A DNA stretch of 64,000 nt, taken from Desulfovibrio sp. (GTDB lineage: Bacteria; Desulfobacterota; Desulfovibrionia; Desulfovibrionales; Desulfovibrionaceae). Shown here in pieces: positions 1-64,000 of the stretch. Within the stretch, counting starts at the first letter, position 1. The number at the start of each line of letters is the position of its first letter. Under the pieces are notes generated by a model. That model was not told where the DNA came from, did not search any database, and saw nothing but the letters and a program-made list of their open reading frames with translations. A program made the translations under genes and the position numbers. The stretch spans positions 1 through 64,000 of the forward strand of contig JACQYS010000027.1 of assembly GCA_016208105.1 (NCBI GenBank), written 5' to 3'.

Positions 1-134
1 AGCATCTTCAAAAATACCTCGATGAATTCTGCTACCGATTCAACCGCCGTTTCTGGCCTGGGCAGGGCTTCGACCGCCTCTTGAGGGCCTGCTCCAGTGC
101 CACCCCTGTCACCTATGCGGAGTTAAGGGGATAG
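1..134 (+). CDS. IS1595-family (ISXO2-like) transposase, 3' end only
   Basis: Reading from base 3, the frame gives about 43 residues ending at TAG 132-134. They contain the family's C-terminal signature: a YLDEFCYRFNRR stretch, then FDRLLRACSS, then PVTYAELRG at the terminus. This part follows the DDE catalytic domain in IS1595-family enzymes, so the catalytic residues lie outside the window. The gene runs off the left edge, so whether the element is intact cannot be judged. It abuts the stub of an outer-membrane protein gene in the same orientation, which suggests the element landed in that gene. Confidence 0.8.
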   Translation, partial: HLQKYLDEFCYRFNRRFWPGQGFDRLLRACSSATPVTYAELRG

Positions 135-150
135 CCACGAAAACTTAAGC

Positions 151-336
151 GTGAACGAATACCTGATAGGTGTGAATGTCGACCACACTTTGACCCTGGA
201 CCATGGCCTCAAGCTGGTGGTGGAAACTGGATGGGCGCATGCCGGAGGGCTCCAGAAAAGTATCTGGACCCCCAGGTTCGTCAATGCTGCCAGGGATTCC
301 TGGAAAGTTGCCGGAGGATTTCAGTATACGTTCTAG
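151..336 (+). pseudogene. C-terminal stub of an outer-membrane beta-barrel protein
   Basis: This 61-residue frame begins at a GTG but stays open upstream to about base 127, without a ribosome-binding site. Its residues alternate polar and hydrophobic as in transmembrane beta-strands. It ends in VAGGFQYTF, with the terminal phenylalanine expected of a BAM-recognised last strand. That reads as the end of a porin-like protein whose front has been cut off by the adjacent insertion sequence. The name of the parent protein cannot be determined. It could instead be the natural end of a gene that reads from the left by another route, but the immediate upstream sequence is transposase. Confidence 0.5.
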
Positions 337-360
337 CAGTATCTTGAGCTCGAAAACGCT

Positions 361-1089
361 TCAAACAAGTGCGCCCAGAGCGCCCGCCAGTTCTCCAAGC
401 ACCATGGCCGCTCCCAGAAAATCGCCGTTCACGCCATGCTGCCGCCTGGCCAGGCGGACCAGGAAGAACGTCACCAGACAACCCGCTGCCAACCCCCAGA
501 ACACTGCTCCGGGAGAACTTAAGGCTAAACCCAGGATCAACGATTGGACCAGGGTGACCGCAAAAACCTTCGGTCCAGCCCCGGGTGCGAACAGTGACGA
601 CAATCCCGGCCGGGCCATATTTTTGCACAGGCACAGAACAACCACACTCACGAATCGCCCCAGGACAAAACACCAGCAGATCGCGCCCAGCCGTCCCTGA
701 CCCGACAAAATTCCAAAAGCCAGTATTTGCCCAACCAAGGCCATTACCAAGCCAAGCACTCCGAATGGCCCGCACCGGCTGTCCTTCAGGATTGTCCAGA
801 ACCTGTCCCCGCACGCCCTGCTTCCCCAGGCATCGGCGATGTCGGCCAGTCCGTCCGCATGCAGCCCCCGCGTGAGCCAAAGACTCATACCCGTCACCAT
901 CCATCCCTGGACCCACGCGTATTCCGAAAAAAGACCCGCCAATGCCGGGGTTAAGGAAACAACGCCCACCACAAGCCCGACCAAGGGGAACCAGTACAGA
1001 GTCGCGGGAAAATCCTCCTGATTCACAATTTTCGGAGGACCGAAACGGGTGAGAAACGACAGGGCATTGAAAAAATCACACAGGTGCAT
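361..1089 (-). CDS. cobS: Adenosylcobinamide-GDP ribazoletransferase (cobalamin synthase)
   Basis: The 242-residue integral membrane protein joins adenosylcobinamide-GDP to alpha-ribazole, the last assembly step of cobalamin synthesis. The family motif is present as TRGLHADGLADIADAW near residue 75, holding the conserved acidic residues that bind Mg2+, and several hydrophobic segments follow. Length is typical of CobS. It lies 6 bases downstream of the SAM-hydrolase-family gene on the same strand, so the two may be co-transcribed. No other cobalamin genes are visible here. Confidence 0.93.
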   Translation of the reverse strand: MHLCDFFNALSFLTRFGPPKIVNQEDFPATLYWFPLVGLVVGVVSLTPALAGLFSEYAWVQGWMVTGMSLWLTRGLHADGLADIADAWGSRACGDRFWTILKDSRCGPFGVLGLVMALVGQILAFGILSGQGRLGAICWCFVLGRFVSVVVLCLCKNMARPGLSSLFAPGAGPKVFAVTLVQSLILGLALSSPGAVFWGLAAGCLVTFFLVRLARRQHGVNGDFLGAAMVLGELAGALGALV

Positions 1090-1095
1090 AGTGTA

Positions 1096-1893
1096 TCAGC
1101 GCCTCTCGATGCGTATGGATACGGCGGTTCCACAAGCCAGATCCAGGGCCTGGGCAGCGGAATCCTGGTTCATGGCCAGCTCCAGGTACCCCTGGCTTCC
1201 TTTGATGATTCCGACCTGACCAGGCTCCAGCCGTTCGTACGTCAGTACCGGAAGCAATGGAACCTCATGCGGTGAAGCCAGGGCAGGTCGTTTCCCTTTG
1301 AAAACAACTGTTTCCCAATCTTCTGAATCGAGATTCAGCAGGCAGTTCCCGAACCGGTCAACATGGAGCACCACGGCATCCACTCCATCGACCGTACGTT
1401 CGGGCTCTGCTTCGGGAAGACGGACCAAGGAATGAGGGTTTATCTCCGCGCCCAATTCGCTCGTTGCCGTGCCGCACAAGATGCGAGCGGCCAATGGGGC
1501 GAAGAGGTCACGGCCGTGGAACGTGGCGCTGGCTCGCCCCCGCCAGGCGGGAGTGACGTCACGCACCAGGCTCGCCCCCGCCTTGTGCAGCAGGAACGTA
1601 AGCAACCCGTTGTCCGGGGCCAGGAAGTATTGGCGGTACTTCTCCAAGAGCACAATCCGCCGGTTGCCGCCCACCCCAGGGTCTACCACGGAAAGAAACA
1701 CCGCTCCCTCAGGAAAGTGGTTCTGGCTGGCGGCCAGAAAAAATCCCGCTTGAAGAATATTGTAGGGTTCAACCTGATGGCACAAATCAACCAGGATTGT
1801 ATCGGGACAATGGCGAAGAAGCGCGCCCTTCATCTGGCCGGCATACGGGTCTGAAAGGCCGAAATCGGTGAGCAGCACTGCGTGGCGGGGCAT
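1096..1893 (-). CDS. SAM hydrolase / SAM hydroxide adenosyltransferase family protein (DUF62)
   Basis: The 265-residue protein starts MPRHAVLLTDFGLSDPY and carries the family landmarks LLTDFG, an SVVDPGVGG segment and APDNGLL. These are shared with fluorinase/chlorinase-like enzymes, whose bacterial members mostly hydrolyse S-adenosylmethionine to adenosine and methionine. The ATG at 1893 is preferred to one 30 bases upstream because AGGAG lies five bases before it. It precedes cobS on the same strand. Hydrolase activity is a family inference; the halide-using enzymes are rare. Confidence 0.85.
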   Translation of the reverse strand: MPRHAVLLTDFGLSDPYAGQMKGALLRHCPDTILVDLCHQVEPYNILQAGFFLAASQNHFPEGAVFLSVVDPGVGGNRRIVLLEKYRQYFLAPDNGLLTFLLHKAGASLVRDVTPAWRGRASATFHGRDLFAPLAARILCGTATSELGAEINPHSLVRLPEAEPERTVDGVDAVVLHVDRFGNCLLNLDSEDWETVVFKGKRPALASPHEVPLLPVLTYERLEPGQVGIIKGSQGYLELAMNQDSAAQALDLACGTAVSIRIERR

Positions 1894-1976
1894 GTGGGCT
1901 CCTGGAAGGCGGCGCCCAGGCAACTGCGAGCGGGATGCTCCCTTGGCGGGGCTGGACGGTCGTCCTGGTGCGCGGT

Positions 1977-2615
1977 TCAGCGTTCCTGGTTGTCCAGGGT
2001 CAAGTTGAAAGCCACGGCATAGAGATGATGGAAGAAGTCCACATATTCCAGATACACGTTGTCTGGCACGTTGATGCGGGCTGGTGCGAAGTTGATGATG
2101 CCGCGCACGCCGGAGTCAACCAGATAGTTGGCAGCGCGCTGAGCACGCTCGGGCGGAGTTGTGATGAGCCCGATGGAGATGCCCAGTTCTTCCACTTTTT
2201 CCTTCAAGCGGCGTGAGCAGATGACCTCCAGGCCGGAGACCTCCTCGCCAATCTTGAAGGGATCGCAATCGAAGGCGCCTATGATGTGGAATCCCCGGCG
2301 CTGAAAATCCTGGTGCCGCAAAAGCGCCTTGCCCAGGTTGCCAACTCCCACCAATGCCGCCTTCCAGACTCGGTCCACGCCCAGGGCCTGCTTGATGGAA
2401 TTGATCAGGTCCTGCACGAAATAACCGACCCCACGCACGCCGAACTCACCAAAATAAGCGAGATCCTTACGGATCTGGGATGGATTGACGTTGCAGGCCT
2501 TGGCCAGGACTTCAGAAGACAGAACCTCTGATCCTTCCCGGCTGAAACTCTCCAGCACTTGGACATAGAGGGCCAGCCGCTGGATTGTGGCGCGTGGGAT
2601 GTGCTCGCTTTTCAC
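1977..2615 (-). CDS. rex: Redox-sensing transcriptional repressor Rex
   Basis: This 212-residue repressor senses the NADH/NAD+ ratio. The N-terminal winged helix (about residues 8-75) carries the conserved PSQIRKDLAYFGEFG recognition segment. A Rossmann fold begins at GVGNLGKAL and the C-terminal helix mediates dimer swapping. The start codon is GTG and no strong ribosome-binding site is visible. In Desulfovibrio the rex gene borders the F0 genes atpE and atpB, as here, and Rex regulates energy-metabolism genes in that group. A loose Rex-like site is noted upstream of the F0 operon. Confidence 0.95.
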   Translation of the reverse strand: MKSEHIPRATIQRLALYVQVLESFSREGSEVLSSEVLAKACNVNPSQIRKDLAYFGEFGVRGVGYFVQDLINSIKQALGVDRVWKAALVGVGNLGKALLRHQDFQRRGFHIIGAFDCDPFKIGEEVSGLEVICSRRLKEKVEELGISIGLITTPPERAQRAANYLVDSGVRGIINFAPARINVPDNVYLEYVDFFHHLYAVAFNLTLDNQER

Positions 2616-2654
2616 GGTACCGAAGCTTTTTGTTCGATGCGTTGCCGTGCCCGG

Positions 2655-2689
2655 AAAAAAAACCGGGAGGCCCTGTGGGGGCCTCCCGG
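2655..2689 (-). terminator. Intrinsic terminator of the F0 operon
   Basis: An 11-bp perfect stem (CCGGGAGGCCC with its complement, 5-base loop) is followed on the minus strand by eight T residues. It lies just past the atpE stop, between atpE and rex. Confidence 0.9.
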
Positions 2690-2704
2690 CGGCACTTAAT
2701 GCAA

Positions 2705-3770
<1,066 letters not shown>

Positions 3771-3773
3771 GTC

Positions 3774-4193
3774 CTAGGCCTCCTTCGCGCTATTAGACCC
3801 AGCCCGTCTCAGGGCCCCCCACACCAAAATCGTCACCATTACCGTGGACATGCCGGTGAGTATGGCCCACACCGGCCATCCGGCTTCCACGATCATCACA
3901 TACAAACCCGCGCCCGTGATGCCCAGGCGCACGAAAAACCTGAAAAACGCCCCGCCCACGGCTCCCGCGGTGCTGGAGAGCAGCCCCTGGGCGAAACGAA
4001 CCATCCACCAGAAGTTGACCGTGACCAGAAAGGCTCCGCAGGAGTAGGCCACCCCCCAGGTGCCCAGCCCGGACAGCACCAGGGCCGTCAAGCTGGTCAC
4101 CAGAGCCATCACGATCTGGTCTCGCAACAGGGCGCGCCCTTCGAGGTGATGGAAGCCGGCCTTGGCCAAAAGCTGGTCCAGGAGCTTACGCAT
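3774..4193 (-). CDS. ATP synthase I-like membrane protein (AtpI family)
   Basis: The 139-residue protein has four predicted membrane helices and lies immediately before atpB, the usual position of AtpI, an accessory factor in c-ring assembly or Mg2+ supply. The ATG at 4193 is preceded by an AGAGGT ribosome-binding site. A longer in-frame start at 4265 would put a basic extension inside the upstream gene and is less likely. It overlaps the upstream AtpZ-like gene by 8 bases. Sequence conservation in this family is low, so the call rests mainly on topology and position. Confidence 0.75.
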   Translation of the reverse strand: MRKLLDQLLAKAGFHHLEGRALLRDQIVMALVTSLTALVLSGLGTWGVAYSCGAFLVTVNFWWMVRFAQGLLSSTAGAVGGAFFRFFVRLGITGAGLYVMIVEAGWPVWAILTGMSTVMVTILVWGALRRAGSNSAKEA

Positions 4194-4494
4194 CGCCCGG
4201 ACCTCTCTTTTGCTCGGCCTTTCCGTCCGGCGTATCCGCCGATGCAGCCTCTGGGGCGTTACCAAGGGACTGGGTCTTGCTCATCTTCATGGCGTCCAGG
4301 TACATGACGCGAAATCCCGCTATTATGCCCATGATCAGCCAGAAGAGAAGACCCCAGGGTGACGTGTCGAACCACTTGTCGCAGTAGTATCCGAACACCA
4401 GCCCAACAATTGTGTGGGCAACGAAGTTGGTGCCCATCACGGCGGCCTTTTCGATGCCCTCCCAGGTCCCTTTGTCCCGTTTCTTAAAGATCAA
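4186..4494 (-). CDS. AtpZ/AtpI-family small F0 accessory protein
   Basis: The product of about 102 residues has two hydrophobic helices (around GTNFVAHTIVGLVFGYYCDKW and GLLFWLIMGIIAGFRVM) and a charged C-terminal tail. This is the layout of ATPase gene 1 / AtpZ proteins at the head of bacterial F0 operons. A TTG start at 4494 is proposed because GGGGAGG sits 6 bases upstream. An ATG at 4560 gives a 124-residue form with an uncharacteristic basic leader. It is first of four overlapping or abutting F0 genes. Confidence 0.7.
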   Translation of the reverse strand: MIFKKRDKGTWEGIEKAAVMGTNFVAHTIVGLVFGYYCDKWFDTSPWGLLFWLIMGIIAGFRVMYLDAMKMSKTQSLGNAPEAASADTPDGKAEQKRGPGDA

Positions 4495-4716
4495 CCGCAA
4501 CCTCCCCGGCGCCTTCCCGGCGAGCGGTCGGACAACCACGGTACTCGTGCATTGCTTCACAAGTGCGGGAGGCCTACCACAGGCGTACGCTTTCCGTCAA
4601 CGCGCCATCGCCTTTAAACTGGTTTTTTTCAGGATTATTTTTCCGCGAGAAACGGGGATATGCCTGCGTTCCACAAACTCAGCGGGCAGCTTGTGCAATT
4701 TCGCCACAAACTCCCG

Positions 4717-5844
4717 TCAGGGAAGCACCTCGGCCTCGAATTCCCGTTTGCCGTTCTCGTAGCGCACCATGATCACGGGTTTGAGCGGCGGACTTAAGGG
4801 TTCGGAGTAACTGATATCCCCCGTTACCCCGGAGTACTTCCTGGTGGCTGAAAGGGCCCTGCGTACCTGGACCGGTTCGGACGATTTGGCCCGGCGCACC
4901 GCATCAGCGATAAGCCCCACGGTATCGTAGCCCAGGGCCGCGAAACCGCTCTCGGGCTCCGCTCCGCAAGATGCCTTCCAGTCCGCCACGAACCGCCGCA
5001 CTTCCTGGCGCGGGCTGTCGTACGACACATGGGTGGAAAAGAAAATCCCTGAAGCCGCCTTGTCGCCCAGTTGGGACAAGAGAGGGGTGTCAAACCCGTC
5101 CCCAGAGAAAATAGGGCCGGCGTACCCGGCTGTACGCAAGGCAGTGACCGAAGGAACGAGATCTTCCGGGACACCCGACACGAAAACCGCCTGGCATGTG
5201 CCCGACGTCAGGCAGGCTGGCAGCGCTCCGCCAAGGGGGTTGGGGCTGGCAGCAGAGAAGTGCTGGCGAGCCGGGATGTTTCCGCCGCGGGTGACGTATC
5301 CCTTTGTGAAATACCCGGACAGGGCCGTGGTGAAGGCGAAGTCCCTGTCCGTCAGGACGAACATGGACTGGATGTTCTTGCGGCGCAGCACGAACTTGGC
5401 CACGGCCTTGCCCTGGGCGTCGTCCCCGAAACAGGTCATGAAATAGTAGGGCCCCAGCATGCGGGGCAGGGTGGGGAGAGTGGCGCCGGCCGTGATGAAC
5501 GGGATGCGCGCCTGAGTGGCAACCTCGCCAGCCACCAGGGCGGAGTCCGAATCGTTCAGTCCCGCAATTGCGCAAACCCCGGCCTGCGTGAGTTCCTTGG
5601 CGGCTTCACGGCAGCGCTCCGGGTCAGAGGCTCCATCGCGCACTTCAAGGGCCAGCGGCCGCCCGAGCACCCCGCCGGAGCGGTTAACGCGCTCCACAGC
5701 GAGCTTCATCCCCTCCAGCCCGGGTGCGTCTATCGAGGCCATGGTCCCTGTGAGATTGTACACCACGCCTATGACCACAGGCTTGGCCGCAGAGGACGGA
5801 ACAGCGAATGCCGCCAACATGGCGAAAACGAGCAGTGCGCGCAT
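4717..5844 (-). CDS. Periplasmic binding protein, branched-chain amino acid (LivK) type
   Basis: The 375-residue protein begins with a signal peptide (MRALLVFAMLAAFAVPSSAA) and continues as a type 1 periplasmic binding fold: GVVYNLTGTMASIDAPGLEGMKLAVE near the N-terminus and GYDTVGLIADAV near residue 315. AAGGAG lies 7 bases before the ATG. No transporter permease or ATPase is next to it; the complete liv transporter of this window is 40 kb away with its own binding protein. The ligand is unknown; related proteins bind amino acids, amides or aromatic acids. Confidence 0.85.
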   Translation of the reverse strand: MRALLVFAMLAAFAVPSSAAKPVVIGVVYNLTGTMASIDAPGLEGMKLAVERVNRSGGVLGRPLALEVRDGASDPERCREAAKELTQAGVCAIAGLNDSDSALVAGEVATQARIPFITAGATLPTLPRMLGPYYFMTCFGDDAQGKAVAKFVLRRKNIQSMFVLTDRDFAFTTALSGYFTKGYVTRGGNIPARQHFSAASPNPLGGALPACLTSGTCQAVFVSGVPEDLVPSVTALRTAGYAGPIFSGDGFDTPLLSQLGDKAASGIFFSTHVSYDSPRQEVRRFVADWKASCGAEPESGFAALGYDTVGLIADAVRRAKSSEPVQVRRALSATRKYSGVTGDISYSEPLSPPLKPVIMVRYENGKREFEAEVLP

Positions 5845-6064
5845 GAAACCACTCCTTAAGATGGTGGGACGCCATATCGTCTGGGGCGCCGTCGAGGACC
5901 TGGAAGAAGACTCCTAGCCCGGCCGGGAGTTCGTTCGCAAGACAACGCTAGAGCACACGGGCATCCGTTCATGCCTAATTTCCAAGACTCGCGCAACGCC
6001 GTTCGGCTTGCCCACCCAAGACATCAAGGCTATGGACCTCAAAACATTCTTCCCCGGACATCCC

Positions 6065-7177
6065 ATGAAACACCTCTTTGCGCTGCTGTTTGTTCTGACC
6101 CTCATCCCGGGCTGTTCCATCGGCCCGGCCAAGCTCCCCGCCACCCGCATGGACTACAACATTGCCGTGCAGCGCTCGAGCAACGAGGAGATGCTGCTCA
6201 ACCTGGTGCGCATGAAGTATTTCGAACAGCCCCTCTTTATGCAGGTGGGATCCATAGCTTCCAGCTTCAACTACAACGTCTCGGGCTCCGCCACCGGCAC
6301 ATTCCCTGACCAGAGAGATTTTTTGCGCGGTGTTTACTATACCTACTTGCCTTCCATCACGGCGCAGTATTCCGATACCCCCACCGTCACCTACACGCCT
6401 TTCCAGGGACAAACCTATGCCCAGCAGTTCCTGGCCGAGCTGGACTTCGAGCGCTTCGTGGTGCTCTACCGCTCGGGCTGGGACATCGAGTACCTCATGA
6501 AGGTGCTGGTCACTCGAATAGGACGCCTTGACCATAGCTTCGACACCCGCTCTGGGTTCATAAACCAAGCAGAACATCAGAACTTTCTTGAACTCACCGA
6601 GATCATCGCCCGAATGGACGACCGCGGCGAATTGGACATCGTCACGGCGTCACCCGGGAAGGACAAGCCCAACATCACGTTGATGACCATGCGGGTACGG
6701 CATCCCTCCATCATCAAGCGCATTGAGCATCTCACCGGGGTGGAACTCAAAACGCACACCAACGAGCACGGATTCCTGGTGGCCAAGGTGCAGCTTGTGC
6801 ACGTCAAGGAGCGTGAGCTGGCCCAAGGCTCCAAGGAAAACGGAGGGTTTGCCACCATGGCGTTCACCCTTCGCAACTGTCTGCGGGCCATGGACGTTTT
6901 AGCCCAGGGCATCGATACCCCCAAGGAACTCGTCTCGAAAAAGGCCGCCTTCGACCTGCGATCCCAGTTCTCCGACGTGATGGACATCCGTTCTTCCCGT
7001 ACACGTCCTTCCGACACGTATGTTGCCGTGAACCACGGCGGCTGGTGGTATTATATCCGCAACGAGGATGCCCGCTCCAAGGAGATCTTCCAGCTCATGC
7101 TCAACATTTTCGCTCTGCAATCCGCGGATCCTCCCAAAAACGCCCCGGTCTTGACCCTTCCCGTGGGCGGCAATTAG
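6065..7177 (+). CDS. Predicted lipoprotein of unknown function
   Basis: The 370-residue product starts MKHLFALLFVLTLIPGC; the LIPGC lipobox places the lipidated cysteine near residue 17, so the mature protein is membrane-anchored. I do not recognise a characterised family. A repeated theme is aromatic and polar, for example SDTPTVTYTPFQGQ, which resembles conserved hypothetical lipoproteins of deltaproteobacteria. In-frame ATGs at 6008 and 6035 would bury the signal peptide and are rejected. It stands alone between divergent and unrelated genes, and 33 bases precede hisI. Confidence 0.75.
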   Translation: MKHLFALLFVLTLIPGCSIGPAKLPATRMDYNIAVQRSSNEEMLLNLVRMKYFEQPLFMQVGSIASSFNYNVSGSATGTFPDQRDFLRGVYYTYLPSITAQYSDTPTVTYTPFQGQTYAQQFLAELDFERFVVLYRSGWDIEYLMKVLVTRIGRLDHSFDTRSGFINQAEHQNFLELTEIIARMDDRGELDIVTASPGKDKPNITLMTMRVRHPSIIKRIEHLTGVELKTHTNEHGFLVAKVQLVHVKERELAQGSKENGGFATMAFTLRNCLRAMDVLAQGIDTPKELVSKKAAFDLRSQFSDVMDIRSSRTRPSDTYVAVNHGGWWYYIRNEDARSKEIFQLMLNIFALQSADPPKNAPVLTLPVGGN

Positions 7178-7210
7178 GGTGCGAGAGATCAACTGAGCCA
7201 AGGACGAATT

Positions 7211-7597
7211 ATGTTCAAACCTGATTTTGAAAAAGGCGGAGGTCTCATCCCCGCCATCGCGCAGGACGCCGCCACCGGCGAAGTGCTCATGCTGGCCTAC
7301 ATGAACGAGCTGGCCTGGGAAAAAACCTTGGAGACCGGCGAGGTCCACTACTACAGCCGCAGCAGGAACAAGCTCTGGCACAAGGGAGGCACCTCCGGGC
7401 ACGTGCAGAAGGTGAAGTCCATCCGCCTGGACTGCGACCGCGACGCCGTGGTCGTGCTCATCGAGCAGGTCGGCGGGGCCGCCTGCCACGAAGGCTATCG
7501 CTCCTGCTTCTTCAGGGAAGTTGGTGAAAACGGCCAGGCAGTGGAATGCTCGCCCAAGGTTTTCGACCCCGAAAAGGTCTACGGCCCGGGCGCTTGA
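7211..7597 (+). CDS. hisI: Phosphoribosyl-AMP cyclohydrolase
   Basis: The 128-residue enzyme opens the purine ring of phosphoribosyl-AMP in histidine synthesis. The metal-binding cysteines are in [19 protein letters not shown], and HKGGTSGH is the conserved substrate loop. It is the single-domain form without the HisE pyrophosphohydrolase. Its TGA overlaps the ATG of cdsA, so it heads an operon whose other genes are not histidine-related. Confidence 0.95.
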
Positions 7598-8376
7598 TGG
7601 CCATCAGTTCCCACGCCCCCCGTCTGGCCACCGCCGCCGTGGGCCTACCGGTCCTGGCTGTCTGCATCTGGCTTGGCGGGGGCTACATTTTTGCGCTTAC
7701 TCTGGCTGTTGCCTTGATCGGACTCTGGGAATTCCAGGGGTTCTTTCCGGGCAGCGGCCCCTGCATTCGCGCACTGGGCCTCGGTCTGGGCGCGGCCATG
7801 GTCTGGCTTGGCTACCGCCACGGAACCGCCGCCGCGCTGGCAGTGGTCCTGGCCGCCTTCTGGCTCGAAGAACTAGCCCGCCTTTTCCATAAACAGGATA
7901 CTTCGCCCCGGTGGCTGCTGGCTGTTTCACTTCTCTACATTCCCGGAAGCCTTCAGTTTCTGACCCTTTTTGGTCCAGGCGAGACCGCGCTGGTTTTGGC
8001 CTCGGTCATGGCCACGGACACAGGGGCCTACTACGCGGGTCACCTCATCGGCGGCCCCAAGATATGGCCTTCGGTCTCTCCCAAGAAAACCTGGGCCGGA
8101 AGCGTTGGCGGACTGGCTGCTGCAGTAGCCGTCTGCCTTGTGGCCGCAACCTTCTGGGGCAAGGCGTCCCTTGTCGCCTTCATGGCGCTGGGGGTCTGCC
8201 TTTCCGTGGCATCCCAAATGGGGGATTTCATGGAGTCCTCTCTCAAGCGGGCCGCCGGCATCAAGGACTCCGGCAATCTGCTGCCCGGCCACGGCGGCAT
8301 TCTGGACCGCATCGACGGAGTCATCCCGGCGGTCCTGGTCTATGCCCTGGCCAGAAGCCTGGTAAACTTTTTATGA
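7597..8376 (+). CDS. cdsA: Phosphatidate cytidylyltransferase (CDP-diglyceride synthase)
   Basis: The 259-residue membrane enzyme makes CDP-diacylglycerol for phospholipid synthesis. About eight hydrophobic segments are visible. The C-terminal CdsA signature spans KTWAGSVGG to SGNLLPGHGGILDRIDG. The ATG overlaps the hisI stop (TGATG), and its own stop overlaps the dxr start (ATGA). The longer frame from 7546 is hisI sequence. Confidence 0.95.
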   Translation: MAISSHAPRLATAAVGLPVLAVCIWLGGGYIFALTLAVALIGLWEFQGFFPGSGPCIRALGLGLGAAMVWLGYRHGTAAALAVVLAAFWLEELARLFHKQDTSPRWLLAVSLLYIPGSLQFLTLFGPGETALVLASVMATDTGAYYAGHLIGGPKIWPSVSPKKTWAGSVGGLAAAVAVCLVAATFWGKASLVAFMALGVCLSVASQMGDFMESSLKRAAGIKDSGNLLPGHGGILDRIDGVIPAVLVYALARSLVNFL

Positions 8377-9584
8377 TCGATTACATTTCGACTCTGCCCA
8401 AGGCCAGCGACCTCCCCTCGTTTCCCAGGCGCATCTGCGTGCTGGGATCCACCGGTTCCATCGGCGATTCCGCTCTGGCAGTGGCGGCCGATCATCCCGG
8501 CCAGTTCGAGGTCACGGCCCTGGCCGGGGCGCGCAACGTGGACCGCCTGGCGGAACAGGCCGCGCGCTTCAGGCCCCGCTATTTGGCCGTGCTGGACGAG
8601 GCCGGGGCGGCCAGGCTCAAAGAGATCCTCCCTGCCGGATACCGCCCCGAGATACTCTGGGGCCCAGGCGCTTACGTCACCCTGGCCGCTCTGCCAGAGG
8701 TGCAGGTGGTGCTTTCGGCCATCGTGGGCGCGGCGGGCCTGCCCCCGACGCTGGCAGCGGCCCAATCCGGCAAGGTGCTGGCCCTGGCCAACAAGGAATC
8801 ACTGGTATTGGCCGGCCACCTGATCCGGCGAGCCTGCCGCGAGTCCGGGGCCGTGGTCCTGCCCGTGGACTCCGAGCACAACGCCCTCTTTCAATCCTTG
8901 GCCGGGCATTCTGGCGACGATGTGGACCACCTCATCCTAACTGCTTCTGGCGGCCCCTTCCGCTCCTGGCCCAGCGTTGACCTGCCCCGCGCCACCGCCG
9001 CCCAGGCTCTGAAGCACCCCAACTGGTCCATGGGCGCCAAAATAAGCATCGATTCGGCTACGTTAATGAACAAAGGGCTCGAGGTCATCGAGGCCTGCTG
9101 GCTGTATGGATTGCCCCAGGAGAGGGTGAAAGTCCTGGTGCATCCCCAGTCCATAGTGCACTCTCTGGCCGCCTACCGGGACGGCTCTCTGCTGGCCCAG
9201 ATGGGCCAGCCGGACATGCGCATAGCCATCGCCTACTGCCTGTGCTACCCGAGCAGGCTGCCGCTCAAGATCGCTCCCCTGGATCTTTCGGCCCTGGGTT
9301 CGCTCACTTTCCAGGAACCCCGCACGGACGATTTTCCCTGCCTGGAACTGGCACGCCGCGCCGTGGCCGAAAGCCCGGCCCACTGCGTGGCCTTAAACGC
9401 CGCCAACGAGGTGGCCGTGGAGTGGTTCCTCAAGGACCGCATCGGTTTTTGCGACATCCCCCGGGCAGTGGCCTGGGCCCTGGACAGACAACAGGGACTG
9501 GACGATCCGGATTTTATGACCATAATGGAGGTTGACTCCGCCACGCGCCGTGCCGTGGCGAAATACCTCATGGAAGGCACATGA
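8373..9584 (+). CDS. dxr: 1-deoxy-D-xylulose-5-phosphate reductoisomerase
   Basis: This 403-residue enzyme catalyses the second step of the MEP isoprenoid pathway. The N-terminal NADPH-binding motif reads LGSTGSIGDSAL; the ANKESLVLAG and LTASGGPF stretches and the metal-binding PVDSEHNALFQ are all intact. It starts in a 4-base ATGA overlap with cdsA and ends in another with rseP, so the genes are almost certainly co-translated. Confidence 0.96.
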   Translation: MIDYISTLPKASDLPSFPRRICVLGSTGSIGDSALAVAADHPGQFEVTALAGARNVDRLAEQAARFRPRYLAVLDEAGAARLKEILPAGYRPEILWGPGAYVTLAALPEVQVVLSAIVGAAGLPPTLAAAQSGKVLALANKESLVLAGHLIRRACRESGAVVLPVDSEHNALFQSLAGHSGDDVDHLILTASGGPFRSWPSVDLPRATAAQALKHPNWSMGAKISIDSATLMNKGLEVIEACWLYGLPQERVKVLVHPQSIVHSLAAYRDGSLLAQMGQPDMRIAIAYCLCYPSRLPLKIAPLDLSALGSLTFQEPRTDDFPCLELARRAVAESPAHCVALNAANEVAVEWFLKDRIGFCDIPRAVAWALDRQQGLDDPDFMTIMEVDSATRRAVAKYLMEGT

Positions 9585-10675
9585 TAGACTTTCTGGGCAA
9601 AGCCCTCTCCTTCGTCGTTGTCATTGGCGTGCTCATCTTCATCCACGAACTGGGCCACTTCCTGGTGGCCAGATTTTTCGGCATGGGAGTGCGCACCTTT
9701 TCCTTGGGTTTCGGCCCCAAACTTTTCGGTTTCACCTCCGGCCAGACCGAGTACCGCGTTTCCGCCGTCCCCCTTGGCGGATACGTGCAGCTGGTAGCTC
9801 AGGACTCCGAGGACGACGAGACCACGTCCGGGTTCCCGCCGCATACATGGTTCATCCGCCGCCCGTCCTGGCAGCGCATGCTGGTGGTGGCGGCCGGGCC
9901 GCTTTTCAACCTTGCGCTTGCCTGGGTGCTTTACGCCTCCATGTTCTACACCCACGGGCGCTTCGAGACCCCCGCGGCCATCGGCCAAGTGAACGAGAAC
10001 AGCGCTGCCGCTCGCGCCGGGCTTATGGCCGGTGACGCCGTCACCGCCATCGATGGCCAGCCCATCCAGTATTTCCGTGAGCTCCAGGCCCGGGTCGAAG
10101 CCAGCAAGGGCACTCCCTTGTCTCTTTCCCTTCGCCGAGGAGCCGAAACCCTTACCCTGACCATCACTCCCGACCTCGTCGGGCAGAAGAACATCTTTGG
10201 CGAGGACATCAAGAAGCCCATCTTGGGCATCCGCTCCACCCAGGAGTCCGTCAACATTCCGCTGGGCCCGCTCCAGGCCATCCGGGAAGGCCTGGCCCAG
10301 ACCTGGGAGGTCACCTCGCTTACTGGCCAGGTTTTCTGGAAACTGGTGATGGGCGTGGTGCCCATGTCCTCCATCGGCGGGCCCATCATGATCGCCGAGC
10401 TGGTGGGCAAACAGTCCGAACAGGGACTGGCGCACCTGGCCACGCTCACGGCCATGATCAGCGTGAACCTGGCCATCTTGAACCTCCTGCCCATTCCCGT
10501 GCTCGACGGCGGGCATATTCTCTTCTTCGCCCTGGAAACGGTGTTTCGCCGCCCTGTGTCCGAGAAAATCCGCGCCGCAACCACCAAGGTGGGCTTCGCC
10601 ATGCTCATGGCGCTTATGGTCATGGCCACGGCCAACGACATCATCCGGATAGTGACTGGCGGCGGACCGAAGTGA
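9581..10675 (+). CDS. rseP: Site-2 type RIP metalloprotease RseP
   Basis: The 364-residue intramembrane protease has the zinc-binding HELGH in its first membrane segment, a single PDZ domain in the middle (about residues 115-185) and the second metal motif NLLPIPVLDGG near residue 300. E. coli RseP has two PDZ domains, so this is the shorter one-PDZ form. Family role: cleavage of anti-sigma factors and signal-peptide remnants. The cdsA-dxr-rseP order is widespread in bacteria. Confidence 0.95.
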   Translation: MIDFLGKALSFVVVIGVLIFIHELGHFLVARFFGMGVRTFSLGFGPKLFGFTSGQTEYRVSAVPLGGYVQLVAQDSEDDETTSGFPPHTWFIRRPSWQRMLVVAAGPLFNLALAWVLYASMFYTHGRFETPAAIGQVNENSAAARAGLMAGDAVTAIDGQPIQYFRELQARVEASKGTPLSLSLRRGAETLTLTITPDLVGQKNIFGEDIKKPILGIRSTQESVNIPLGPLQAIREGLAQTWEVTSLTGQVFWKLVMGVVPMSSIGGPIMIAELVGKQSEQGLAHLATLTAMISVNLAILNLLPIPVLDGGHILFFALETVFRRPVSEKIRAATTKVGFAMLMALMVMATANDIIRIVTGGGPK

Positions 10676-11430
10676 TCCTTGTCGTCAACACCGCCGAGGA
10701 AGCCCTGCAGCTGGTGCTGGCGCACGATGGAAGGATTCTGGAGAGCTTCGAGGAACACTGCCCCGGACGAATGAACGAGGTGATGGCCCCGGCCGTGGCG
10801 GGCATGCTTGAGCGTCACGGCGGCGGGCTTGCAAGAGTGGCCTGCGTGCGCGGTCCAGGCAGCTTCACCGGGCTCAGGCTGGGATTGGCCTTTGCCACAG
10901 GCCTTTGCCTGGCCAAACAGCTGCCAATGGCCGGGCTCGACTATCTGCCGCTCCTGGCAGCCACAGCTTTCGCCTTTTCAGAGACCGGAGAATCCGGCAA
11001 TTCCGACGAGGTCCACGTTGTCACCCATTCGCGCACAGCCAGGGTGTATCACCAGGGGTTCGTGCGCGGTGGCGGAGGACTTGAAACCACCTGTGCCCCG
11101 CTTGGCCCGCCTCGTGATTTTGCCGTCCAGGATGCATGCGACGTGATCTTATCCCGGGCTCGTTCGACTCGGGTGACCGTGCTCGGCACAGGGCTTCGCC
11201 GCAACTCCGAGGCATTTACCGAACTAGCCAACGTCACCTCGCTTCCTACCGAAAACCCCGCCCCTGAAATTCTGTTGAACGCAGCCCTCGCCACCTCGTA
11301 CGACGGCCCGCCTGTGGACGCCTTGTACCTTCGCGGTTCCGACGCCGAGGAGAATCTGGCCGTCATCGCCGCCAAACGGGGCCTGAGCGAAGAAGAAGCG
11401 ATGACCAGGATGGAGAAGGCGCTCCGCTAG
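10672..11430 (+). CDS. tsaB: tRNA threonylcarbamoyladenosine biosynthesis protein TsaB
   Basis: The 252-residue protein starts from a GTG that overlaps the end of rseP. It has the ASKHA fold landmarks: an N-terminal LVVNTAEEA strand and RGPGSFTGLRLGLAFATGL near residue 62, diagnostic for TsaB, the TsaD partner needed for t6A37 tRNA modification. The C-terminal half is less conserved and ends with a short charged helix. It is the last gene of the operon. Confidence 0.92.
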   Translation: MILVVNTAEEALQLVLAHDGRILESFEEHCPGRMNEVMAPAVAGMLERHGGGLARVACVRGPGSFTGLRLGLAFATGLCLAKQLPMAGLDYLPLLAATAFAFSETGESGNSDEVHVVTHSRTARVYHQGFVRGGGGLETTCAPLGPPRDFAVQDACDVILSRARSTRVTVLGTGLRRNSEAFTELANVTSLPTENPAPEILLNAALATSYDGPPVDALYLRGSDAEENLAVIAAKRGLSEEEAMTRMEKALR

Positions 11431-11451
11431 GGCGCGGTTTTTTCGCCGATC

Positions 11452-11489
11452 CAAGAAAGAAAGCCCGGCCCCCTTGCGGGAAACCGGGC
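11452..11489 (-). terminator. Intrinsic terminator of valS
   Basis: A GCCCGG...CCGGGC stem with a G/C-rich inner part is followed on the minus strand by TTTCTTTCTT. It sits between the convergent tsaB and valS ends and may also stop tsaB transcripts. Confidence 0.65.
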
Positions 11490-11519
11490 GCATTATCGCG
11501 ATTCAGAGTTCGATGTGAG

Positions 11520-14171
11520 TTAACCCTTCAGGCTCTCTATCCTTCCCTTCAGCTCTTCCAGCTTGGCCACCTTCTCGCGCAGCATCTCGTCCTTCTCGCG
11601 CTCCTTGGCCACCACTTCCGCCGGGGCCTTGGCCGTGAAATCCTCGTTGGCCAGCTTTCTGCCCACGATCTCGGCCTCTTTCGAGGTCTTGGCCAGCTCC
11701 TTGGAGAGCCTGGCCAATTCCGCGTCGAAGTCCACCGCCCCGGCCAGGGGCACGAACACCGCGTTGCCTCCGGCCGCAGCGCTGGCAGAAGCCTTGGGCG
11801 CGGTGACGTCCGGGCCTGCCGTGAAGTTCGCAAGTCTTGCCATGAGCACAATGAGAGCCTCGTTGGCACGCAACATGGCCAGATCGGCCCCGTCCGCCGT
11901 GCGCACCAGGCAATCGAGCTTCATGCCCGGATTGATGGACAGCTCGGAGCGGATGTTGCGCACGCTGACCACAACCTCCTGCAGGAGTCCCATCTGGGCC
12001 ACGGCCTCGGGCTTCGCGTGCTGGGCCCTGGCTGCGGGGTAGGGCACCTTGGAGATGTCCTTCTCACTATGACCGGGCAGGTGGTTCCAGATCTCCTGGG
12101 TCACGAAGGGCATGATGGGGTGCATGAGCACCAGATATTCCGAGAGCACCGTCCACAGACACTTCTGGGCCAGGGCTTTTGCTTCAGGGTCCGGACCGTT
12201 GAAGTCGGCCTTGGCCATCTCCAGGTACCAGTCGCAGAATTCCAGCCACAGGAAGGAATAGAGGCCCTGGGCTGCCTCGTTGAAGTGGTAGTGTTCGATG
12301 GCTTTGGTGGTGGACGCCTTCACCTCGTCCAGGCGGTGGAGAATCCAGGCGTGGTGCAGGGCCAGTTCGCCGTCCAGGCTCACGGCTGGAATCTCCTCGG
12401 GCAGGTTCATGAGGCTGAAGCGGGCCGCGTTCCAGAGCTTGTTCACGAAGTGGCGGTAACCCTCGATGCGGTCCTCGCTGAGCTTAATGTCTCGCCCCAT
12501 TGCCGCGAAGGCGGTCAGGGTGAAGCGCAGGGCGTCGGTGCCGAACTTCTCGATCATGACCAACGGATCGATGACGTTGCCCGTGGACTTGGACATCTTC
12601 TTGCCCTCGGCGTCGCGCACCAGGGCGTGGATGTACACGTGCTTGAACGGCACCTCCTCCATGAAGTGCAGGCCCATCATCATCATGCGGGCCACCCAGA
12701 AGAAGAGGATGTCGAAGGCCGTGACCAGGACAGAGGTGGGATAGAAGGCTTTCAGTTCCGGGGTCTTCTCTGGCCAGCCCAGGGTGGAGAAGGGCCACAG
12801 GGCCGAGGAGAACCAGGTGTCCAGAACGTCCGGGTCCTGGGCAAGAGTACCTCCGCAGGGGCAGGCCGTGGGGTCCTCGCGGGAGACCACCAGCTTGCCG
12901 CAGGCTTCGCAGGTCCAGGCCGGAATGCGGTGCCCCCACCATATCTGGCGGGAGATGCACCAGTCGCGGATGTTGTCCAGCCAATGGTAGTAGGTGGTGG
13001 TCCACTGGTCCGGGATTATCTGGGTCCGGCCCGATTCCACGGCGGCCCGGGCCACGGCGGCCAAAGGCCCGGCCTTGACGAACCATTGAGGGGACACATG
13101 GGGCTCGATGACGGTCTTGCAACGGTAGCACTCGCCCACGGAATGGTCATGCTCCTCGACGGCAACCAGGAAGCCCTGTTCCTTGAGATCCTCCACCACC
13201 TTCTTGCGGCAGGCCTCGCGCGAGAGCCCCTGGTAGGCGGCGCCCGCTGCGGCGTTCATGTTGCCCTCGCCGTCCATGACCTGGAGCACCTCCAGGCTGT
13301 GGCGGCGGCCGAGCTCGAAGTCGTTCATGTCGTGGGCCGGGGTCACCTTGAGAGCGCCGGTGCCGAATTCACGGTCCACATAGGCATCGGCTATCACCGG
13401 GATTTGTCGATCAGTTAGCGGCAACTTAACCATTTTTCCGATGAACGCAGTATAGCGTTCGTCTTCGGGATGCACGGCCACTGCCGTGTCGCCAAGCATG
13501 GTCTCGGGGCGGGTGGTGGCCACCACCAGTTCGCCAGTGCCGTCAGCCAGGGGATAGCGGATCTGGTACAGGGCTCCCTTTTTCGGGCCGTGCTCCACTT
13601 CCAGGTCGGCCAGGGCGGTCTGGCAGCGGGGGCACCAGTTGATAATGTAATCGCCCTTGTAGATAAGGCCTTCTTCGTAGAGGCGTACGAACACCTCGCG
13701 CACCGCCTTGGAAAGGCCTTCGTCCATGGTGAAGCGTTCGCGGGTCCAGTCCACGCTGGCGCCCATGCGCCTGATCTGGTTCAGGATGCGCCCGCCGTAG
13801 TCCTTGCGCCATTCCCAGACGCGCTCGATGAACTTCTCCCGGCCCAGTTCGTGACGGGAACCGCCCTCCGCGGCCAGGGCGCGCTCCACCACGTTTTGGG
13901 TGGCGATACCGGCGTGGTCGGTGCCGGGCACCCACAGGACCTTGCGGCCCTTCTGGCGCATATGGCGGCAGAGGATGTCCTGAATGGTTATGTTCAACGC
14001 GTGGCCCATGTGCAGAGCCCCGGTGACGTTGGGCGGCGGGATGACTATGGAGAAGGGTTCACCGTCGGCGTTCGGGTCCGCAGTGCCGGCATCGGAATCC
14101 TTCCAGTATGAAAGCCAGCGGGCTTCGACCTCTTCAGGTTCGTAGCCCTTGGCCAGGGTGGTCTCGGACAT
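11520..14171 (-). CDS. valS: Valyl-tRNA synthetase
   Basis: This 883-residue class I aminoacyl-tRNA synthetase carries the HIGH motif as PPNVTGALHMGHALN (residues about 48-62) and KMSKS in GKKMSKSTGN. The CP1 editing domain lies between them. A C-terminal coiled coil (about 810-883) is rich in Lys, Glu and Ala and is typical of ValRS. It is monocistronic, with a terminator downstream. Confidence 0.98.
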   Translation of the reverse strand: MSETTLAKGYEPEEVEARWLSYWKDSDAGTADPNADGEPFSIVIPPPNVTGALHMGHALNITIQDILCRHMRQKGRKVLWVPGTDHAGIATQNVVERALAAEGGSRHELGREKFIERVWEWRKDYGGRILNQIRRMGASVDWTRERFTMDEGLSKAVREVFVRLYEEGLIYKGDYIINWCPRCQTALADLEVEHGPKKGALYQIRYPLADGTGELVVATTRPETMLGDTAVAVHPEDERYTAFIGKMVKLPLTDRQIPVIADAYVDREFGTGALKVTPAHDMNDFELGRRHSLEVLQVMDGEGNMNAAAGAAYQGLSREACRKKVVEDLKEQGFLVAVEEHDHSVGECYRCKTVIEPHVSPQWFVKAGPLAAVARAAVESGRTQIIPDQWTTTYYHWLDNIRDWCISRQIWWGHRIPAWTCEACGKLVVSREDPTACPCGGTLAQDPDVLDTWFSSALWPFSTLGWPEKTPELKAFYPTSVLVTAFDILFFWVARMMMMGLHFMEEVPFKHVYIHALVRDAEGKKMSKSTGNVIDPLVMIEKFGTDALRFTLTAFAAMGRDIKLSEDRIEGYRHFVNKLWNAARFSLMNLPEEIPAVSLDGELALHHAWILHRLDEVKASTTKAIEHYHFNEAAQGLYSFLWLEFCDWYLEMAKADFNGPDPEAKALAQKCLWTVLSEYLVLMHPIMPFVTQEIWNHLPGHSEKDISKVPYPAARAQHAKPEAVAQMGLLQEVVVSVRNIRSELSINPGMKLDCLVRTADGADLAMLRANEALIVLMARLANFTAGPDVTAPKASASAAAGGNAVFVPLAGAVDFDAELARLSKELAKTSKEAEIVGRKLANEDFTAKAPAEVVAKEREKDEMLREKVAKLEELKGRIESLKG

Positions 14172-14312
14172 GCGTTAAGCTCCTGTTGCGATGGCGGGCG
14201 CAATACTCCTTTTTGCCGCGCTTGTCATCTTGACTGAAAAAGTAGGAAATTAAAGCCGGCCGAGCCCAATCGTGTGTATTGTCACCCTTGCCTGGATGAG
14301 GCACAAGGGCTC

Positions 14313-15569
14313 ATGGTCTACATTCTCTGGGACGAAGCCCACTTGTGGGGCGTGCTGATGCTACGGGCATTGGGCGCCTGGGGTTTCCCCTCCCGGCTGG
14401 TCCGGGCGCACGAGCTCGCGGCGGGGCTTCTCGGGCAGTCGCCACCCAAGGCGCTTATCGTGCCTGGCGGATTCGCCAGCCGCAAGGCGGCCTGTTTGGG
14501 CCCGGCCGGAATCGAAGCCATCCGGGGATACGTGGCCTCGGGCGGGGCGTACTTGGGCATCTGCGGCGGGGCCGGCCTTGGCCTGACCGTGCCCGTGGGA
14601 CTGGGACTCTGCCCCTGGACCCGTGAACCTTTCGAACACCGCCTGCAGCACTTCGCCAGCGGCAACGTCCAACTCATACCCAAGAACACGGTCTTCACTC
14701 CCAAAGGGCTCGACCGCCCCCTGGCCCCGGTCTGGTGGCCGGCCGCATTCCGGGCGCACGATCCCGGGGTGGAAGTGGTGGCCGCCTATGGTCAGCCAGG
14801 CCCGGGTTTCATGATGGCCGACATCCCCTTGTCTTTGGTACCGGGCCAAGCCCTTGAGGATTGGGAGGCACTGTACGGCGTCCGGCTGGCCCCGGCTTTC
14901 GTCGAAGGTGACCCGTGCATCGTGGCCGGACATTTCGGGCAGGGGCGTTACGTCTTGTCCCACGCGCATCTGGAAACCCCCGGGTCCTCCGATGCCAATA
15001 CCTGGCTCGGGCACATCCTGTCCGAAATGATGGGCGAGCCCGCCCCAGAAGGCGCGGCCCCTCACTGGGCCATCAACGAGACGGAGAAACGCTGGAACGA
15101 CCCGGTTCTCTTGCGAGCCATGGAACTCATGCTCGGCGTGGTGGACCTAGGCATCGCCCACGGGCTCTTGAGCTGGCGTGAACCTTGGCTTCTGGGCTGG
15201 CGCCAGGGGCTCCCCGGGGCGCAGCTCTCGGGCATTCTGGCCATGCTGGACCAAGCCATTCACCTGATCCCTTCCCAGGATTCCCGCCAATTTTTCGAAC
15301 GCCGCAGGGATGATTTTTCCCGTTCCATGGAACTCTTGGCCACGGGGCTCTCCGGCTATCTGCTCGCGGAACGCTTGGCTCTCACCCTGTGCCGCGTGGA
15401 CCCTGACGCGGTGCCGGAGCGAGGATTGAAGGAAGCGAGAATTACGCTTTTCGGCCCTCCTCCCGGCGCAGGCGGGACAAGCGGTGGGCTTTGCGGAAAG
15501 ATACTTTCGGTGCTTGAAGAATGCATCTACCTCACCGCCAACAAGGAACAGCACGCATGGCAGCCCTGA
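14313..15569 (+). CDS. BPL_N / glutamine-amidotransferase-like protein
   Basis: The 418-residue protein has an N-terminal class I amidotransferase-like fold of the type seen in the biotin protein ligase N-domain: ALIVPGGFAS, then GAYLGICGGAGLGLTVP, with the cysteine at the nucleophile elbow. The substrate is unknown. The C-terminal 180 residues are helical and unassigned. The ATG at 14313 follows an AAGGG stretch. Its end overlaps the start of the next gene by 13 bases, so the two are likely linked. Confidence 0.7.
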   Translation: MVYILWDEAHLWGVLMLRALGAWGFPSRLVRAHELAAGLLGQSPPKALIVPGGFASRKAACLGPAGIEAIRGYVASGGAYLGICGGAGLGLTVPVGLGLCPWTREPFEHRLQHFASGNVQLIPKNTVFTPKGLDRPLAPVWWPAAFRAHDPGVEVVAAYGQPGPGFMMADIPLSLVPGQALEDWEALYGVRLAPAFVEGDPCIVAGHFGQGRYVLSHAHLETPGSSDANTWLGHILSEMMGEPAPEGAAPHWAINETEKRWNDPVLLRAMELMLGVVDLGIAHGLLSWREPWLLGWRQGLPGAQLSGILAMLDQAIHLIPSQDSRQFFERRRDDFSRSMELLATGLSGYLLAERLALTLCRVDPDAVPERGLKEARITLFGPPPGAGGTSGGLCGKILSVLEECIYLTANKEQHAWQP

Positions 15570-16372
15570 AATTGATCCTCGGCATCGTGGTACTCGGCTG
15601 GCTCGGATTCGCCGCGTTCCTGTACTTCTCCCAAGCCTCGCTTCTCTACCATCCCAAGACAGCCGACGCCATGGCCGAAACCCAGCTTATGAGCACTCTG
15701 CCGGACGCCCAGCCATTTCTGGTCGCCACCAAGGACGGCCAGTCCCTGGCCGGCTGGTACCTGCCCCGCAAGCGGGGGCGCGGTGTTGCCCCTGCCCTTG
15801 TCTACTTCGGGGGCAACGCCGAGGAAGTCACGGAGTTCATGAAGCAGGCCAAGGACCTGCCCGATGTCTCCATCGTGGCGGTCAATTACCGTGGGTACGG
15901 CCGCTCCACCGGCGTGCCCACCGAGGCGGCGCTCAAGGAGGACGCCTTGGCCGTGTTCGACCAGGCCGTCAATTTGACTGGCGGAAAAGGCTTCGTCATG
16001 GGTCGCAGCTTGGGCGCGGGCATGGCCGTGCATGTGGCCGCTTACCGCGAGGTTCAGGGAGCGGTATTGGTCACTCCTTACGACTCGATACTGGCCGTGG
16101 CCAAGGGGCACTACCCCTTATTCCCCGTGTCCTGGCTCCTCAAGGAACGTTACGACGCAATGCCCGACGCGGAAAAGGCTCTGGCCCCGGCCGTGTTTCT
16201 TGTCGGAACCCAGGACGACATCATACCGGAAGTACGGGCCCGGGCACTGTTCGACAAATGGAAGGGTCCCAAGGACTTTATCCGGGTAACTTCGGCAGGC
16301 CACAACGATATCTCCACCTACCCGCGGTATTCCGATGCCATCAAAATCTTCCTGCGGGACAATTCCCGCTGA
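15557..16372 (+). CDS. Membrane-anchored alpha/beta hydrolase
   Basis: The 271-residue protein has one N-terminal membrane helix (LKLILGIVVLGWLGFAAFLYF) and then an alpha/beta hydrolase domain. The nucleophile elbow appears as GRSLGAGMA, the acid as DDIIPE and the histidine as SAGHNDIS. This matches the BEM46/YfhR-like group, whose substrates are uncertain. AAGGAA lies 8 bases before the chosen ATG. Confidence 0.85.
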   Translation: MAALKLILGIVVLGWLGFAAFLYFSQASLLYHPKTADAMAETQLMSTLPDAQPFLVATKDGQSLAGWYLPRKRGRGVAPALVYFGGNAEEVTEFMKQAKDLPDVSIVAVNYRGYGRSTGVPTEAALKEDALAVFDQAVNLTGGKGFVMGRSLGAGMAVHVAAYREVQGAVLVTPYDSILAVAKGHYPLFPVSWLLKERYDAMPDAEKALAPAVFLVGTQDDIIPEVRARALFDKWKGPKDFIRVTSAGHNDISTYPRYSDAIKIFLRDNSR

Positions 16373-16464
16373 TTTGCTCGAGTTGACGCAGGGTTAACAA
16401 ACCAGTAGCAGAGGATATTCATTCTATAAGACGTTTGGCCAACCAGCACATAAGGAGGTTTTTA

Positions 16465-18276
16465 GTGAACGCCTTGACCCTGGTCTTCGCCGCACTTTGC
16501 GTCTTCGCCATCGCCTACCGGTTTTACGGACTGTTCTTCGTCCGTAAGGTTCTGGGGGTCAATCCCAACAGAACAACCCCGGCAGTCAAGATGGCCGATG
16601 GTCACGACTACGTAAAAACCAACAAATTCGTCCTGTTCGGCCACCACTTCGCTGCCATCGCGGCCGCGGGGCCGCTTTTGGGACCAGTGCTGGCCGCCCA
16701 GTTCGGCTACCTGCCCGGAGCCCTGTGGATACTGGTCGGATGCGTACTGGCCGGAGCGGTTCACGATTCGGTGGTGCTCTTCGCCTCTGTCCGGCACAAA
16801 GGCCAAAGCCTCGCTTACATCGCCACCCAGGAGATCGGTAAACTGACCGGCTCCGTGGCCTCGGTGGCCGTGCTGTTCATTCTCGTCCTTACCTTGGCCG
16901 GTCTGTCCCTGGCCGTGGTCAACGCCATGTTCGAAAGTGCCTGGGGCACCTTCACCGTGTTCGCCACCATCCCCATAGCCCTTCTCATGGGTGTGTATCT
17001 CCATGTCTGGCGCGACGGGGACGTGAAGGGAGCCTCCATCATGGGCGTGGCCCTTTTGGTGCTGGCCATCTTCGCAGGCAAATGGATCGCCGACACGCCT
17101 GAGCTTGCCAAGCTGTTCCACCTGCCCAAGGGCACCATCGCCATAGCAATACCCATTTACGGGTTCTTCGCCTCGGTGTTGCCGGTGTGGCTGCTCCTGT
17201 GCCCGCGCGACTATCTGTCCACGTATTTGAAGATCGGCACCATCGCCATGCTGGCCATCGGCATCTTCTGGGTCCGCCCTGACCTCTTGATGCCCGCCAC
17301 CACCAAGTTCATTAGCGGCGGCGGCCCCATCATACCGGGTCCGGTGTTCCCGTTCCTGTTCATCACCATCGCCTGCGGCGCCCTGTCGGGATTCCACGCC
17401 ATCATAGGCTCTGGCACCACACCCAAGATGATCGGCACCGAGGACGACATCCTCTTCGTGGGATACGGCGCCATGCTTACCGAAGGGTTCGTGGCAATAA
17501 TGGCCTTGATCGCCGCCTGCGTTATGGTTCCCGCCGACTACTTCGCCATCAACGCGGCCCCGGCCGTATTCGAAAAGCTCGGTCTGGCCGTGGTCAACCT
17601 GCCCGACCTCTCGACCGCCGTAGGCGAGAAGCTTCAGGGCCGCCCGGGCGGCGCGGTGTCCCTGGCCGTGGGCATGGCCTACATCTTCTCCTCCATCCCC
17701 TTCATGAAGGGGCTCATGGCCTATTGGTACCACTTCGCCATCATGTTCGAGGCCGTGTTCATTCTCACGGCCGTGGACACCGGCACCCGCGTGGGCCGTT
17801 TCTTCCTGCAGGAGATGATCGGACAAGTAGTTCCCAAATTCGCCGAAAAGCGCTGGTGGCCGGGCATCATCATCACCAGCGCCCTGTTCACCGCTTCCTG
17901 GGGCTACTTGGTCTATACCGGAGACATCTCCACCATCTGGCCCCTGTTCGGCATGTCCAACCAACTGCTGGCAGCCGTGGGCCTGCTTATTGGGACCACG
18001 CTCATCATCCGCATGAACAAGGCCCGATACGCCTGGATGACCGCCGTGCCGGGGCTGGCCATGGTTTGCGTGACCATGTACGCAGGGTATTTGAATATTT
18101 TCAACAACTTCTGGCCAAAGAAGCTCTATTTGCTCACATCGCTGGCCGCCATCGTCATGGTGCTCATGGCCATCGTCATTGTGAGTGCAGTCAGAAGATG
18201 GTCACAGCTTTTGTCCGTGAAACAACCCATGAACGACCCCTACGGCGACCAGGTTCTGGAAGTGGTCCCCGAGTAA
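16465..18276 (+). CDS. cstA: Carbon starvation protein A (peptide/pyruvate-type permease)
   Basis: The 603-residue protein has about 16 to 18 membrane helices and the conserved CstA N-terminus (TNKFVLFGHHFAAIAAAGPL). E. coli CstA and its paralogue BtsT are linked to peptide and pyruvate uptake. The GTG at 16465 is chosen because AAGGAGG lies just upstream; an in-frame TTG at 16435 precedes that site. The gene stands alone on the plus strand. Confidence 0.93.
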   Translation: MNALTLVFAALCVFAIAYRFYGLFFVRKVLGVNPNRTTPAVKMADGHDYVKTNKFVLFGHHFAAIAAAGPLLGPVLAAQFGYLPGALWILVGCVLAGAVHDSVVLFASVRHKGQSLAYIATQEIGKLTGSVASVAVLFILVLTLAGLSLAVVNAMFESAWGTFTVFATIPIALLMGVYLHVWRDGDVKGASIMGVALLVLAIFAGKWIADTPELAKLFHLPKGTIAIAIPIYGFFASVLPVWLLLCPRDYLSTYLKIGTIAMLAIGIFWVRPDLLMPATTKFISGGGPIIPGPVFPFLFITIACGALSGFHAIIGSGTTPKMIGTEDDILFVGYGAMLTEGFVAIMALIAACVMVPADYFAINAAPAVFEKLGLAVVNLPDLSTAVGEKLQGRPGGAVSLAVGMAYIFSSIPFMKGLMAYWYHFAIMFEAVFILTAVDTGTRVGRFFLQEMIGQVVPKFAEKRWWPGIIITSALFTASWGYLVYTGDISTIWPLFGMSNQLLAAVGLLIGTTLIIRMNKARYAWMTAVPGLAMVCVTMYAGYLNIFNNFWPKKLYLLTSLAAIVMVLMAIVIVSAVRRWSQLLSVKQPMNDPYGDQVLEVVPE

Positions 18277-18328
18277 ACCTTGACTTCACCCAGGGCCTGG
18301 CCTACTCGCCAGGTCCTGGGAGACTTCA

Positions 18329-18676
18329 ATGAAAACGACCTTCCTTCTCGCCCTGGCAGTGCTTTTGAGCAGCGCAACTCTGTTGGCCCAGACCACTACG
18401 ACCACGTCCTCTGGATCGACCCAAGCCACCGTCAACAACCTGTCTCCCGCGTCCAATTGCTTTATCTGCGAGTGCAACAACCAGGATTTCAGCTGCCGTA
18501 CGGCCTGCGCTTCCATCACCGACTTCACCGCCCGCCAGCAGTGCGAGGCAGCCTGCGGCCAACAGCAGTCCAATTGTCTCTACAATGCCCAGGTGCAACA
18601 GCGCGCCGTGGATACCCAGCGGCTGGCCACCCAGACCACCATCGGGACCATCACCACCTCGACTTCCACAAAATAG
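18329..18676 (+). CDS. Small secreted cysteine-rich protein
   Basis: The 115-residue protein has a clear signal peptide (MKTTFLLALAVLLSSATLLAQ), then Thr/Ser-rich low complexity, then eight cysteines within about 50 residues in the patterns CFICEC, CRTAC, CEAAC and a single C. The spacing suggests disulfides or a metal site in the periplasm. I do not recognise a family. GGGAG precedes the ATG. It lies 52 bases after cstA and before a strong terminator. Confidence 0.65.
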   Translation: MKTTFLLALAVLLSSATLLAQTTTTTSSGSTQATVNNLSPASNCFICECNNQDFSCRTACASITDFTARQQCEAACGQQQSNCLYNAQVQQRAVDTQRLATQTTIGTITTSTSTK

Positions 18677-18814
18677 CCTTCGCGAAACAGATTCTCGAAG
18701 GCGGTCGATTGTTCCGCCCCGCCTTGCTCGCTCTCCTGCTGTTCGCATCCCTGGGATTTTGCCCTCCCCTTTTCAGCGGACAAAAACGTTGTGAGTGCCT
18801 TATGCCAATGAAAT

Positions 18815-18853
18815 GGGGGCGTGGAACGCTTCGTGCGTTCACCGCCCCCTTTT
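18815..18853 (+). terminator. Intrinsic terminator between the cysteine-rich gene and nifB
   Basis: A GGGGGC...GCCCCC stem, extended by an inner AACGC/GCGTT pairing, is followed by TTTT on the plus strand. The same hairpin lies just past nifB on the opposite strand and could serve both. Confidence 0.8.
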
Positions 18854-18892
18854 GAGAACTTGGTCATGCGCAGAGTATCGCGCCGCCCAAGA

Positions 18893-20164
18893 TCAGCAGC
18901 CTTCGCCGCTGCCCCCGGAACAGCCGCCCATCTTGCATCCGCCGCCGCCCTTGGCCCGTAGCGGCGCGAAGTTTCCTGTCTTGAACACCGCATCCAACCC
19001 CTGGGCGATAAAACCCGACATGGCCACCACCTTCACGCCTTCCTCTTCCAGAATGGCCTGCGGGGTGTCACCCACCCCGGACACCAGCACCGCCCTGCAG
19101 TCCGACAGTGCCTTGGCCAGGGAATACCAGCGCTTGGGACCGCTGCCAGCCGGAGGGGCCGGACGCTCCTCTACCATTTTGTAACTGCCCGTTCCGGTCT
19201 CGGCCCAGATCTGAAAACTGGCGGCCTCGCCCAGGTGCATGTTCACAAGCATTCCCTCCATGCTGGCCACGGCCACGTTCTTGCGGGACTCGTCCATGGT
19301 CGGAACCATGGTAGAGCATGCCTGCATGAGCCCGGAGAAATCGCGCGAACAATCCTTTTCCAAGAGCCCGACGGCGTCGGCCCGGCAGCGCTGGCAATGG
19401 CGCATCTGAGGCAAATAGGTCTCGGCCATAGCCCGTATGGCTTCCACGTCGGCCTTGCTGGGCTCGGGGACCAGCTCGAACTTGGTGTCCTTGTTGGGGA
19501 TGAGCGCCATGCAGTTGAGCAGATTCACGCCCATGGATTTCATCTTCTTGGCGATATCCTCGACATGGTGGTCGTTAATGCCAGGCATGATGATGGTGTT
19601 CACCTTGACGATGATGTCCTTTTCCTTCAAGCGCCGGATGGACTCCTCCTGCTTCTCCAGCAGAATGCGGGCGGCGTCCGCGCCCCGGTAGAGCACCTTG
19701 CCGACACGCGCCCAGGAGTAGATCTTGGCCGCTATTTCCGGATCAACCGCATTGACCGTGACAGTCACGTGGGACACGCCAAGTTCCGCCAGTTCGTCTA
19801 TGTGCTCAGGCAGCTCCAGGCCGTTGGAGGACAGGCACAGAATCATATCCGGCCATTTTGCCTTGATGCGCCGGATGGTTTCCAGCGTTTCCTTGGCGTT
19901 GGCCATGGGATCGCCGGGCCCTGCGATGCCAACCACGGTTATGCGCGGCTCGGCCTTGAGCACCTGTTCCATATAGGCGACGGCCTGGGGCGGGGTGAGC
20001 ACCGAGCTGGTGACCCCCGGACGCGACTCGTTCACGCAGTCGTACTTGCGGTTGCAGTAGTTGCATTGGATGTTGCACTTGGGCGCCACCGGCAGATGGA
20101 TGCGCGCGCAGGAGCCCTTGGCGTCCTTGTTGAAACAGGGGTGCTTGGAAAGGTCCATGGCCAT
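18893..20164 (-). CDS. nifB: Nitrogenase cofactor biosynthesis protein NifB
   Basis: The 423-residue radical-SAM enzyme builds NifB-co, the Fe8S9C precursor of FeMo-cofactor. The SAM-cluster motif is CNIQCNYC at about residues 30-37. The radical SAM domain covers roughly the first 290 residues, followed by a NifX/NafY-like cofactor-binding domain ending in a glycine- and cysteine-rich tail. AAGGAG lies 6 bases before the ATG. It is the third gene of nifE-nifN-nifB, 10 bases after nifN. Confidence 0.97.
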   Translation of the reverse strand: MAMDLSKHPCFNKDAKGSCARIHLPVAPKCNIQCNYCNRKYDCVNESRPGVTSSVLTPPQAVAYMEQVLKAEPRITVVGIAGPGDPMANAKETLETIRRIKAKWPDMILCLSSNGLELPEHIDELAELGVSHVTVTVNAVDPEIAAKIYSWARVGKVLYRGADAARILLEKQEESIRRLKEKDIIVKVNTIIMPGINDHHVEDIAKKMKSMGVNLLNCMALIPNKDTKFELVPEPSKADVEAIRAMAETYLPQMRHCQRCRADAVGLLEKDCSRDFSGLMQACSTMVPTMDESRKNVAVASMEGMLVNMHLGEAASFQIWAETGTGSYKMVEERPAPPAGSGPKRWYSLAKALSDCRAVLVSGVGDTPQAILEEEGVKVVAMSGFIAQGLDAVFKTGNFAPLRAKGGGGCKMGGCSGGSGEGC

Positions 20165-20174
20165 GGGGAGCTCC

Positions 20175-21557
20175 TTAGATGTAGCCGTATCCGATGTCGG
20201 AGTCGGTCTGTTTCTTTTCGATCATTGCGTTCACCACCCGGTCCAAAAGCTCCTGGGCGCCCAGGTAGCAGAGGTGGCGGACACGCTGGCCGCCGAAACG
20301 GTCATGGATGGGAAAGCCCACCCGGATGAGCGGAATGGAAAGTTCCCGGGCAAGACGGTAGCCTTTGGAGTGGCCCAGGAAGAAATCCGGGGCCAGCTCG
20401 CGGGCCCGGTCCGCGATGTCGTAGAAGTCAACACCGTCGGCCACTTCGGGCATCTCGGGAACGAGCCCCTCGCACGCGGCGTGCACTGCCTTTTCAAGCC
20501 TGCCGGATTTTCCACCGCCGGCCACCAGCACCGGGACCACACCGATTTCGGCCATGAAGCTCGTCAGGCCCACGATGAGGTCCTCCTCGCCGTAGATGAC
20601 GCAGCGCTTCTGGGACACGTACTTGTGCCCGTCCACGAATGCGTCCAGAAGTCTTCCCCGCTCCAATGCATGGCGGCGCGGGGTGGGCATGCAGGAGACC
20701 GCCTCCAATGACTTGAAGAATTCATCTGATTGGCGAAGCCCAATGGGCAAGCCCAGACGGTGGAGCGCCACGCCGAAGCGCGACTGCAGAAGTCCCCCGG
20801 CTGTGGCCGCTTCACCGGGGTCGGAAAGGGTGGCGCCGAACTCGAAGGAGGCCGGCGCTCCCCCCATGGCCTTTATGTCGGCCACGGGAGTGCCACCGGA
20901 GGTGATCTTCTCGTATTCATCCACTGCCGGGCCATCCAGGGTTTCGGAATAGTCCGGCAGGATGGTTGCCGAAAGCCCGAAGCCATCGAACACATCCTTC
21001 AAATGCCGGATGTCCTCGCAGGACACGAACCCTGGAAAGCAGTTCACGGCCTTCGTTGCGGCATGGCCTGTGGCCAACTGGTCCACCACGGCCCGGACTG
21101 CGGCGGTGAAGCCCTCCATGTGTGTACCCGAAAAGCTCGGGGTGGCCACGTTCACCACCGGGGCCATGTCCAGATCGGAGAATTCCTTGCGGAACTCCTT
21201 CAAAATGCCTGGCACGTCGTCGCCGATGGTTTCGGTGAGGCAGGTGGTGGCCACGCCGATCATGCCCGCTTCGTATTTGTCCATTACCGTGAGCAAGCCC
21301 TTTTTCAGGTTGGGGCCGCCGCCGTATATGGCCTGCTTCTCGCCTAATGAGCTGGAGGCGATGTCCATGGGCTCGCGAAAATGGCTGATGATGTAGCGGC
21401 GCATGTAGGTTGCGCAGCCCTGGGAGCCGTGCAGATAGGGCACGCCTCCCTCTATTCCCTTGAACACCAGGGTCGCACCCAATGGCTTGCACAGCTTGCA
21501 GGCATTGGTGGTGGACACGAAGGATTCTGTCTTGGGCTTTACTGCTGTGGCGCTCAT
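20175..21557 (-). CDS. nifN: Nitrogenase cofactor scaffold subunit NifN
   Basis: This 460-residue protein forms the beta half of the NifEN scaffold on which NifB-co matures into FeMo-cofactor. N-terminal features homologous to NifK are visible: CKLCKPLGATLVFKGIEG, HGSQGCATYMRR and TTCLTETIGDD. The ATG at 21557 overlaps the nifE stop in ATGA and has AAGGAG 8 bases upstream. A longer reading to 21632 overlaps nifE coding sequence and is rejected. Confidence 0.95.
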   Translation of the reverse strand: MSATAVKPKTESFVSTTNACKLCKPLGATLVFKGIEGGVPYLHGSQGCATYMRRYIISHFREPMDIASSSLGEKQAIYGGGPNLKKGLLTVMDKYEAGMIGVATTCLTETIGDDVPGILKEFRKEFSDLDMAPVVNVATPSFSGTHMEGFTAAVRAVVDQLATGHAATKAVNCFPGFVSCEDIRHLKDVFDGFGLSATILPDYSETLDGPAVDEYEKITSGGTPVADIKAMGGAPASFEFGATLSDPGEAATAGGLLQSRFGVALHRLGLPIGLRQSDEFFKSLEAVSCMPTPRRHALERGRLLDAFVDGHKYVSQKRCVIYGEEDLIVGLTSFMAEIGVVPVLVAGGGKSGRLEKAVHAACEGLVPEMPEVADGVDFYDIADRARELAPDFFLGHSKGYRLARELSIPLIRVGFPIHDRFGGQRVRHLCYLGAQELLDRVVNAMIEKKQTDSDIGYGYI

Positions 21558-22951
21558 ATGCTGCACTCCTTGGGCAGGTCGGAAATACCCGCGGCCAGGG
21601 TCTTTCCCGCGCGGCGGGGAACAAAGCGCCAAACGGGGCTCATCACCGTGCGGTGGACCTCCAGGGCGAAGTTGTACATGCCGACGAACCCTTCCAGGGC
21701 TTCCTTACGCTCGTGGTTGTGGTCGCAGAATCCCACGCCAAGCTTGTAGGCGATGGGGCGCTCCTTCACGCCGCCCACAAAGATGTCCACATCCTTTTCC
21801 TTGAGGAAGGCCGAGAGCTCGAGGGGGTTGGCATCGTCCACTATGATGGTGCCCGGGTCGCAGATGGAGGCCAGCTCCTCATAGTCCTCGGGAGTGCCGG
21901 TCTGCGATCCCGCGATGACCACTGACATGCCCAGGTGGCGAAAGGCCTTGATGAGCGAGAAGGCCTTGAAGGCTCCGCCCACGTAAATGGCGGCCTTCTT
22001 GCCCTCCAGGTCTTGGCGGAAGCGGGCCAGCTTTGGGTACAGCACGGCCAGCTCTTCCTTCACCAGGGCCTGGGTCCTGGCGAGCATGTCCGGGTCGAGC
22101 CCCTTGAAAAATCTGGCCACGGTGTAAAGGGCCTCGGCCATGTCTTCGATGCCGAAGTAGGACACCTTCACGGAGGGCGTGCCGTATGTCTCGCGCATCA
22201 TCTTGGCCAGATCCATGGTAGAACCGGAACACTGCACCACGTTGAGCGCCGCGCCGTGGGCTTTGGCTATGTCGCCCACCCGGCCGTCGCCCGTGATATT
22301 GGCCACCACCCTGATGCCCATGCGCTCGAAATACTCACGGATGATCCAGATTTCGCCAGCCAGGTTGAAATCTCCCAGGATGTTGAGCGAAATTGGCGGA
22401 ATATCAGAAGTGTCACCAGTGCCCATGAGAGTGAACATGGCCTTGCACGCGGCCAGGTAGCCCTCGCGCTTGTTGCCTTTGAAGCCCTCGGACTGGACCG
22501 GAATCACCGGGATGCCCTTTTGCGCCGAGACCTTCTTGCACACCGCCGCCAGATCATCGCCGATGATTCCCACGATGCAGGTGGAATAGACGAAGGCGGC
22601 CTTGGGCTCATGCCGGTCGATAAGCTCGGTGAGAGCAGCCTCAAGCTTCTTCTCACCACCAAAGATCACGTCCTTTTCCTGAAGGTCGGTGGAAAAGGAG
22701 AGACGGTGGAGTTCAGGCCCGGAAGACAGCGCCCCCCGAATGTCCCAGGTGTAGGCGGCGCAGCCGATTGGACCGTGCACCAGATGCAGTGCGTCCGCGA
22801 TGGGGTAGAGCACCACCCGCGAGCCGCAGAACACGCAAGCCCTCTGACTGACGGCCCCGGCCAGCGAGTCCCGGTTGCAGGCCAGCTTGAAAGGGCCTTC
22901 TCCGGTAACATGGATCTGGTCTTTGCGTTCCTCGAAGATTATGTCGGACAC
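21554..22951 (-). CDS. nifE: Nitrogenase cofactor scaffold subunit NifE
   Basis: The 465-residue alpha half of the NifEN scaffold shows the NifE-type sequence: ACVFCGSRVVLYPIADALHLVHGPIGC, with cysteines placed like P-cluster ligands, then STCIVGIIGDDL. It is the first gene of the nifENB unit and follows a sigma-54 type promoter candidate about 75 bases upstream. The block is separated from nifHDK by about 5.4 kb of non-nif genes. Confidence 0.96.
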   Translation of the reverse strand: MSDIIFEERKDQIHVTGEGPFKLACNRDSLAGAVSQRACVFCGSRVVLYPIADALHLVHGPIGCAAYTWDIRGALSSGPELHRLSFSTDLQEKDVIFGGEKKLEAALTELIDRHEPKAAFVYSTCIVGIIGDDLAAVCKKVSAQKGIPVIPVQSEGFKGNKREGYLAACKAMFTLMGTGDTSDIPPISLNILGDFNLAGEIWIIREYFERMGIRVVANITGDGRVGDIAKAHGAALNVVQCSGSTMDLAKMMRETYGTPSVKVSYFGIEDMAEALYTVARFFKGLDPDMLARTQALVKEELAVLYPKLARFRQDLEGKKAAIYVGGAFKAFSLIKAFRHLGMSVVIAGSQTGTPEDYEELASICDPGTIIVDDANPLELSAFLKEKDVDIFVGGVKERPIAYKLGVGFCDHNHERKEALEGFVGMYNFALEVHRTVMSPVWRFVPRRAGKTLAAGISDLPKECSI

Positions 22952-23026
22952 GGTGCGCCTCTCTTCTGCGGGTTACCGGCACAAGCCATCTTGAGGCGGT
23001 CTCAGGTCCGCCACATGAACCCTAGA

Positions 23027-23042
23027 ATCAATTCCCGTGCCA
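23027..23042 (-). promoter_or_regulatory. Sigma-54 promoter candidate for nifENB
   Basis: The minus strand reads TGGCACGGGAATTGAT: a perfect -24 TGGCAC, the correct 5-base gap, and TTGA at -12 (consensus TTGC). The predicted transcript start is about 60 bases before the nifE ATG. The A in place of the -12 C weakens it. Sigma-54 dependence is the rule for nif operons. Confidence 0.6.
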
Positions 23043-23109
23043 CAAGCTAACCAACTGTATTTAAATAACTAAACAAACATGTGGCTGTCTGTGTGCACTT
23101 CTTAAGGGC

Positions 23110-23147
23110 ACAAAAACGCAAAGCCTTGAGACAAAAATGTAAGGTTT
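23110..23147. promoter_or_regulatory. ACAAAAA-type repeat pair upstream of nifE
   Basis: Two related blocks lie about 20 bases apart: ACAAAAACGCAA near 23110 and ACAAAAATGTAAG at 23131-23143. They are about 70 to 105 bases upstream of the sigma-54 candidate, where enhancer sites usually lie. The second block recurs exactly upstream of nifH (33686-33713). Confidence 0.4.
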
Positions 23148-23283
23148 GACCATGCTGCATTTTCCAGGCTGCTTATTTCTGGGGAATCCAACCATTTCGA
23201 GGCGTCAGTGACGTGTGAATGCGACGAAATGGTCCTGCTTAAAGGAATCAAGGAGAGTCCGGCTCGGGAAGCTAAACAAAGAT

Positions 23284-23318
23284 ATGGCCCGGAACCGTCT
23301 AGTGCGGTTCCAGGCCAT
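23284..23318 (-). terminator. Hairpin after the small membrane ORF
   Basis: ATGGCC and GGAACCG on one arm pair with CGGTTCC and GGCCAT on the other, with one mismatch and a 7-base loop. On the minus strand it is followed by ATCTTTGTTT, a weak T tract. It would separate the 33-residue gene from nifE. Confidence 0.5.
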
Positions 23319-23343
23319 TATAAGAGGGAGGGGACGCAGCGTG

Positions 23344-23445
23344 TCAGCTGGCGAGGGTTTCCAGACAGTAGAGGTAGAAGCCTCCTTGAATAAGAAGACT
23401 TACGGCAAGAGCAAACACCGTATACAGACGCTCGGACGAATACAT
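23344..23445 (-). CDS. 33-residue single-pass membrane protein candidate
   Basis: The frame starts MYSSERLYTVFALAVSLL and is mostly one hydrophobic helix followed by a short polar tail. AGGAG lies about 6 bases before the ATG at 23445 and the hairpin described above follows it. These signals, in an otherwise gene-free stretch, favour a real small protein. I recognise no family. It lies between nifE and the GGDEF gene on the same strand. The frame is open further upstream but without a ribosome-binding site. Confidence 0.45.
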   Translation of the reverse strand: MYSSERLYTVFALAVSLLIQGGFYLYCLETLAS

Positions 23446-23712
23446 ACTTCTCTCCTGCGAATTTTTACTACCAGCCGGGGCGGATACTAAGCCCCCCGAC
23501 GTCTTGAAAGTCTCGTATCTCAGTTTTTTGCGGCGAACAGGTGAAGCTTTCGCAACAACTTTGGGAGCCAAGGCGATCCTGTCTCAATCGATTTTGAAAC
23601 TCAGTATCAATATAATCTGCAAATGCAACATTGAAGCCACTAAAAGCGTACTTGCCGAGAACTGCGCGAAGCCTGCCCGAAAAATGGAAGAGAAAACGAG
23701 ATACGAGACGCC

Positions 23713-24456
23713 CTAGGAAATCCGCGGGGTATCTCCCCCGGAGTTCTGAAAAACCGCGTTGCGCCCAGAGTCCTTGGCTTCCCCGAGAGCGGCCTGGGCC
23801 TGGCGGACCAAAAGCATGGGAGCGTCTTTTGGTGCGGGTATCACGGTGGCAACCCCCACGCTGACAGTCACCAACCCTCCATGGGGGGATTCCAGGTGCG
23901 GAATCTCCAGCGCTGCAACCTCTTTCACGATGCGCTCTGCGACCACTCGTGCGCCGTCTGGCTCAGTGGCGGGCAGAAGAACCACAAAGGTATTGCCTTC
24001 CATGCGGGCCACCACATCCACCTCCCGGAAGAGACAGCGCATCAGGGCATGGGCCACGGACTTGAGACAGTCGTCGCCGGCGAGCGAACCGTAGATGTCG
24101 TTGTAGGCCCGGAAGTTGTCGATATCCACCACCAGCATGGAAAGTGTCGCCTTCTCCCGCTGGGCTTGGGCCCAGTCGCGTGACAAAAGCTTTTCAAAGG
24201 CGCGTCTGTTCATGGCCCCGGTGAGTCCATCCACCTGGGAGAGCTGGGCCACCTGAGCCACAGCGGCTTCCAAATCCAGCTGAACGGAAAGGGCCAGTTC
24301 CGCGACGCGGCGGGATCTCTCCAGCAGGGCCTGGTATTCGTCCAGAAGTTCGAGATATGGTTTGGAGAGTGCGCCATCGACATGGCCAGTCAAAATCAGC
24401 CGGGCATTCTCGATGACCTGCTGCTCCTTGTCGAAAAGGGGGACCGGATGATCCAT
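23713..24456 (-). CDS. Degenerate GGDEF-domain protein (likely c-di-GMP receptor, not a cyclase)
   Basis: The 247-residue protein has an N-terminal helical segment (about 1-72) and a GGDEF fold from about 75 to 240, with DGLTGAMNRRAFE, the metal/nucleotide segment DIDNFRAYND and the AKDSGRN helix. The signature loop is EGNTF (153-157) instead of GGDEF, so diguanylate cyclase activity is doubtful. The inhibitory I-site REVD (144-147) is intact, five residues before the loop, so c-di-GMP binding remains possible. AGGAG precedes the ATG at 24456; an ATG at 24549 has no such site. A Fur-like box lies about 170 bases upstream, in the gap shared with the divergent gene. Confidence 0.8.
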   Translation of the reverse strand: MDHPVPLFDKEQQVIENARLILTGHVDGALSKPYLELLDEYQALLERSRRVAELALSVQLDLEAAVAQVAQLSQVDGLTGAMNRRAFEKLLSRDWAQAQREKATLSMLVVDIDNFRAYNDIYGSLAGDDCLKSVAHALMRCLFREVDVVARMEGNTFVVLLPATEPDGARVVAERIVKEVAALEIPHLESPHGGLVTVSVGVATVIPAPKDAPMLLVRQAQAALGEAKDSGRNAVFQNSGGDTPRIS

Positions 24457-24623
24457 GCGGGCGGCTCCTGAAGGGTCTTGACTGCTTGCGACGTCATATC
24501 CCGCCGGGCAGTTCCAGTCCAGAACCAAAGCCGTGGCAGGCGTCTTCATTCAGGGAATATTCCAACCTCTTCTCATCTAGTGCCCCGCGGTGAATCATCA
24601 TGTTTACTCCTGACGAGGCACTT

Positions 24624-24642
24624 GATAATGAGTATCAAAATC
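24624..24642. promoter_or_regulatory. Fur-like box
   Basis: The 19 bases match the Fur consensus GATAATGATAATCATTATC at 15 of 19 positions and contain the inverted repeat TTGATA-ATGAG-TATCAA (24622-24638). The site ends 16 bases before the ATG of the plus-strand gene and lies in the divergent gap to the GGDEF gene. Iron-dependent repression is inferred from the match. Confidence 0.6.
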
Positions 24643-24658
24643 TACAAGGGGTCGTGTC

Positions 24659-25285
24659 ATGTTTCTTCCTGCGTCTTTTTCATCCTCCCCGGTTACCCGC
24701 AAGAACCGCTACGCGTCCAACGCCAAGCTCGACGAAGGCCGCCTTCTTGAGCTGGCTGCATGCTTCACCTCTGGAGTTACGGCTGGCGTGGCCGCAAAAT
24801 CCGCTGATTTGAACCGCAATACCGTGAACAGATACTACCAAATGTTTCGCGATTGCCTCACCAGGGAGATTCCAGGGGACAGGCGCATTGCCACCATCCG
24901 CCCCCCCCTGGTCGGCCTGTTCCTTTCGTCCAGGGGAGTCGACCCGAGGATCATACCAGAAGAACACCGGGACACCGCTCTGGGGTGCCTTCGCCGCCCA
25001 GACGGGGCCATGGAAGCCTGCATTTCGGCAGCCTGGTCAGGGTACGACGCCGTAGGGGACCCCGGAACGGACTGCTTTCTCATCATGCCAGGGTGTCTGA
25101 TCGGGGCCTACGGGCAGAACCTTCTGCGAACCTACTGGGAGAAGCTCAGGGCCACTCTGTGCCGCAGCAGGGGAATCCCACGCGAGGTTTACTGGCAACA
25201 CCTAGCCGTTTTCGAACTTGCCGAGAGAATGGGCGAGGAAAAAATTCAGCAGCATCTTTTGCATTGCCTGGAAACAATGGAGTGA
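24659..25285 (+). CDS. Domesticated IS1595-type transposase-like DNA-binding protein
   Basis: Residues about 14-66 (from RKNRYASNAKLDEGRLLEL to NRNTVNRYYQMFRDCL) resemble the N-terminal helix-turn-helix of IS1016/IS1595 transposases. Near the C-terminus, YWEKLRATLCRSRGIPREVYW resembles the FW..AKR.L.KFNGI segment of the same enzymes. The family's ELDESYFG-type acidic catalytic stretch is absent from the middle. At 208 residues it is close to full transposase length. No flanking inverted repeats were seen. With a Fur-like box just upstream, a regulatory role is inferred. The match is from memory of the family, not a search. Confidence 0.55.
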   Translation: MFLPASFSSSPVTRKNRYASNAKLDEGRLLELAACFTSGVTAGVAAKSADLNRNTVNRYYQMFRDCLTREIPGDRRIATIRPPLVGLFLSSRGVDPRIIPEEHRDTALGCLRRPDGAMEACISAAWSGYDAVGDPGTDCFLIMPGCLIGAYGQNLLRTYWEKLRATLCRSRGIPREVYWQHLAVFELAERMGEEKIQQHLLHCLETME

Positions 25286-25361
25286 CCTCGTGGCTGACTG
25301 GAGAACGCAAGAAGAGGCGCTCGTTCTTTTTATTGACTTCAAAGTGACGCTTTCGTAGCAA

Positions 25362-25380
25362 AATAATGATAACCCCGAAT
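25362..25380. promoter_or_regulatory. Weak Fur-like box upstream of the P-type ATPase operon
   Basis: The 19 bases contain an exact ATAATGATAA core and match the Fur consensus at about 12 of 19 positions, mostly in one half. The box ends 12 bases before the first gene. A TTGACT at about 25333 could be a -35 element. Confidence 0.35.
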
Positions 25381-25392
25381 AGGAGGTATTGA

Positions 25393-25656
25393 ATGAATTC
25401 CAATTCAAAAGGCGCATTGCTTTTCGTCGGCGGCGCCGCTCTGGGCGCATTGGCCGTCTACGCCCTGACCAAGGGTTCCCCCAGCTTCAAACCCCTTCTG
25501 GCTGATGTGATGGCCGGAGGGCTCAACCTGAAGGACAAGCTCCTGGGGGTGGTGGATCAGGCCAAGGAAAACATCGAGGACATCATGGCCGAAGCCGAGC
25601 ATGCCCGTAAATCCAAGGAAGGAGCTGCACCCGAGCCTGCCGGGGAGAAAAAATAG
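25393..25656 (+). CDS. Small membrane protein of the P-type ATPase operon
   Basis: The 87-residue protein has one N-terminal hydrophobic helix rich in Gly and Ala (GALLFVGGAALGALAVYAL), then an amphipathic helix and a charged, Glu/Lys/Ala-rich tail. ATAGGAGG lies 7 bases before the ATG. It ends 2 bases before the ATPase gene, so the two are co-transcribed. I recall small proteins of this type beside similar ATPases in other anaerobes (possibly DUF6110) but cannot confirm that here. Confidence 0.75.
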   Translation: MNSNSKGALLFVGGAALGALAVYALTKGSPSFKPLLADVMAGGLNLKDKLLGVVDQAKENIEDIMAEAEHARKSKEGAAPEPAGEKK

Positions 25657-25658
25657 TC

Positions 25659-27878
25659 GTGACTCCTTTGGCTCATGTCAGTCCCGGCAAACTCCGCCCA
25701 CTGAGGGGTCGCGGTAAGAACCTGTCGCCGAAACGGCAGAGGCCCTTTGAAGCTGCGACGTTCGAATCAGGCAGTCCGAACGTCGCGCACTCACTGCCCG
25801 GCAGGATCAGGTTCCGCTACAAACGGCCCAGCCATGACGCTCTTTTCAAAGCCGCGGATAGAATTCGCGGAATCGAAGGGGTTTACTCTGTTTCCACCAA
25901 TCCCCGCTCCGGCTCGCTTCTGGTTGTATTCGATCCGGACACGGCCGTGCATGCAGCCGTGCTTTCTTGCGTAACAGGGACCGAGGTCCGGGAGATCCCT
26001 CCTGAAAGGGGCAGGCATGCCTCGGCAACGCAACATGATCCGGAGACCGCGCCGAGCCTTTTTGGCCTGCTCGCTCCGGTGATCATGCGCCCCATGCTTC
26101 CCAGGGGTTTCCAACTGGCCTTTGCGCTTAAGGGCGCATTGCCCAGGCTTTGGCGGGGTGTTGTGTCGCTTCTTTCAGGAAAACTCTCGGTAGACGTGCT
26201 GGATGCGACAGCCCTGGCCATATGCTTTCTGCGCCGAGACTTCAGGTCGCTGGGAACCATCACCCTTCTTCTTTCCGCCGGGGAATTCCTGGAGAACTGG
26301 ACGCGCAAGCGTTCGGAGGAAAGCCTGGCCGCCACCCTCGCCTCGCAGACCGTCTGGGCCTGGGTGCGCAAGGGCAGCGACGAGCAACAGGTGGACGCCC
26401 GCACCGTGAAGCCCGGGGACTTGGTGGTCATCCGCCAGGGAGCGGTGGCGCCTGTGGATGGCGTGGTGGAGGAAGGCGAAGCCCTGGTGAATCAGAGTTC
26501 CATGACCGGGGAGGTTCGCGGAGTTCCCAAGCGTCCTGGTACCGCTGTCTTCGCGGGAACCGTGGTGGAAGAGGGCGAGGTAGTGGTCAAGGCCACAGGC
26601 TCAGCCGACTCCACCCGTTGGCGCCGGATGCTGGCCCTGGTGGAACAGGCGGAACGCAGCAAGGCTGGCGTTCAAAGCCAGGCCGAAAAGTTGGCCGGAA
26701 ACCTGGTTCCCTTTTCTCTCGGGCTTTCCGGAGCGGTCTACGCTGCCACTCGCGATCCGCGCCGGGCCGCCTCTGTCCTTCTGGTGGACTACTCCTGCGC
26801 CATCAAGCTTGCCACACCGCTAGCCGTGCTGGCCGCAATGCGCCAGATGGCCACGGAAGGCGTTGTGGTCAAAGGCGGTCTTCCTTTGGAAAACCTGGCC
26901 AAAGCCGACGTGTTCGTCTTTGACAAGACCGGCACCTTGACCATGGCCGAACCGAAGGTTCACAGCGTCATCGGCTACTCGGGCCATTCCCGGGAGGACG
27001 TGCTCCGCCTTGCGGCCTGCCTTGAGGAACACTTCCCCCACCCTGTTGCCCGGGCCGTTGTGCGCCAAGCCGCGGCCGAAGGCATTACCCACCAGGAGGA
27101 GCACGCACGAGTGGAGTATGTGGCCGCTCATGGCGTGGCCAGCTGGCTCAAGGGCAAGCGCATCATGCTGGGCAGCAGGCATTTCATCCACGATGATGAA
27201 AAAATACCGTTGGGCGAGGCTGGCGAAACCGCCAGGAATCTTGCCGAGCAAGGGCATTCACTGCTGTATCTGGCCATCGGAGACGAATTGGCCGGTCTCA
27301 TCAGCTTGGATGACCCGCTTCGCCCCGAGGCGGCCGAAGCCATCCAGGCGCTTCGGGACTCCGGAATCAAGCGCATCATCATGCTCACCGGCGATCTGGA
27401 CGGCATGGCCGCCAGGACCGCGAAGGAGCTCGGCATAACCGAGTGGGTGTCCCAGGTGCTGCCCGATGAAAAGCATCAAGTTATTGAGAAGCTTATCGCC
27501 GAAGGCAGAACTGTGGCCATGGTCGGCGATGGGTTAAACGACGCCCCGGCCCTTGCCCGGGCATCGGTTGGCATCTCCATGCACCAGGGTGCGGACGTCA
27601 CCCGCGAGGTGGCCGACGTGGTGCTCACCACGGGCGACCTGCTGGCCCTGGCCCGGGCCAGAGCCTTGGCCCAGGCGGCTTTCAAGCGTGTGAAAAACAA
27701 CTATTGGCTTATCGTGGGCGTGAACACCCTGCTCCTGGCCGGCGGTCTGTTCGGGCGCTTGACTCCACAGCTCTCTGCTCTCATGCACAACGGGGCCACC
27801 ATCGCCGCTGCTGTGAACGCCCTGCGGCCCCTGCGGCCAGGACGATCAGGAATGGTTCCAGTGTTCAAGGAGGCCTGA
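25659..27878 (+). CDS. P1B-type metal-transporting ATPase with atypical SCA membrane motif
   Basis: The 739-residue pump starts at GTG. An N-terminal HMA-like domain (about 45-110, SLPGRIRFRY to NPRSGSLLVVFDP) lacks the CxxC metal ligands. The actuator TGE loop is MTGEVRG, the phosphorylation site is DKTGTLT with Asp422, and MVGDGLNDAPALA is the hinge motif. The membrane motif that is CPC in most P1B pumps reads Ser379-Cys380-Ala381 in YSCAIKLATPLA, so the transported ion cannot be assigned. It is the middle gene of a three-gene operon with an 87-residue and a 135-residue partner. Fur-like boxes nearby suggest, but do not prove, a link with iron. Confidence 0.9.
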   Translation: MTPLAHVSPGKLRPLRGRGKNLSPKRQRPFEAATFESGSPNVAHSLPGRIRFRYKRPSHDALFKAADRIRGIEGVYSVSTNPRSGSLLVVFDPDTAVHAAVLSCVTGTEVREIPPERGRHASATQHDPETAPSLFGLLAPVIMRPMLPRGFQLAFALKGALPRLWRGVVSLLSGKLSVDVLDATALAICFLRRDFRSLGTITLLLSAGEFLENWTRKRSEESLAATLASQTVWAWVRKGSDEQQVDARTVKPGDLVVIRQGAVAPVDGVVEEGEALVNQSSMTGEVRGVPKRPGTAVFAGTVVEEGEVVVKATGSADSTRWRRMLALVEQAERSKAGVQSQAEKLAGNLVPFSLGLSGAVYAATRDPRRAASVLLVDYSCAIKLATPLAVLAAMRQMATEGVVVKGGLPLENLAKADVFVFDKTGTLTMAEPKVHSVIGYSGHSREDVLRLAACLEEHFPHPVARAVVRQAAAEGITHQEEHARVEYVAAHGVASWLKGKRIMLGSRHFIHDDEKIPLGEAGETARNLAEQGHSLLYLAIGDELAGLISLDDPLRPEAAEAIQALRDSGIKRIIMLTGDLDGMAARTAKELGITEWVSQVLPDEKHQVIEKLIAEGRTVAMVGDGLNDAPALARASVGISMHQGADVTREVADVVLTTGDLLALARARALAQAAFKRVKNNYWLIVGVNTLLLAGGLFGRLTPQLSALMHNGATIAAAVNALRPLRPGRSGMVPVFKEA

Positions 27879-27879
27879 T

Positions 27880-28287
27880 ATGTTGCGAAGCGTTCTTCCT
27901 GGTAGAATTCGGGCGCATCTGGGCGCAGGCATGCCCATGGAAGAGATCGATTCCCTGCAAGCGTCCCTGGAGAAGGCCGCGCCCGGGGCCCAGATTCACT
28001 ACAATCCGCGAAGCGGCGGGCTCCTGGTAACCTGGAAGCCCGGAGTGAAACGGGATGCGGCCGTGCTCAAGGCTGTCGAGGCTCACTTCAAATCCGCCCC
28101 CTCCTGTTCCCCGAAACTCACCTGGCCAACCATGAAGACCGTGAAGCAAGGCATGGCCTTAAGTTTAGGCGTGGCTCTCACCTCTCTGGCTTTCAGGAGC
28201 GAACGAGTCCACATGTGGGCCGGTGGCGCCTTCGCGGCCCTGCTTTCCCGCCATCTCTACGTCTACCGCAAGCGCATCTTCAAATAA
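27880..28287 (+). CDS. HMA-like domain membrane protein, partner of the P-type ATPase
   Basis: The 135-residue protein opens with LPGRIRAHLG and contains NPRSGGLLVTWKPG. These are the same landmarks in the same order as the N-terminal domain of the adjacent ATPase, so it is a free-standing copy of that domain. It also lacks CxxC. The C-terminal third has a hydrophobic stretch (MALSLGVALTSLAF and MWAGGAFAALL) and a basic end. AAGGAGG inside the ATPase gene serves as its ribosome-binding site. Confidence 0.75.
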   Translation: MLRSVLPGRIRAHLGAGMPMEEIDSLQASLEKAAPGAQIHYNPRSGGLLVTWKPGVKRDAAVLKAVEAHFKSAPSCSPKLTWPTMKTVKQGMALSLGVALTSLAFRSERVHMWAGGAFAALLSRHLYVYRKRIFK

Positions 28288-28294
28288 CCCAGAA

Positions 28295-28324
28295 CGGCCG
28301 CCCGGGAATGCACCCGGGCGGCCG
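28295..28324 (+). terminator. Hairpin at the end of the ATPase operon
   Basis: A 12-bp perfect stem (CGGCCGCCCGGG with its complement) closes a 6-base AATGCA loop. No T tract follows on either strand, so termination may need Rho or the stem may protect the mRNA ends of the two convergent units. Confidence 0.6.
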
Positions 28325-28355
28325 CCCTCAAGTCGCGTCTCTGGCAGGAGACAAC

Positions 28356-28658
28356 CTATATCAAAAGATCCTCGCAAGCCTCGCCGTTTTCCAGCGCGTC
28401 GAGGATCTCGTCCACCTTCTCCTCGGAATCCACGTGCCCGTACCACCAGGCTTCGGGATAAACCACCATCACCGGGCCGTCCTCGCACTGCTTGAGGCAT
28501 CCTGAACCGGTGATCAGGATGTCCAGGCCGCGGTCCAATATTTCTGTTTCCATGTACTGCAGGAGGCTTCCGCCCTGTTTGAAGCAGACGCCCTTGGGCT
28601 CGCCCTTGGCTCGGAAGCTGTTGCAGACCAGTATATGATGCTTGGGTTTGTTGACCAT
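28356..28658 (-). CDS. Thioredoxin-like [2Fe-2S] ferredoxin of the nif operon
   Basis: The 100-residue protein has the four cysteines of the thioredoxin-fold ferredoxin family (Clostridium pasteurianum 2Fe-2S type): a first Cys in ILVCNSF, a second in KGVCFKQ, and CLKQC in the C-terminal half, followed by MVVYPE. Close relatives lie next to nif genes in several diazotrophs, where a role in electron supply or nitrogenase protection is proposed. The ATG at 28658 has GGGAG 8 bases upstream. It is the last gene after nifK, separated by a run of hairpins. Confidence 0.88.
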   Translation of the reverse strand: MVNKPKHHILVCNSFRAKGEPKGVCFKQGGSLLQYMETEILDRGLDILITGSGCLKQCEDGPVMVVYPEAWWYGHVDSEEKVDEILDALENGEACEDLLI

Positions 28659-28710
28659 GTCTCGAACTCCCTTCGGATTAGTGAGATGGGGCACTGCCTT
28701 AAACCCCGGC

Positions 28711-28829
28711 TGGGGGGAATGATTCCCCCCAGACCCCCTCAATTATTTCCGCCTACAGTCTGCAATAATGCCGGGTCCAGGGAGAGGCTTCTCTCCCTGG
28801 CGCGGGGTCCGGGGGCGCGCAGCCCCCGG
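28711..28829. repeat. Three consecutive hairpins between nifK and the ferredoxin gene
   Basis: Three perfect or near-perfect stems lie in a row: TGGGGGGAA with TTCCCCCCA (28711-28731), CCAGGGAGAG with CTCTCCCTGG (28777-28800) and CCGGGGGC with GCCCCCGG (28809-28829). The last begins 5 bases after the nifK stop on the minus strand. No T tracts follow, so these look more like mRNA-stabilising or processing elements than simple terminators. Confidence 0.75.
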
Positions 28830-28833
28830 CTTC

Positions 28834-30222
28834 CTAATATACCAACTCAAACTTGGTTTCGGTCGAATCCCGGTCACGGCGGGTCAGCAATGCGTCGAGT
28901 ATCTTCTCGATCATCCTGAGCGCGCCCTTGTATCCCACCGTGGGGAAGTAGGTGTGGCCCATGCGGTCAACAATTGGGAACCCGTGGCGGATCAAGGGGA
29001 TGTCCTCGTCGCGGGCCACGTACTTCAGGTACGTGTTGCCAATGAGCAGATCCACGGGCTCCTGCTTGATCCACTGGTGCATGAGGAACATGTCGCCCGG
29101 GCACTTCACCTTGGTGACGTTCTCGGCCGGGGTTCCCTTGATGATCTCCCGGATGGCGGGCTCGAACTTGTTGCCGGGCGTACCCGTGACAACATAGGCC
29201 GGGATCATGTCCAGCTCGATCAAGAGCTTGGTCAAGCCGATCAGCTGATCAGGGTCGCCGGCAAGGGCCACGCGCTTGCCGTAGAGGTACTGGTTGTAGT
29301 CGCTGATGACGTCCACCACCTGCCCGCGTTCGAAGTCGATGGAGGCGGGCACGGCCTTTCCGGCCATCTTGGACAGGGCGTAGATGTAGGCGTCCGTTGC
29401 TTCCAGGCCAAAGGGCAAGCCCATGATCTGGCAGGGAACCTTGTGCTCCGAGTCCAGATACTTGGCGGCCTGGGCCGTGGCCCACTGGCCAAGGCCGATG
29501 GTGCCCACCGCGTCGCCCGAGGACGTGATGTCCGCGACCTTGGCTCCGCCAGCGGGGTACATCTCGTACTTTCCGGTCAACGGGGCATTGAGCACCCCGG
29601 AGGTATCCGGGAACATGTTGGCGTCCACATCCATGGCCAGGGCCAGGCGCTTGATTTCCGCCATGTCCGCAGGCTCGCAGAATCCGGGGATGATGTTCAC
29701 CTTGCCGTTTTTGGCTCCCGTGGACTTGGCCAGGTTCTTCACCATGCCGCTTACCATGTTGGAGTAGCCCGTGACGTGCGACCCGACGTAAGACGGGGTG
29801 TTACAGTAGATCACGTGCTTGCCCTCGGGGACCTTGCCCTCGGCGCGGGCCTTCTCCACGATCTGGGTCATGTCGTCGCCGATGGTCTCGGAGAGACAGG
29901 TGGTGTGCACCGCAATGATCTCAGGCTCGTAAACCGAGAAGATGTTCTGGATCGCGGTGAGCAGGTTGGCCTGGCCGCCGAACACGGAGGATCCTTCGGT
30001 AAAGGAGCTGGTGGCCGCGCTGATGGGCTCCTTGGTGTGCCTGGTCAGAGCGGAGCGATGGTAGGCGCAGCAGCCCTGGGAACCGTGGGAGTGCGGCAGG
30101 CAGCCGTGAATGCCTAGCGCCGCGTACATCGCGCCCACGGGCTGACAGGTCTTGGCCGGGTTGATGGACAGGGCCGTCCTGTCGACTGTTATTTCAGCGG
30201 GTGTGTGCCGTAAGAGTGCCAT
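28834..30222 (-). CDS. nifK: Nitrogenase molybdenum-iron protein beta chain
   Basis: The 462-residue beta subunit of dinitrogenase contributes P-cluster cysteines in INPAKTCQPVGAMYAALGIHGC and HTTCLSETIGDD, and the serine-rich HGSQGCCAYHR segment. It lacks the roughly 50-residue N-terminal extension of proteobacterial NifK, as in anaerobe-type nitrogenases. It follows nifD with 12 bases between them. Confidence 0.98.
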   Translation of the reverse strand: MALLRHTPAEITVDRTALSINPAKTCQPVGAMYAALGIHGCLPHSHGSQGCCAYHRSALTRHTKEPISAATSSFTEGSSVFGGQANLLTAIQNIFSVYEPEIIAVHTTCLSETIGDDMTQIVEKARAEGKVPEGKHVIYCNTPSYVGSHVTGYSNMVSGMVKNLAKSTGAKNGKVNIIPGFCEPADMAEIKRLALAMDVDANMFPDTSGVLNAPLTGKYEMYPAGGAKVADITSSGDAVGTIGLGQWATAQAAKYLDSEHKVPCQIMGLPFGLEATDAYIYALSKMAGKAVPASIDFERGQVVDVISDYNQYLYGKRVALAGDPDQLIGLTKLLIELDMIPAYVVTGTPGNKFEPAIREIIKGTPAENVTKVKCPGDMFLMHQWIKQEPVDLLIGNTYLKYVARDEDIPLIRHGFPIVDRMGHTYFPTVGYKGALRMIEKILDALLTRRDRDSTETKFELVY

Positions 30223-30234
30223 GTGCGTATCCTC

Positions 30235-31887
30235 CTAGCCAGCCACGAAGCAGGCGGTGAGTTCGGGTCCGTCGGCGTGCCAGGGGGCCTTCACCTTCGA
30301 CCAGACCTTGGAGTTCACCATCCTGTCGATATCCTTGTAATAGTTTACCGCGCCCACAAACCCGGCGTAGGGGCCGCCATAATCGTAGGAATGCAGCTGC
30401 TTGAGCGGCACACCCATCTTCTGCACGGAATACTTTTCCTTGATGCCGGCGCAGAAGATGTCGGGCTTGTACATCTCGATGAGCTTCTCGGACTCGAACT
30501 GGTTCAAGTCGTCGATGATCATGGTCTTTTTGGGCATGTCGGTGATCAGCCCGTCGTATTCCTTGAACTTCAAGCCTGCATCCTCGCGGGCCTTGATTTC
30601 AGCCTCGGTCAAACGCGGGGAATACTTTTCTGGGTCGGCCTCCACATGGAGCTCCTCGATGTTGCGCGAGTCGGCGTCCACCTTGATGGAGGGTATGACC
30701 TGGCGGCCTTCGTAGTCGTCGCGGTGGCCGAACTCGTAGCCAGCGGCCAGAGTGGTCATGCCAAGCTCGTGGAAGAGCTCCTGGTAGTGGTGGGCCCGGG
30801 AGCCCCCCACGAACAGCATGGCTGTCTTGCCGGTGGTGCGGGGTTTGATTTCCGCCAGAGCGGCCTCCACTATGGGCATTTCCTCAGCGATGACCTCTTC
30901 CACGCGCTTGATGAGCGCCTCGTCGCCGAAGTGCTGGGCAATGCGCCGAAGGGACTTGGCTGTGGCGTGCGCACCGATGAAGTTCACCTTGATCCAGGGG
31001 ATGCCGTATTTGGTCTCAAGCATGTCGGCCACGTAGTTGATGGACCGGTGGCACATGACGCAGCTTAGGTCGGCCATCTGAGCCGAAGCGAAGTCGTTAT
31101 AGGTGGAGTTGCCCGAGAAGGTGGCGTTCACGGTGATGCCGCACTTCTCCAGGATGCGGTCGATCTCGAAGGCATCGCCGCCGATGTTGTATTCACCCAG
31201 CATGTTGATGGTGAACTTGCCGGTGCGCTCAGGCGTCTCGGAAGTGCCCACAACTTCGGTGAAGATCTTGTTGTTGGCTATGTGGTGGCCAGCGGACTGG
31301 GACACGCCCTTGTAGCCTTCACAAGAGAAGCCAAAGATGTTGATGCCGAGCAAAGCCTTCATCTCCCTGGCCACGGCATGCACGTCGTCGCCGATGAGCC
31401 CCACCGGACAGGTGGAGAAGATGGCGATGGCCTTGGGCTTGAACAGGTCGTAGGCTTCCTGGATGGCCTGCTTGAGCTTCTTTTCCCCACCGAAGATAAT
31501 GTCCTGATCCTGCATGTCCGTGGAAAAGGCATAGGGAATGAAGTTCTCTGCGCCGGGCGCTGAGGCGTCGGTCTGGTTGCGCCTGGTCAGCCAGGAGTAG
31601 AAGCCGCAGCCGATGGGACCGTGAGTAATGTTCACGATGTCGCGGGTGGGACCCAGGATAACGCCCTTGCAGCCCGCGTAGGTGCAGCCGCGCTGGGTGA
31701 TGATGCCGGGAACCGTGCGAACGTTGGCCAGGATTTCCCGTTCCTCCGGGCCCTCGGTTTCCTTAATGAATATCTGCTGGGAGCGCTTGCGGCCGACCTT
31801 CGGGGGGTACTTGGCCAAAAGCTCCTTCTTGGCCTCTTCCGGATCGATATCCGGGACTGCCAGGTGGTCTACTATTGGGGCGTCCAT
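30235..31887 (-). CDS. nifD: Nitrogenase molybdenum-iron protein alpha chain
   Basis: This 550-residue subunit carries the FeMo-cofactor. P-cluster cysteines appear in RGCTYAGCKG, HGPIGCG and STCPVGLIGDD. The cofactor pocket residues are intact: the GVSQSAGHHIAN segment with its Gln and His, the cofactor Cys in VMCHRSINY and the homocitrate-side His in QLHSYDYGGPY. It is about 60 residues longer than Azotobacter NifD because of an insertion around residues 370-430, typical of clostridial and other anaerobe enzymes. The pattern indicates a Mo-type enzyme. Confidence 0.98.
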   Translation of the reverse strand: MDAPIVDHLAVPDIDPEEAKKELLAKYPPKVGRKRSQQIFIKETEGPEEREILANVRTVPGIITQRGCTYAGCKGVILGPTRDIVNITHGPIGCGFYSWLTRRNQTDASAPGAENFIPYAFSTDMQDQDIIFGGEKKLKQAIQEAYDLFKPKAIAIFSTCPVGLIGDDVHAVAREMKALLGINIFGFSCEGYKGVSQSAGHHIANNKIFTEVVGTSETPERTGKFTINMLGEYNIGGDAFEIDRILEKCGITVNATFSGNSTYNDFASAQMADLSCVMCHRSINYVADMLETKYGIPWIKVNFIGAHATAKSLRRIAQHFGDEALIKRVEEVIAEEMPIVEAALAEIKPRTTGKTAMLFVGGSRAHHYQELFHELGMTTLAAGYEFGHRDDYEGRQVIPSIKVDADSRNIEELHVEADPEKYSPRLTEAEIKAREDAGLKFKEYDGLITDMPKKTMIIDDLNQFESEKLIEMYKPDIFCAGIKEKYSVQKMGVPLKQLHSYDYGGPYAGFVGAVNYYKDIDRMVNSKVWSKVKAPWHADGPELTACFVAG

Positions 31888-31920
31888 GATGCTTCCCTCT
31901 TTGAATTCGCTAAAAGCCGG

Positions 31921-32295
31921 TTAAACGATGGCGCAGGAGCCGGATTCGCCGGTGCGCACCCGCACGGAGTCGGACATGGGCAGCACGAAGATCTTGCCGT
32001 CGCCGGCATTGCCGGTCTGGTTGGCTTCCATGATGGTTTTCACGACTGTATCGACCTCTTCGTCTGGAACCACCACAGTGATCATGCGCTTGGCGAAAAG
32101 CTTGCCCTTGTTTCCCAGGACCTCGGCGGCCTCCTGGTAGCCCTGGGCGGCTCCTGCCGCCACGGCCATGTTCACCAGACCCTTGCCACGGCCCCAAGCC
32201 TCGTGGGCGAAGAAGGCGGCTACACCGGCGTCAGTCAAAGCCTTCTTGGTCTGGTTCATCTTGTTCATGCGAACTACGGCGATTACTTCCTTCAT
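31921..32295 (-). CDS. nifI2: Nitrogen regulatory PII-like protein NifI2
   Basis: This 124-residue PII-family protein has the T-loop region around AAAGAAQGYQEAAEVLG and ends with VRVRTGESGSCAIV. It lies between nifI1 and nifD, the position of NifI2 in archaea and anaerobic bacteria. There NifI1 and NifI2 together bind dinitrogenase and switch it off when ammonia appears; 2-oxoglutarate and ATP relieve this. Its start overlaps the nifI1 stop by 4 bases. Confidence 0.95.
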   Translation of the reverse strand: MKEVIAVVRMNKMNQTKKALTDAGVAAFFAHEAWGRGKGLVNMAVAAGAAQGYQEAAEVLGNKGKLFAKRMITVVVPDEEVDTVVKTIMEANQTGNAGDGKIFVLPMSDSVRVRTGESGSCAIV

Positions 32296-32654
32296 GGCCT
32301 GGCCTCCCCAACGGACGACAGATCGGTTTCCTTTACGCCGGAGCTGATGGTGTACATTTCTTCCACCGGGGAAACGAAGATCTTGCCGTCGCCGAAGTTT
32401 CCCTTGCCGCCTGTGCGGGCGGCGTCCACGATGGTCTTGACCACGAAATCCTTGTCCTTCTCGGACACCACGGTCATGATCTGGATCTTGGGAATTTCGT
32501 CATAGGTCACTTCGCCGATTTTAATGCCGCGCTGTTTGCCGCGACCAGCCACGGCCAGTTTGGTGGCGGCCGGGAAGCCAGATTCCATGAGAGCGGCCAT
32601 GACGTCGTCGGCCTTCTCGGGGCGGACGATGGAACGGATCATAATGAGGGACAT
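32292..32654 (-). CDS. nifI1: Nitrogen regulatory PII-like protein NifI1
   Basis: The 120-residue PII-family protein starts MSLIMIRSIVRPEKADDVM. Its C-terminal strand KIFVSPVEEMYTISSGVKETD is the ATP-binding part of PII proteins. It follows nifH by 35 bases, and the pair with nifI2 matches the nifH-I1-I2-D-K order of methanogens and many anaerobes. Confidence 0.95.
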   Translation of the reverse strand: MSLIMIRSIVRPEKADDVMAALMESGFPAATKLAVAGRGKQRGIKIGEVTYDEIPKIQIMTVVSEKDKDFVVKTIVDAARTGGKGNFGDGKIFVSPVEEMYTISSGVKETDLSSVGEARP

Positions 32655-32689
32655 TTTCTTATCTCCTGCCTTTTTTGTTTGCCGTCCGC

Positions 32690-33559
<870 letters not shown>

Positions 33560-33562
33560 TCA

Positions 33563-33578
33563 GGCAAAGGGCATGCCA
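33563..33578 (-). promoter_or_regulatory. Sigma-54 promoter candidate for nifH
   Basis: The minus strand reads TGGCATGCCCTTTGCC. This is TGGCA plus T at -24, a 5-base gap and TTGC at -12, close to the TGGCAC-N5-TTGC consensus. The expected start of transcription is about 38 bases before the nifH ATG. Confidence 0.75.
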
Positions 33579-33685
33579 AAACTGTTATTTTTTGCCAAAT
33601 TTGATAATTTCCTAGGATTGGCGCAGATGACAGAATCCCTTATGACCCACTAAATTACTGGATGAAAATAATGAGACAGATGAAA

Positions 33686-33713
33686 CTTACATTTTTGTTG
33701 TCATTTTTGTAAG
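33686..33713. promoter_or_regulatory. Inverted CTTACA/TGTAAG element upstream of nifH
   Basis: CTTACA (33686-33691) and TGTAAG (33708-33713) face each other across 16 bases and enclose two direct copies of CATTTTTGT. One arm, read on the minus strand, is ACAAAAATGTAAG, the same 13-mer found upstream of nifE. It lies about 110 bases upstream of the nifH sigma-54 candidate. Confidence 0.45.
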
Positions 33714-33916
33714 GTTCATGAAGGTGCGGATGTAACCCTCCGCCTGTCGACAACAGTTTGGAAAGATTATAAGGCGCGGCCTTTGGCAGTCCCGGACAAC
33801 AGGCATGCCGGTTCAGCGCGGTACAGACCGCCCCGAACGCCCTCCCACGGTCAGTACCGCACGCCCGGGCCGAATCTCACTCGTCTCACGATGAGAACGA
33901 CAAGGAGTATCCCCTC

Positions 33917-34717
33917 ATGATGGTCATGTATCTTCTTCTGTATGCCTTAGCCGGCGCAGTTGCCGGAGTGCTGGCGGGGCTTTTGGGAGTGGGCGGAGGA
34001 ATCGTCATCGTGCCAGTTCTGTCCATCCTGTTCGCCATGCAGGGACTACCTGCCGAGTACATGATGCAGATGGCGCTCGGCACATCGCTGGCCTCCATCA
34101 TGTTCACCAGCATTTCCAGCATGCGCGCCCACCACAAGCACGGAGCGGTGCGGTGGCACGTGGTCAAGCTCATCACTCCCGGCATTGTCCTGGGGACCCT
34201 TGCCGGCTCCAAGCTCGCGGCATGGCTGTCGTCGGGCTTTCTCAAGGGTTTTTTCGTCTGCTTCCTCTATTATGTCTCCGTACAGATGTTCTTGAACCTC
34301 AAGCCCAAACCCAGTCGCGAAATCCCCGGATGGGGCCCCATGACTGGCGTGGGCGGGTTCATAGGCGTCATCTCTGCCCTGGTTGGAATCGGCGGCGGCA
34401 CACTGACAGTGCCCTTCATGACCTGGTGCAACATTCCCATGCACCAGGCGGTTGGCACTGGAGCGGCCATTGGTTTCCCCATCGCGGTGGCCGGTACAAT
34501 AGGTTTCATCCTCGGGGGATTGGGCAAGGCAGGGATGCCAGAGTATTCCCTGGGCTTTATCTACCTTCCAGCCATGCTCGGGTTGGTGGTGTGCAGCATG
34601 CTCACAGCCCCCACCGGGGCCAAGATCGCCCACAAGCTGCCTGTGGCCAAGCTTAAGAAGGTGTTCGCGGCCTTTTTGCTCATTATGGCCACCAGGATGC
34701 TTTTCCAAATTCTGTAA
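33917..34717 (+). CDS. TauE/SafE-family sulfite/organosulfonate exporter-like permease
   Basis: The 266-residue protein has about eight membrane helices and the two family repeats beginning GLLGVGGGIVIVPVL (about 22) and GVGGFIGVISALVGIGGGTLTVP (about 143). Substrates of relatives include sulfite, sulfoacetate and other anions; none can be assigned here. AAGGAG precedes the tandem ATG-ATG start. It is divergent from nifH and upstream of nifV, with a hairpin between. Confidence 0.88.
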   Translation: MMVMYLLLYALAGAVAGVLAGLLGVGGGIVIVPVLSILFAMQGLPAEYMMQMALGTSLASIMFTSISSMRAHHKHGAVRWHVVKLITPGIVLGTLAGSKLAAWLSSGFLKGFFVCFLYYVSVQMFLNLKPKPSREIPGWGPMTGVGGFIGVISALVGIGGGTLTVPFMTWCNIPMHQAVGTGAAIGFPIAVAGTIGFILGGLGKAGMPEYSLGFIYLPAMLGLVVCSMLTAPTGAKIAHKLPVAKLKKVFAAFLLIMATRMLFQIL

Positions 34718-34726
34718 TTTTGTTAC

Positions 34727-34772
34727 CGGGGGGACAGAGGTATTATCCCCGAATGAACTCCCTGTCCCCCCG
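34727..34772 (+). terminator. Long-loop hairpin between the TauE-type gene and nifV
   Basis: An 11-bp perfect stem (CGGGGGGACAG with CTGTCCCCCCG) encloses a 24-base loop. A pyrimidine-rich tail (TCTCTCCTCTC) follows rather than a T run. It may stop the permease transcript or insulate nifV. Confidence 0.45.
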
Positions 34773-34841
34773 TCTCTCCTCTCATGATTTCGCCAAGCCG
34801 CTCTCTCTAAGCGGCATGATCCCGCCCATGGCGGTAAAGCC

Positions 34842-35936
34842 ATGAAGATCATCGACTCCACGTTGCGCGAAGGCGAACAGTGCTTCGGAGTGTATCTCTC
34901 CACCCAGGCCAAGAAAGACATCCTGAGCCGTTTGGCCAGGCTCGGTGTGGACGAGGTTGAACTTGGCATCGCCGGCAGGGATGAGTCCGTGTCCGAACTC
35001 TCCGCCATGGCCCAAGCAATAGACAATGGACCGGAAACATCCGTCTGGGCGGCCTGCCGGGAGGACACAATCCGAACTGGCGCGGCCCTGAACACCGACT
35101 GGCTGCACCTTGGGCTGCCTGTTTCCGCCGCTCATATGGAGAAACGCCTGGGGCTTACCCCTGAAGGTCTCATAGAGCACCTTGAACGCCATGTGGAGCT
35201 GGCCCGCGCAGCTGGGAAAGCTCGTATTTCCGTAGGCCTGGAAGATGCCTCCCGCGCGGACCCGGAATTTTTGACCCGCGCCACCAAAGCGGCCAGGGAC
35301 TCAGGCGCGGCCAGGGTTCGGCTTTCCGACACCGTGGGCTTGTGGCATCCCTTTGAAGTGGGCGAAGTGGTCCGTGAGTTGAAGGCTCTTGGGGGAGTGG
35401 CCATCGGCGTGCACTGCCACAACGATTTCGGCCTGGGTACGGCCAACGCTTTGGCTGGGCTTCTGGCCGGCGCCGACTATGCGGACGCCTCTGTCCTCGG
35501 GCTGGGTGAGCGGGCCGGCCTGGCCGCGCTGGAGGAGCTGGTCGCATACCTGCATTTGCGGTTGGCCGCTCCCTATCGGGTGGAGGAACTGCCCGGCCTC
35601 TGCCGTGCGGTTGCTCAGGCCGCAGGGATAGAGATCCCCCCTAGGAAGCCTGTGGCCGGGGCAGGCCAGTTCGCATGCGAAACAGGACTCCACGTGCATG
35701 GCCTTGCCCGGGATCCTGCCCTGTTCGAACCCTACGACCCCGCCCTGCTCGGGCTTTCGCGCTCAACCGCCCTGGGTAAGAAAAGCGGCCGCGCAGCAGT
35801 GGCAGCAAAACTCGCCGAGCTGAAAATTGAAGCGTCAACTCGCGACCTTGAAGCTCTGGTGCGCTCAGTAAGAACGGAATCAGAGCGCCTGGGAAGACCT
35901 CTAACGGACCAGGAGGCCATGCGCCTCCTCTCTTGA
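34842..35936 (+). CDS. nifV: Homocitrate synthase NifV
   Basis: The 364-residue enzyme condenses acetyl-CoA and 2-oxoglutarate to homocitrate, the organic ligand of FeMo-cofactor. It has the DRE-TIM barrel signature as DSTLREGEQ at the N-terminus, the metal-binding HCHNDFGLG and the family segment ETGLHVHG. Isopropylmalate synthase is the main alternative, but the length (about 370 rather than 500 residues) and nif context favour NifV. Its ATG overlaps the stop of a nine-codon leader frame (34816-34845). Confidence 0.92.
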   Translation: MKIIDSTLREGEQCFGVYLSTQAKKDILSRLARLGVDEVELGIAGRDESVSELSAMAQAIDNGPETSVWAACREDTIRTGAALNTDWLHLGLPVSAAHMEKRLGLTPEGLIEHLERHVELARAAGKARISVGLEDASRADPEFLTRATKAARDSGAARVRLSDTVGLWHPFEVGEVVRELKALGGVAIGVHCHNDFGLGTANALAGLLAGADYADASVLGLGERAGLAALEELVAYLHLRLAAPYRVEELPGLCRAVAQAAGIEIPPRKPVAGAGQFACETGLHVHGLARDPALFEPYDPALLGLSRSTALGKKSGRAAVAAKLAELKIEASTRDLEALVRSVRTESERLGRPLTDQEAMRLLS

Positions 35937-36104
35937 CACGCGCCAATTCTCTCATATCTCACCCTCTCCAAGCGTCCCGCAATTCAGACTCGTCCGATTT
36001 TCCGGACAAGTTGCCGCCTTGCTTCCTTGACCACGGACCGACTGGGCTGATAATTTGCAAGCACGTTGACGTACCGCGAGTCCTGCCTGATTCTTTACAT
36101 CCTC

Positions 36105-36184
36105 CCAATACCATGTTTTTTGGTATTGTTTGGTCTCACAGCTGGTTTTGTCTGGAAAACCGGGCTATGCTCCCAAACAATACC
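36105..36184. promoter_or_regulatory. Inverted repeats upstream of the pta promoter
   Basis: CCAATACC (36105-36112), GGTATTGTTTGG (36122-36133) and CCAAACAATACC (36173-36184) form alternative pairings. The second and third are a 12-bp perfect inverted repeat 39 bases apart. They lie 47 to 126 bases upstream of the sigma-54 candidate, the usual distance for enhancer-binding-protein sites. Confidence 0.55.
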
Positions 36185-36230
36185 CTGTTCAACATATTGA
36201 AATAACAGGACATTGACAACATGGACCATC

Positions 36231-36245
36231 TGGCACGTTCCTTGT
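36231..36245 (+). promoter_or_regulatory. Sigma-54 promoter candidate for pta-ackA
   Basis: TGGCACGTTCCTTGT has a perfect -24 TGGCAC, a 5-base gap and TTGT at -12 (consensus TTGC). It is the only good promoter match upstream of pta. Lactate/acetate operons of D. vulgaris containing pta and ackA are known to be under a sigma-54-dependent activator, which supports it. Confidence 0.6.
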
Positions 36246-36526
36246 TATTAAGGATACTCTGTCTGTACAGGGTCTTAAGCCCTGGCAGAAGCGAATACGT
36301 GTGCGGACGAACATGACCAACCCCGCTCGACTGGGAGGCCCCTGGCCCTCCGGTCATCCTTCCCCATCTGTCTCCCCGCAAGTCCGGGACGCTTTTCCGC
36401 GCCTGGACCGCTCCACTGTTTCCTCCGGCCGATTCGCGGCCGGCGTGCTGGCTCCCATGCTTATCCGGCGGCATCCTTCCCTTCCCGCCGGCACCTTCCA
36501 CCTCATACCCGACCGAGGAGACTCGC

Positions 36527-38623
36527 ATGGCTAAAAACCTCTACATCATCGCCACCGAGGCCCGCAGCGGCAAATCCGCCATCTGCCTGGGCGTGATGCA
36601 GCAGTTGCTCAAGGACTTCCAGCGCGTGGCCTTTTTCCGTCCCATCATCTCCGGTTCAGCCGAAGGCAAGAAGGACCACGACATCAACCTGATCCTCTCC
36701 CAGTTCTACCTGAACATGCGCTACGAGGACACGTACGCCTACACGCTGGACCAGGCCCGGGACATGATCAACCAGGGCAAGCACACCGTGATGCTTGAAA
36801 ATATCCTCATCAAATTCAAAGATCTGGAATCACATTACGATTTCGTGCTCTGCGAAGGCACGGACTTCGTGGGTGGCGACTCGGCCTTCGAGTTCGACAT
36901 AAACGCCGAGATCGCGTCCAACCTTGGCTGCCCGGTCATTCTGGTGGCCAACGGCCACGACAAACCAGCGGACAAACTCGTGGCCGCCACCCAGATCGCC
37001 ATCGACACTTTCGCGGAAAAAAATCTGGATATTTTCGCCACTATAGTGAACCGCGTGGACCCCGGTTTCGAGCAAAAGATACTCGACGGCCTGACCTGCA
37101 AATACATCGGCGGGCAGGACTGCCTGACCTACGCCATCCCGGAGGAGCCAACCCTGGGAAAGCCCACCGTGGGCGATGTGACCAAGTGGCTTGGAGCCCA
37201 GGTCCTCTATGGCCAGGATCAGCTGGACACCCCCATTGACGACTACATCGTGGCCGCCATGCAGGTGGGCAACTTCCTGGACTACATCAAGAAAGGCGCA
37301 CTGGTCATAACTCCGGGCGACAGGGCCGATGTGGTGCTCGGCTGCTACGCCTCGCGTCTTTCCACTGCCTACCAGGACGTGGCCGGCATCGTGCTTACCG
37401 GCGGGCTCGACCCCCACATAAACATCAAGAAGCTCATCGAGGGATGGACCGGCGTTCCTCTTCCCGTTCTCCTGGCCGAAGGGCACACCTACAAGGTCGC
37501 CCGCATCCTCATGGACCTCTATGGGCGCATCGAATCAGACGATCAGAAAAAGATCGCCACGGCCCTGGGCACCTTTGAGAAGTACGTCAAGGGGGACGAC
37601 TTCAGAGCCCGTCTTGAGGCCAAACGCTCCTCCAAGATCACCCCCAAGATGTTCGAGTACAGCCTCATCGACAAAGCCAAGCACCAGAAGCAGCACATCG
37701 TGCTGCCCGAGGGCACGTCCGGACGCATCTTAAAGGCCGCGGACATTCTGCTGCGCCGCGGCGTGGCGGACCTGACCATCCTGGGCAAGGAAAAAGACGT
37801 GCAGCCGCTCATCTCCCAGCTGGGCCTGGATCTTTCGGCTGCCCAGCTCATCGACCCGGCCGCCTCCCCCCACTTCGAGGAATACTGGAAGACCTACTAC
37901 GAGATGCGCAAGGCCAAGGGCGTCACCGAGGAGATGGCCCGCGACCAGATGCTCTCCCCCACCTACTTCGGCACCATGATGGTACAGATGGGCCATGCCA
38001 ACGGCATGGTCTCAGGTTCCATCACCACAACCCAGGAGACCATCCGCCCGGCGCTCCAGATCATCAAGACCAAGCCCGGAATGTCCATCGTGAGCTCCGT
38101 GTTCCTCATGTGCCTGGCCGACAGGGTGCTGGTGTTCGGCGACTGCGCCGTGAACCCGAACCCCAACGCCCAGCAGCTGGCGGAAATAGCCATCCAGTCC
38201 GCACACACGGCCACCGCCTTCCACGTTGAACCCCGCATTGCCATGCTTTCGTATTCAACCGGTACGTCGGGCGGAGGCGCGGAAGTGGACAAGGTGCGCG
38301 AAGCAACAAAGATCGCGCACGAAATGGCGCCGGAACTCATGCTCGAGGGTCCGCTCCAGTACGACGCGGCCATCGATCCGGAAGTGGCGGCACTCAAAAT
38401 GCCTGGCTCTCAAGTCGCTGGGAAGGCCACCGTCTTTATTTTCCCGGATTTGAACACCGGAAACAACACCTACAAGGCCGTCCAGAGGGCCGCCCAGGCC
38501 GTGGCCATAGGCCCGGTGCTTCAGGGCCTCAACAAGCCGGTCAACGATCTCTCCCGCGGCTGCAGCGTGGAGGATATCGTCAACACCGTGGCTATCACCG
38601 CCATTCAGGCGCAACACGAATAG
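36527..38623 (+). CDS. pta: Phosphate acetyltransferase (three-domain)
   Basis: This 698-residue enzyme converts acetyl-CoA and phosphate to acetyl phosphate. The N-terminal P-loop-like domain starts at IATEARSGKSAICLGV. A DRTGG domain lies in the middle (about 220-325) and the catalytic PTA domain covers about 370-698, with GTSGRILKA, GMVSGSITTT and SYSTGTSGGG. Length matches the long regulatory form. GAGGAG precedes the ATG. The gap to ackA is 22 bases, so ATP formation from acetyl-CoA is encoded by one operon. Confidence 0.97.
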   Translation: MAKNLYIIATEARSGKSAICLGVMQQLLKDFQRVAFFRPIISGSAEGKKDHDINLILSQFYLNMRYEDTYAYTLDQARDMINQGKHTVMLENILIKFKDLESHYDFVLCEGTDFVGGDSAFEFDINAEIASNLGCPVILVANGHDKPADKLVAATQIAIDTFAEKNLDIFATIVNRVDPGFEQKILDGLTCKYIGGQDCLTYAIPEEPTLGKPTVGDVTKWLGAQVLYGQDQLDTPIDDYIVAAMQVGNFLDYIKKGALVITPGDRADVVLGCYASRLSTAYQDVAGIVLTGGLDPHINIKKLIEGWTGVPLPVLLAEGHTYKVARILMDLYGRIESDDQKKIATALGTFEKYVKGDDFRARLEAKRSSKITPKMFEYSLIDKAKHQKQHIVLPEGTSGRILKAADILLRRGVADLTILGKEKDVQPLISQLGLDLSAAQLIDPAASPHFEEYWKTYYEMRKAKGVTEEMARDQMLSPTYFGTMMVQMGHANGMVSGSITTTQETIRPALQIIKTKPGMSIVSSVFLMCLADRVLVFGDCAVNPNPNAQQLAEIAIQSAHTATAFHVEPRIAMLSYSTGTSGGGAEVDKVREATKIAHEMAPELMLEGPLQYDAAIDPEVAALKMPGSQVAGKATVFIFPDLNTGNNTYKAVQRAAQAVAIGPVLQGLNKPVNDLSRGCSVEDIVNTVAITAIQAQHE

Positions 38624-38645
38624 AGTTCTAAGGAGACGGTTTCAT

Positions 38646-39857
38646 ATGAAAATCCTGGTTCTCAACTGCGGCAGCTCGTCGCTCAAATACCAGCTTATCG
38701 ACATGACCACCCAGGCCGTCATGTGTTCTGGCTTGGCCGAACGCATCGGCGATAACATGGGGCAGATCACCCACAAGGCCTACCCCGGCATGGACAACCA
38801 GAAGGTGATCTCTGTTGAAAAGCCTTTCAAGGACCACACCGCCGCTCTGGGCAGCTGCGCCGAGTTGATCACCGGCGGCGAAGCCCCTGTGGCCAAGCCC
38901 TCCGAAATCGGTGCTATCGGGCATCGCGTGGTGCACGGCGGCGAGGCATTCCGCCAGCCAACCATCATAACACCTGAAGTAGTGGAGACCATCAAGCAGT
39001 TCTGCGCCTTGGCTCCCCTGCACAACCCCGCAGGACTCATGGGTATCGAGGCCGCCACGGCGCTCTATCCCGGCGTAAGCCAGGTTGCGATATTCGACAC
39101 GGCCTTCCACGGCACTATTCCCGACTACGCCTTTCTTTTCGCCATTCCCTACGAGCTTTACGAAGAATTGGGGATACGACGCTACGGCTTCCACGGCACA
39201 TCTCACGGCTATGTGGCCAAGAAGTTGGCCCAGGTTGTGGGCAAGCCTTTCGAAAAGACCAGCTGCATAACGGTGCACCTGGGCAACGGCTGCTCCATGG
39301 CAGCGGTCAAGAACGGGCAGTGCGTGGACACCTCCATGGGCTTGACCCCGCTCATGGGCCTGATGATGGGCACCCGTTCCGGCGACGTCGACCCTTCCCT
39401 GCATGCTTTCCTGTCCACCAACAAAGGGCTCTCCATCGACCAGGTGGACACTCTTCTCAACAAAAAAAGCGGTCTCAAGGGCATCTGCGGCCTCAACGAC
39501 ATGCGTGACATCCACGCCGCACGCGAGAAAGGCGACAAGAAGGCCGAGTTGGCCCTCAAGATGTTCTGCTACCGGGTGAAGCACTACATCGGCGCTTACC
39601 TGGCCGCTCTGGATGGCTGCGACGCCGTGGTATTCACTGCGGGCATCGGCGAGAACGACGCCGACGTGCGCCAGGGTTGCTGCGATACCCTGGGAGCGGT
39701 TGGGGTGAAGATCGACCGCGACCGCAACTATGGCTTCAAGCGCGGGCAAATCACCAAGATATCCACCGATGATTCGCCGGTGGCCATATACATCATCCCC
39801 ACCAACGAGGAACTGGAGATCGCAACGCAGACCAACTCGCTGGTGAACGGGAAATAA
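38646..39857 (+). CDS. ackA: Acetate kinase
   Basis: The 403-residue enzyme makes ATP and acetate from acetyl phosphate. Family motifs are intact: LNCGSSSLKYQL at the N-terminus, HRVVHGG, the RRYGFHGTSH segment and TAGIGEND near the C-terminus. AAGGAG lies just upstream of the ATG. A strong terminator follows, so pta-ackA is a two-gene unit. Confidence 0.98.
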   Translation: MKILVLNCGSSSLKYQLIDMTTQAVMCSGLAERIGDNMGQITHKAYPGMDNQKVISVEKPFKDHTAALGSCAELITGGEAPVAKPSEIGAIGHRVVHGGEAFRQPTIITPEVVETIKQFCALAPLHNPAGLMGIEAATALYPGVSQVAIFDTAFHGTIPDYAFLFAIPYELYEELGIRRYGFHGTSHGYVAKKLAQVVGKPFEKTSCITVHLGNGCSMAAVKNGQCVDTSMGLTPLMGLMMGTRSGDVDPSLHAFLSTNKGLSIDQVDTLLNKKSGLKGICGLNDMRDIHAAREKGDKKAELALKMFCYRVKHYIGAYLAALDGCDAVVFTAGIGENDADVRQGCCDTLGAVGVKIDRDRNYGFKRGQITKISTDDSPVAIYIIPTNEELEIATQTNSLVNGK

Positions 39858-39891
39858 GAGGCTTTACAGCCGGATTGCTTCGTGATGATTG

Positions 39892-39928
39892 ACGGGGGGC
39901 GGCGTGTCCGGCCCCCCGTTGTTTTTTC
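39892..39928 (+). terminator. Intrinsic terminator of pta-ackA
   Basis: A 9-bp perfect stem (ACGGGGGGC with GCCCCCCGT, 10-base loop) is followed by TGTTTTTT. Confidence 0.93.
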
Positions 39929-40082
39929 GCCACAAACAGTTAAAGGGCAAATACGTTAGGCACATACAATGGCTCCCATTCCGTTAATCACAGGGGCCGC
40001 CATGGCGGTTACGGGTTACGATGCCCAAGACGCTCCCGTCTGGGATGAGCAACTGCGACTTGCATACCTGAGGAGGATCAAC

Positions 40083-40511
40083 ATGTCGGAGTCCGAACAG
40101 CTGCGTACCCATCTGCAAAACTCTTTCAAAAAACTCTCCACTGCGGATGTGGAAGACCTGGGCGCCAAGATCGAGGTTGTCCGGGAAAACTACAAGTTCC
40201 GCTACGGCAAGCTCCTGGACTATGCCGAGTTCTTTGCCGGCGTATCCATCAGCGTGGAGTTGGAAAACCACAGCTCCTTTCCACGGGCTGTGGAAATCGA
40301 GGACCTCGGTGGCGGCAAATCCCTGGGCCGAATCTTCTTCAATCCCTGGCAACGAAAGACCATCAACATAATCACTTTGAGCGGCGGATTCGGCCGCATC
40401 CGCTACAAGACTCCAAAAATGGACTCTTTTGTGGAAACCCCCTTCCTGCAGGAAGGCGATGTCTACCGTTTTACCCATGCCCGGGCGCCCATCGCCGGAC
40501 CAGCCGCGTAA
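40083..40511 (+). CDS. Hypothetical cytoplasmic protein
   Basis: The product is 142 residues from the ATG at 40083, which has GAGGAGG 6 to 7 bases upstream. An in-frame ATG at 39969 lacks such a site. There is no signal peptide or membrane helix. The N-terminal 50 residues look helical, and the rest looks like beta-strands with a GGGKSLGRIFFNPWQRKTINI segment. I do not recognise a family. It is 114 bases before the cupin gene on the same strand. Confidence 0.6.
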   Translation: MSESEQLRTHLQNSFKKLSTADVEDLGAKIEVVRENYKFRYGKLLDYAEFFAGVSISVELENHSSFPRAVEIEDLGGGKSLGRIFFNPWQRKTINIITLSGGFGRIRYKTPKMDSFVETPFLQEGDVYRFTHARAPIAGPAA

Positions 40512-40625
40512 CAAACAGAAGCTTACCGCCGGGGAATCCTCCCACCCCGGCGGTTGTCCGCCGCGCCACGGCTTTGTCCCGGCAAGCCGGGCGCAGCCGC
40601 TTCCAATTCGTCAAGGAGGCTTCAC

Positions 40626-40949
40626 ATGGCTGAATCAAGGCCCGCCTACACCATTGCAAACAAGCAAAGCATCGCGCAATCCGCTGATGTCCGGGTCACC
40701 CTCATGACCTTCGACCCCGGGCAGGAAATCCCCTGGCACACCCACTCCAACGTCACGGACACCTCCTTCTGCCTCAAAGGGGACGTGGAACTCACCATGA
40801 GCGGTCCAGACGAAACCGTGCGGCTTACACCCGGGCAATGGAAACAGGTGCCTGTCGGCAGGGCGCACCGGGTGCGTTGCACCGGGCCAGGGCAATGTGA
40901 AGTTCTTCTGGTGCAGGGCGTGGGCGAATACGATTTCATGCCCGCCTGA
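40626..40949 (+). CDS. Small cupin-domain protein
   Basis: The 107-residue single cupin has the first metal-binding motif as PWHTHSNVTDTSFCLKGD, and the second motif keeps a His in GRAHRV. Metal-dependent enzyme and sensor functions both occur in this family, so none is assigned. AAGGAGG lies 7 bases before the ATG. Confidence 0.82.
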   Translation: MAESRPAYTIANKQSIAQSADVRVTLMTFDPGQEIPWHTHSNVTDTSFCLKGDVELTMSGPDETVRLTPGQWKQVPVGRAHRVRCTGPGQCEVLLVQGVGEYDFMPA

Positions 40950-41123
40950 ACGCGGACCCAGCACTTGTTCCACACTTCATTTCCGGACGAATTCTGGTCT
41001 GGTCTTAAGTATCGCCCTGAAAACATGGACATGATTTCATAAAAATCTTGCCGTGTTGCCCCTTGCAAAACCCACCTCCCGTCCCTACATGCTATGAGCA
41101 CTTCGCTTCCAAAAGGAGCCACC

Positions 41124-41759
41124 ATGTTTTGGAATTCGAGCAAGGAGCCAAAGACCTACCCGGGTTTTCCCCAACTGCCCGAGCCGCTGCGCATCGGAGC
41201 CATCCTGGCCATCGAACCGGGAGAGGCGTTGCGCTATGAAGGTCTGGACCTTACCCTGCCGCTTCCAGCCGGAGAAATCGTGGTCGAAGCCGTTTCCGGA
41301 ATGGAACTCTTCGGCCTCAAGGTCAGCCGCGCGTACGTCAAGACGGGTGAACGGCAGGCCATGTTCCAGTTCCAGCAGCAGAAGGACGGAACGCTCGTCG
41401 ACGTGAATTGCTTCCAGGTCTACCAGGAGATTTATCCCGGCACACCCGACGATTGGGACACATGGCTTGGAGAGGGCGGTCTTATCGGAGGCCAGGACCT
41501 CAATTCTCCCTCCGGGGCCACTTTCGTTCGTGAATGGGGTGACGGTCAGTACGCCCAACCGGTGGAGGTGGCGGAGAATATTTTCACCGCCGCGGACCAG
41601 GCACCCATCGTGGTGAACCACAAGATGATGTTGTATGCTCGCGATATTGGCGGCGCCCAGGAGTACATGCTCGTCTCCGCCGACGAGGAACCCGGGCAGG
41701 CTTTGATACGGTGCCTGGCGGGCGTGGTCATGACGCCCCTGGCGCTCAAGATTTATTAA
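41124..41759 (+). CDS. DUF2491 (YjfK-like) protein
   Basis: The 211-residue cytoplasmic protein starts MFWNSSKEPKTYPGFPQL, with AAAAGGAG before the ATG. Its middle (EVVSGMELFG-like and QFQQQKDGTLVDVNCFQVYQE) fits the DUF2491 family of E. coli YjfK. That gene lies next to a PspA-like gene in E. coli, as here. The function of the family is not established. It is first of a three-gene operon with 13- and 19-base gaps. Confidence 0.7.
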   Translation: MFWNSSKEPKTYPGFPQLPEPLRIGAILAIEPGEALRYEGLDLTLPLPAGEIVVEAVSGMELFGLKVSRAYVKTGERQAMFQFQQQKDGTLVDVNCFQVYQEIYPGTPDDWDTWLGEGGLIGGQDLNSPSGATFVREWGDGQYAQPVEVAENIFTAADQAPIVVNHKMMLYARDIGGAQEYMLVSADEEPGQALIRCLAGVVMTPLALKIY

Positions 41760-41772
41760 GGAGACGGTGGAC

Positions 41773-42768
41773 ATGCGACCCAGATCGATTCTGGCCTTGG
41801 CCGTGGCATTCATCCTTGTTTTCGGCCCTGCTGGCGCGGCCCTTGCCAAGAGCAGCGGGGGCGGTTCCCGCTCTTCTTCAAGCAGCAGCCGGTCCAGCTC
41901 TTCAAGTTCATCCGGTTGGTCCAGCTCGTCCAAGCCCAGCACGCCGACCCCATCGACTCCATCCGGAAGTACCTCCAGTTCGTCCGGCTGGTCCAGCAGC
42001 AGCAAGCCCGCCCAGCCCGGTCAATCGACGCAGCCTTCGGCCACCGCTCCGGCCCAAACCTCCTCCACACCGGGCGGATGGTCCAACACTGGCGGAGCGT
42101 CTTCGGCGCCGTCGGCCAAGTCGTCCGGCACTTCGGCTTTCTCGTCGGCCGGTTCCGACGCCGTGAAAAAGCAGGCCGCCACCTCTTCGTACCAGGGCTA
42201 CCAGGGGCTGTACTCAAAATCGGGCAATGCGGTTCCCGGACAGGTCAGCACTGGCAAACCCATCCTCAACCAGAACAGGAGCTTCGGCTCCTACCAGGAG
42301 TACAACGGATACCGGGACAACTACTACGCCGGACGCGGCTGGTCCGCCCCCGGTTACGCCTTCAACAGCTTCTCCAGCTTCGGCATGTGGGACGCCATGT
42401 TCATGTGGTTCATGCTCTCCAACCTCACCTCAGGGGCTAGCTTCTTCCACAACAACCATAACGACCCTGGCGTCCAGGCCTTCCGCCAGGAAGCGCAAAA
42501 GCTTTCTGAATCCAATGCCGACCTGAAAAAGCAAGTGGCCGAGCTTAATGCCAAGCTCGACCAGATGAACAAGGACGGCGTTCCCGTGGACCCCAACGCC
42601 GTTCCCAAGGACGTCGACCCCAACGTCATGCTGGCCCAGCCAAAGATTGTCGAAGCCAAGGCCCAGGATTCCAAAAATTCATCAGGCAGTTTGTTCTGGC
42701 CGATCGTCACGCTGGTCGCGGTGGGTGGCATCGGCTATTTGATCTTTTCCAGAAGAAAAACCGCCTAA
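41773..42768 (+). CDS. Serine-rich exported protein with C-terminal membrane anchor
   Basis: The 331-residue protein has an N-terminal signal peptide (ALAVAFILVFGPAGAALA) and a long low-complexity region rich in Ser, Pro, Gly and Thr (about 27-130). A Tyr/Gly-rich region follows, then a heptad-like segment near residues 230-275, then a final membrane helix (LFWPIVTLVAVGGIGYLIF) with a basic end. The ATG at 41773 has AAGGAG 9 bases upstream. A topology with most of the chain outside the cytoplasm is inferred. It lies between the DUF2491 and PspA-like genes. Confidence 0.7.
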   Translation: MRPRSILALAVAFILVFGPAGAALAKSSGGGSRSSSSSSRSSSSSSSGWSSSSKPSTPTPSTPSGSTSSSSGWSSSSKPAQPGQSTQPSATAPAQTSSTPGGWSNTGGASSAPSAKSSGTSAFSSAGSDAVKKQAATSSYQGYQGLYSKSGNAVPGQVSTGKPILNQNRSFGSYQEYNGYRDNYYAGRGWSAPGYAFNSFSSFGMWDAMFMWFMLSNLTSGASFFHNNHNDPGVQAFRQEAQKLSESNADLKKQVAELNAKLDQMNKDGVPVDPNAVPKDVDPNVMLAQPKIVEAKAQDSKNSSGSLFWPIVTLVAVGGIGYLIFSRRKTA

Positions 42769-42787
42769 CACTCCAAGGAGATAGTGA

Positions 42788-43549
42788 ATGATCAGCTTTC
42801 TGAAACATTTTTTTGTTAAAAAAGCCGAAGATGTGCAGGCCGGCTTTGTGCAGATGCTTGTGGAGTTCAATCCGGAAACCGCTTCCGAAGCGGAAATCGC
42901 CACTCTGGATGAAGCCCTCACCAAGCTCACCCAGCAGATGGTTGCCGCGAAGCACGGATGGGAAAAGGAAGATCGCGAGGCCAAGGAGATTCAGAAGAAC
43001 TATGATCTTCGGATGGCTGCTGCCGAACGCCTCCAGGCCAAGGCGGAAGCGGCTGCCGCTGATGAAAAAGCGCAGATCGAGGCCAGCCTTGCCAACCTGC
43101 TCTCAGAGCTCGAAAAGATGGCCCCGGAGATCGACCGGGAAATCAAGGAAGCCGCTGAAGCCAAAGGCTACTATGACGAGTTGGCCCAGGCCGTGAAGGC
43201 GGCCTCGGAACGGCTGAAAACCGCCCGCGACCGTTTGTCCGACGCCAAGCGTCGCATGGACGTGGCCAAGGTGCGCATGGAGCGTGCCCAGGAGCAGGAG
43301 GAGCGCGCCAAGGTGGTGGCTGGAATAAAAAAGCAGGCGGACTCCCTCGGCACGGCCTTTGACGCCATGTCCAAAAAGGCTGCCGAGATGGAGGCCAAAA
43401 CCGAGGTCCACACCGAGAAGACCCAGCTGCTTACCCCCCCAAAGACCGAAGACCCCTATATCGCCCAGGCCCTCAAGGAAGCGGCCGGCGAGCAGGCAAA
43501 ACCCGAACAGAGCCTGTCTGAGAGGCTGGCAGCCCTGAAGAAGAAATAA
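42788..43549 (+). CDS. PspA/IM30-like coiled-coil protein (YjfJ type)
   Basis: The 253-residue protein is almost wholly helical, with long Ala/Glu/Lys-rich coiled-coil stretches from about 40 to 215. This is the layout of PspA/Vipp1 (bacterial ESCRT-III) proteins and of E. coli YjfJ. The N-terminal amphipathic helix includes ISFLKHFFVKKAED. It may coat or remodel membranes stressed at the site of its operon partners. AAGGAG precedes the ATG and a perfect terminator follows. Confidence 0.75.
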   Translation: MISFLKHFFVKKAEDVQAGFVQMLVEFNPETASEAEIATLDEALTKLTQQMVAAKHGWEKEDREAKEIQKNYDLRMAAAERLQAKAEAAAADEKAQIEASLANLLSELEKMAPEIDREIKEAAEAKGYYDELAQAVKAASERLKTARDRLSDAKRRMDVAKVRMERAQEQEERAKVVAGIKKQADSLGTAFDAMSKKAAEMEAKTEVHTEKTQLLTPPKTEDPYIAQALKEAAGEQAKPEQSLSERLAALKKK

Positions 43550-43553
43550 ATCG

Positions 43554-43589
43554 AAAAGGGGCGGCCTCCGTACGGAGGCCGCCCCTTTT
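43554..43589 (+). terminator. Perfect-palindrome terminator of the PspA-like operon
   Basis: The 36 bases are an exact inverted repeat (AAAAGGGGCGGCCTCCG and its complement around a TA centre) followed by more T residues. It can terminate on either strand. Confidence 0.95.
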
Positions 43590-43786
43590 TCTTTTTCAAC
43601 TCTCTTTTCGCTTCGTTGGCCTGGGCCATCTGGAAAAGAACAAATAATCCCCAATCCCAAACAACAGTATTAGACGCACCTTGAAGGCCCTGAGGTGCAC
43701 ATGAAGCTCCCTGATATATTGCGTCGGGCAATTTTCTCAGGTTGCACCGCAACCAGATCGACCAGCCTTTGTCTGGAGTGTTTCCA

Positions 43787-44557
43787 ATGGACTACCTCCT
43801 CGTCTGTCTCATCGCCCTGGCCGCATCTGCCCTCACCCTGTTTTCCGGCTTCGGCCTGGGAACCATCCTTTTTCCCGCCTTCGCCTTGTTCTTTCCCGTG
43901 GATGTAGCCATCGCCCAAACCGCGCTGGTGCATCTGGCCAACAACCTTTTCAAGCTGTCCCTCTTCTGGCGAAATGCTGATCGTGGGACCATTATCCGCT
44001 TCGGCGTTCCAGCCATCTTCGCCTCCATGGCTGGCGCAAAACTGCTCACGTATTTGGCGGACGTGCCAGCTGTGTTCACGTATGTGCTCCTTGGCACTGT
44101 CCATGCGATTTCCGTGGTGAAGATCGCCCTGGCAGGCCTTATGGCCTTTTTCGCTTGGGCGGAATTGAAAGGCTCGATCAAGAAGCAGCCCGCTAAAGGC
44201 GGACTCGTGCTTGGAGGTCTCTTGAGCGGCTTTTTTGGGGGACTTTCCGGAAACCAGGGTGCCTTCCGCAGCGCCTACCTGCTCAAGGCCGGCCTTTCAA
44301 AGGAGGGATTTATAGCAACCGGGGTCGTGCTGGCGTGCGCAGTGGATACCACCCGCCTGTCTGTCTATGCCGGACACCTGCTCCGGCCGGATGTTACAGA
44401 CGAGATGGGACTCGTGGTCAGCGCAGCTCTCGCCGCTTTCGTAGGGGCTTTTTTCGGCAAGAGACTGGTCAGCAAGGTGACCATCGAGACCGTGCGCCGG
44501 GTTGTCGCCTGGATGATGATCGCCATTGCGGCAGGCTTGGCCACGGGGTTGGTGTGA
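43787..44557 (+). CDS. TauE/SafE-family permease (second copy)
   Basis: The 256-residue protein has about seven to eight membrane helices and the repeat motifs FGLGTILFPAFALFF and GLLSGFFGGLSGNQGAFRSAYL. It is a distant relative of the TauE-type gene at 33917. The ATG at 43787 follows GGAGTG. It converges on livF with a 13-base gap. The substrate is unknown. Confidence 0.82.
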   Translation: MDYLLVCLIALAASALTLFSGFGLGTILFPAFALFFPVDVAIAQTALVHLANNLFKLSLFWRNADRGTIIRFGVPAIFASMAGAKLLTYLADVPAVFTYVLLGTVHAISVVKIALAGLMAFFAWAELKGSIKKQPAKGGLVLGGLLSGFFGGLSGNQGAFRSAYLLKAGLSKEGFIATGVVLACAVDTTRLSVYAGHLLRPDVTDEMGLVVSAALAAFVGAFFGKRLVSKVTIETVRRVVAWMMIAIAAGLATGLV

Positions 44558-44570
44558 AACTCAGGTATTT

Positions 44571-45272
44571 CTATCCCAGATACGCCTTCTTCACCCGCTC
44601 GTCCCCTGCGAGCTTCTTGGCGTCGCCTTCGGCCACGATTGCCCCGGCTTCCAGCACATAGGCGCGGTGGGCGGTTCTCATGGCCATATTGGCGTTCTGC
44701 TCCACGAGGAGGATCGTGACGCCGCTGGCGTTAAGGTCAGCAATGATGTCGAAGATCTCGTGGACGATGATGGGTGCTAGCCCCAGGCTCGGCTCATCCA
44801 GGAGCAAGAGTTTCGGGCGGCACATAAGGGCCCTGGCGATGGCAAGCATCTGCTGCTCCCCCCCCGAAAGCGTCCCCGCCAGCTGGCCTGCCCGCTCCTT
44901 CAGCCTGGGAAACCGCTCGAAAATCCTGTCCATATCCTTTTTGATCACAGACGTGTCCGAGCGGATGTATGCCCCCAGCTCCAGGTTGTCCTGCACCGAT
45001 TGCCTGGCCAGCACTTGGCGGCCTTCCGGGCAGTGAGCCACTCCAAGGCGCACGACCTTGTCCGGACTGAGCCCCGCCAAGTCGCGTCCTTCGAAGCGTA
45101 TACTCCCTGACCTTAGCGGGACCAGGCGCGATATGGCACGCAAAATGGTGGTCTTGCCCGCCCCGTTGGCGCCAATCAGGGTGACTATCTCGCCTTTACC
45201 CACCCGGACAGTGGCATTGCGAACAGCCACCACAGGGCCATAGGCCAGGGTGACGTCCAAGAGCTCAAGCAC
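44571..45272 (-). CDS. livF: Branched-chain amino acid ABC transporter ATPase LivF
   Basis: The 233-residue ABC subunit carries Walker A GANGAGKTT, the signature LSGGEQQM and Walker B LLLLDEP. The LivF-type segment GVAHCPEGRQVL is present. It overlaps livG by 8 bases. It is the last gene of livK-livH-livM-livG-livF on the minus strand. Confidence 0.95.
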   Translation of the reverse strand: MLELLDVTLAYGPVVAVRNATVRVGKGEIVTLIGANGAGKTTILRAISRLVPLRSGSIRFEGRDLAGLSPDKVVRLGVAHCPEGRQVLARQSVQDNLELGAYIRSDTSVIKKDMDRIFERFPRLKERAGQLAGTLSGGEQQMLAIARALMCRPKLLLLDEPSLGLAPIIVHEIFDIIADLNASGVTILLVEQNANMAMRTAHRAYVLEAGAIVAEGDAKKLAGDERVKKAYLG

Positions 45273-46056
45273 CGGCCGTCACTCCTTCCTTTTCACCTTC
45301 CCCAAGATAGGCCTCGATCACGACAGGATCAGCCTGTACCTCTTCCGGCTTCCCCTTGGCGATGAGTTCCCCAAAGTTGAGCACGGCCACGGACCTGCAC
45401 AATCCCATGACCATGGGCACGTTGTGCTCGATAAGGAGCACTGTATGGCCGAAGAGATCGCGTATCTCCAGAATAGAGCGCGAAAGTTCCTGCTTTTCCA
45501 CAGGATTCATTCCCGCAGCTGGTTCATCCAGGAGTACTATCTTGGGCGACAACGCCAAGGCCCGGGCGATTTCCAGGCGGCGCCTCGCTCCATAGGGCAG
45601 GCTCGCGGCCTGTTCACCCATATGGTCGGCAAGTCCCACCAGTTTAACGAGACGTGCCGCTTGCTCCAGGGTTTCGCGTTCATGTTCCTTCGACGCCCTA
45701 GAACCGAAAACTCCTCCCCATAAACCTGTATGCGCTTTGGCGTGCAGGGGCACGCGAACGTTGTCCAGGACGCTCATGCCTCCGAAGAGGCGGATGTTCT
45801 GAAAGGTTCGGGCCAGGCCGGCCCGGGCGATTGTGGCCGGATCTTTCCCGGTAATGTCTTCGCCCAGAAAGCGAACCGTTCCAGCGCTAGGCTTGGTCAG
45901 CCCTGTGAGCATGTTGAAAAGGGTGGTTTTTCCCGCGCCATTGGGACCGATGAGCCCGAAGATTTCACCTTCCTCCACTACAAAGCTCACGCCAGCCACG
46001 GCCATAAGGCCGCCGAACGACTTGGAGAGTTCGTCGACCGCCAGGATGACGCTCAC
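45265..46056 (-). CDS. livG: Branched-chain amino acid ABC transporter ATPase LivG
   Basis: The 263-residue ABC subunit carries Walker A GPNGAGKTTLFN, a signature region reading LPYGARRRLEIARAL (a LivG variant), and Walker B IVLLDEPAAGMNPVE. The start overlaps the livM stop by 4 bases. With LivF it forms the ATPase pair. Confidence 0.95.
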   Translation of the reverse strand: MSVILAVDELSKSFGGLMAVAGVSFVVEEGEIFGLIGPNGAGKTTLFNMLTGLTKPSAGTVRFLGEDITGKDPATIARAGLARTFQNIRLFGGMSVLDNVRVPLHAKAHTGLWGGVFGSRASKEHERETLEQAARLVKLVGLADHMGEQAASLPYGARRRLEIARALALSPKIVLLDEPAAGMNPVEKQELSRSILEIRDLFGHTVLLIEHNVPMVMGLCRSVAVLNFGELIAKGKPEEVQADPVVIEAYLGEGEKEGVTAGA

Positions 46057-46925
46057 TTTCCGCTCCGGGCCAAAAGGCCAGCGATACCCCTGGGCATATA
46101 CACACAGGCCACCACCAGCATGAGTCCGTTAAGGATCATGCGGGAGTCCTTCAGGGGCCGCAACAGCTCCGGCAGGCTCACCAGCAGGGCGGCACCCAAA
46201 AGCGCTCCCCACTTGGAACGCGCCCCTCCTATGAGCACATACGCCAAACAGGCCACAGCCGCGTCGAAGGTTCCTTGCCTGGCGTTCCAGGTGTTCAGGA
46301 AGGGGGCGCTCATGGCGCCCGTGACGCCCGCCAGGCAGCACCCGATGACGAATGCCTGCACCTTGCGCCATGTGACGTTGACCCCCATGGACCGTGCTGC
46401 CAATTCGTCCTCGCGGATGGAGAAGAACATGCGCCCCGTTCCCGAGCGCTCAAGCTTCCATATGAAGAAAAGTGTCAAGGCCAAGAGCGGCCCAAAGAAC
46501 CAGACATAGGCAAGTCTACTCTCAAATGGCTGCGGGATGCCGAAAATGCCCACCGCACCTCCCGCGATGGGCATATTCAAGACAACCACCCCAAGCACCT
46601 GAACGAAGGCGATGGTTGCCAGGGCCAGGTAAATTCCCCGCAGCCTGAGCGCCGGGAACCCCAACACCAACGCCAAAACGAAAGAGAGTGCCAAGGCAAC
46701 CATCCACTCTAAAGGATAGAGAAAGCCCCCTGCAAAAGCGCGAAACGCCGCGAGCTCCGGGTGCGTTCCCATTATGGCCGCCACGTAGCCGCCTAAAGCG
46801 TAAAACCCGATGCTGGCCAGGGACAGTTGCCCAGCCATGAGAGGAAAATACAAGCTGAGCCCAAGCAAGGCTTGCTGGATAATTGTCACAAAAAGGAAGC
46901 CGTAGCGGGCTATGAAATCATCCAT
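46053..46925 (-). CDS. livM: Branched-chain amino acid ABC transporter permease LivM
   Basis: The 290-residue permease has about eight membrane helices and the LivM landmarks GFPALRLRGIYLALATIAF and AFVIGCCLAGVTGAMSAPF. It lies 19 bases after livH. With LivH it forms the membrane channel. Confidence 0.94.
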   Translation of the reverse strand: MDDFIARYGFLFVTIIQQALLGLSLYFPLMAGQLSLASIGFYALGGYVAAIMGTHPELAAFRAFAGGFLYPLEWMVALALSFVLALVLGFPALRLRGIYLALATIAFVQVLGVVVLNMPIAGGAVGIFGIPQPFESRLAYVWFFGPLLALTLFFIWKLERSGTGRMFFSIREDELAARSMGVNVTWRKVQAFVIGCCLAGVTGAMSAPFLNTWNARQGTFDAAVACLAYVLIGGARSKWGALLGAALLVSLPELLRPLKDSRMILNGLMLVVACVYMPRGIAGLLARSGK

Positions 46926-46944
46926 TATGAGTCATCCGCCTACT

Positions 46945-47895
46945 TTACACCTTCTGTTCGGCATCGTTGCCCAAGAGCCCCTGTGGCCGCACCAGAAGGA
47001 CCACGAACAACAATACGTACGCCACCGCCTCCTTGTATGAGGACATCTCCGGAGGCAGAAATGCTTCAGCCAAGCCGATGACCAGCCCCCCGACCACCGC
47101 TCCCGGAATGGACCCCAACCCGCCCAGCACAATCACAGCCAGGGCCTTCAACCCGTAGGCCACTCCGAAATAAGGGCCGGCAAGGCCGAAACTCACGCCT
47201 ATAAGAGTCCCAGAGAGTCCTCCCAATATTCCCGAAATAAAGAACGTCCCCAGAATAAAGGAGTCCACGCTGATTCCCAGCAGGCTGGCCGTGTCAGTGT
47301 TTTCGGCCGTAGCGCGAAGGGCTTTGCCCTGCTTGGTGAAGTGGATGAACCAGACCAAGAGCGCCAGCATGCTCATGCTTACCCCGAAAAGTATGACCTG
47401 CACGCTCCTAACAGCCACAAGCTTGCCACTTACCGTGAAGATGATGGCCGGGGGCAGCGAGCCGAACACGTCGGCCGGAAAAGAATAAATCTCCGCGCCA
47501 AATAGATACTGGATGAGGTTGACCAGTATAAGCGCCACTCCAAGGCTGGACACGAGAGCAAGCAGGGCGTCCGCGCCCCGCTTGCGCAATGGCCTGAAGG
47601 CCAGCCTTTCCACCGCCATGCCGGCAAGACCGGAAAGCGCCCCGCCCACGACAAGCGCCAGGACGAAGGGCAATTTAAAGGGAAGACTTACACCGGCCAG
47701 CAATCCGTTCAAACCGAACTGTCCAACAGCCAAAGAATAGGTGAGATAGGCTCCCAGGGTGAACACAGCCCCATGGGCAAAGTTTATGATTCCCAAGATG
47801 GAAAACACCAGTGTGTAGCCCAGGGCGAACACGGCATAGACACTGCCGATGGAGAGGCCATTGAGAAGATTTTGCAGAAACCAGGCTGAAGACAT
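46945..47895 (-). CDS. livH: Branched-chain amino acid ABC transporter permease LivH
   Basis: The permease of about 316 residues begins MSSAWFLQNLLNGLSIGSVY and has the LivH motifs GYTLVFSILGIINFAHGA and GLKALAVIVLGGLGSIPGA. ATGs at 47895, 47904 and 47964 are in frame and none has a strong ribosome-binding site. 47895 is chosen because LivH proteins start close to this sequence. It follows the binding-protein gene after a stem-loop. Confidence 0.92.
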   Translation of the reverse strand: MSSAWFLQNLLNGLSIGSVYAVFALGYTLVFSILGIINFAHGAVFTLGAYLTYSLAVGQFGLNGLLAGVSLPFKLPFVLALVVGGALSGLAGMAVERLAFRPLRKRGADALLALVSSLGVALILVNLIQYLFGAEIYSFPADVFGSLPPAIIFTVSGKLVAVRSVQVILFGVSMSMLALLVWFIHFTKQGKALRATAENTDTASLLGISVDSFILGTFFISGILGGLSGTLIGVSFGLAGPYFGVAYGLKALAVIVLGGLGSIPGAVVGGLVIGLAEAFLPPEMSSYKEAVAYVLLFVVLLVRPQGLLGNDAEQKV

Positions 47896-47990
47896 AGCAC
47901 CCATGCCGCAGGGTAAAACCGTTGCCAGCCTCAAAAATACGGATCTATTCCGTAAACGACGCAATCGGCCGTTGGAACAAGAACTCCAAT

Positions 47991-48013
47991 GCAGGAGGCC
48001 AAGGCCCTCCTGC
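47991..48013 (-). terminator. Stem-loop between the binding-protein gene and livH
   Basis: GCAGGAGG and CCTCCTGC pair around a 7-base loop just after the binding-protein stop, without a T run. Such stems often let binding protein be made in excess over the permease by partial termination or mRNA protection. Confidence 0.6.
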
Positions 48014-48020
48014 GCACATG

Positions 48021-49187
48021 TTATTTCGACAGTTCGAAAGCCCCGGCCTTACCGTCAGGGCTCATTTTAATGACCGAGACGTAGAACTGTTTCTGATGCA
48101 CCTCTCCCTCGGCGTCGAGGCTGACCTCACCAAGAGGAGTCATGTAGGAACCCGTCCGCAGAGCCTTGTTGAGCGCGGTCCGAACGTCTGCCAGTTCCAT
48201 CTCAGTGATTTTTTTACCCGACTCCTTCTCCACCTTGGCCAGGGCTTCCACCAGTATCTGCACCCCTGCAAAAGCCTGGGCTGAAAACTGCGCCGGGCCC
48301 TTTTTATAGGCCTCGGTAAACTTTGCCACGAACTCCTTGTTTACAGGAATGTCCGCCTGAGGGCTGTAAGCCTGAGCCACGAGAATGCCTTCACACAAAG
48401 AACCGCAGACAGGGAACATATTCGAGGAATTGAGCCCGTTGCCGCCTACGATCAATCCCTTGTATCCCAGCTGCCTCAGCTGCTTTACCAGGTTGCCGGA
48501 ATCGGCTGCCAGTCCCGATATCACCACCAGGTCGGCGTTCGATCCGAGTACGGCCGTAACATGGGTGGTGAAGTCGGTGTCCGTGGTCTGGAACTTCTGC
48601 AGGGTGACGATCTCCAGGTTCAAGGCCTTGATGGCTTCCTGAAATACGCCGGTCTCGGACGTGGAAAAGGCGTCGTTCTGGGCGAACAGCACGGCTGTTT
48701 TCTTGATCTGCGGGTTGAGGGCCAGAGCTTTTTTCAGGGAATTCGGCGCGACCACGGTCATGGGAGCTGAGATGCGGCCAATATATTCGCCGATCTGTGG
48801 GATTCCCTTGGCGGTGTTGGAAGGGCCTATCACGGGTACCTTGGCCCGGTCGGCCAGTGGATCGGCCGCGAAAGCCTGCTGGGACAAGGTAGGGCCTATA
48901 ATCGCCGTCACCTTGGCGGTAATCAGGGTTTGAAAGGCATTTATCGCGCCTGCCTCGTCACCACCGGTATCCTGGAACACGAGTTTCACCGGAGTGCCGT
49001 TCACCCCTCCCCTGGCGTTCAAATAGGCCTCGGCGATCTTGGCGCCGTTGACCTGTTCCTCGCCAAAGAGAGCAACGTTGCTGGTTGTGGCCACCGCAAT
49101 GCCAAGCGGAATGGGTGCTCCCACCGGTTCCGCCATGGCTGGCGAAACGAACGCAACAAGAATCACGAACAGCAAGGCCCTGCCCAT
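48021..49187 (-). CDS. livK: Branched-chain amino acid ABC transporter binding protein
   Basis: The 388-residue periplasmic protein starts MGRALLFVILVAFVSPAMA (signal peptide), with GAGGAGG before the ATG at 49187. The type 1 periplasmic binding fold shows ARGGVNGTPVKLVFQDTGGD near the N-terminus and SQQAFAADPLADRAKVPVIG as the hinge-proximal part. It heads the livKHMGF operon. The true ligand could be another amino acid or amide. Confidence 0.9.
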   Translation of the reverse strand: MGRALLFVILVAFVSPAMAEPVGAPIPLGIAVATTSNVALFGEEQVNGAKIAEAYLNARGGVNGTPVKLVFQDTGGDEAGAINAFQTLITAKVTAIIGPTLSQQAFAADPLADRAKVPVIGPSNTAKGIPQIGEYIGRISAPMTVVAPNSLKKALALNPQIKKTAVLFAQNDAFSTSETGVFQEAIKALNLEIVTLQKFQTTDTDFTTHVTAVLGSNADLVVISGLAADSGNLVKQLRQLGYKGLIVGGNGLNSSNMFPVCGSLCEGILVAQAYSPQADIPVNKEFVAKFTEAYKKGPAQFSAQAFAGVQILVEALAKVEKESGKKITEMELADVRTALNKALRTGSYMTPLGEVSLDAEGEVHQKQFYVSVIKMSPDGKAGAFELSK

Positions 49188-49303
49188 GCGCTCCTCCTCA
49201 GGTGTTCTCATTTCGAAAAATGATACGTCTTCCTAATTATCCTTCCTTGTCAAGCCGCACCGCTGCTCCGTCCTTTGATCAACGCTTATTGGAAAGGCGG
49301 ATG

Positions 49304-49338
49304 AAAAAAGCCGCGAAACATTCGCTTCGCGGCTTTTT
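49304..49338. terminator. Bidirectional terminator of the nhc unit
   Basis: AAAAAGCCGCGAA pairs with TTCGCGGCTTTTT around an 8-base loop, giving T tracts on both strands. It ends the nhcABCD unit on the minus strand. Confidence 0.92.
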
Positions 49339-49360
49339 ATTCAGTCAAAAGTAACAGGGT

Positions 49361-49501
49361 CTAATGATGGTTCTTTTCCTTGGGCTCTTTGCCGGTGAGG
49401 AACATCCACCAGCCCACAAACGCCCCGAGGAAGACGGCCATGAGGATATAGGCCACACCTTTGGTGTAGACCATGAAGTCGTGATAGACGTGGAATTCCA
49501 T
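49361..49501 (-). CDS. nhcD: NhcD/HmcD-like small membrane protein
   Basis: The 46-residue protein starts MEFHVYHDFMVY and has one membrane helix (VAYILMAVFLGAFVGWWMFL) and a Lys/Glu/His tail. Size, topology and position after the NrfD-like gene match HmcD of Desulfovibrio. GAGGAG lies about 8 bases before the ATG. Its role in the complex is unknown. Confidence 0.75.
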   Translation of the reverse strand: MEFHVYHDFMVYTKGVAYILMAVFLGAFVGWWMFLTGKEPKEKNHH

Positions 49502-49516
49502 GTCCTTGCTCCTCGA

Positions 49517-50758
49517 TTAATGGTGGTCCTTGTAGGCCGGGTGGTCCGAGAAGATGGCCATGTACTTCGAGATGAACCTGAAGCACAGGATGATCAGGGT
49601 GACCACGAACACGGACACGATGACTTCCTGGACCGAGGGGAAGTACTTCTGGTCAGGAGCCAGGTGGACGTTGAAGCCGAACCAGGACACGTTGAAACGG
49701 TTGAACACGATGCCCAGCACCGCAAGGGCCGAGGCCACCTTGATGGTGCCGGTGTTCTTCGAGCGGTAGCCCACTGCATAGAGGAAGCAGGGCAGGGCCA
49801 CGAAGCCGAACATCTCGATGAGCCACATCATGCCGTACTTGCCGTCGAAGATGTACGCCCACTTGTTCTCACCGGCGATGGGAACCAGCTTCATGAAGAA
49901 GTAGCCCAGCATGATGATGGAACAGGCCTTGGCGAACATGAACAACACACCGTCGTGATCCCGGTTGTACTCGGGGCTCATGCGGCTGTGCAGGTAGTGG
50001 TGCGAGATGGTGCCCTCGAAGATGACCATGGACATGCCCGCGAACATCGAGGAGACGAAGAACTGCAGCGGCAGCTGGTAGGTATACCAGAGCGGGTGCA
50101 TCTTGCCTGGCGCGATGAGGTAGAGCATGCCCAGCGAGGACTGGTGCATGGTGGAGAGCACGATGCCCATGATGGTCAGGGGGATGGTGCACTTGTGGAT
50201 AATGTGGCTGATCTTCTGGAAGCCCACCCAGTCAGTGAAGTTGGGCAGCCATTCGATGGCCAGCACCGTGACGTAGAGCATGACGCACAAGCCCACCTCG
50301 AAGAGAACGGAGCTGGTGCCGGGCGACCAGAACACCGGATAAGGCAGACGCCATGGCTGGCCCACGTCGTAGAGCAGGGCGTACACGACGAAGGCGTAGC
50401 CCAGAAACGCCGTGAGAATGGCGGGTTTAACCGCGGTGCGGAAGCCCTTGATGTTGAAGATCAGCGCGGCGGCCGTGGTGGTGTAGCCACCGGCGGCCAG
50501 GGCGACACCGCAGAGCAGGTCGAAGCTGATCCAGATACCCCAGGGGTTGTTGTTGTCCAGGTTGGTAGTTCCTGCCAGACCGCCAATAAAGAAGCGGTTG
50601 ACGGTGACGACCACGCCGGCCACGAAGATCGCGGAAAGGATCGGGTGTTCCTTGACGAACTTCAGGTAGGTTATGGGATTCATCAAACTCTTGATGACCC
50701 CCCAAGCCTCCGTGGGAGGCAAAATGACCGGCTGAGCGCCGTGATCGTGATGGCTCAT
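49517..50758 (-). CDS. nhcC: NrfD-family quinone-interacting membrane subunit (NhcC/HmcC)
   Basis: This 413-residue protein has about ten membrane helices and the NrfD/PsrC fold. Segments such as AGVVVTVNRFFIGGLAGTTNLDNNNPWGIW and FEGTISHHYLHSR are characteristic of HmcC-type subunits. The N-terminus is a His-rich stretch. It exchanges electrons with the membrane quinone pool in concert with the iron-sulfur subunit NhcB. It starts 11 bases after nhcB. Confidence 0.9.
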   Translation of the reverse strand: MSHHDHGAQPVILPPTEAWGVIKSLMNPITYLKFVKEHPILSAIFVAGVVVTVNRFFIGGLAGTTNLDNNNPWGIWISFDLLCGVALAAGGYTTTAAALIFNIKGFRTAVKPAILTAFLGYAFVVYALLYDVGQPWRLPYPVFWSPGTSSVLFEVGLCVMLYVTVLAIEWLPNFTDWVGFQKISHIIHKCTIPLTIMGIVLSTMHQSSLGMLYLIAPGKMHPLWYTYQLPLQFFVSSMFAGMSMVIFEGTISHHYLHSRMSPEYNRDHDGVLFMFAKACSIIMLGYFFMKLVPIAGENKWAYIFDGKYGMMWLIEMFGFVALPCFLYAVGYRSKNTGTIKVASALAVLGIVFNRFNVSWFGFNVHLAPDQKYFPSVQEVIVSVFVVTLIILCFRFISKYMAIFSDHPAYKDHH

Positions 50759-50769
50759 GGTCTGCCCCC

Positions 50770-51741
50770 TTATTTCCCGGCCTTGGCCCGCTCTTGAGCG
50801 ACGGCTTCGGCAACGGCTTGTGTTTTCTCGTCCTCAGCCTTCTTGTCCTTCCACTTGGTGATCTGCCAGATGCCGCCCAAGAGGACCGGCCAGAGGCAGG
50901 CCACCAGGGGCACCAGGCCCAAGGCGGAAGAGGTCAGCTGGGGAGCGGGGGTGGTGCCCAGGTCTTCGCGCAGGCCGATCTGGGCAAAAGGCACATTGGA
51001 GATATACATCCAGTTAGTCCCGCCCATCTCCTGCTCGCCATAGACGTGCGGCAGGTACTTGCCGGGCACCGCCTTGATGCGGCTCCAGGCTTCCTTCACC
51101 AGGTCTTCGCGTTTGCCCCAGACCAGGGCCTCCATGGGGCAGGCGGACACGCAGCCGGGCACCTTGGCCTTGCCGGCTTTAATGTGCGGGTGGCACATGT
51201 GGCACTTCTGCACGTAGGGGATCAGCTTGTCGTAGTCGTACGCCGGGACGTCCCACGGGCAGGCGACCATGCAGTAGCGGCAGCCCACGCAGACGGAGCC
51301 GTCATATGTAACCGCGCCTTCTGGGTTCTTCTTGAAGGCGTTGACGAAGCACGCCGAGGCGCAAGCAGGCTCCTTGCAGTGCATGCACTGGGCCTTCTTG
51401 AACACCGGAGTCTTGCCGCCCAGGGCCTTGGGCTCGAACTTGTTCACAACCGTGTAGGCAGTGTTGTCCGTGCGGGCCTTGGCGTTCATGCCCTTCAAGT
51501 CCTCGAACACCTTCGGATCTTTCTTGGGAAGGGTATTCCAGGGCTTGGTGACGTTTTCGGAGTTAATTTTGTTGCAACCGATCTCGCACTGGCGGCAGCC
51601 AATGCAGCGGCTGGCGTCAAAAAGGACGCCATAGGAGTTGGGATATCCCTCGAAGGAGTGCCCGCCGGCCGCGTTGGCCTTCCCAGCCAAAGCTGTGGCC
51701 GTGGCCGCGCCTGCGAGTCCCAGGAAGTGTCTGCGCTTCAT
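50770..51741 (-). CDS. nhcB: Periplasmic ferredoxin-like iron-sulfur subunit (NhcB/HmcB)
   Basis: The 323-residue protein has a twin-arginine type leader ([20 protein letters not shown]), so it is exported folded. Four 4Fe-4S binding groups are visible: [39 protein letters not shown] and [16 protein letters not shown]-like spacing. A C-terminal membrane helix ([20 protein letters not shown]) anchors it. GAGGT precedes the ATG at 51741. It links the nine-haem cytochrome to the NrfD-like subunit. Confidence 0.88.
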
Positions 51742-51751
51742 AGGTACCTCG

Positions 51752-52606
51752 TTATTTCTTGGGCGCGTGGCAGCCCTTGCAGTCGGTGGCCTGGACGGGT
51801 TCAACGCCCATGGCCTTGTGGCACTGGATGCACTGGATATGGTACGCGGCCATCAGACCCGGACGGTTCGGCTCGTCCTTGGAGAAAGGCTTGCCGTGGC
51901 AGGTGCCGCACTTGGGCGGAGCCATGTCGGCCGGGGTGTGATGGTGGCAGCCCTGGCACAGGGTACCAGGCTGGTCATGGAAGGCCTTGGCCAAGTCGCC
52001 CTTGGCGGCGTCCTTCAGATAGTCCACATGGGCCGAGTGGTTGAAAGCAACCGGCACGTACTGCTTGGACAGCACTCCGATATCAACCGTGTCGGGCTGG
52101 GCCAGCTTGGCGGCCGGGGCCGGGGAGGCCTTCGGATCCTTGTGGCAGGTGTTGCAGGAAGCATCCTTGGGGCCTGGAGCAATGTTCTGATGGCACCCGG
52201 CGCACTGCTTCTTCTGGGTTTCCTTGTAATGGCAGCCCACGCAGGTCAGCTTGGACTGGGCGGAATGCATGGCCGTGGAAAGCTGGACGTTGCCGCCGTC
52301 AGGGGACCCCTGACTGGTATGGCAGCTCGAACAGGGTTCCTGGGAGCCGGTATGGTGGCAGGAATCGCAGTTGGACACCGCGGCTTCATGCTTTTTGTGG
52401 TTGAACACCGCCTTGGACAGAGGGCCCTGTCCCGGCTTTCCGCCGATGGCGGTACCGCTCATAATGATTTGCGGCGACTGAGCCTTGGCCTGATCCCCTA
52501 TCCCCACTCCCAGTCCGGCCAGCAGCGCCGAAGCCAGGGAGAGTGACAGAGTCAAAAAACAGACCCTGGCCCATCGTGACCTGGAAACACGTTTCACCAT
52601 ACGCAT
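51752..52606 (-). CDS. nhcA: Nine-haem cytochrome c (NhcA type)
   Basis: The 284-residue protein has a signal peptide (residues about 10-41) and nine CxxCH haem sites: CDSCH, CSSCH, CVGCH, CAGCH, CNTCH, CQGCH, CGTCH, CIQCH and CKGCH. Axial histidines in HKKHE and HSAHVDY mark two c3-like halves. This haem number matches the nine-haem cytochrome of D. desulfuricans rather than the 16-haem HmcA. The ATG at 52606 follows AAGGA; an in-frame start 103 codons earlier would precede the signal peptide. It begins the second transcription unit of the redox locus. Confidence 0.88.
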
Positions 52607-52890
52607 CCCGTCCTTGCCTCTAAGGTTGAACGCCTGAAACCACGCGACCGGGGAGACCCCACCCCTCCAAGCAGCGTGGCGCTGCAATAAACAGCTGGCC
52701 TGTAACGATTTTGACCACGGGACTAGACCACATTCAAGAGATTCGTCAAGCGGTTCGTGAAAGTAGGAACATGCTTGCCCCCTAGCCCCTCGTTGGCAGT
52801 TTTCCCGCTGCACCGCAGAGGGCCTCGGCTTTGCGCTTTTCAATGCCGTCCACGCATGGGTGAATTTGAATTTTCCCCCCATGAATACCA

Positions 52891-52903
52891 TACTATTATA
52901 GTA
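52891..52903 (-). promoter_or_regulatory. Promoter -10 candidate within a palindrome, nhcA
   Basis: TACTATTATAGTA is an odd-length perfect palindrome and reads TATAAT on the minus strand (52895-52900). The -35 position at 17 bases is weak (TGAGCC). The leader to nhcA would be about 280 bases. A repressor could bind the palindrome. Confidence 0.4.
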
Positions 52904-53065
52904 GCTTATCCGCACGGGCTCACGGAGAATCTCGTACCGCCTGCGGCTGCCTCCCGGAACTACGCCTGATGCTCATACGATCGGGAAGGTGTGCAACCTA
53001 GTTCATCCCCTGTTCGGTTCAACACCGCACGCCCTGCCGGAACCCGAGCTTGTGTCACTTAGGAA

Positions 53066-53112
53066 CAAAAAGGCCCCGCCTCGGTAAGTCCTAAGACTTT
53101 CCGAAGCGGGGC
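53066..53112 (-). terminator. Intrinsic terminator of the HmcE/HmcF/tetrahaem unit
   Basis: GCCCCGC...GCGGGGC outer and CGG/TAAGTC inner pairings form a long stem. On the minus strand it is followed by a T run. It separates the first three genes of the redox locus from nhcABCD. Confidence 0.9.
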
Positions 53113-53147
53113 GGCGGGGGTGGGGACTCCCCGGCCTTTACGGGATG

Positions 53148-53558
53148 CTATTTCACTTGATGGCAACCTGCGCAGGAGCGAGGGCCAAAGCTCAGCTTCT
53201 TGCTGGCAGGCATCTTTTCATGACACCCCCAGCAGTTCTTGTGGAAGGCCTGCTGCAAGCCGACCTTGCTCTTGGGCTTGGCTCCGGCGTGGCAGGCCGC
53301 GCAGGAGGTCTCGTCACCCTCTGTCCAAAGGTTCTTGCCGGGTTGCTTGGGATCATACTTGTGGTGGCAATCGGTGCATGCGTAGCCATCGGCCACATGC
53401 TTTTCGTGGGTAAAGGTCACGGCACCGCGCTGCTTGCCGCCCGCGTAGGCCTTGACGTTGTTCAAGTTCATTTTCGCATCCTGGGCCTGGCCGGTCAGCG
53501 CGAAGGCGCACAGGACAAGGGCCGCGAACACGGCGGCGAGAAGTTTTGTGCGGCGCAT
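53148..53558 (-). CDS. Tetrahaem cytochrome c (class III / TmcA-like)
   Basis: The 136-residue periplasmic protein has a signal peptide (LLAAVFAALVLCAFALTGQAQ) and four CxxCH sites: CTDCH, CAACH, CWGCH and CAGCH. VTFTHEKHVADGY supplies axial histidines as in cytochrome c3. Its ATG overlaps the stop of the HdrD-like gene (TAATG). A membrane-complex cytochrome of TmcA type is favoured over a soluble c3 because it is part of this unit. Confidence 0.85.
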   Translation of the reverse strand: MRRTKLLAAVFAALVLCAFALTGQAQDAKMNLNNVKAYAGGKQRGAVTFTHEKHVADGYACTDCHHKYDPKQPGKNLWTEGDETSCAACHAGAKPKSKVGLQQAFHKNCWGCHEKMPASKKLSFGPRSCAGCHQVK

Positions 53559-54853
53559 TACTCGTCCTCCTCTCCTTCGGGCTTCATGTGGGGCGGAAGG
53601 TCCATCAGTTCGCAGATGAGTTCCTTGAACGACATCACCTTGATACCCAGATCGTATTCCTTGTTCAGGTCGTTAATCTGGTCGGTGCAGTTGTGGCAGG
53701 GCACCAGCACGAACTTGGCGCCGGTCTTCTGGATCTGCTCGGCCTTGACCTTGCCCGCGACCATGCGAGTCTTCTTGTAGTCGGCTCCCATGGGGATGAA
53801 ACCGCCGCCGCCGCAGCAACAGTGGCTCCATTCGGCGTGGGGTTCCATGGGAATGTAGTTCTCGCAGAGCATGTCCATGAGCGCCTCGCCCGCCGGCCCC
53901 AGATCGCCCGAGCGCGACAGATTGCAGGGGTGCTGGTAGGTGATGGCCTCCTTGAACTTGTGCTTGAGCTTGATGCGGCCGTCCTTCATGTAGTCGTGGA
54001 AAAGCTGCACGGCGTGGGTGACCTCCACCGGTGCCTTGCCGCCGGGCTGCTTGGTCCAGTAGGGGCCCTCGTACTTGGCGGCGCGGTAAGCGTGACCGCA
54101 CTCGGTGATGCAGATCTTCTTGGCCCTGAGCTTCTGGGCCGCGTCGTACACTGACTGGGTCACCATGCCGGCAACCCTAAGGTTACCCGAGAACATGGAG
54201 AGGTTGGTGGCTTCCCAGCCGTGGCTTGGCAGGGTCCAGTTTTCACCGGCCGCATGCATGACCATGGCCGCTTCCTGAATGTCTTGCGGGTAGTACTTGG
54301 GTTCGCGGGAGTTCACCACGAACATGATCTCCGCATCTTCCTTGTCGATAGGAATTTCCAGGTCCTTCAGGCGGTCCTGACCTTCCTCCGCCATCCATTC
54401 GCAGGTCTCCACGAACTCCTCGTCCGGGATGGACATCTGGTTGCCGAACTCCTCATAGCTCTGGTCGATGGTCATCAGGCGATCCGGGCAGACCTCCTGA
54501 GTGCGCATGCACTGACGCGCCACGTTGATCATCACCGCAATCTCGATGCCGAAGGGGCAGTACTGGGAGCACCGGCGGCACATTGTGCAGCGGGCCCAAG
54601 CTATTTCCTTCATCTCCTCGAGTTGGGCGCGGGTCACGTTGCCTTTGTTCTTTATGAGTTCTCCAAGGGTCTTGCGAGCCTTGTACTGGGGCATGAACTC
54701 GGGGGCATTCTCATTGGCGAGGTAAAAGAAGCAGGATTCGGAACACAAACCGCACGAGGTGCAGGTCTTCAGCCATGCGCGCAGACGAGCGGTGTCGTTG
54801 CGCTCGATGACCGCCATGATCTCTTCGGCATTGACGGGCTTTTGATCGGACAT
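53558..54853 (-). CDS. HdrD-like iron-sulfur oxidoreductase (HmcF/TmcB type)
   Basis: The 431-residue cytoplasmic protein has two N-terminal 4Fe-4S groups (CTSCGLCSESC and CTMCRRCSQYC) and a C-terminal CCG domain with HCCCGGGGF and CHNC, as in heterodisulfide reductase HdrD. AGGAGG precedes the ATG at 54853. HmcF, TmcB and DsrK share this layout; the length fits HmcF/TmcB better than DsrK (about 540 residues). It would receive or deliver electrons on the cytoplasmic side. Confidence 0.88.
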   Translation of the reverse strand: MSDQKPVNAEEIMAVIERNDTARLRAWLKTCTSCGLCSESCFFYLANENAPEFMPQYKARKTLGELIKNKGNVTRAQLEEMKEIAWARCTMCRRCSQYCPFGIEIAVMINVARQCMRTQEVCPDRLMTIDQSYEEFGNQMSIPDEEFVETCEWMAEEGQDRLKDLEIPIDKEDAEIMFVVNSREPKYYPQDIQEAAMVMHAAGENWTLPSHGWEATNLSMFSGNLRVAGMVTQSVYDAAQKLRAKKICITECGHAYRAAKYEGPYWTKQPGGKAPVEVTHAVQLFHDYMKDGRIKLKHKFKEAITYQHPCNLSRSGDLGPAGEALMDMLCENYIPMEPHAEWSHCCCGGGGFIPMGADYKKTRMVAGKVKAEQIQKTGAKFVLVPCHNCTDQINDLNKEYDLGIKVMSFKELICELMDLPPHMKPEGEEDE

Positions 54854-54863
54854 ATGGTGCCTC

Positions 54864-55514
54864 CTACCAGGTCTTGGTGCCGCGGCGGGCAAACTCGCTG
54901 CCGATGAAGGCGCGCGTCATGAAGAAGAGGAACACGTGGGCCAGCTTGGTGAAAGGGATGCAGATAAGCATCAAACATCCCGAGAACACATGCAAGAGGA
55001 GCATGGTGTCTGGGTCGAGCAGCATCTTATGGGCGCTCAAGTACCCCGTGAGAAACGGGAGCACAGTGATGCACCAGACAACGATATCCTTGGGCTCGGT
55101 GACAATGCGTACCTGGGGCACCACGAACCGGCGGATCAGCAGGAACAGAGCGGCGGCCAGAAACACCAGGGTCATTTTGTCCGCAACGCCGTCCGGCAGA
55201 CTCGGCCAGCCGATGCCTCTGTTGAATTCGAGCGTGACCGCATGGCCGAGCGCGAAAAGCGGCACGATAATCAGGCAGATGTGGAAGGCAAAGGTCCCCA
55301 GGGTCAAACCGGGGTGCTCCCGCCAGCTCCGCGAGCCAAAGGGCATGAGCCACGCCCAGATCGAGCCGGCAGCCGCCCCGGGGTTGTAGTGGTCGTAGAA
55401 GACCTTGTCCGTCCTGCGCGACATTTTGTAGAGTGATACAATCTGCCAAAGGCTGCCGAAGACCAGGACGGCAAAGGCTATCCATACCAATGGACCGTTC
55501 ACGAATGCGTACAT
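54864..55514 (-). CDS. Cytochrome b-type membrane subunit (HmcE/TmcC, NarI-like)
   Basis: The 216-residue protein has about five membrane helices and a NarI-like fold, with His residues placed in helices (for example FHICLIIVPLFALGHAV and LLLHVFSG) that can bind two b haems. DsrM is considerably longer, which argues against dsrMKJOP. It is the first gene of the redox locus and likely relays electrons between quinone and the HdrD-like subunit. Confidence 0.85.
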   Translation of the reverse strand: MYAFVNGPLVWIAFAVLVFGSLWQIVSLYKMSRRTDKVFYDHYNPGAAAGSIWAWLMPFGSRSWREHPGLTLGTFAFHICLIIVPLFALGHAVTLEFNRGIGWPSLPDGVADKMTLVFLAAALFLLIRRFVVPQVRIVTEPKDIVVWCITVLPFLTGYLSAHKMLLDPDTMLLLHVFSGCLMLICIPFTKLAHVFLFFMTRAFIGSEFARRGTKTW

Positions 55515-55929
55515 GGCGTCTCCTTTAGAAGTGATGGTCCCACGTCACCTGCCGGACGCCACTCGGCAGCCGGCCGCCAACAAGCCTCCGCCCGATCCCG
55601 GGCGGCTTAGTCACGTCTTCGATGAGTTTAGGAGCGAGGTCCCGGCAAGCAAGAGAAAGCCCTTGCCGCAGGCGGAAACGATCACGCAGGCCGTTCACGC
55701 AGCAGCTTTGGCGCTTGCGCAAGGCCGCGTAGCAAAACCATAAGTCCGACCGGTTCTGGAATCGGCACAGACTTACGCCCCCACCCCTCTCATCATCCAC
55801 ATCAGCAAACTTTTCACAAAGTGCTCGTCGCCGATGCACACACCCTGAGCAGTGGAAAAGCCGGGTTGTAAACGATTTGCGTCTACTCAACACCGGACAA
55901 CGCATAGTCTTTTTAACTCAGGTATATGC

Positions 55930-55958
55930 GAACTAAACCTACCGGGTACAACTGTCAA
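55930..55958 (-). promoter_or_regulatory. Promoter and operator candidate for the HmcE-like operon
   Basis: A perfect -35 TTGACA (55953-55958, minus strand) is spaced 17 bases from TAGTTC. The palindrome TACCGGGTA (55940-55948) lies between them, where a repressor such as the nearby Rrf2 protein would act. The -10 is poor and the leader would be about 410 bases. Confidence 0.3.
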
Positions 55959-56110
55959 GCGTGTACTTCTCTACCATTTGGGGCTGATTGCCGCAGTGAT
56001 TCTGCATGAGAATATACCAAAACAGGAGGAATTAACCTGCCACTACAGTGCCTCAGCTAGGCTTGTGATGGAATTAACAAGAAAGACATCACCTTTCCAA
56101 ACGGGCTTGA

Positions 56111-56147
56111 CAGGAGCTCCTCCTTTTAAGGACGAGCTCCTGTTTTC
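56111..56147 (+). terminator. Plus-strand terminator without an upstream gene
   Basis: CAGGAGCTC pairs with GAGCTCCTG, extended by an inner TCCTTTT/AAGGA pairing, and TTTT follows on the plus strand. No plus-strand gene lies upstream for several kilobases. Confidence 0.7.
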
Positions 56148-56219
56148 ACGGAAATGATGAATCAATGATTGGAAAAGGCAGGCGGGAAGAAAAAACTGGG
56201 AAGACCGGCTCTCTCGAAC

Positions 56220-56666
56220 CTACTCGGGTTTGCCGTTCTCGCAGGCACCCATGGGGCCATCGCTGGAGTTCTTGAGGAGCTCCTCCAAGGTCATGGAGTC
56301 GAGGCGCTCGAGCAAAGCCTTGCTCACTTCCTGCCAGAGCTTGCTGGTTGCACAGGTTTTGAGCCTGGGGCAGCTGGTCCGCTCGGTCCAGCAAGTGACG
56401 AGGTTCAAATCTCCTTCCAGGGCCCGTACGATTTCGCCCATGGAGATATCCGCAGGAGGCTTGGCCAGCAGATGCCCGCCCTTGGACCCGCGCATGCTGC
56501 GGATAAGACCGGCTTTCTTGAGAATCCTGGACAACTTTTCCAGATACTTAACCGAAATACCCTGGCGCTGGGCAATCTCGCTGACCCGTACAGGGCCGTT
56601 TCCGCCGTTCTCGGCTAGGTCCAGGAGCATTCGGGTGCCATAGCGGCTTCGGGTGGTCAACTTCAT
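56220..56666 (-). CDS. Rrf2-family transcriptional regulator
   Basis: The 148-residue protein has an Rrf2-type winged helix (about 1-80, with SVKYLEKLSRILKKAGLIRSMRGSKGG) and three cysteines at CX6CX5C in the LVTCWTERTSCPRLKTCATS segment, as in [Fe-S]-binding IscR and NsrR. It is upstream of the redox locus in the same direction, separated by a long gap. In D. vulgaris an rrf2 gene lies in the hmc operon and affects hmc expression, so control of this locus is a reasonable inference. Confidence 0.88.
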   Translation of the reverse strand: MKLTTRSRYGTRMLLDLAENGGNGPVRVSEIAQRQGISVKYLEKLSRILKKAGLIRSMRGSKGGHLLAKPPADISMGEIVRALEGDLNLVTCWTERTSCPRLKTCATSKLWQEVSKALLERLDSMTLEELLKNSSDGPMGACENGKPE

Positions 56667-56768
56667 CGGACGTGTCCTTCTTCTCTGCCGGTGCTGAGCT
56701 GCTTTCGATGGGCGAAATGTTTCAAAACCTTAGCTGGAGTCTAACGCGCTGACAAGTCGTATAAATTC

Positions 56769-59711
56769 CTAAAACCATGTCACAGGACAGCGAACTATCT
56801 TCTGGGCCTTGTTGCGGTACAAAAGATACCCGTTTTCGCGCCCGAAGAGATAGATATCGCGGGTAAGAGCCACGTCCGTCGTGCAGTAGCGGGTGATCTC
56901 GTCCAGTTTTCCCTGCTTCCACCACTCCAGGGCCTTGAGCCCGTCTGCTGTTTTAGACGCTCCCAGGGTGGCCGCGCCAAGAGTGTCCAAGGAGATCCGC
57001 ACACCGATGCGGCTCTTTATGTGCTCAAGCATGTCCAGGGTGGGCAGTGAGCCGAAGTCGACATTCGAGTAGCCGCGCAACACCTCGTAATCGAACCGTT
57101 TGCAGTTGAACCCCACTACGAGGTCCGCTTTTTCAAGCGACTGTATCAGCTCCCCTACGCGCTCCTCCGTAAAGACCAGGAAATCGTCCAGCGCGGAGTC
57201 GTAGACCACGCCCACCGAAAGACGCATTTTGCTTGCGTTGTGCCAGCCGCCTACTTCCTGGGCGGAAAGCTGGGTTTCCAGGTCGAACACGGCGAACCGT
57301 CCTGGAGGATGCGACGCTTGGGATTGCGGCACCGAACCGTTGAATACGTCTGAAGTGCCATCCGTTCCCTGTCTGTCATGAGCTTCGCCCAGGGTAAAAC
57401 CTGGGTCGTTAACCCCGCCAACAGTCTCCACAACAAAAGGTTCCGTGGATTCTGGAACTCCCCTAAGGATGGACTCCGCCACGAACTGGGCGGCGACCTT
57501 GTCGATCGGCCGGTTGCCTGAGCCGCATTTGGGGGAATGCACGCAGGAAGGGCAGCCGTTCTCGCAGGAGCAGCCGGTCATAACGGACAGCGTCCGCTCG
57601 AGCAGTTCCCCGGCCCGGGCATAGGCCTGACGGGTCAGGCCCACTCCACCGGGCACACCGTCGTATATGAACACCGCCGCTCTTCCAAGCTGCGGGTGCA
57701 ACGGGGTGGAGATGCCGCCAAGGTCGTTGCGGTCGGTCATGACCAGCAGCGGGAGGATGCCTATGGAGGCGTGCTCCATGGCGTGAATGCCGCCCATGAA
57801 ATGAAACAGGCGTCTCTCAGCCTCCTCCTGCACCTCTCTGGGTATTTCGTACCACAACCCTTCAGTTTCAAATGTCAGGGGCGGCAGGTCCAGGGGCACA
57901 ATGTTCAAAATTTGGCCGCCACGGGTTTTGCGTCTCTCATATCCGGTGATGGTCTCAGTTACCTTGAGCCGCCCGAAGCCAACACGGGCCCCGAAGACCA
58001 CTCCCTGATCCTTCACGCTGAGTATTTCCGTGGTCTTCTGGCCTCTTGTGCGGGTGTAATAATCGACTTGTTTGGGCACCACCTTGGCCAGGCGCTCAGC
58101 CAGAGACAACTCCTCGACCAGGTAACTGACGCCACGATGCAGATAGATGGCACCCGGGTGGGTTTCACGAAACGCCCTGTGCTCGTCCATGAACCCGATG
58201 GAAATCCCGCCGGAAGCCTCGATATGGTAGCGTCCGCCCGAGCCGCGCAGATCAACGTCCCGGTGCGGGGATTTCCGCCCGGCATGGATGCGCTCGCCCT
58301 TGGCGTCCAACAAAAGCTTCCCAACAACCAGGAGTTTCTCCACCTCGCAACGCGCCGCCTCCGAAGCCAGGTACGGCTCACCGGGACGCAGGGCGTATTC
58401 GGCCGCCGCGCATTCCAGATGCCTGGCCATGATGGCCGGATTGTTCGGGTTGACCACGGCATCCTCGGGCGGCCGGTCGAAGAAGTCCTCAGGATGGCGC
58501 ATGAAGTACTGGTCCAAGGCGTCTTCACCCGCAACCAGGATCATGGCCGACTCGCGCATGCTGCGCCCCACGCGGCCTCCGCGCTGCCAGGTGGACATCA
58601 CCGTGCCGGGGTATCCGGCCAGTATGCACAGGTCGAGGCCCCCGATATCGATGCCCAGTTCCAGGGCCGAGGTGGAAATGACTGCCAACAGCTCCCCCGA
58701 GGCCATTTTTGCTTCGATGTCGCGGCGTTCCTCAGGCAGAAACCCGGATCGGTAGGCGCTGATGCGCGGGGCCATGGGGCCGGCCTTTTCCGCTGCCCAC
58801 AGGGCGATGAGTTCGGTCATCTTGCGGGACTGGGCATAGACGATGGTGCGAAGCCCTCGGGCCAACGCAGCTTTGAGGAGCATTATGGCCGTGTGCGCCG
58901 CCCCTTGAATCGGATTCACGAAGAGGAAGTGGCGTTTGCCGGAAGGCGCGCCGGATTCGGAGACCACCTCCACAGGAAGGTCCGTGAGAGCCCGGGCCAG
59001 CTCTCCAGGATTTCCTATGGTGGCCGAACAGAAAAGATGTGTCGGGCGAGTCCCAAAGCGTTCACACACCCGGTTCAACCGACGGAACACGTGGGCCATG
59101 TGCGAGCCCATCACTCCCCGGTAGGTGTGCACCTCGTCCACAACCACATGGGTGAGCCCGGCCAGGAACGTGGCCCAGGTTTCCTGATGGGGCAGAATGG
59201 AAAGGTGGAGCATCTCAGGATTGGTGATCAGTACATTCGGAGGGTTCTGGCGCAGCTTCTTGCGGAAATGCGGGGTGGTGTCACCGTCGTACACCGCCAC
59301 CGTTGGCCTGGCCGAGGCAGGCAACAAGGACGTCAGCTCATTAAAAGCCCGCAACTGGTCCTGGGCAAGAGCTTTAAGAGGAAAGAGAAACAGGGCCCGG
59401 CTAGCCGGATCGGCGATGATCTGCTCCAAGACGGGCAGGGTGTAGGTCAGTGTCTTGCCGGACGCGGTTGGCGTGGCAGCCACCACGTGGCGCCCGGCCC
59501 GGGCAAGGGAGTGGCAGCGCGCCTGATGGCTGTAGAGGCGTTCGATCCCGCGTGCGGCCAGCATCTCCTGCACCGCCCTGGACAGTGGTCTTACAGGATC
59601 AGCATATTCGGCTTCGCGAGCAGGGATGAGGCGATGGTGGCAAATGCAGTTCTTGAGGCGCTCCGAGGCCTTCAGCGCCGAGACGTATTCGGCGATGTCG
59701 AGTGTGTTCAT
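56769..59711 (-). CDS. DEXH helicase fused to a 3'-5' exonuclease domain (MrfA-MrfB-like)
   Basis: The 980-residue protein starts with an SF2 helicase: Walker A ATPTASGKT, DEVH box VVVDEVHTYRG, and motif VI QRGGRVGRSMRES. A DUF1998 region follows with the four-Cys cluster CSCENGCPSC and KCGSGN. A linker of about 60 residues leads to a C-terminal RNase H-like DEDD exonuclease from about residue 805: FDLETQ, GFNCKRFDYEVL and CTTDVALTRDIY. In B. subtilis these are the separate proteins MrfA and MrfB, which act in mitomycin-type lesion repair. The gene is followed by the SGNH-like gene's operon neighbour on the 5' side with a 4-base overlap. Confidence 0.88.
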   Translation of the reverse strand: MNTLDIAEYVSALKASERLKNCICHHRLIPAREAEYADPVRPLSRAVQEMLAARGIERLYSHQARCHSLARAGRHVVAATPTASGKTLTYTLPVLEQIIADPASRALFLFPLKALAQDQLRAFNELTSLLPASARPTVAVYDGDTTPHFRKKLRQNPPNVLITNPEMLHLSILPHQETWATFLAGLTHVVVDEVHTYRGVMGSHMAHVFRRLNRVCERFGTRPTHLFCSATIGNPGELARALTDLPVEVVSESGAPSGKRHFLFVNPIQGAAHTAIMLLKAALARGLRTIVYAQSRKMTELIALWAAEKAGPMAPRISAYRSGFLPEERRDIEAKMASGELLAVISTSALELGIDIGGLDLCILAGYPGTVMSTWQRGGRVGRSMRESAMILVAGEDALDQYFMRHPEDFFDRPPEDAVVNPNNPAIMARHLECAAAEYALRPGEPYLASEAARCEVEKLLVVGKLLLDAKGERIHAGRKSPHRDVDLRGSGGRYHIEASGGISIGFMDEHRAFRETHPGAIYLHRGVSYLVEELSLAERLAKVVPKQVDYYTRTRGQKTTEILSVKDQGVVFGARVGFGRLKVTETITGYERRKTRGGQILNIVPLDLPPLTFETEGLWYEIPREVQEEAERRLFHFMGGIHAMEHASIGILPLLVMTDRNDLGGISTPLHPQLGRAAVFIYDGVPGGVGLTRQAYARAGELLERTLSVMTGCSCENGCPSCVHSPKCGSGNRPIDKVAAQFVAESILRGVPESTEPFVVETVGGVNDPGFTLGEAHDRQGTDGTSDVFNGSVPQSQASHPPGRFAVFDLETQLSAQEVGGWHNASKMRLSVGVVYDSALDDFLVFTEERVGELIQSLEKADLVVGFNCKRFDYEVLRGYSNVDFGSLPTLDMLEHIKSRIGVRISLDTLGAATLGASKTADGLKALEWWKQGKLDEITRYCTTDVALTRDIYLFGRENGYLLYRNKAQKIVRCPVTWF

Positions 59712-61390
59712 CGCCCCGCCGGAAATCCGGTGACCATCATGCGCCGCTCCCGCTTTTGCCCGTCCATGCGTTCGGTGCAGAGCCTACTCGTACCGGACAT
59801 GCGCACGAGTATTCTGAAGGAGGTAGGGGCAATGTCCTTAAACGGCAGGTCGAGGAGAAAGTATGATTCGTACGTTCCCTGTCGTTGCGATCCCGTGCTG
59901 GCCTTGCAAAGAAGAGGCTGCCAGACTTTGCCATCAAGGGAAAAATATGCCTCGAGCTTCGAGCGACGGGCTGGATCCTCCCCAGCATACCCTGGCAAGC
60001 GCAACTCCACGGAAGAGAGGGGCTCGGGGGCAACAAACGAGAACTCCGCCTCACCTTCCCCAGCGGCCTCATCCTCAAGCTTAACGGCGTTGATGGGGAA
60101 GGAGCCTTCTTTTTCTACGGTCAGACCGGACACACGCTCCAGCCTGCCAATCAGCCGAGCGCCCGGAGCCAGGGTGAAAATCGCCTGAGGATCTGCCAGG
60201 ACCTCCGCCTCCAAGGGGCCTGCGAAGCTTGACATGCGAGGTCTCGGAGCCACTCGCAAAAGGCTTTTTTTCTCAGATGATTCGGCCAAGACCAAACTGT
60301 CCGCCACAGCGCGAGCGATGAGCTGGTTACCATATGGGGAGCAGTGGCCATCGCGGGGAACCAAGTAGGGATGGACACCGGTCAAGAACCGGGCGGTCCT
60401 GAAGGATGCGAGCATGTCCACAGCCGGAATGCCAAGTCTTTCCAGGGCAGGAGACAGGACTTGGTTCACTGTGTAGGCCCTGCCCTCAACCTGCACTAGG
60501 TCCGGCACACACAAAAAGAGCATGTCCGCACCGAAATGGCGGGTCATGTCCCTGAAGCCCTTTAGAGCCTCCAGATAGGCTTCCCAGGCAGGCGCGGCCG
60601 GACCTGAAGGATCACCGCCCGCGATGCGTTCATGGGAGCCGAAAAAATCGACCGTTTCTTTGGAGGCCTTGAATCTGTATGGATCGAGTCCTGGATTGAA
60701 TCTCGCGGTTTCCCTCGCGCTCCGGCTGACAGGCTGGGTGAATTGGGTGGTTTTGGTGAAGGCGAGGCGAACACTGACGGCCAATTGATACAACCTTGAA
60801 CCGGAGAGTAGCTTAGAAATCCCACTCCGCCTGGAATAGGTGGGATCGTTGGAAAACATCTCGCGGATGACTACCTCGCGACAGATATCCTGGAGGTCGT
60901 TGAGGAAGAACTGCAGCACTACCACGTCTGGGTTCAGAGCCGCTCCCTTCTGGAGGAAGTAATCCATTTCGTCGAGGATGCCGAACATGGGCACCCCGGC
61001 GTTAACGATCTCGATAGAGCGCCCTGGAAAGCGGCGGCCGAGTTCCTGGCGGAGAAGTTCGGGGTAGGTGTCTTCGTCATCCACGCCGTACCCGAAGGTG
61101 AAGGAGTCGCCGACACACAGCACGCGCAGGGTTCCTTCCGGCTTTTTTGCAGTAAAAGGTACAAGCCCTCGCGTGCCCTGTTGAGTAGCGGTGATACGGT
61201 AGAGCAGTTGCGGATAGAGGCTATCCGTGATTCGCATTCCCGGCTCCAGGTCTCCGTGCACACCGGCGTAGTACCTGGGTAGGAAAAAACTGTTTGGAAC
61301 AAAGTCGAAAAAGCGCAGGCCGAACTCGATCACAAAAAAAAGTCCTGCCACTGTCGCCAGAAGGTAGAACGCGAACCAAACCTTGCGCAT
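59708..61390 (-). CDS. Membrane-anchored SGNH/GDSL hydrolase-like protein
   Basis: The 560-residue protein has one N-terminal membrane helix (VWFAFYLLATVAGLFFVIEFGL). An SGNH hydrolase domain follows: block I CVGDSFTFGYG with the nucleophilic serine, FFLNDLQD as block III, and the Asp-His pair in RDGHCSPYGNQ. The C-terminal 180 residues look like beta-strands and may bind carbohydrate. Such proteins often modify exported polysaccharides (AlgX/acetyltransferase-linked type), but the substrate here is unknown. Confidence 0.72.
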   Translation of the reverse strand: MRKVWFAFYLLATVAGLFFVIEFGLRFFDFVPNSFFLPRYYAGVHGDLEPGMRITDSLYPQLLYRITATQQGTRGLVPFTAKKPEGTLRVLCVGDSFTFGYGVDDEDTYPELLRQELGRRFPGRSIEIVNAGVPMFGILDEMDYFLQKGAALNPDVVVLQFFLNDLQDICREVVIREMFSNDPTYSRRSGISKLLSGSRLYQLAVSVRLAFTKTTQFTQPVSRSARETARFNPGLDPYRFKASKETVDFFGSHERIAGGDPSGPAAPAWEAYLEALKGFRDMTRHFGADMLFLCVPDLVQVEGRAYTVNQVLSPALERLGIPAVDMLASFRTARFLTGVHPYLVPRDGHCSPYGNQLIARAVADSLVLAESSEKKSLLRVAPRPRMSSFAGPLEAEVLADPQAIFTLAPGARLIGRLERVSGLTVEKEGSFPINAVKLEDEAAGEGEAEFSFVAPEPLSSVELRLPGYAGEDPARRSKLEAYFSLDGKVWQPLLCKASTGSQRQGTYESYFLLDLPFKDIAPTSFRILVRMSGTSRLCTERMDGQKRERRMMVTGFPAGR

Positions 61391-61395
61391 GCGTC

Positions 61396-62769
61396 CTAGT
61401 GCCCTGCAATATTGTATTTTTTCAGTTTATACTGCAGCAAGCTCTTGGAAACGCCCAGCATTTCGGCTGCCTTCACCTGCACGAAATCCGTCCTGGCCAG
61501 GGCCCGGCGCACCAGGGCGGCTTCGATCTTCTCCAGGGTCTCGCCCAGGTTTATCTGGACAGGCAGGAGGTCCACGGCCGATTTGTACTGGGTTTCCTCG
61601 TCACGCACTTCGGCGGGCAAATCTTCCACGCCGATCAACTCACCTGAAGCCAGCACCACGCAACGCTCCACCACGTTCTGGAGCTGGCGAACGTTACCCG
61701 GCCACTCGTATCCGGTGAGTGAATCCATAGCTTCGGACGTGAAACCCTGTACCGTCTTTTCGTTTTCAGCTGCGTACTTGCGAAGGAAATGGCCGGCCAA
61801 CAGCGGGATGTCCTCGCGCCGCTCCCGCAGGGCGGGCATGTCGATGCGAACCACGTTCAAGCGGTAGAACAGATCCTCACGGAAGGTACCGGCTGCCACC
61901 GCGGCCTGAAGGTCCTTGTTGGTGGCGGTCACCACCCGGATGTCCACCTCGATGGGCTGCGTGCCACCCACGCGCTCGAAGGTGCGCTCCTGCAGAACGC
62001 GAAGAAGCTTCACCTGTATGTCGGCGGAAAGCTCACCGATTTCGTCCAAAAAGAGCGTCCCACCATGCGCCATTTCAAACCGGCCGCGCCGTTTGGCCAC
62101 GGCACCAGTGAATGATCCCTTTTCGTGCCCAAAGAGTTCGCTCTCCAGCACCCCGGAACTCAAGGCCATGCAGTTCACGGTGACGAAGGGCTGGTCCTTG
62201 CGCGGGGAAGCGTAGTGTATGGCTTTGGCCACCATCTCCTTGCCCGTTCCAGATTCGCCCATGATGAGCACCGTGGAGCGCGACGGAGCGGACCGGTCCA
62301 CCAGCTCCAGCACCTGCCCCATGGCCTTGGAACGCCCGATCAGCTGATGGACGGCGTAGCGTTCCTCAAGGCTCTGGCGCAGGTAGATGTTCTCGCGCTG
62401 TGTACTGGCAAACTGGGCGGCTTTGGCCACCGTGAGCATGAGCTCATCGTTGGAAAATGGCTTGGTGATATAGTCGAATGCGCCCACCCGCATGGCCTCC
62501 ACGGCCCCTTCGATGGAACCGAAGGCGGTCATGATGATGACAGGCACGTGGGAGTAGGCCTTTTTGACGTGTTCAAGCACTTCCTGGCCGGTCATCTTGG
62601 GCATCTTCATGTCAGTGATGACCACGTCCACTTCGGATTCCTCCAGATAGGCCAAGCCCATCTCGGGATCGTCCAGCGCGGTTACTGCATAGCCGGCGTC
62701 CGCCAGCAATGCTTCCAGAATGAGCAGATAATTGCGTTCGTCGTCTAATATGAGAACTTGTGTCGCCAT
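61396..62769 (-). CDS. NtrC-family sigma-54-dependent response regulator
   Basis: The 457-residue protein has a receiver domain (1-120; phospho-acceptor Asp53 in TDMKMPK), an AAA+ domain (about 140-375; Walker [15 protein letters not shown] as the GAFTGA sigma-54 contact, Walker B GGTLFLDE) and a C-terminal Fis-type helix-turn-helix (about 410-457). Its partner kinase gene is 12 bases upstream. The target promoters are unknown; sigma-54 candidates in this window (nif, pta) may or may not be among them. Confidence 0.95.
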
Positions 62770-62781
62770 GGTTATGGGTAT

Positions 62782-64000
62782 CTATGGTTTGGAGAAGACT
62801 ATGTCCACCCTGGCCCCGCCCTCGGGATTGTCGCCCAGCGCGATTGTGGCGCCGTGGCTGCGCAGGATGTTGGCGGTTATAGCCAAGCCCAGGCCCGTTC
62901 CGGATTCCTTGGTGGTAAAAAACGGGTCCAGGAGCTTGTCACGGATACCGGCGGGAATGCCGGGCCCTGTGTCCGTGACTCGAAGCGTTGCCCCGTCCTT
63001 TTCAGCTGACGCCTGGATCACTATCTGGCCGCGAACGCCCTCTTCAGTCACACCGGGTTGTCCATTCATGGCCTCCAGGGCGTTCACCAGAATGTTGTAC
63101 ACCGCCCGGTACAGGAGGTCCTTGTCCGCCTGGACAACGATGCCCGGCCCGTACTGGCGCACCACCTCCACACCCTGCTCCCGGCACTTCTGCTCCAGGA
63201 AGGCCAGGGCCTGGTCGATCACCAACCCCAGGTCCGCCGGCTCCACTTTGAGGGCCTTGGGCCTGGCATAATCCAGAAATTCACTCACGGTCTTGGAGAG
63301 CCGGACCGATTCCTCATGAATGGCCGAGAGAATCTTGACGGTCAGCGGGTCCTTGTCCTTCAGGCGGGAGACTAAAAGTTCAGCACTGGAGCGGATGATG
63401 CCCAGGGGGTTGCGGATCTCATGGGCGATGCCCGCCACCATGCGCCCCATGCTGACCAGCTTTTCGTTCTGCACCATCTCCCGCTCGAAGTCCTCTTTTT
63501 CGCGCATCCGCTGGGCATTGATTCGGTCCGCGCGGTGGATGAGCATGCGCAGGATAAAGAAAATCACCAGCGACGTGCCAAGATTGGCAAGGATGATGAT
63601 GCGCTGGAAGTTGATGAGCTTCTGGTAGTCGGCTGTGATGTCCTGGGTGAACTCCAAGGCTCCGATGACCTCGTCCACCTTCACGAGCCCCCCGGGGCTG
63701 CCGACCTCTCGGGATTTCTCTTCATGAGCTCCGTTGTTCTCCAGAAACTGGGCCGGAAAGGACCCCTTGAAGCGCAGAGGGGACATGGTGCGCATCACCA
63801 CGGAGCGGGGGACGATTTCCGCGGAGAACATGGCGCCAAGAAGGCCCGTCTGGTAGAGAAACTCGTAGTGGAGCTTGCCTTCGCCCACAGCCTGGGCCAC
63901 TGCCTCCCCTCCCAGCCCCTCCTGTCCCACAAGAGACTTGTCCAGGGCATAGACCACGACGCCGCCGGAAGTGAAGATGCGCATGTCCTGTACCGGGAAG
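62782..64000 (-). CDS. Sensor histidine kinase, partner of the NtrC-type regulator (cut by window end)
   Basis: At least 405 residues are visible. A periplasmic-like sensor segment (about the first 120) is followed by one membrane helix ([21 protein letters not shown]), a dimerisation/phospho-acceptor helix with [12 protein letters not shown] and an ATPase domain with [17 protein letters not shown] and GTGLGLAI. The frame stays open to base 64000 before the first ATG (63984), so the N-terminus lies outside the window. It is translated just before the response regulator. Confidence 0.93.

Follow-up and report, generated by a model that had tools for sequence, protein, structure and literature searches.

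A contig of Desulfovibrio sp. (JACQYS010000027.1) was analysed over its positions 1 to 64,000, and this 64,000-nucleotide stretch is called the window below. Near its end lies a long open reading frame in which a helicase is followed by an exonuclease-like domain. In Bacillus subtilis, a helicase and an exonuclease of this general kind, MrfA (YprA) and MrfB (YprB), are encoded by two genes. The question raised by the locus was whether the chain is a natural fusion of these repair partners, as an earlier note had claimed, or whether the same two activities were put together from other parts.

Architecture and surroundings of the fused gene

It was found that the window gene encodes a DEVH helicase of the YprA/MrfA family and a DEDD exonuclease domain in a single chain (Table 1). 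The helicase part had the SF2 core, the winged helix and the DUF1998 four-Cys domain of this family, and the TASGKT Walker A motif and the DEVH box were read from the translation of the RecA1 domain. Residues 5–726 were aligned with B. subtilis MrfA (6znp) at an E-value of 5.5e-152. The source genome had one DUF1998 match. The Pfam RNase_H_2 match of the C-terminal domain at residues 854–954 was weak (24.4 bits against a cut-off of 22); it shared a single open frame with the MZB match. The domain had the D-x-E, D and D residues and the RNase H-like fold of the DEDD/DnaQ-like superfamily.

Table 1. Features of the fused gene and its upstream neighbour, in window coordinates
Feature	Position	Strand	Basis or remark
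Fused helicase-exonuclease gene	56769..59711	(-)	One ORF, 980 aa, open from ATG to stop
RecA1 / DEAD domain, residues 61-233	59013..59531	(-)	Pfam PF00270, 97.6 bits
RecA2 / Helicase_C, residues 282-384	58560..58868	(-)	Pfam PF00271, 48.8 bits
Winged helix (HRQ1-type), WHD_HRQ1, residues 420-490	58242..58454	(-)	Pfam PF22982, 29.9 bits, cut-off 27
MZB / DUF1998 zinc-binding domain, residues 646-724	57540..57776	(-)	Pfam PF09369, 79.1 bits
Linker, predicted disordered, residues 764-801	57309..57422	(-)	pLDDT <50 in the full-length model
DEDDy 3'-5' exonuclease-type domain, residues 804-980	56772..57302	(-)	Pfam PF13482, invariant residues, fold
SGNH/GDSL-hydrolase-like gene, upstream of the fused gene	59708..61390	(-)	4-base overlap with the start of the fused gene

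The window protein and 31 relatives, all full length, were aligned to inspect residue conservation. The Walker A residues T82, S84, G85 and K86, the DEVH-box residues D192, E193 and H195, the cysteines C714, C716, C720 and C723, and the catalytic-type exonuclease residues D810, E812, D874, Y942 and D946 were invariant in 32/32 sequences. Pfam, the motifs and these invariant residues bore out the earlier description of a 980-residue chain with a DEVH helicase, a DUF1998 four-Cys cluster and a DEDD domain; the C-terminal domain proved to be RNase H-like, with its DEDD residues in place. A decayed exonuclease was ruled out because the catalytic-type residues were intact, and an assembly artefact was ruled out by dozens of genomes with identical architecture.

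A structure model of the exonuclease domain, built from 32 sequences, had a mean pLDDT of 94.7. The top-ranked PDB chains for this model were family-B DNA polymerases, with the proofreading exonuclease part aligned in most rows (5mdn_A with Z of 14.8, rmsd of 4.2 and 170 aligned residues; 4flu_A with Z of 14.4, rmsd of 3.9 and 167 residues). MrfB was absent from the best 50 structural matches (Foldseek, VIA), which says nothing on whether the folds differ. Proofreading exonuclease domains are also reported among the nearest folds of MrfB (excerpt of PMC11194089), so that the fold alone cannot separate the fused exonuclease from MrfB. Pfam placed the fused-type and the MrfB-type exonucleases alike in RNase_H_2, and 25 of the 32 fused members also matched DNA_pol_A_exo1 at E ≤ 0.01. 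The best PHROG match of the exonuclease was "DNA polymerase exonuclease subunit" (E of 5.6e-12). A pairwise PDB search with the domain gave no credible match, and a profile PDB search with the fused domain gave weak rows only, including T7 DNA polymerase (E of 0.07) and no MrfB.

The ATG of the fused gene overlaps the TGA stop of the upstream SGNH/GDSL-hydrolase-like gene (ATGA). The two genes are probably co-transcribed, with no known functional link between them. A Pfam scan of the eight flanking ORFs revealed cytochromes, electron-transfer, Rrf2, SGNH and two-component genes, and among these ORFs none of the partner genes or nuclease domains of YprA-based defence systems (ARMADA, Druantia, DISARM, Dpd, TALON) was found. 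The largest neighbour family was present in at most 25 of 72 loci, and the fused gene therefore looks self-contained. Promoter and terminator counts showed no excess over the shuffle level.

Distribution of fused, free and split forms

The exonuclease domain was matched in 88 of the 297 genomes sampled from the phylum, with strong matches (E ≤ 2.1e-31) in 85. In 80 of these 85 genomes the match lay in a frame of at least 900 aa. For 31 of the 80, and also for G026 and the window, BLAST was used to check that the ORF includes the helicase, which in the remainder was deduced from the length of the frame. Among the other five, two matches were cut by contig ends (G205 and G252), one lay near a contig start (G293), and one had a broken helicase frame (G049). 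A free exonuclease of 219 aa was found in G228 (99% complete), which gave no match to the helicase part, and G102 contained an additional free copy of 182 aa. Conversely, seven sister helicases were without the fused-type exonuclease domain. These free exonucleases and exonuclease-less helicases indicated that the two halves are not strictly interdependent. One fusion genome (G254) also carried an unfused DUF1998 frame of 784 aa.

A species-wide scan of 84,980 species genomes confirmed at least 569 loci, the best 80 of which were retained. The three exonuclease motif blocks were present in 80/80 kept loci, the GFN-x-x-x-FD block being the search pattern of the scan itself. Helicase and exonuclease lay in one ORF in 75 of the 80, with 70 of full length and one a 418-aa fragment (L161). 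Three of the other five loci begin at a contig edge; in L151 the helicase was in a different frame directly upstream of the exonuclease, and no helicase was found within the 5.9 kb of L167. These best 80 of at least 569 loci carried sulfate-reducer or delta-type names, apart from two titled only Proteobacteria bacterium. A rare or local oddity, or a chance fusion, was ruled out by the 85/297 genomes and the 75/80 one-ORF scan loci.

For the survey of fused against split forms, split pairs were taken as a DUF1998 helicase with an RNase_H_2 gene at most 3 kb away and in the same orientation. Among the matches listed, such pairs occurred in at least 29 genomes, with the exonuclease downstream in 27/29. 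An MrfB-type profile search, in which at most 10 candidates were scored per genome, gave a match in 41/297 genomes at E ≤ 1e-15. The overlap between the 85 fused-type and the 41 MrfB-type genomes was zero, with ∼12 expected if the two were independent. This is compatible with functional replacement; but the two sets had no family code in common (29 versus 14 families), and lineage history therefore explains the zero overlap equally well. Among the listed 98 DUF1998 and 49 RNase_H_2 matches, no adjacent helicase/RNase_H_2 pair was found in fusion genomes.

Relationships of the two halves

A tree was made of 61 helicases. In it, MrfA of B. subtilis grouped with 18 helicases from split pairs (support of 100), and the fused helicases grouped with seven that had no nearby exonuclease partner (support of 100). 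When the tree was rooted with three large distant helicases, two of which had a DUF1998 match, the group of fused and solo helicases kept a support of 100. In the AU test on this rooted tree a group of fused helicases and MrfA was rejected with p of 0.0023; the helicase trees were quick ones, the outgroup branches were long, and the run with the outgroup included roughly half of the rows for fused and split helicases. The helicase tree was made without the partial L122. L121 counted as fused there, although its contig stops short of the exonuclease, and L103 as solo, although an MrfB-type gene fragment lies upstream of it, so that the true solo rows numbered seven. The fused helicase lies in a partnerless YprA-type clade, outside the MrfA branch. 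The earlier label of an MrfA-like helicase was right as to the YprA/MrfA family, but a reading of it as the closest counterpart of MrfA was not supported. The fused group required one change in the 61-helicase tree (support of 10) and two in the outgroup-rooted tree, and a single fusion event may stand behind it.

The exonuclease half was set apart from MrfB by several features. The DEDDy motif of the window exonuclease was Tyr-Cys-x-x-Asp. Four positions ahead of the last Asp, Tyr was found in 32/32 fused domains but His in 22/22 MrfB-type proteins of the same phylum; 0/18 examined operon copies had been dropped for absent His. MrfB (8un9) was found by the MrfB-type profile at 1e-48, whereas the fused-domain profile did not list it at E ≤ 10. 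By hhalign, the fused domain matched the MrfB-type family at E of 3.6e-6 (prob 87.5), indicating remote homology, and the standalone phage/plasmid exonucleases at E of 8.1e-47 (prob 100), although the latter set had been collected by similarity to the fused domain, which biases its score upward. Comparison with the phage/plasmid exonucleases gave 1.5e-10 for MrfB and 2.4e-14 for the standalone RNase_H_2 family. The second RNase_H_2 protein of the source genome (C8, 279 aa, L032) was rejected as a copy of the fused domain, because its standalone family was nearer to MrfB (1.1e-19) than to the fused domain (1.9e-8).

In the exonuclease tree, MrfB and the standalone family lay on one side of a branch with 99/99 support, and the rows of fused, orphan and phage/plasmid exonucleases on the other; the AU test did not reject a clade of fused domains and MrfB (p of 0.309). 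The tree was made without L219 (partial), L225 and L231 (duplicates), and L232 and L233 (longer). Set A3 was without eight RNase_H_2 loci that the motif pattern missed, and set A2 was without L106, whose exonuclease was missed by the pattern, and nine further MrfB-type loci.

From the last Asp of the fused exonuclease to the end of the ORF there were 34 residues. The listed MrfB-type loci had 125–136 residues beyond the trimmed core, except L102, which was without them. The extra C-terminal region of MrfB is described as a TPR domain (excerpt of PMC11194089). Judged from its sequence, the fused exonuclease is without this region and appears to stop where it begins. The best-supported reading is that it would be a DEDDy exonuclease of the phage/plasmid type. 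The designation as MrfB-like was not supported, in view of the DEDDy motif, the C-terminal end and the profile distances, with the AU test as given above. As neither a place of the exonuclease with MrfB nor the helicase as the closest counterpart of MrfA found support, the fusion says little about the contact between MrfA and MrfB, for which it had been taken as support; two-hybrid data on that contact have already been published (PMC11194089, in the excerpt available).

Possible function and known systems

We consider it likely that the protein is a housekeeping DNA-repair helicase-exonuclease, in which a partnerless YprA-type SF2 helicase is joined at its C-terminus, through a presumably flexible linker, to a DEDDy exonuclease of the phage/plasmid kind. 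Rather than a union of mrfA with mrfB, it probably represents a second case in which these activities were paired. The repair role predicted earlier survives as the best inference for the two halves jointly, without the MrfA/MrfB orthology of the parts on which it had been built. Bulky lesions would be the best candidates for what is repaired, with crosslink or adduct repair as the leading guess.

Three other explanations were weighed. The first, a genuine joining of mrfA and mrfB orthologs that has the mitomycin function of MrfAB, agrees with the superfamily order shared with the split operon (exonuclease downstream in 27/29 listed adjacent pairs), with the Pfam RNase_H_2 family covering both exonucleases, and with the AU p of 0.309 for fused domains plus MrfB. 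It appears quite unlikely given DEDDy versus DEDDh, the profile distances (3.6e-6 to MrfB against 8.1e-47 to phage/plasmid exonucleases), the absence of 8un9 at E ≤ 10 from the matches of the fused profile compared with 1e-48 for the split family, and the position of MrfA outside the fused helicase clade (AU p of 0.0023). The wide conservation of the fused form through the phylum argues against an anti-phage helicase-nuclease, i.e. a YprA-family helicase with a phage-captured nuclease, comparable with ARMADA, Druantia and TALON. Such helicases are described as central to several defence systems, with nucleases fused or adjacent (excerpt of PMC12458937), and the nearest free-standing kin found for the exonuclease sit on phage, viral and plasmid contigs. 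But the eight scanned neighbours were of the kinds listed above, and the best 25 of 58 PADLOC rows, obtained for the fused protein only, span just the helicase or DUF1998 parts. Moreover, the alignment with MrfA had no large insertions and the exonuclease residues were intact, whereas the same excerpt describes defence members with inserted modules and the RNase H domains of TALON as inactivated (PMC12458937). Defence is therefore an unlikely function.

Least probable, and very unlikely in our view, is a role in RNA processing or at R-loops, in which the DEDDy domain would trim RNA 3' ends freed by the helicase. RNase D and NrnC are DEDDy enzymes (excerpt of PMC11194089), and the DNA_pol_A_exo1 match in 25/32 members (E ≤ 0.01) points in the same direction. 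The top structural matches were nevertheless DNA polymerase proofreading domains, the best PHROG match named a DNA polymerase subunit (E of 5.6e-12), and MrfA is a DNA helicase (excerpt of PMC12458937).

For the favoured repair enzyme, a nick, a gap or a stalled end would offer the single-stranded DNA onto which the motor loads. It would move 3'→5', a polarity taken from MrfA, and peel off the strand that is damaged or blocked, while the tethered exonuclease would trim the exposed 3' end, with the 3'-5' polarity of other DEDDy enzymes, and a gap would be left for resynthesis. In the docking model of MrfAB the free 3' end is close to the MrfB active site (excerpt of PMC11194089); the tether in the fused protein would do the same job. 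In this scheme we infer both polarities, the DNA substrate, the repair role and bulky adducts or crosslinks as the lesions.

As to its origin, we suggest tentatively, and with somewhat less than even confidence, that an early member of the phylum domesticated a phage-type exonuclease onto a stand-alone YprA helicase, producing a single-chain lesion-excision machine that replaced MrfAB. If so, the MrfAB logic of a YprA-type motor with a 3'-5' exonuclease would have arisen repeatedly and from different components, and the exonuclease-containing DinG would be a further analogue. MrfAB, an excision pathway found recently, poses the question of how helicase and exonuclease are coordinated. A one-chain counterpart, whose exonuclease is different and predicted to be active, offers a tractable test object, with which it could be asked whether the pathway needs a motor and a 3'-5' nuclease alone, or the TPR domain, DEDDh motif and N-terminal tail of MrfB. 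The label MrfB should not be given automatically to RNase_H_2 domains that adjoin, or form part of, a YprA helicase.

The existence of such fusions is itself not new, since fusions of YprA to MrfB/YprB homologs are mentioned in one clause of a 2025 preprint, which also describes a "YprA only" branch (excerpt of PMC12458937). The helicase family treated there is that of the window protein. The excerpt of that preprint neither describes the fused exonuclease as a DEDDy, phage-like family of its own nor reports its spread in the phylum, and no description of a DEDDy phage-type exonuclease fused to a DUF1998 helicase was found among the titles and abstract openings of the literature searched.

Like MrfA/YprA and MrfB/YprB of B. 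subtilis, the window protein combines an SF2 helicase bearing the DUF1998 cluster with a DEDD 3'-5' exonuclease, and the helicase homology extends over ∼720 residues. The two differ in that two genes there correspond to one chain here, and the helicase here comes from another clade. MrfB is described as a DEDDh enzyme that has an N-terminal insertion and a TPR domain (excerpt of PMC11194089), whereas the fused exonuclease is DEDDy and has no such C-terminal region. For homologs of MrfAB, a requirement for closely related alleles is reported (excerpt of PMC12458937). In the exonuclease-containing DinG of Staphylococcus aureus, too, a helicase shares its chain with a DEDD exonuclease, but the helicase is of the DinG type with the opposite polarity (5'-3'), and the exonuclease is N-terminal and DEDDh (excerpt of PMC12345164).

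The phage/plasmid DEDDy exonucleases (Bdellovibrio phage phi1422 gp06, the PHROG 403 match and IMG/VR L218–L231) belong to the same exonuclease family by the hhalign score given above. Most of them share with the fused domain a GW-containing insert after DxE and a YC-x-x-DV motif, and a GK..G motif was also common to both. They differ in being ORFs of ∼160–290 aa (the partial L219 is shorter), and no helicase like the fused one was found near them in the fetched flanks. A helicase and a DEDD exonuclease are likewise held in one chain by WRN, which is a eukaryotic protein of the RecQ family with its exonuclease at the N-terminus.

Exonuclease and helicase genes outside the fusion

Besides the fused gene, the window's own genome (G000) was found to encode a second, standalone RNase_H_2 exonuclease (L032), and by profile comparison MrfB was closer to the L032 family than to the fused domain. 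In genome G228 (contig C22), the fused-type exonuclease occurred as a free 219-aa gene (L204), with dNTPase-like and ClpB-like genes (by eye) next to it. Because the domain was free in G228, where no helicase matching that of the fused protein was found, it may be able to function alone. It was also observed that genome G254, which encodes the fused protein, carried a DUF1998 match in an unfused frame.

Features outside the fused gene
Feature	Location	Strand	Remarks
L032, standalone RNase_H_2 exonuclease	G000 contig C8, about 57369-57806		279 aa; motif YN-x-x-D
DUF1998 match	G254 contig C7, about 137456-137725		unfused 784-aa frame
Cytochrome c3-type multihaem proteins, CCG/4Fe-4S protein, nitrate-reductase-gamma-like membrane protein	window 51752-55514	(-)	about nine and four CxxCH in the cytochromes (by eye)

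Gene order and upstream neighbours

At loci L102 and L103, the MrfB-type DEDDh exonuclease gene was located upstream, not downstream, of the helicase, which is a third arrangement of the helicase-exonuclease pairing; both helicases belonged to another branch. A HolA-like (DNA polymerase III delta) gene was seen by eye ≤300 bases upstream in 5 of 72 fused loci (L182 and four others among L124-L203, the 80 best of at least 569 loci from the species-wide scan), with a median overlap of 3 bases.

Electron-transfer genes in the window

The cytochrome c3-type proteins contained about nine and four CxxCH motifs (by eye), and the gene set appears to encode an electron-transfer complex of the Tmc/Dsr type known from sulfate-reducing bacteria.
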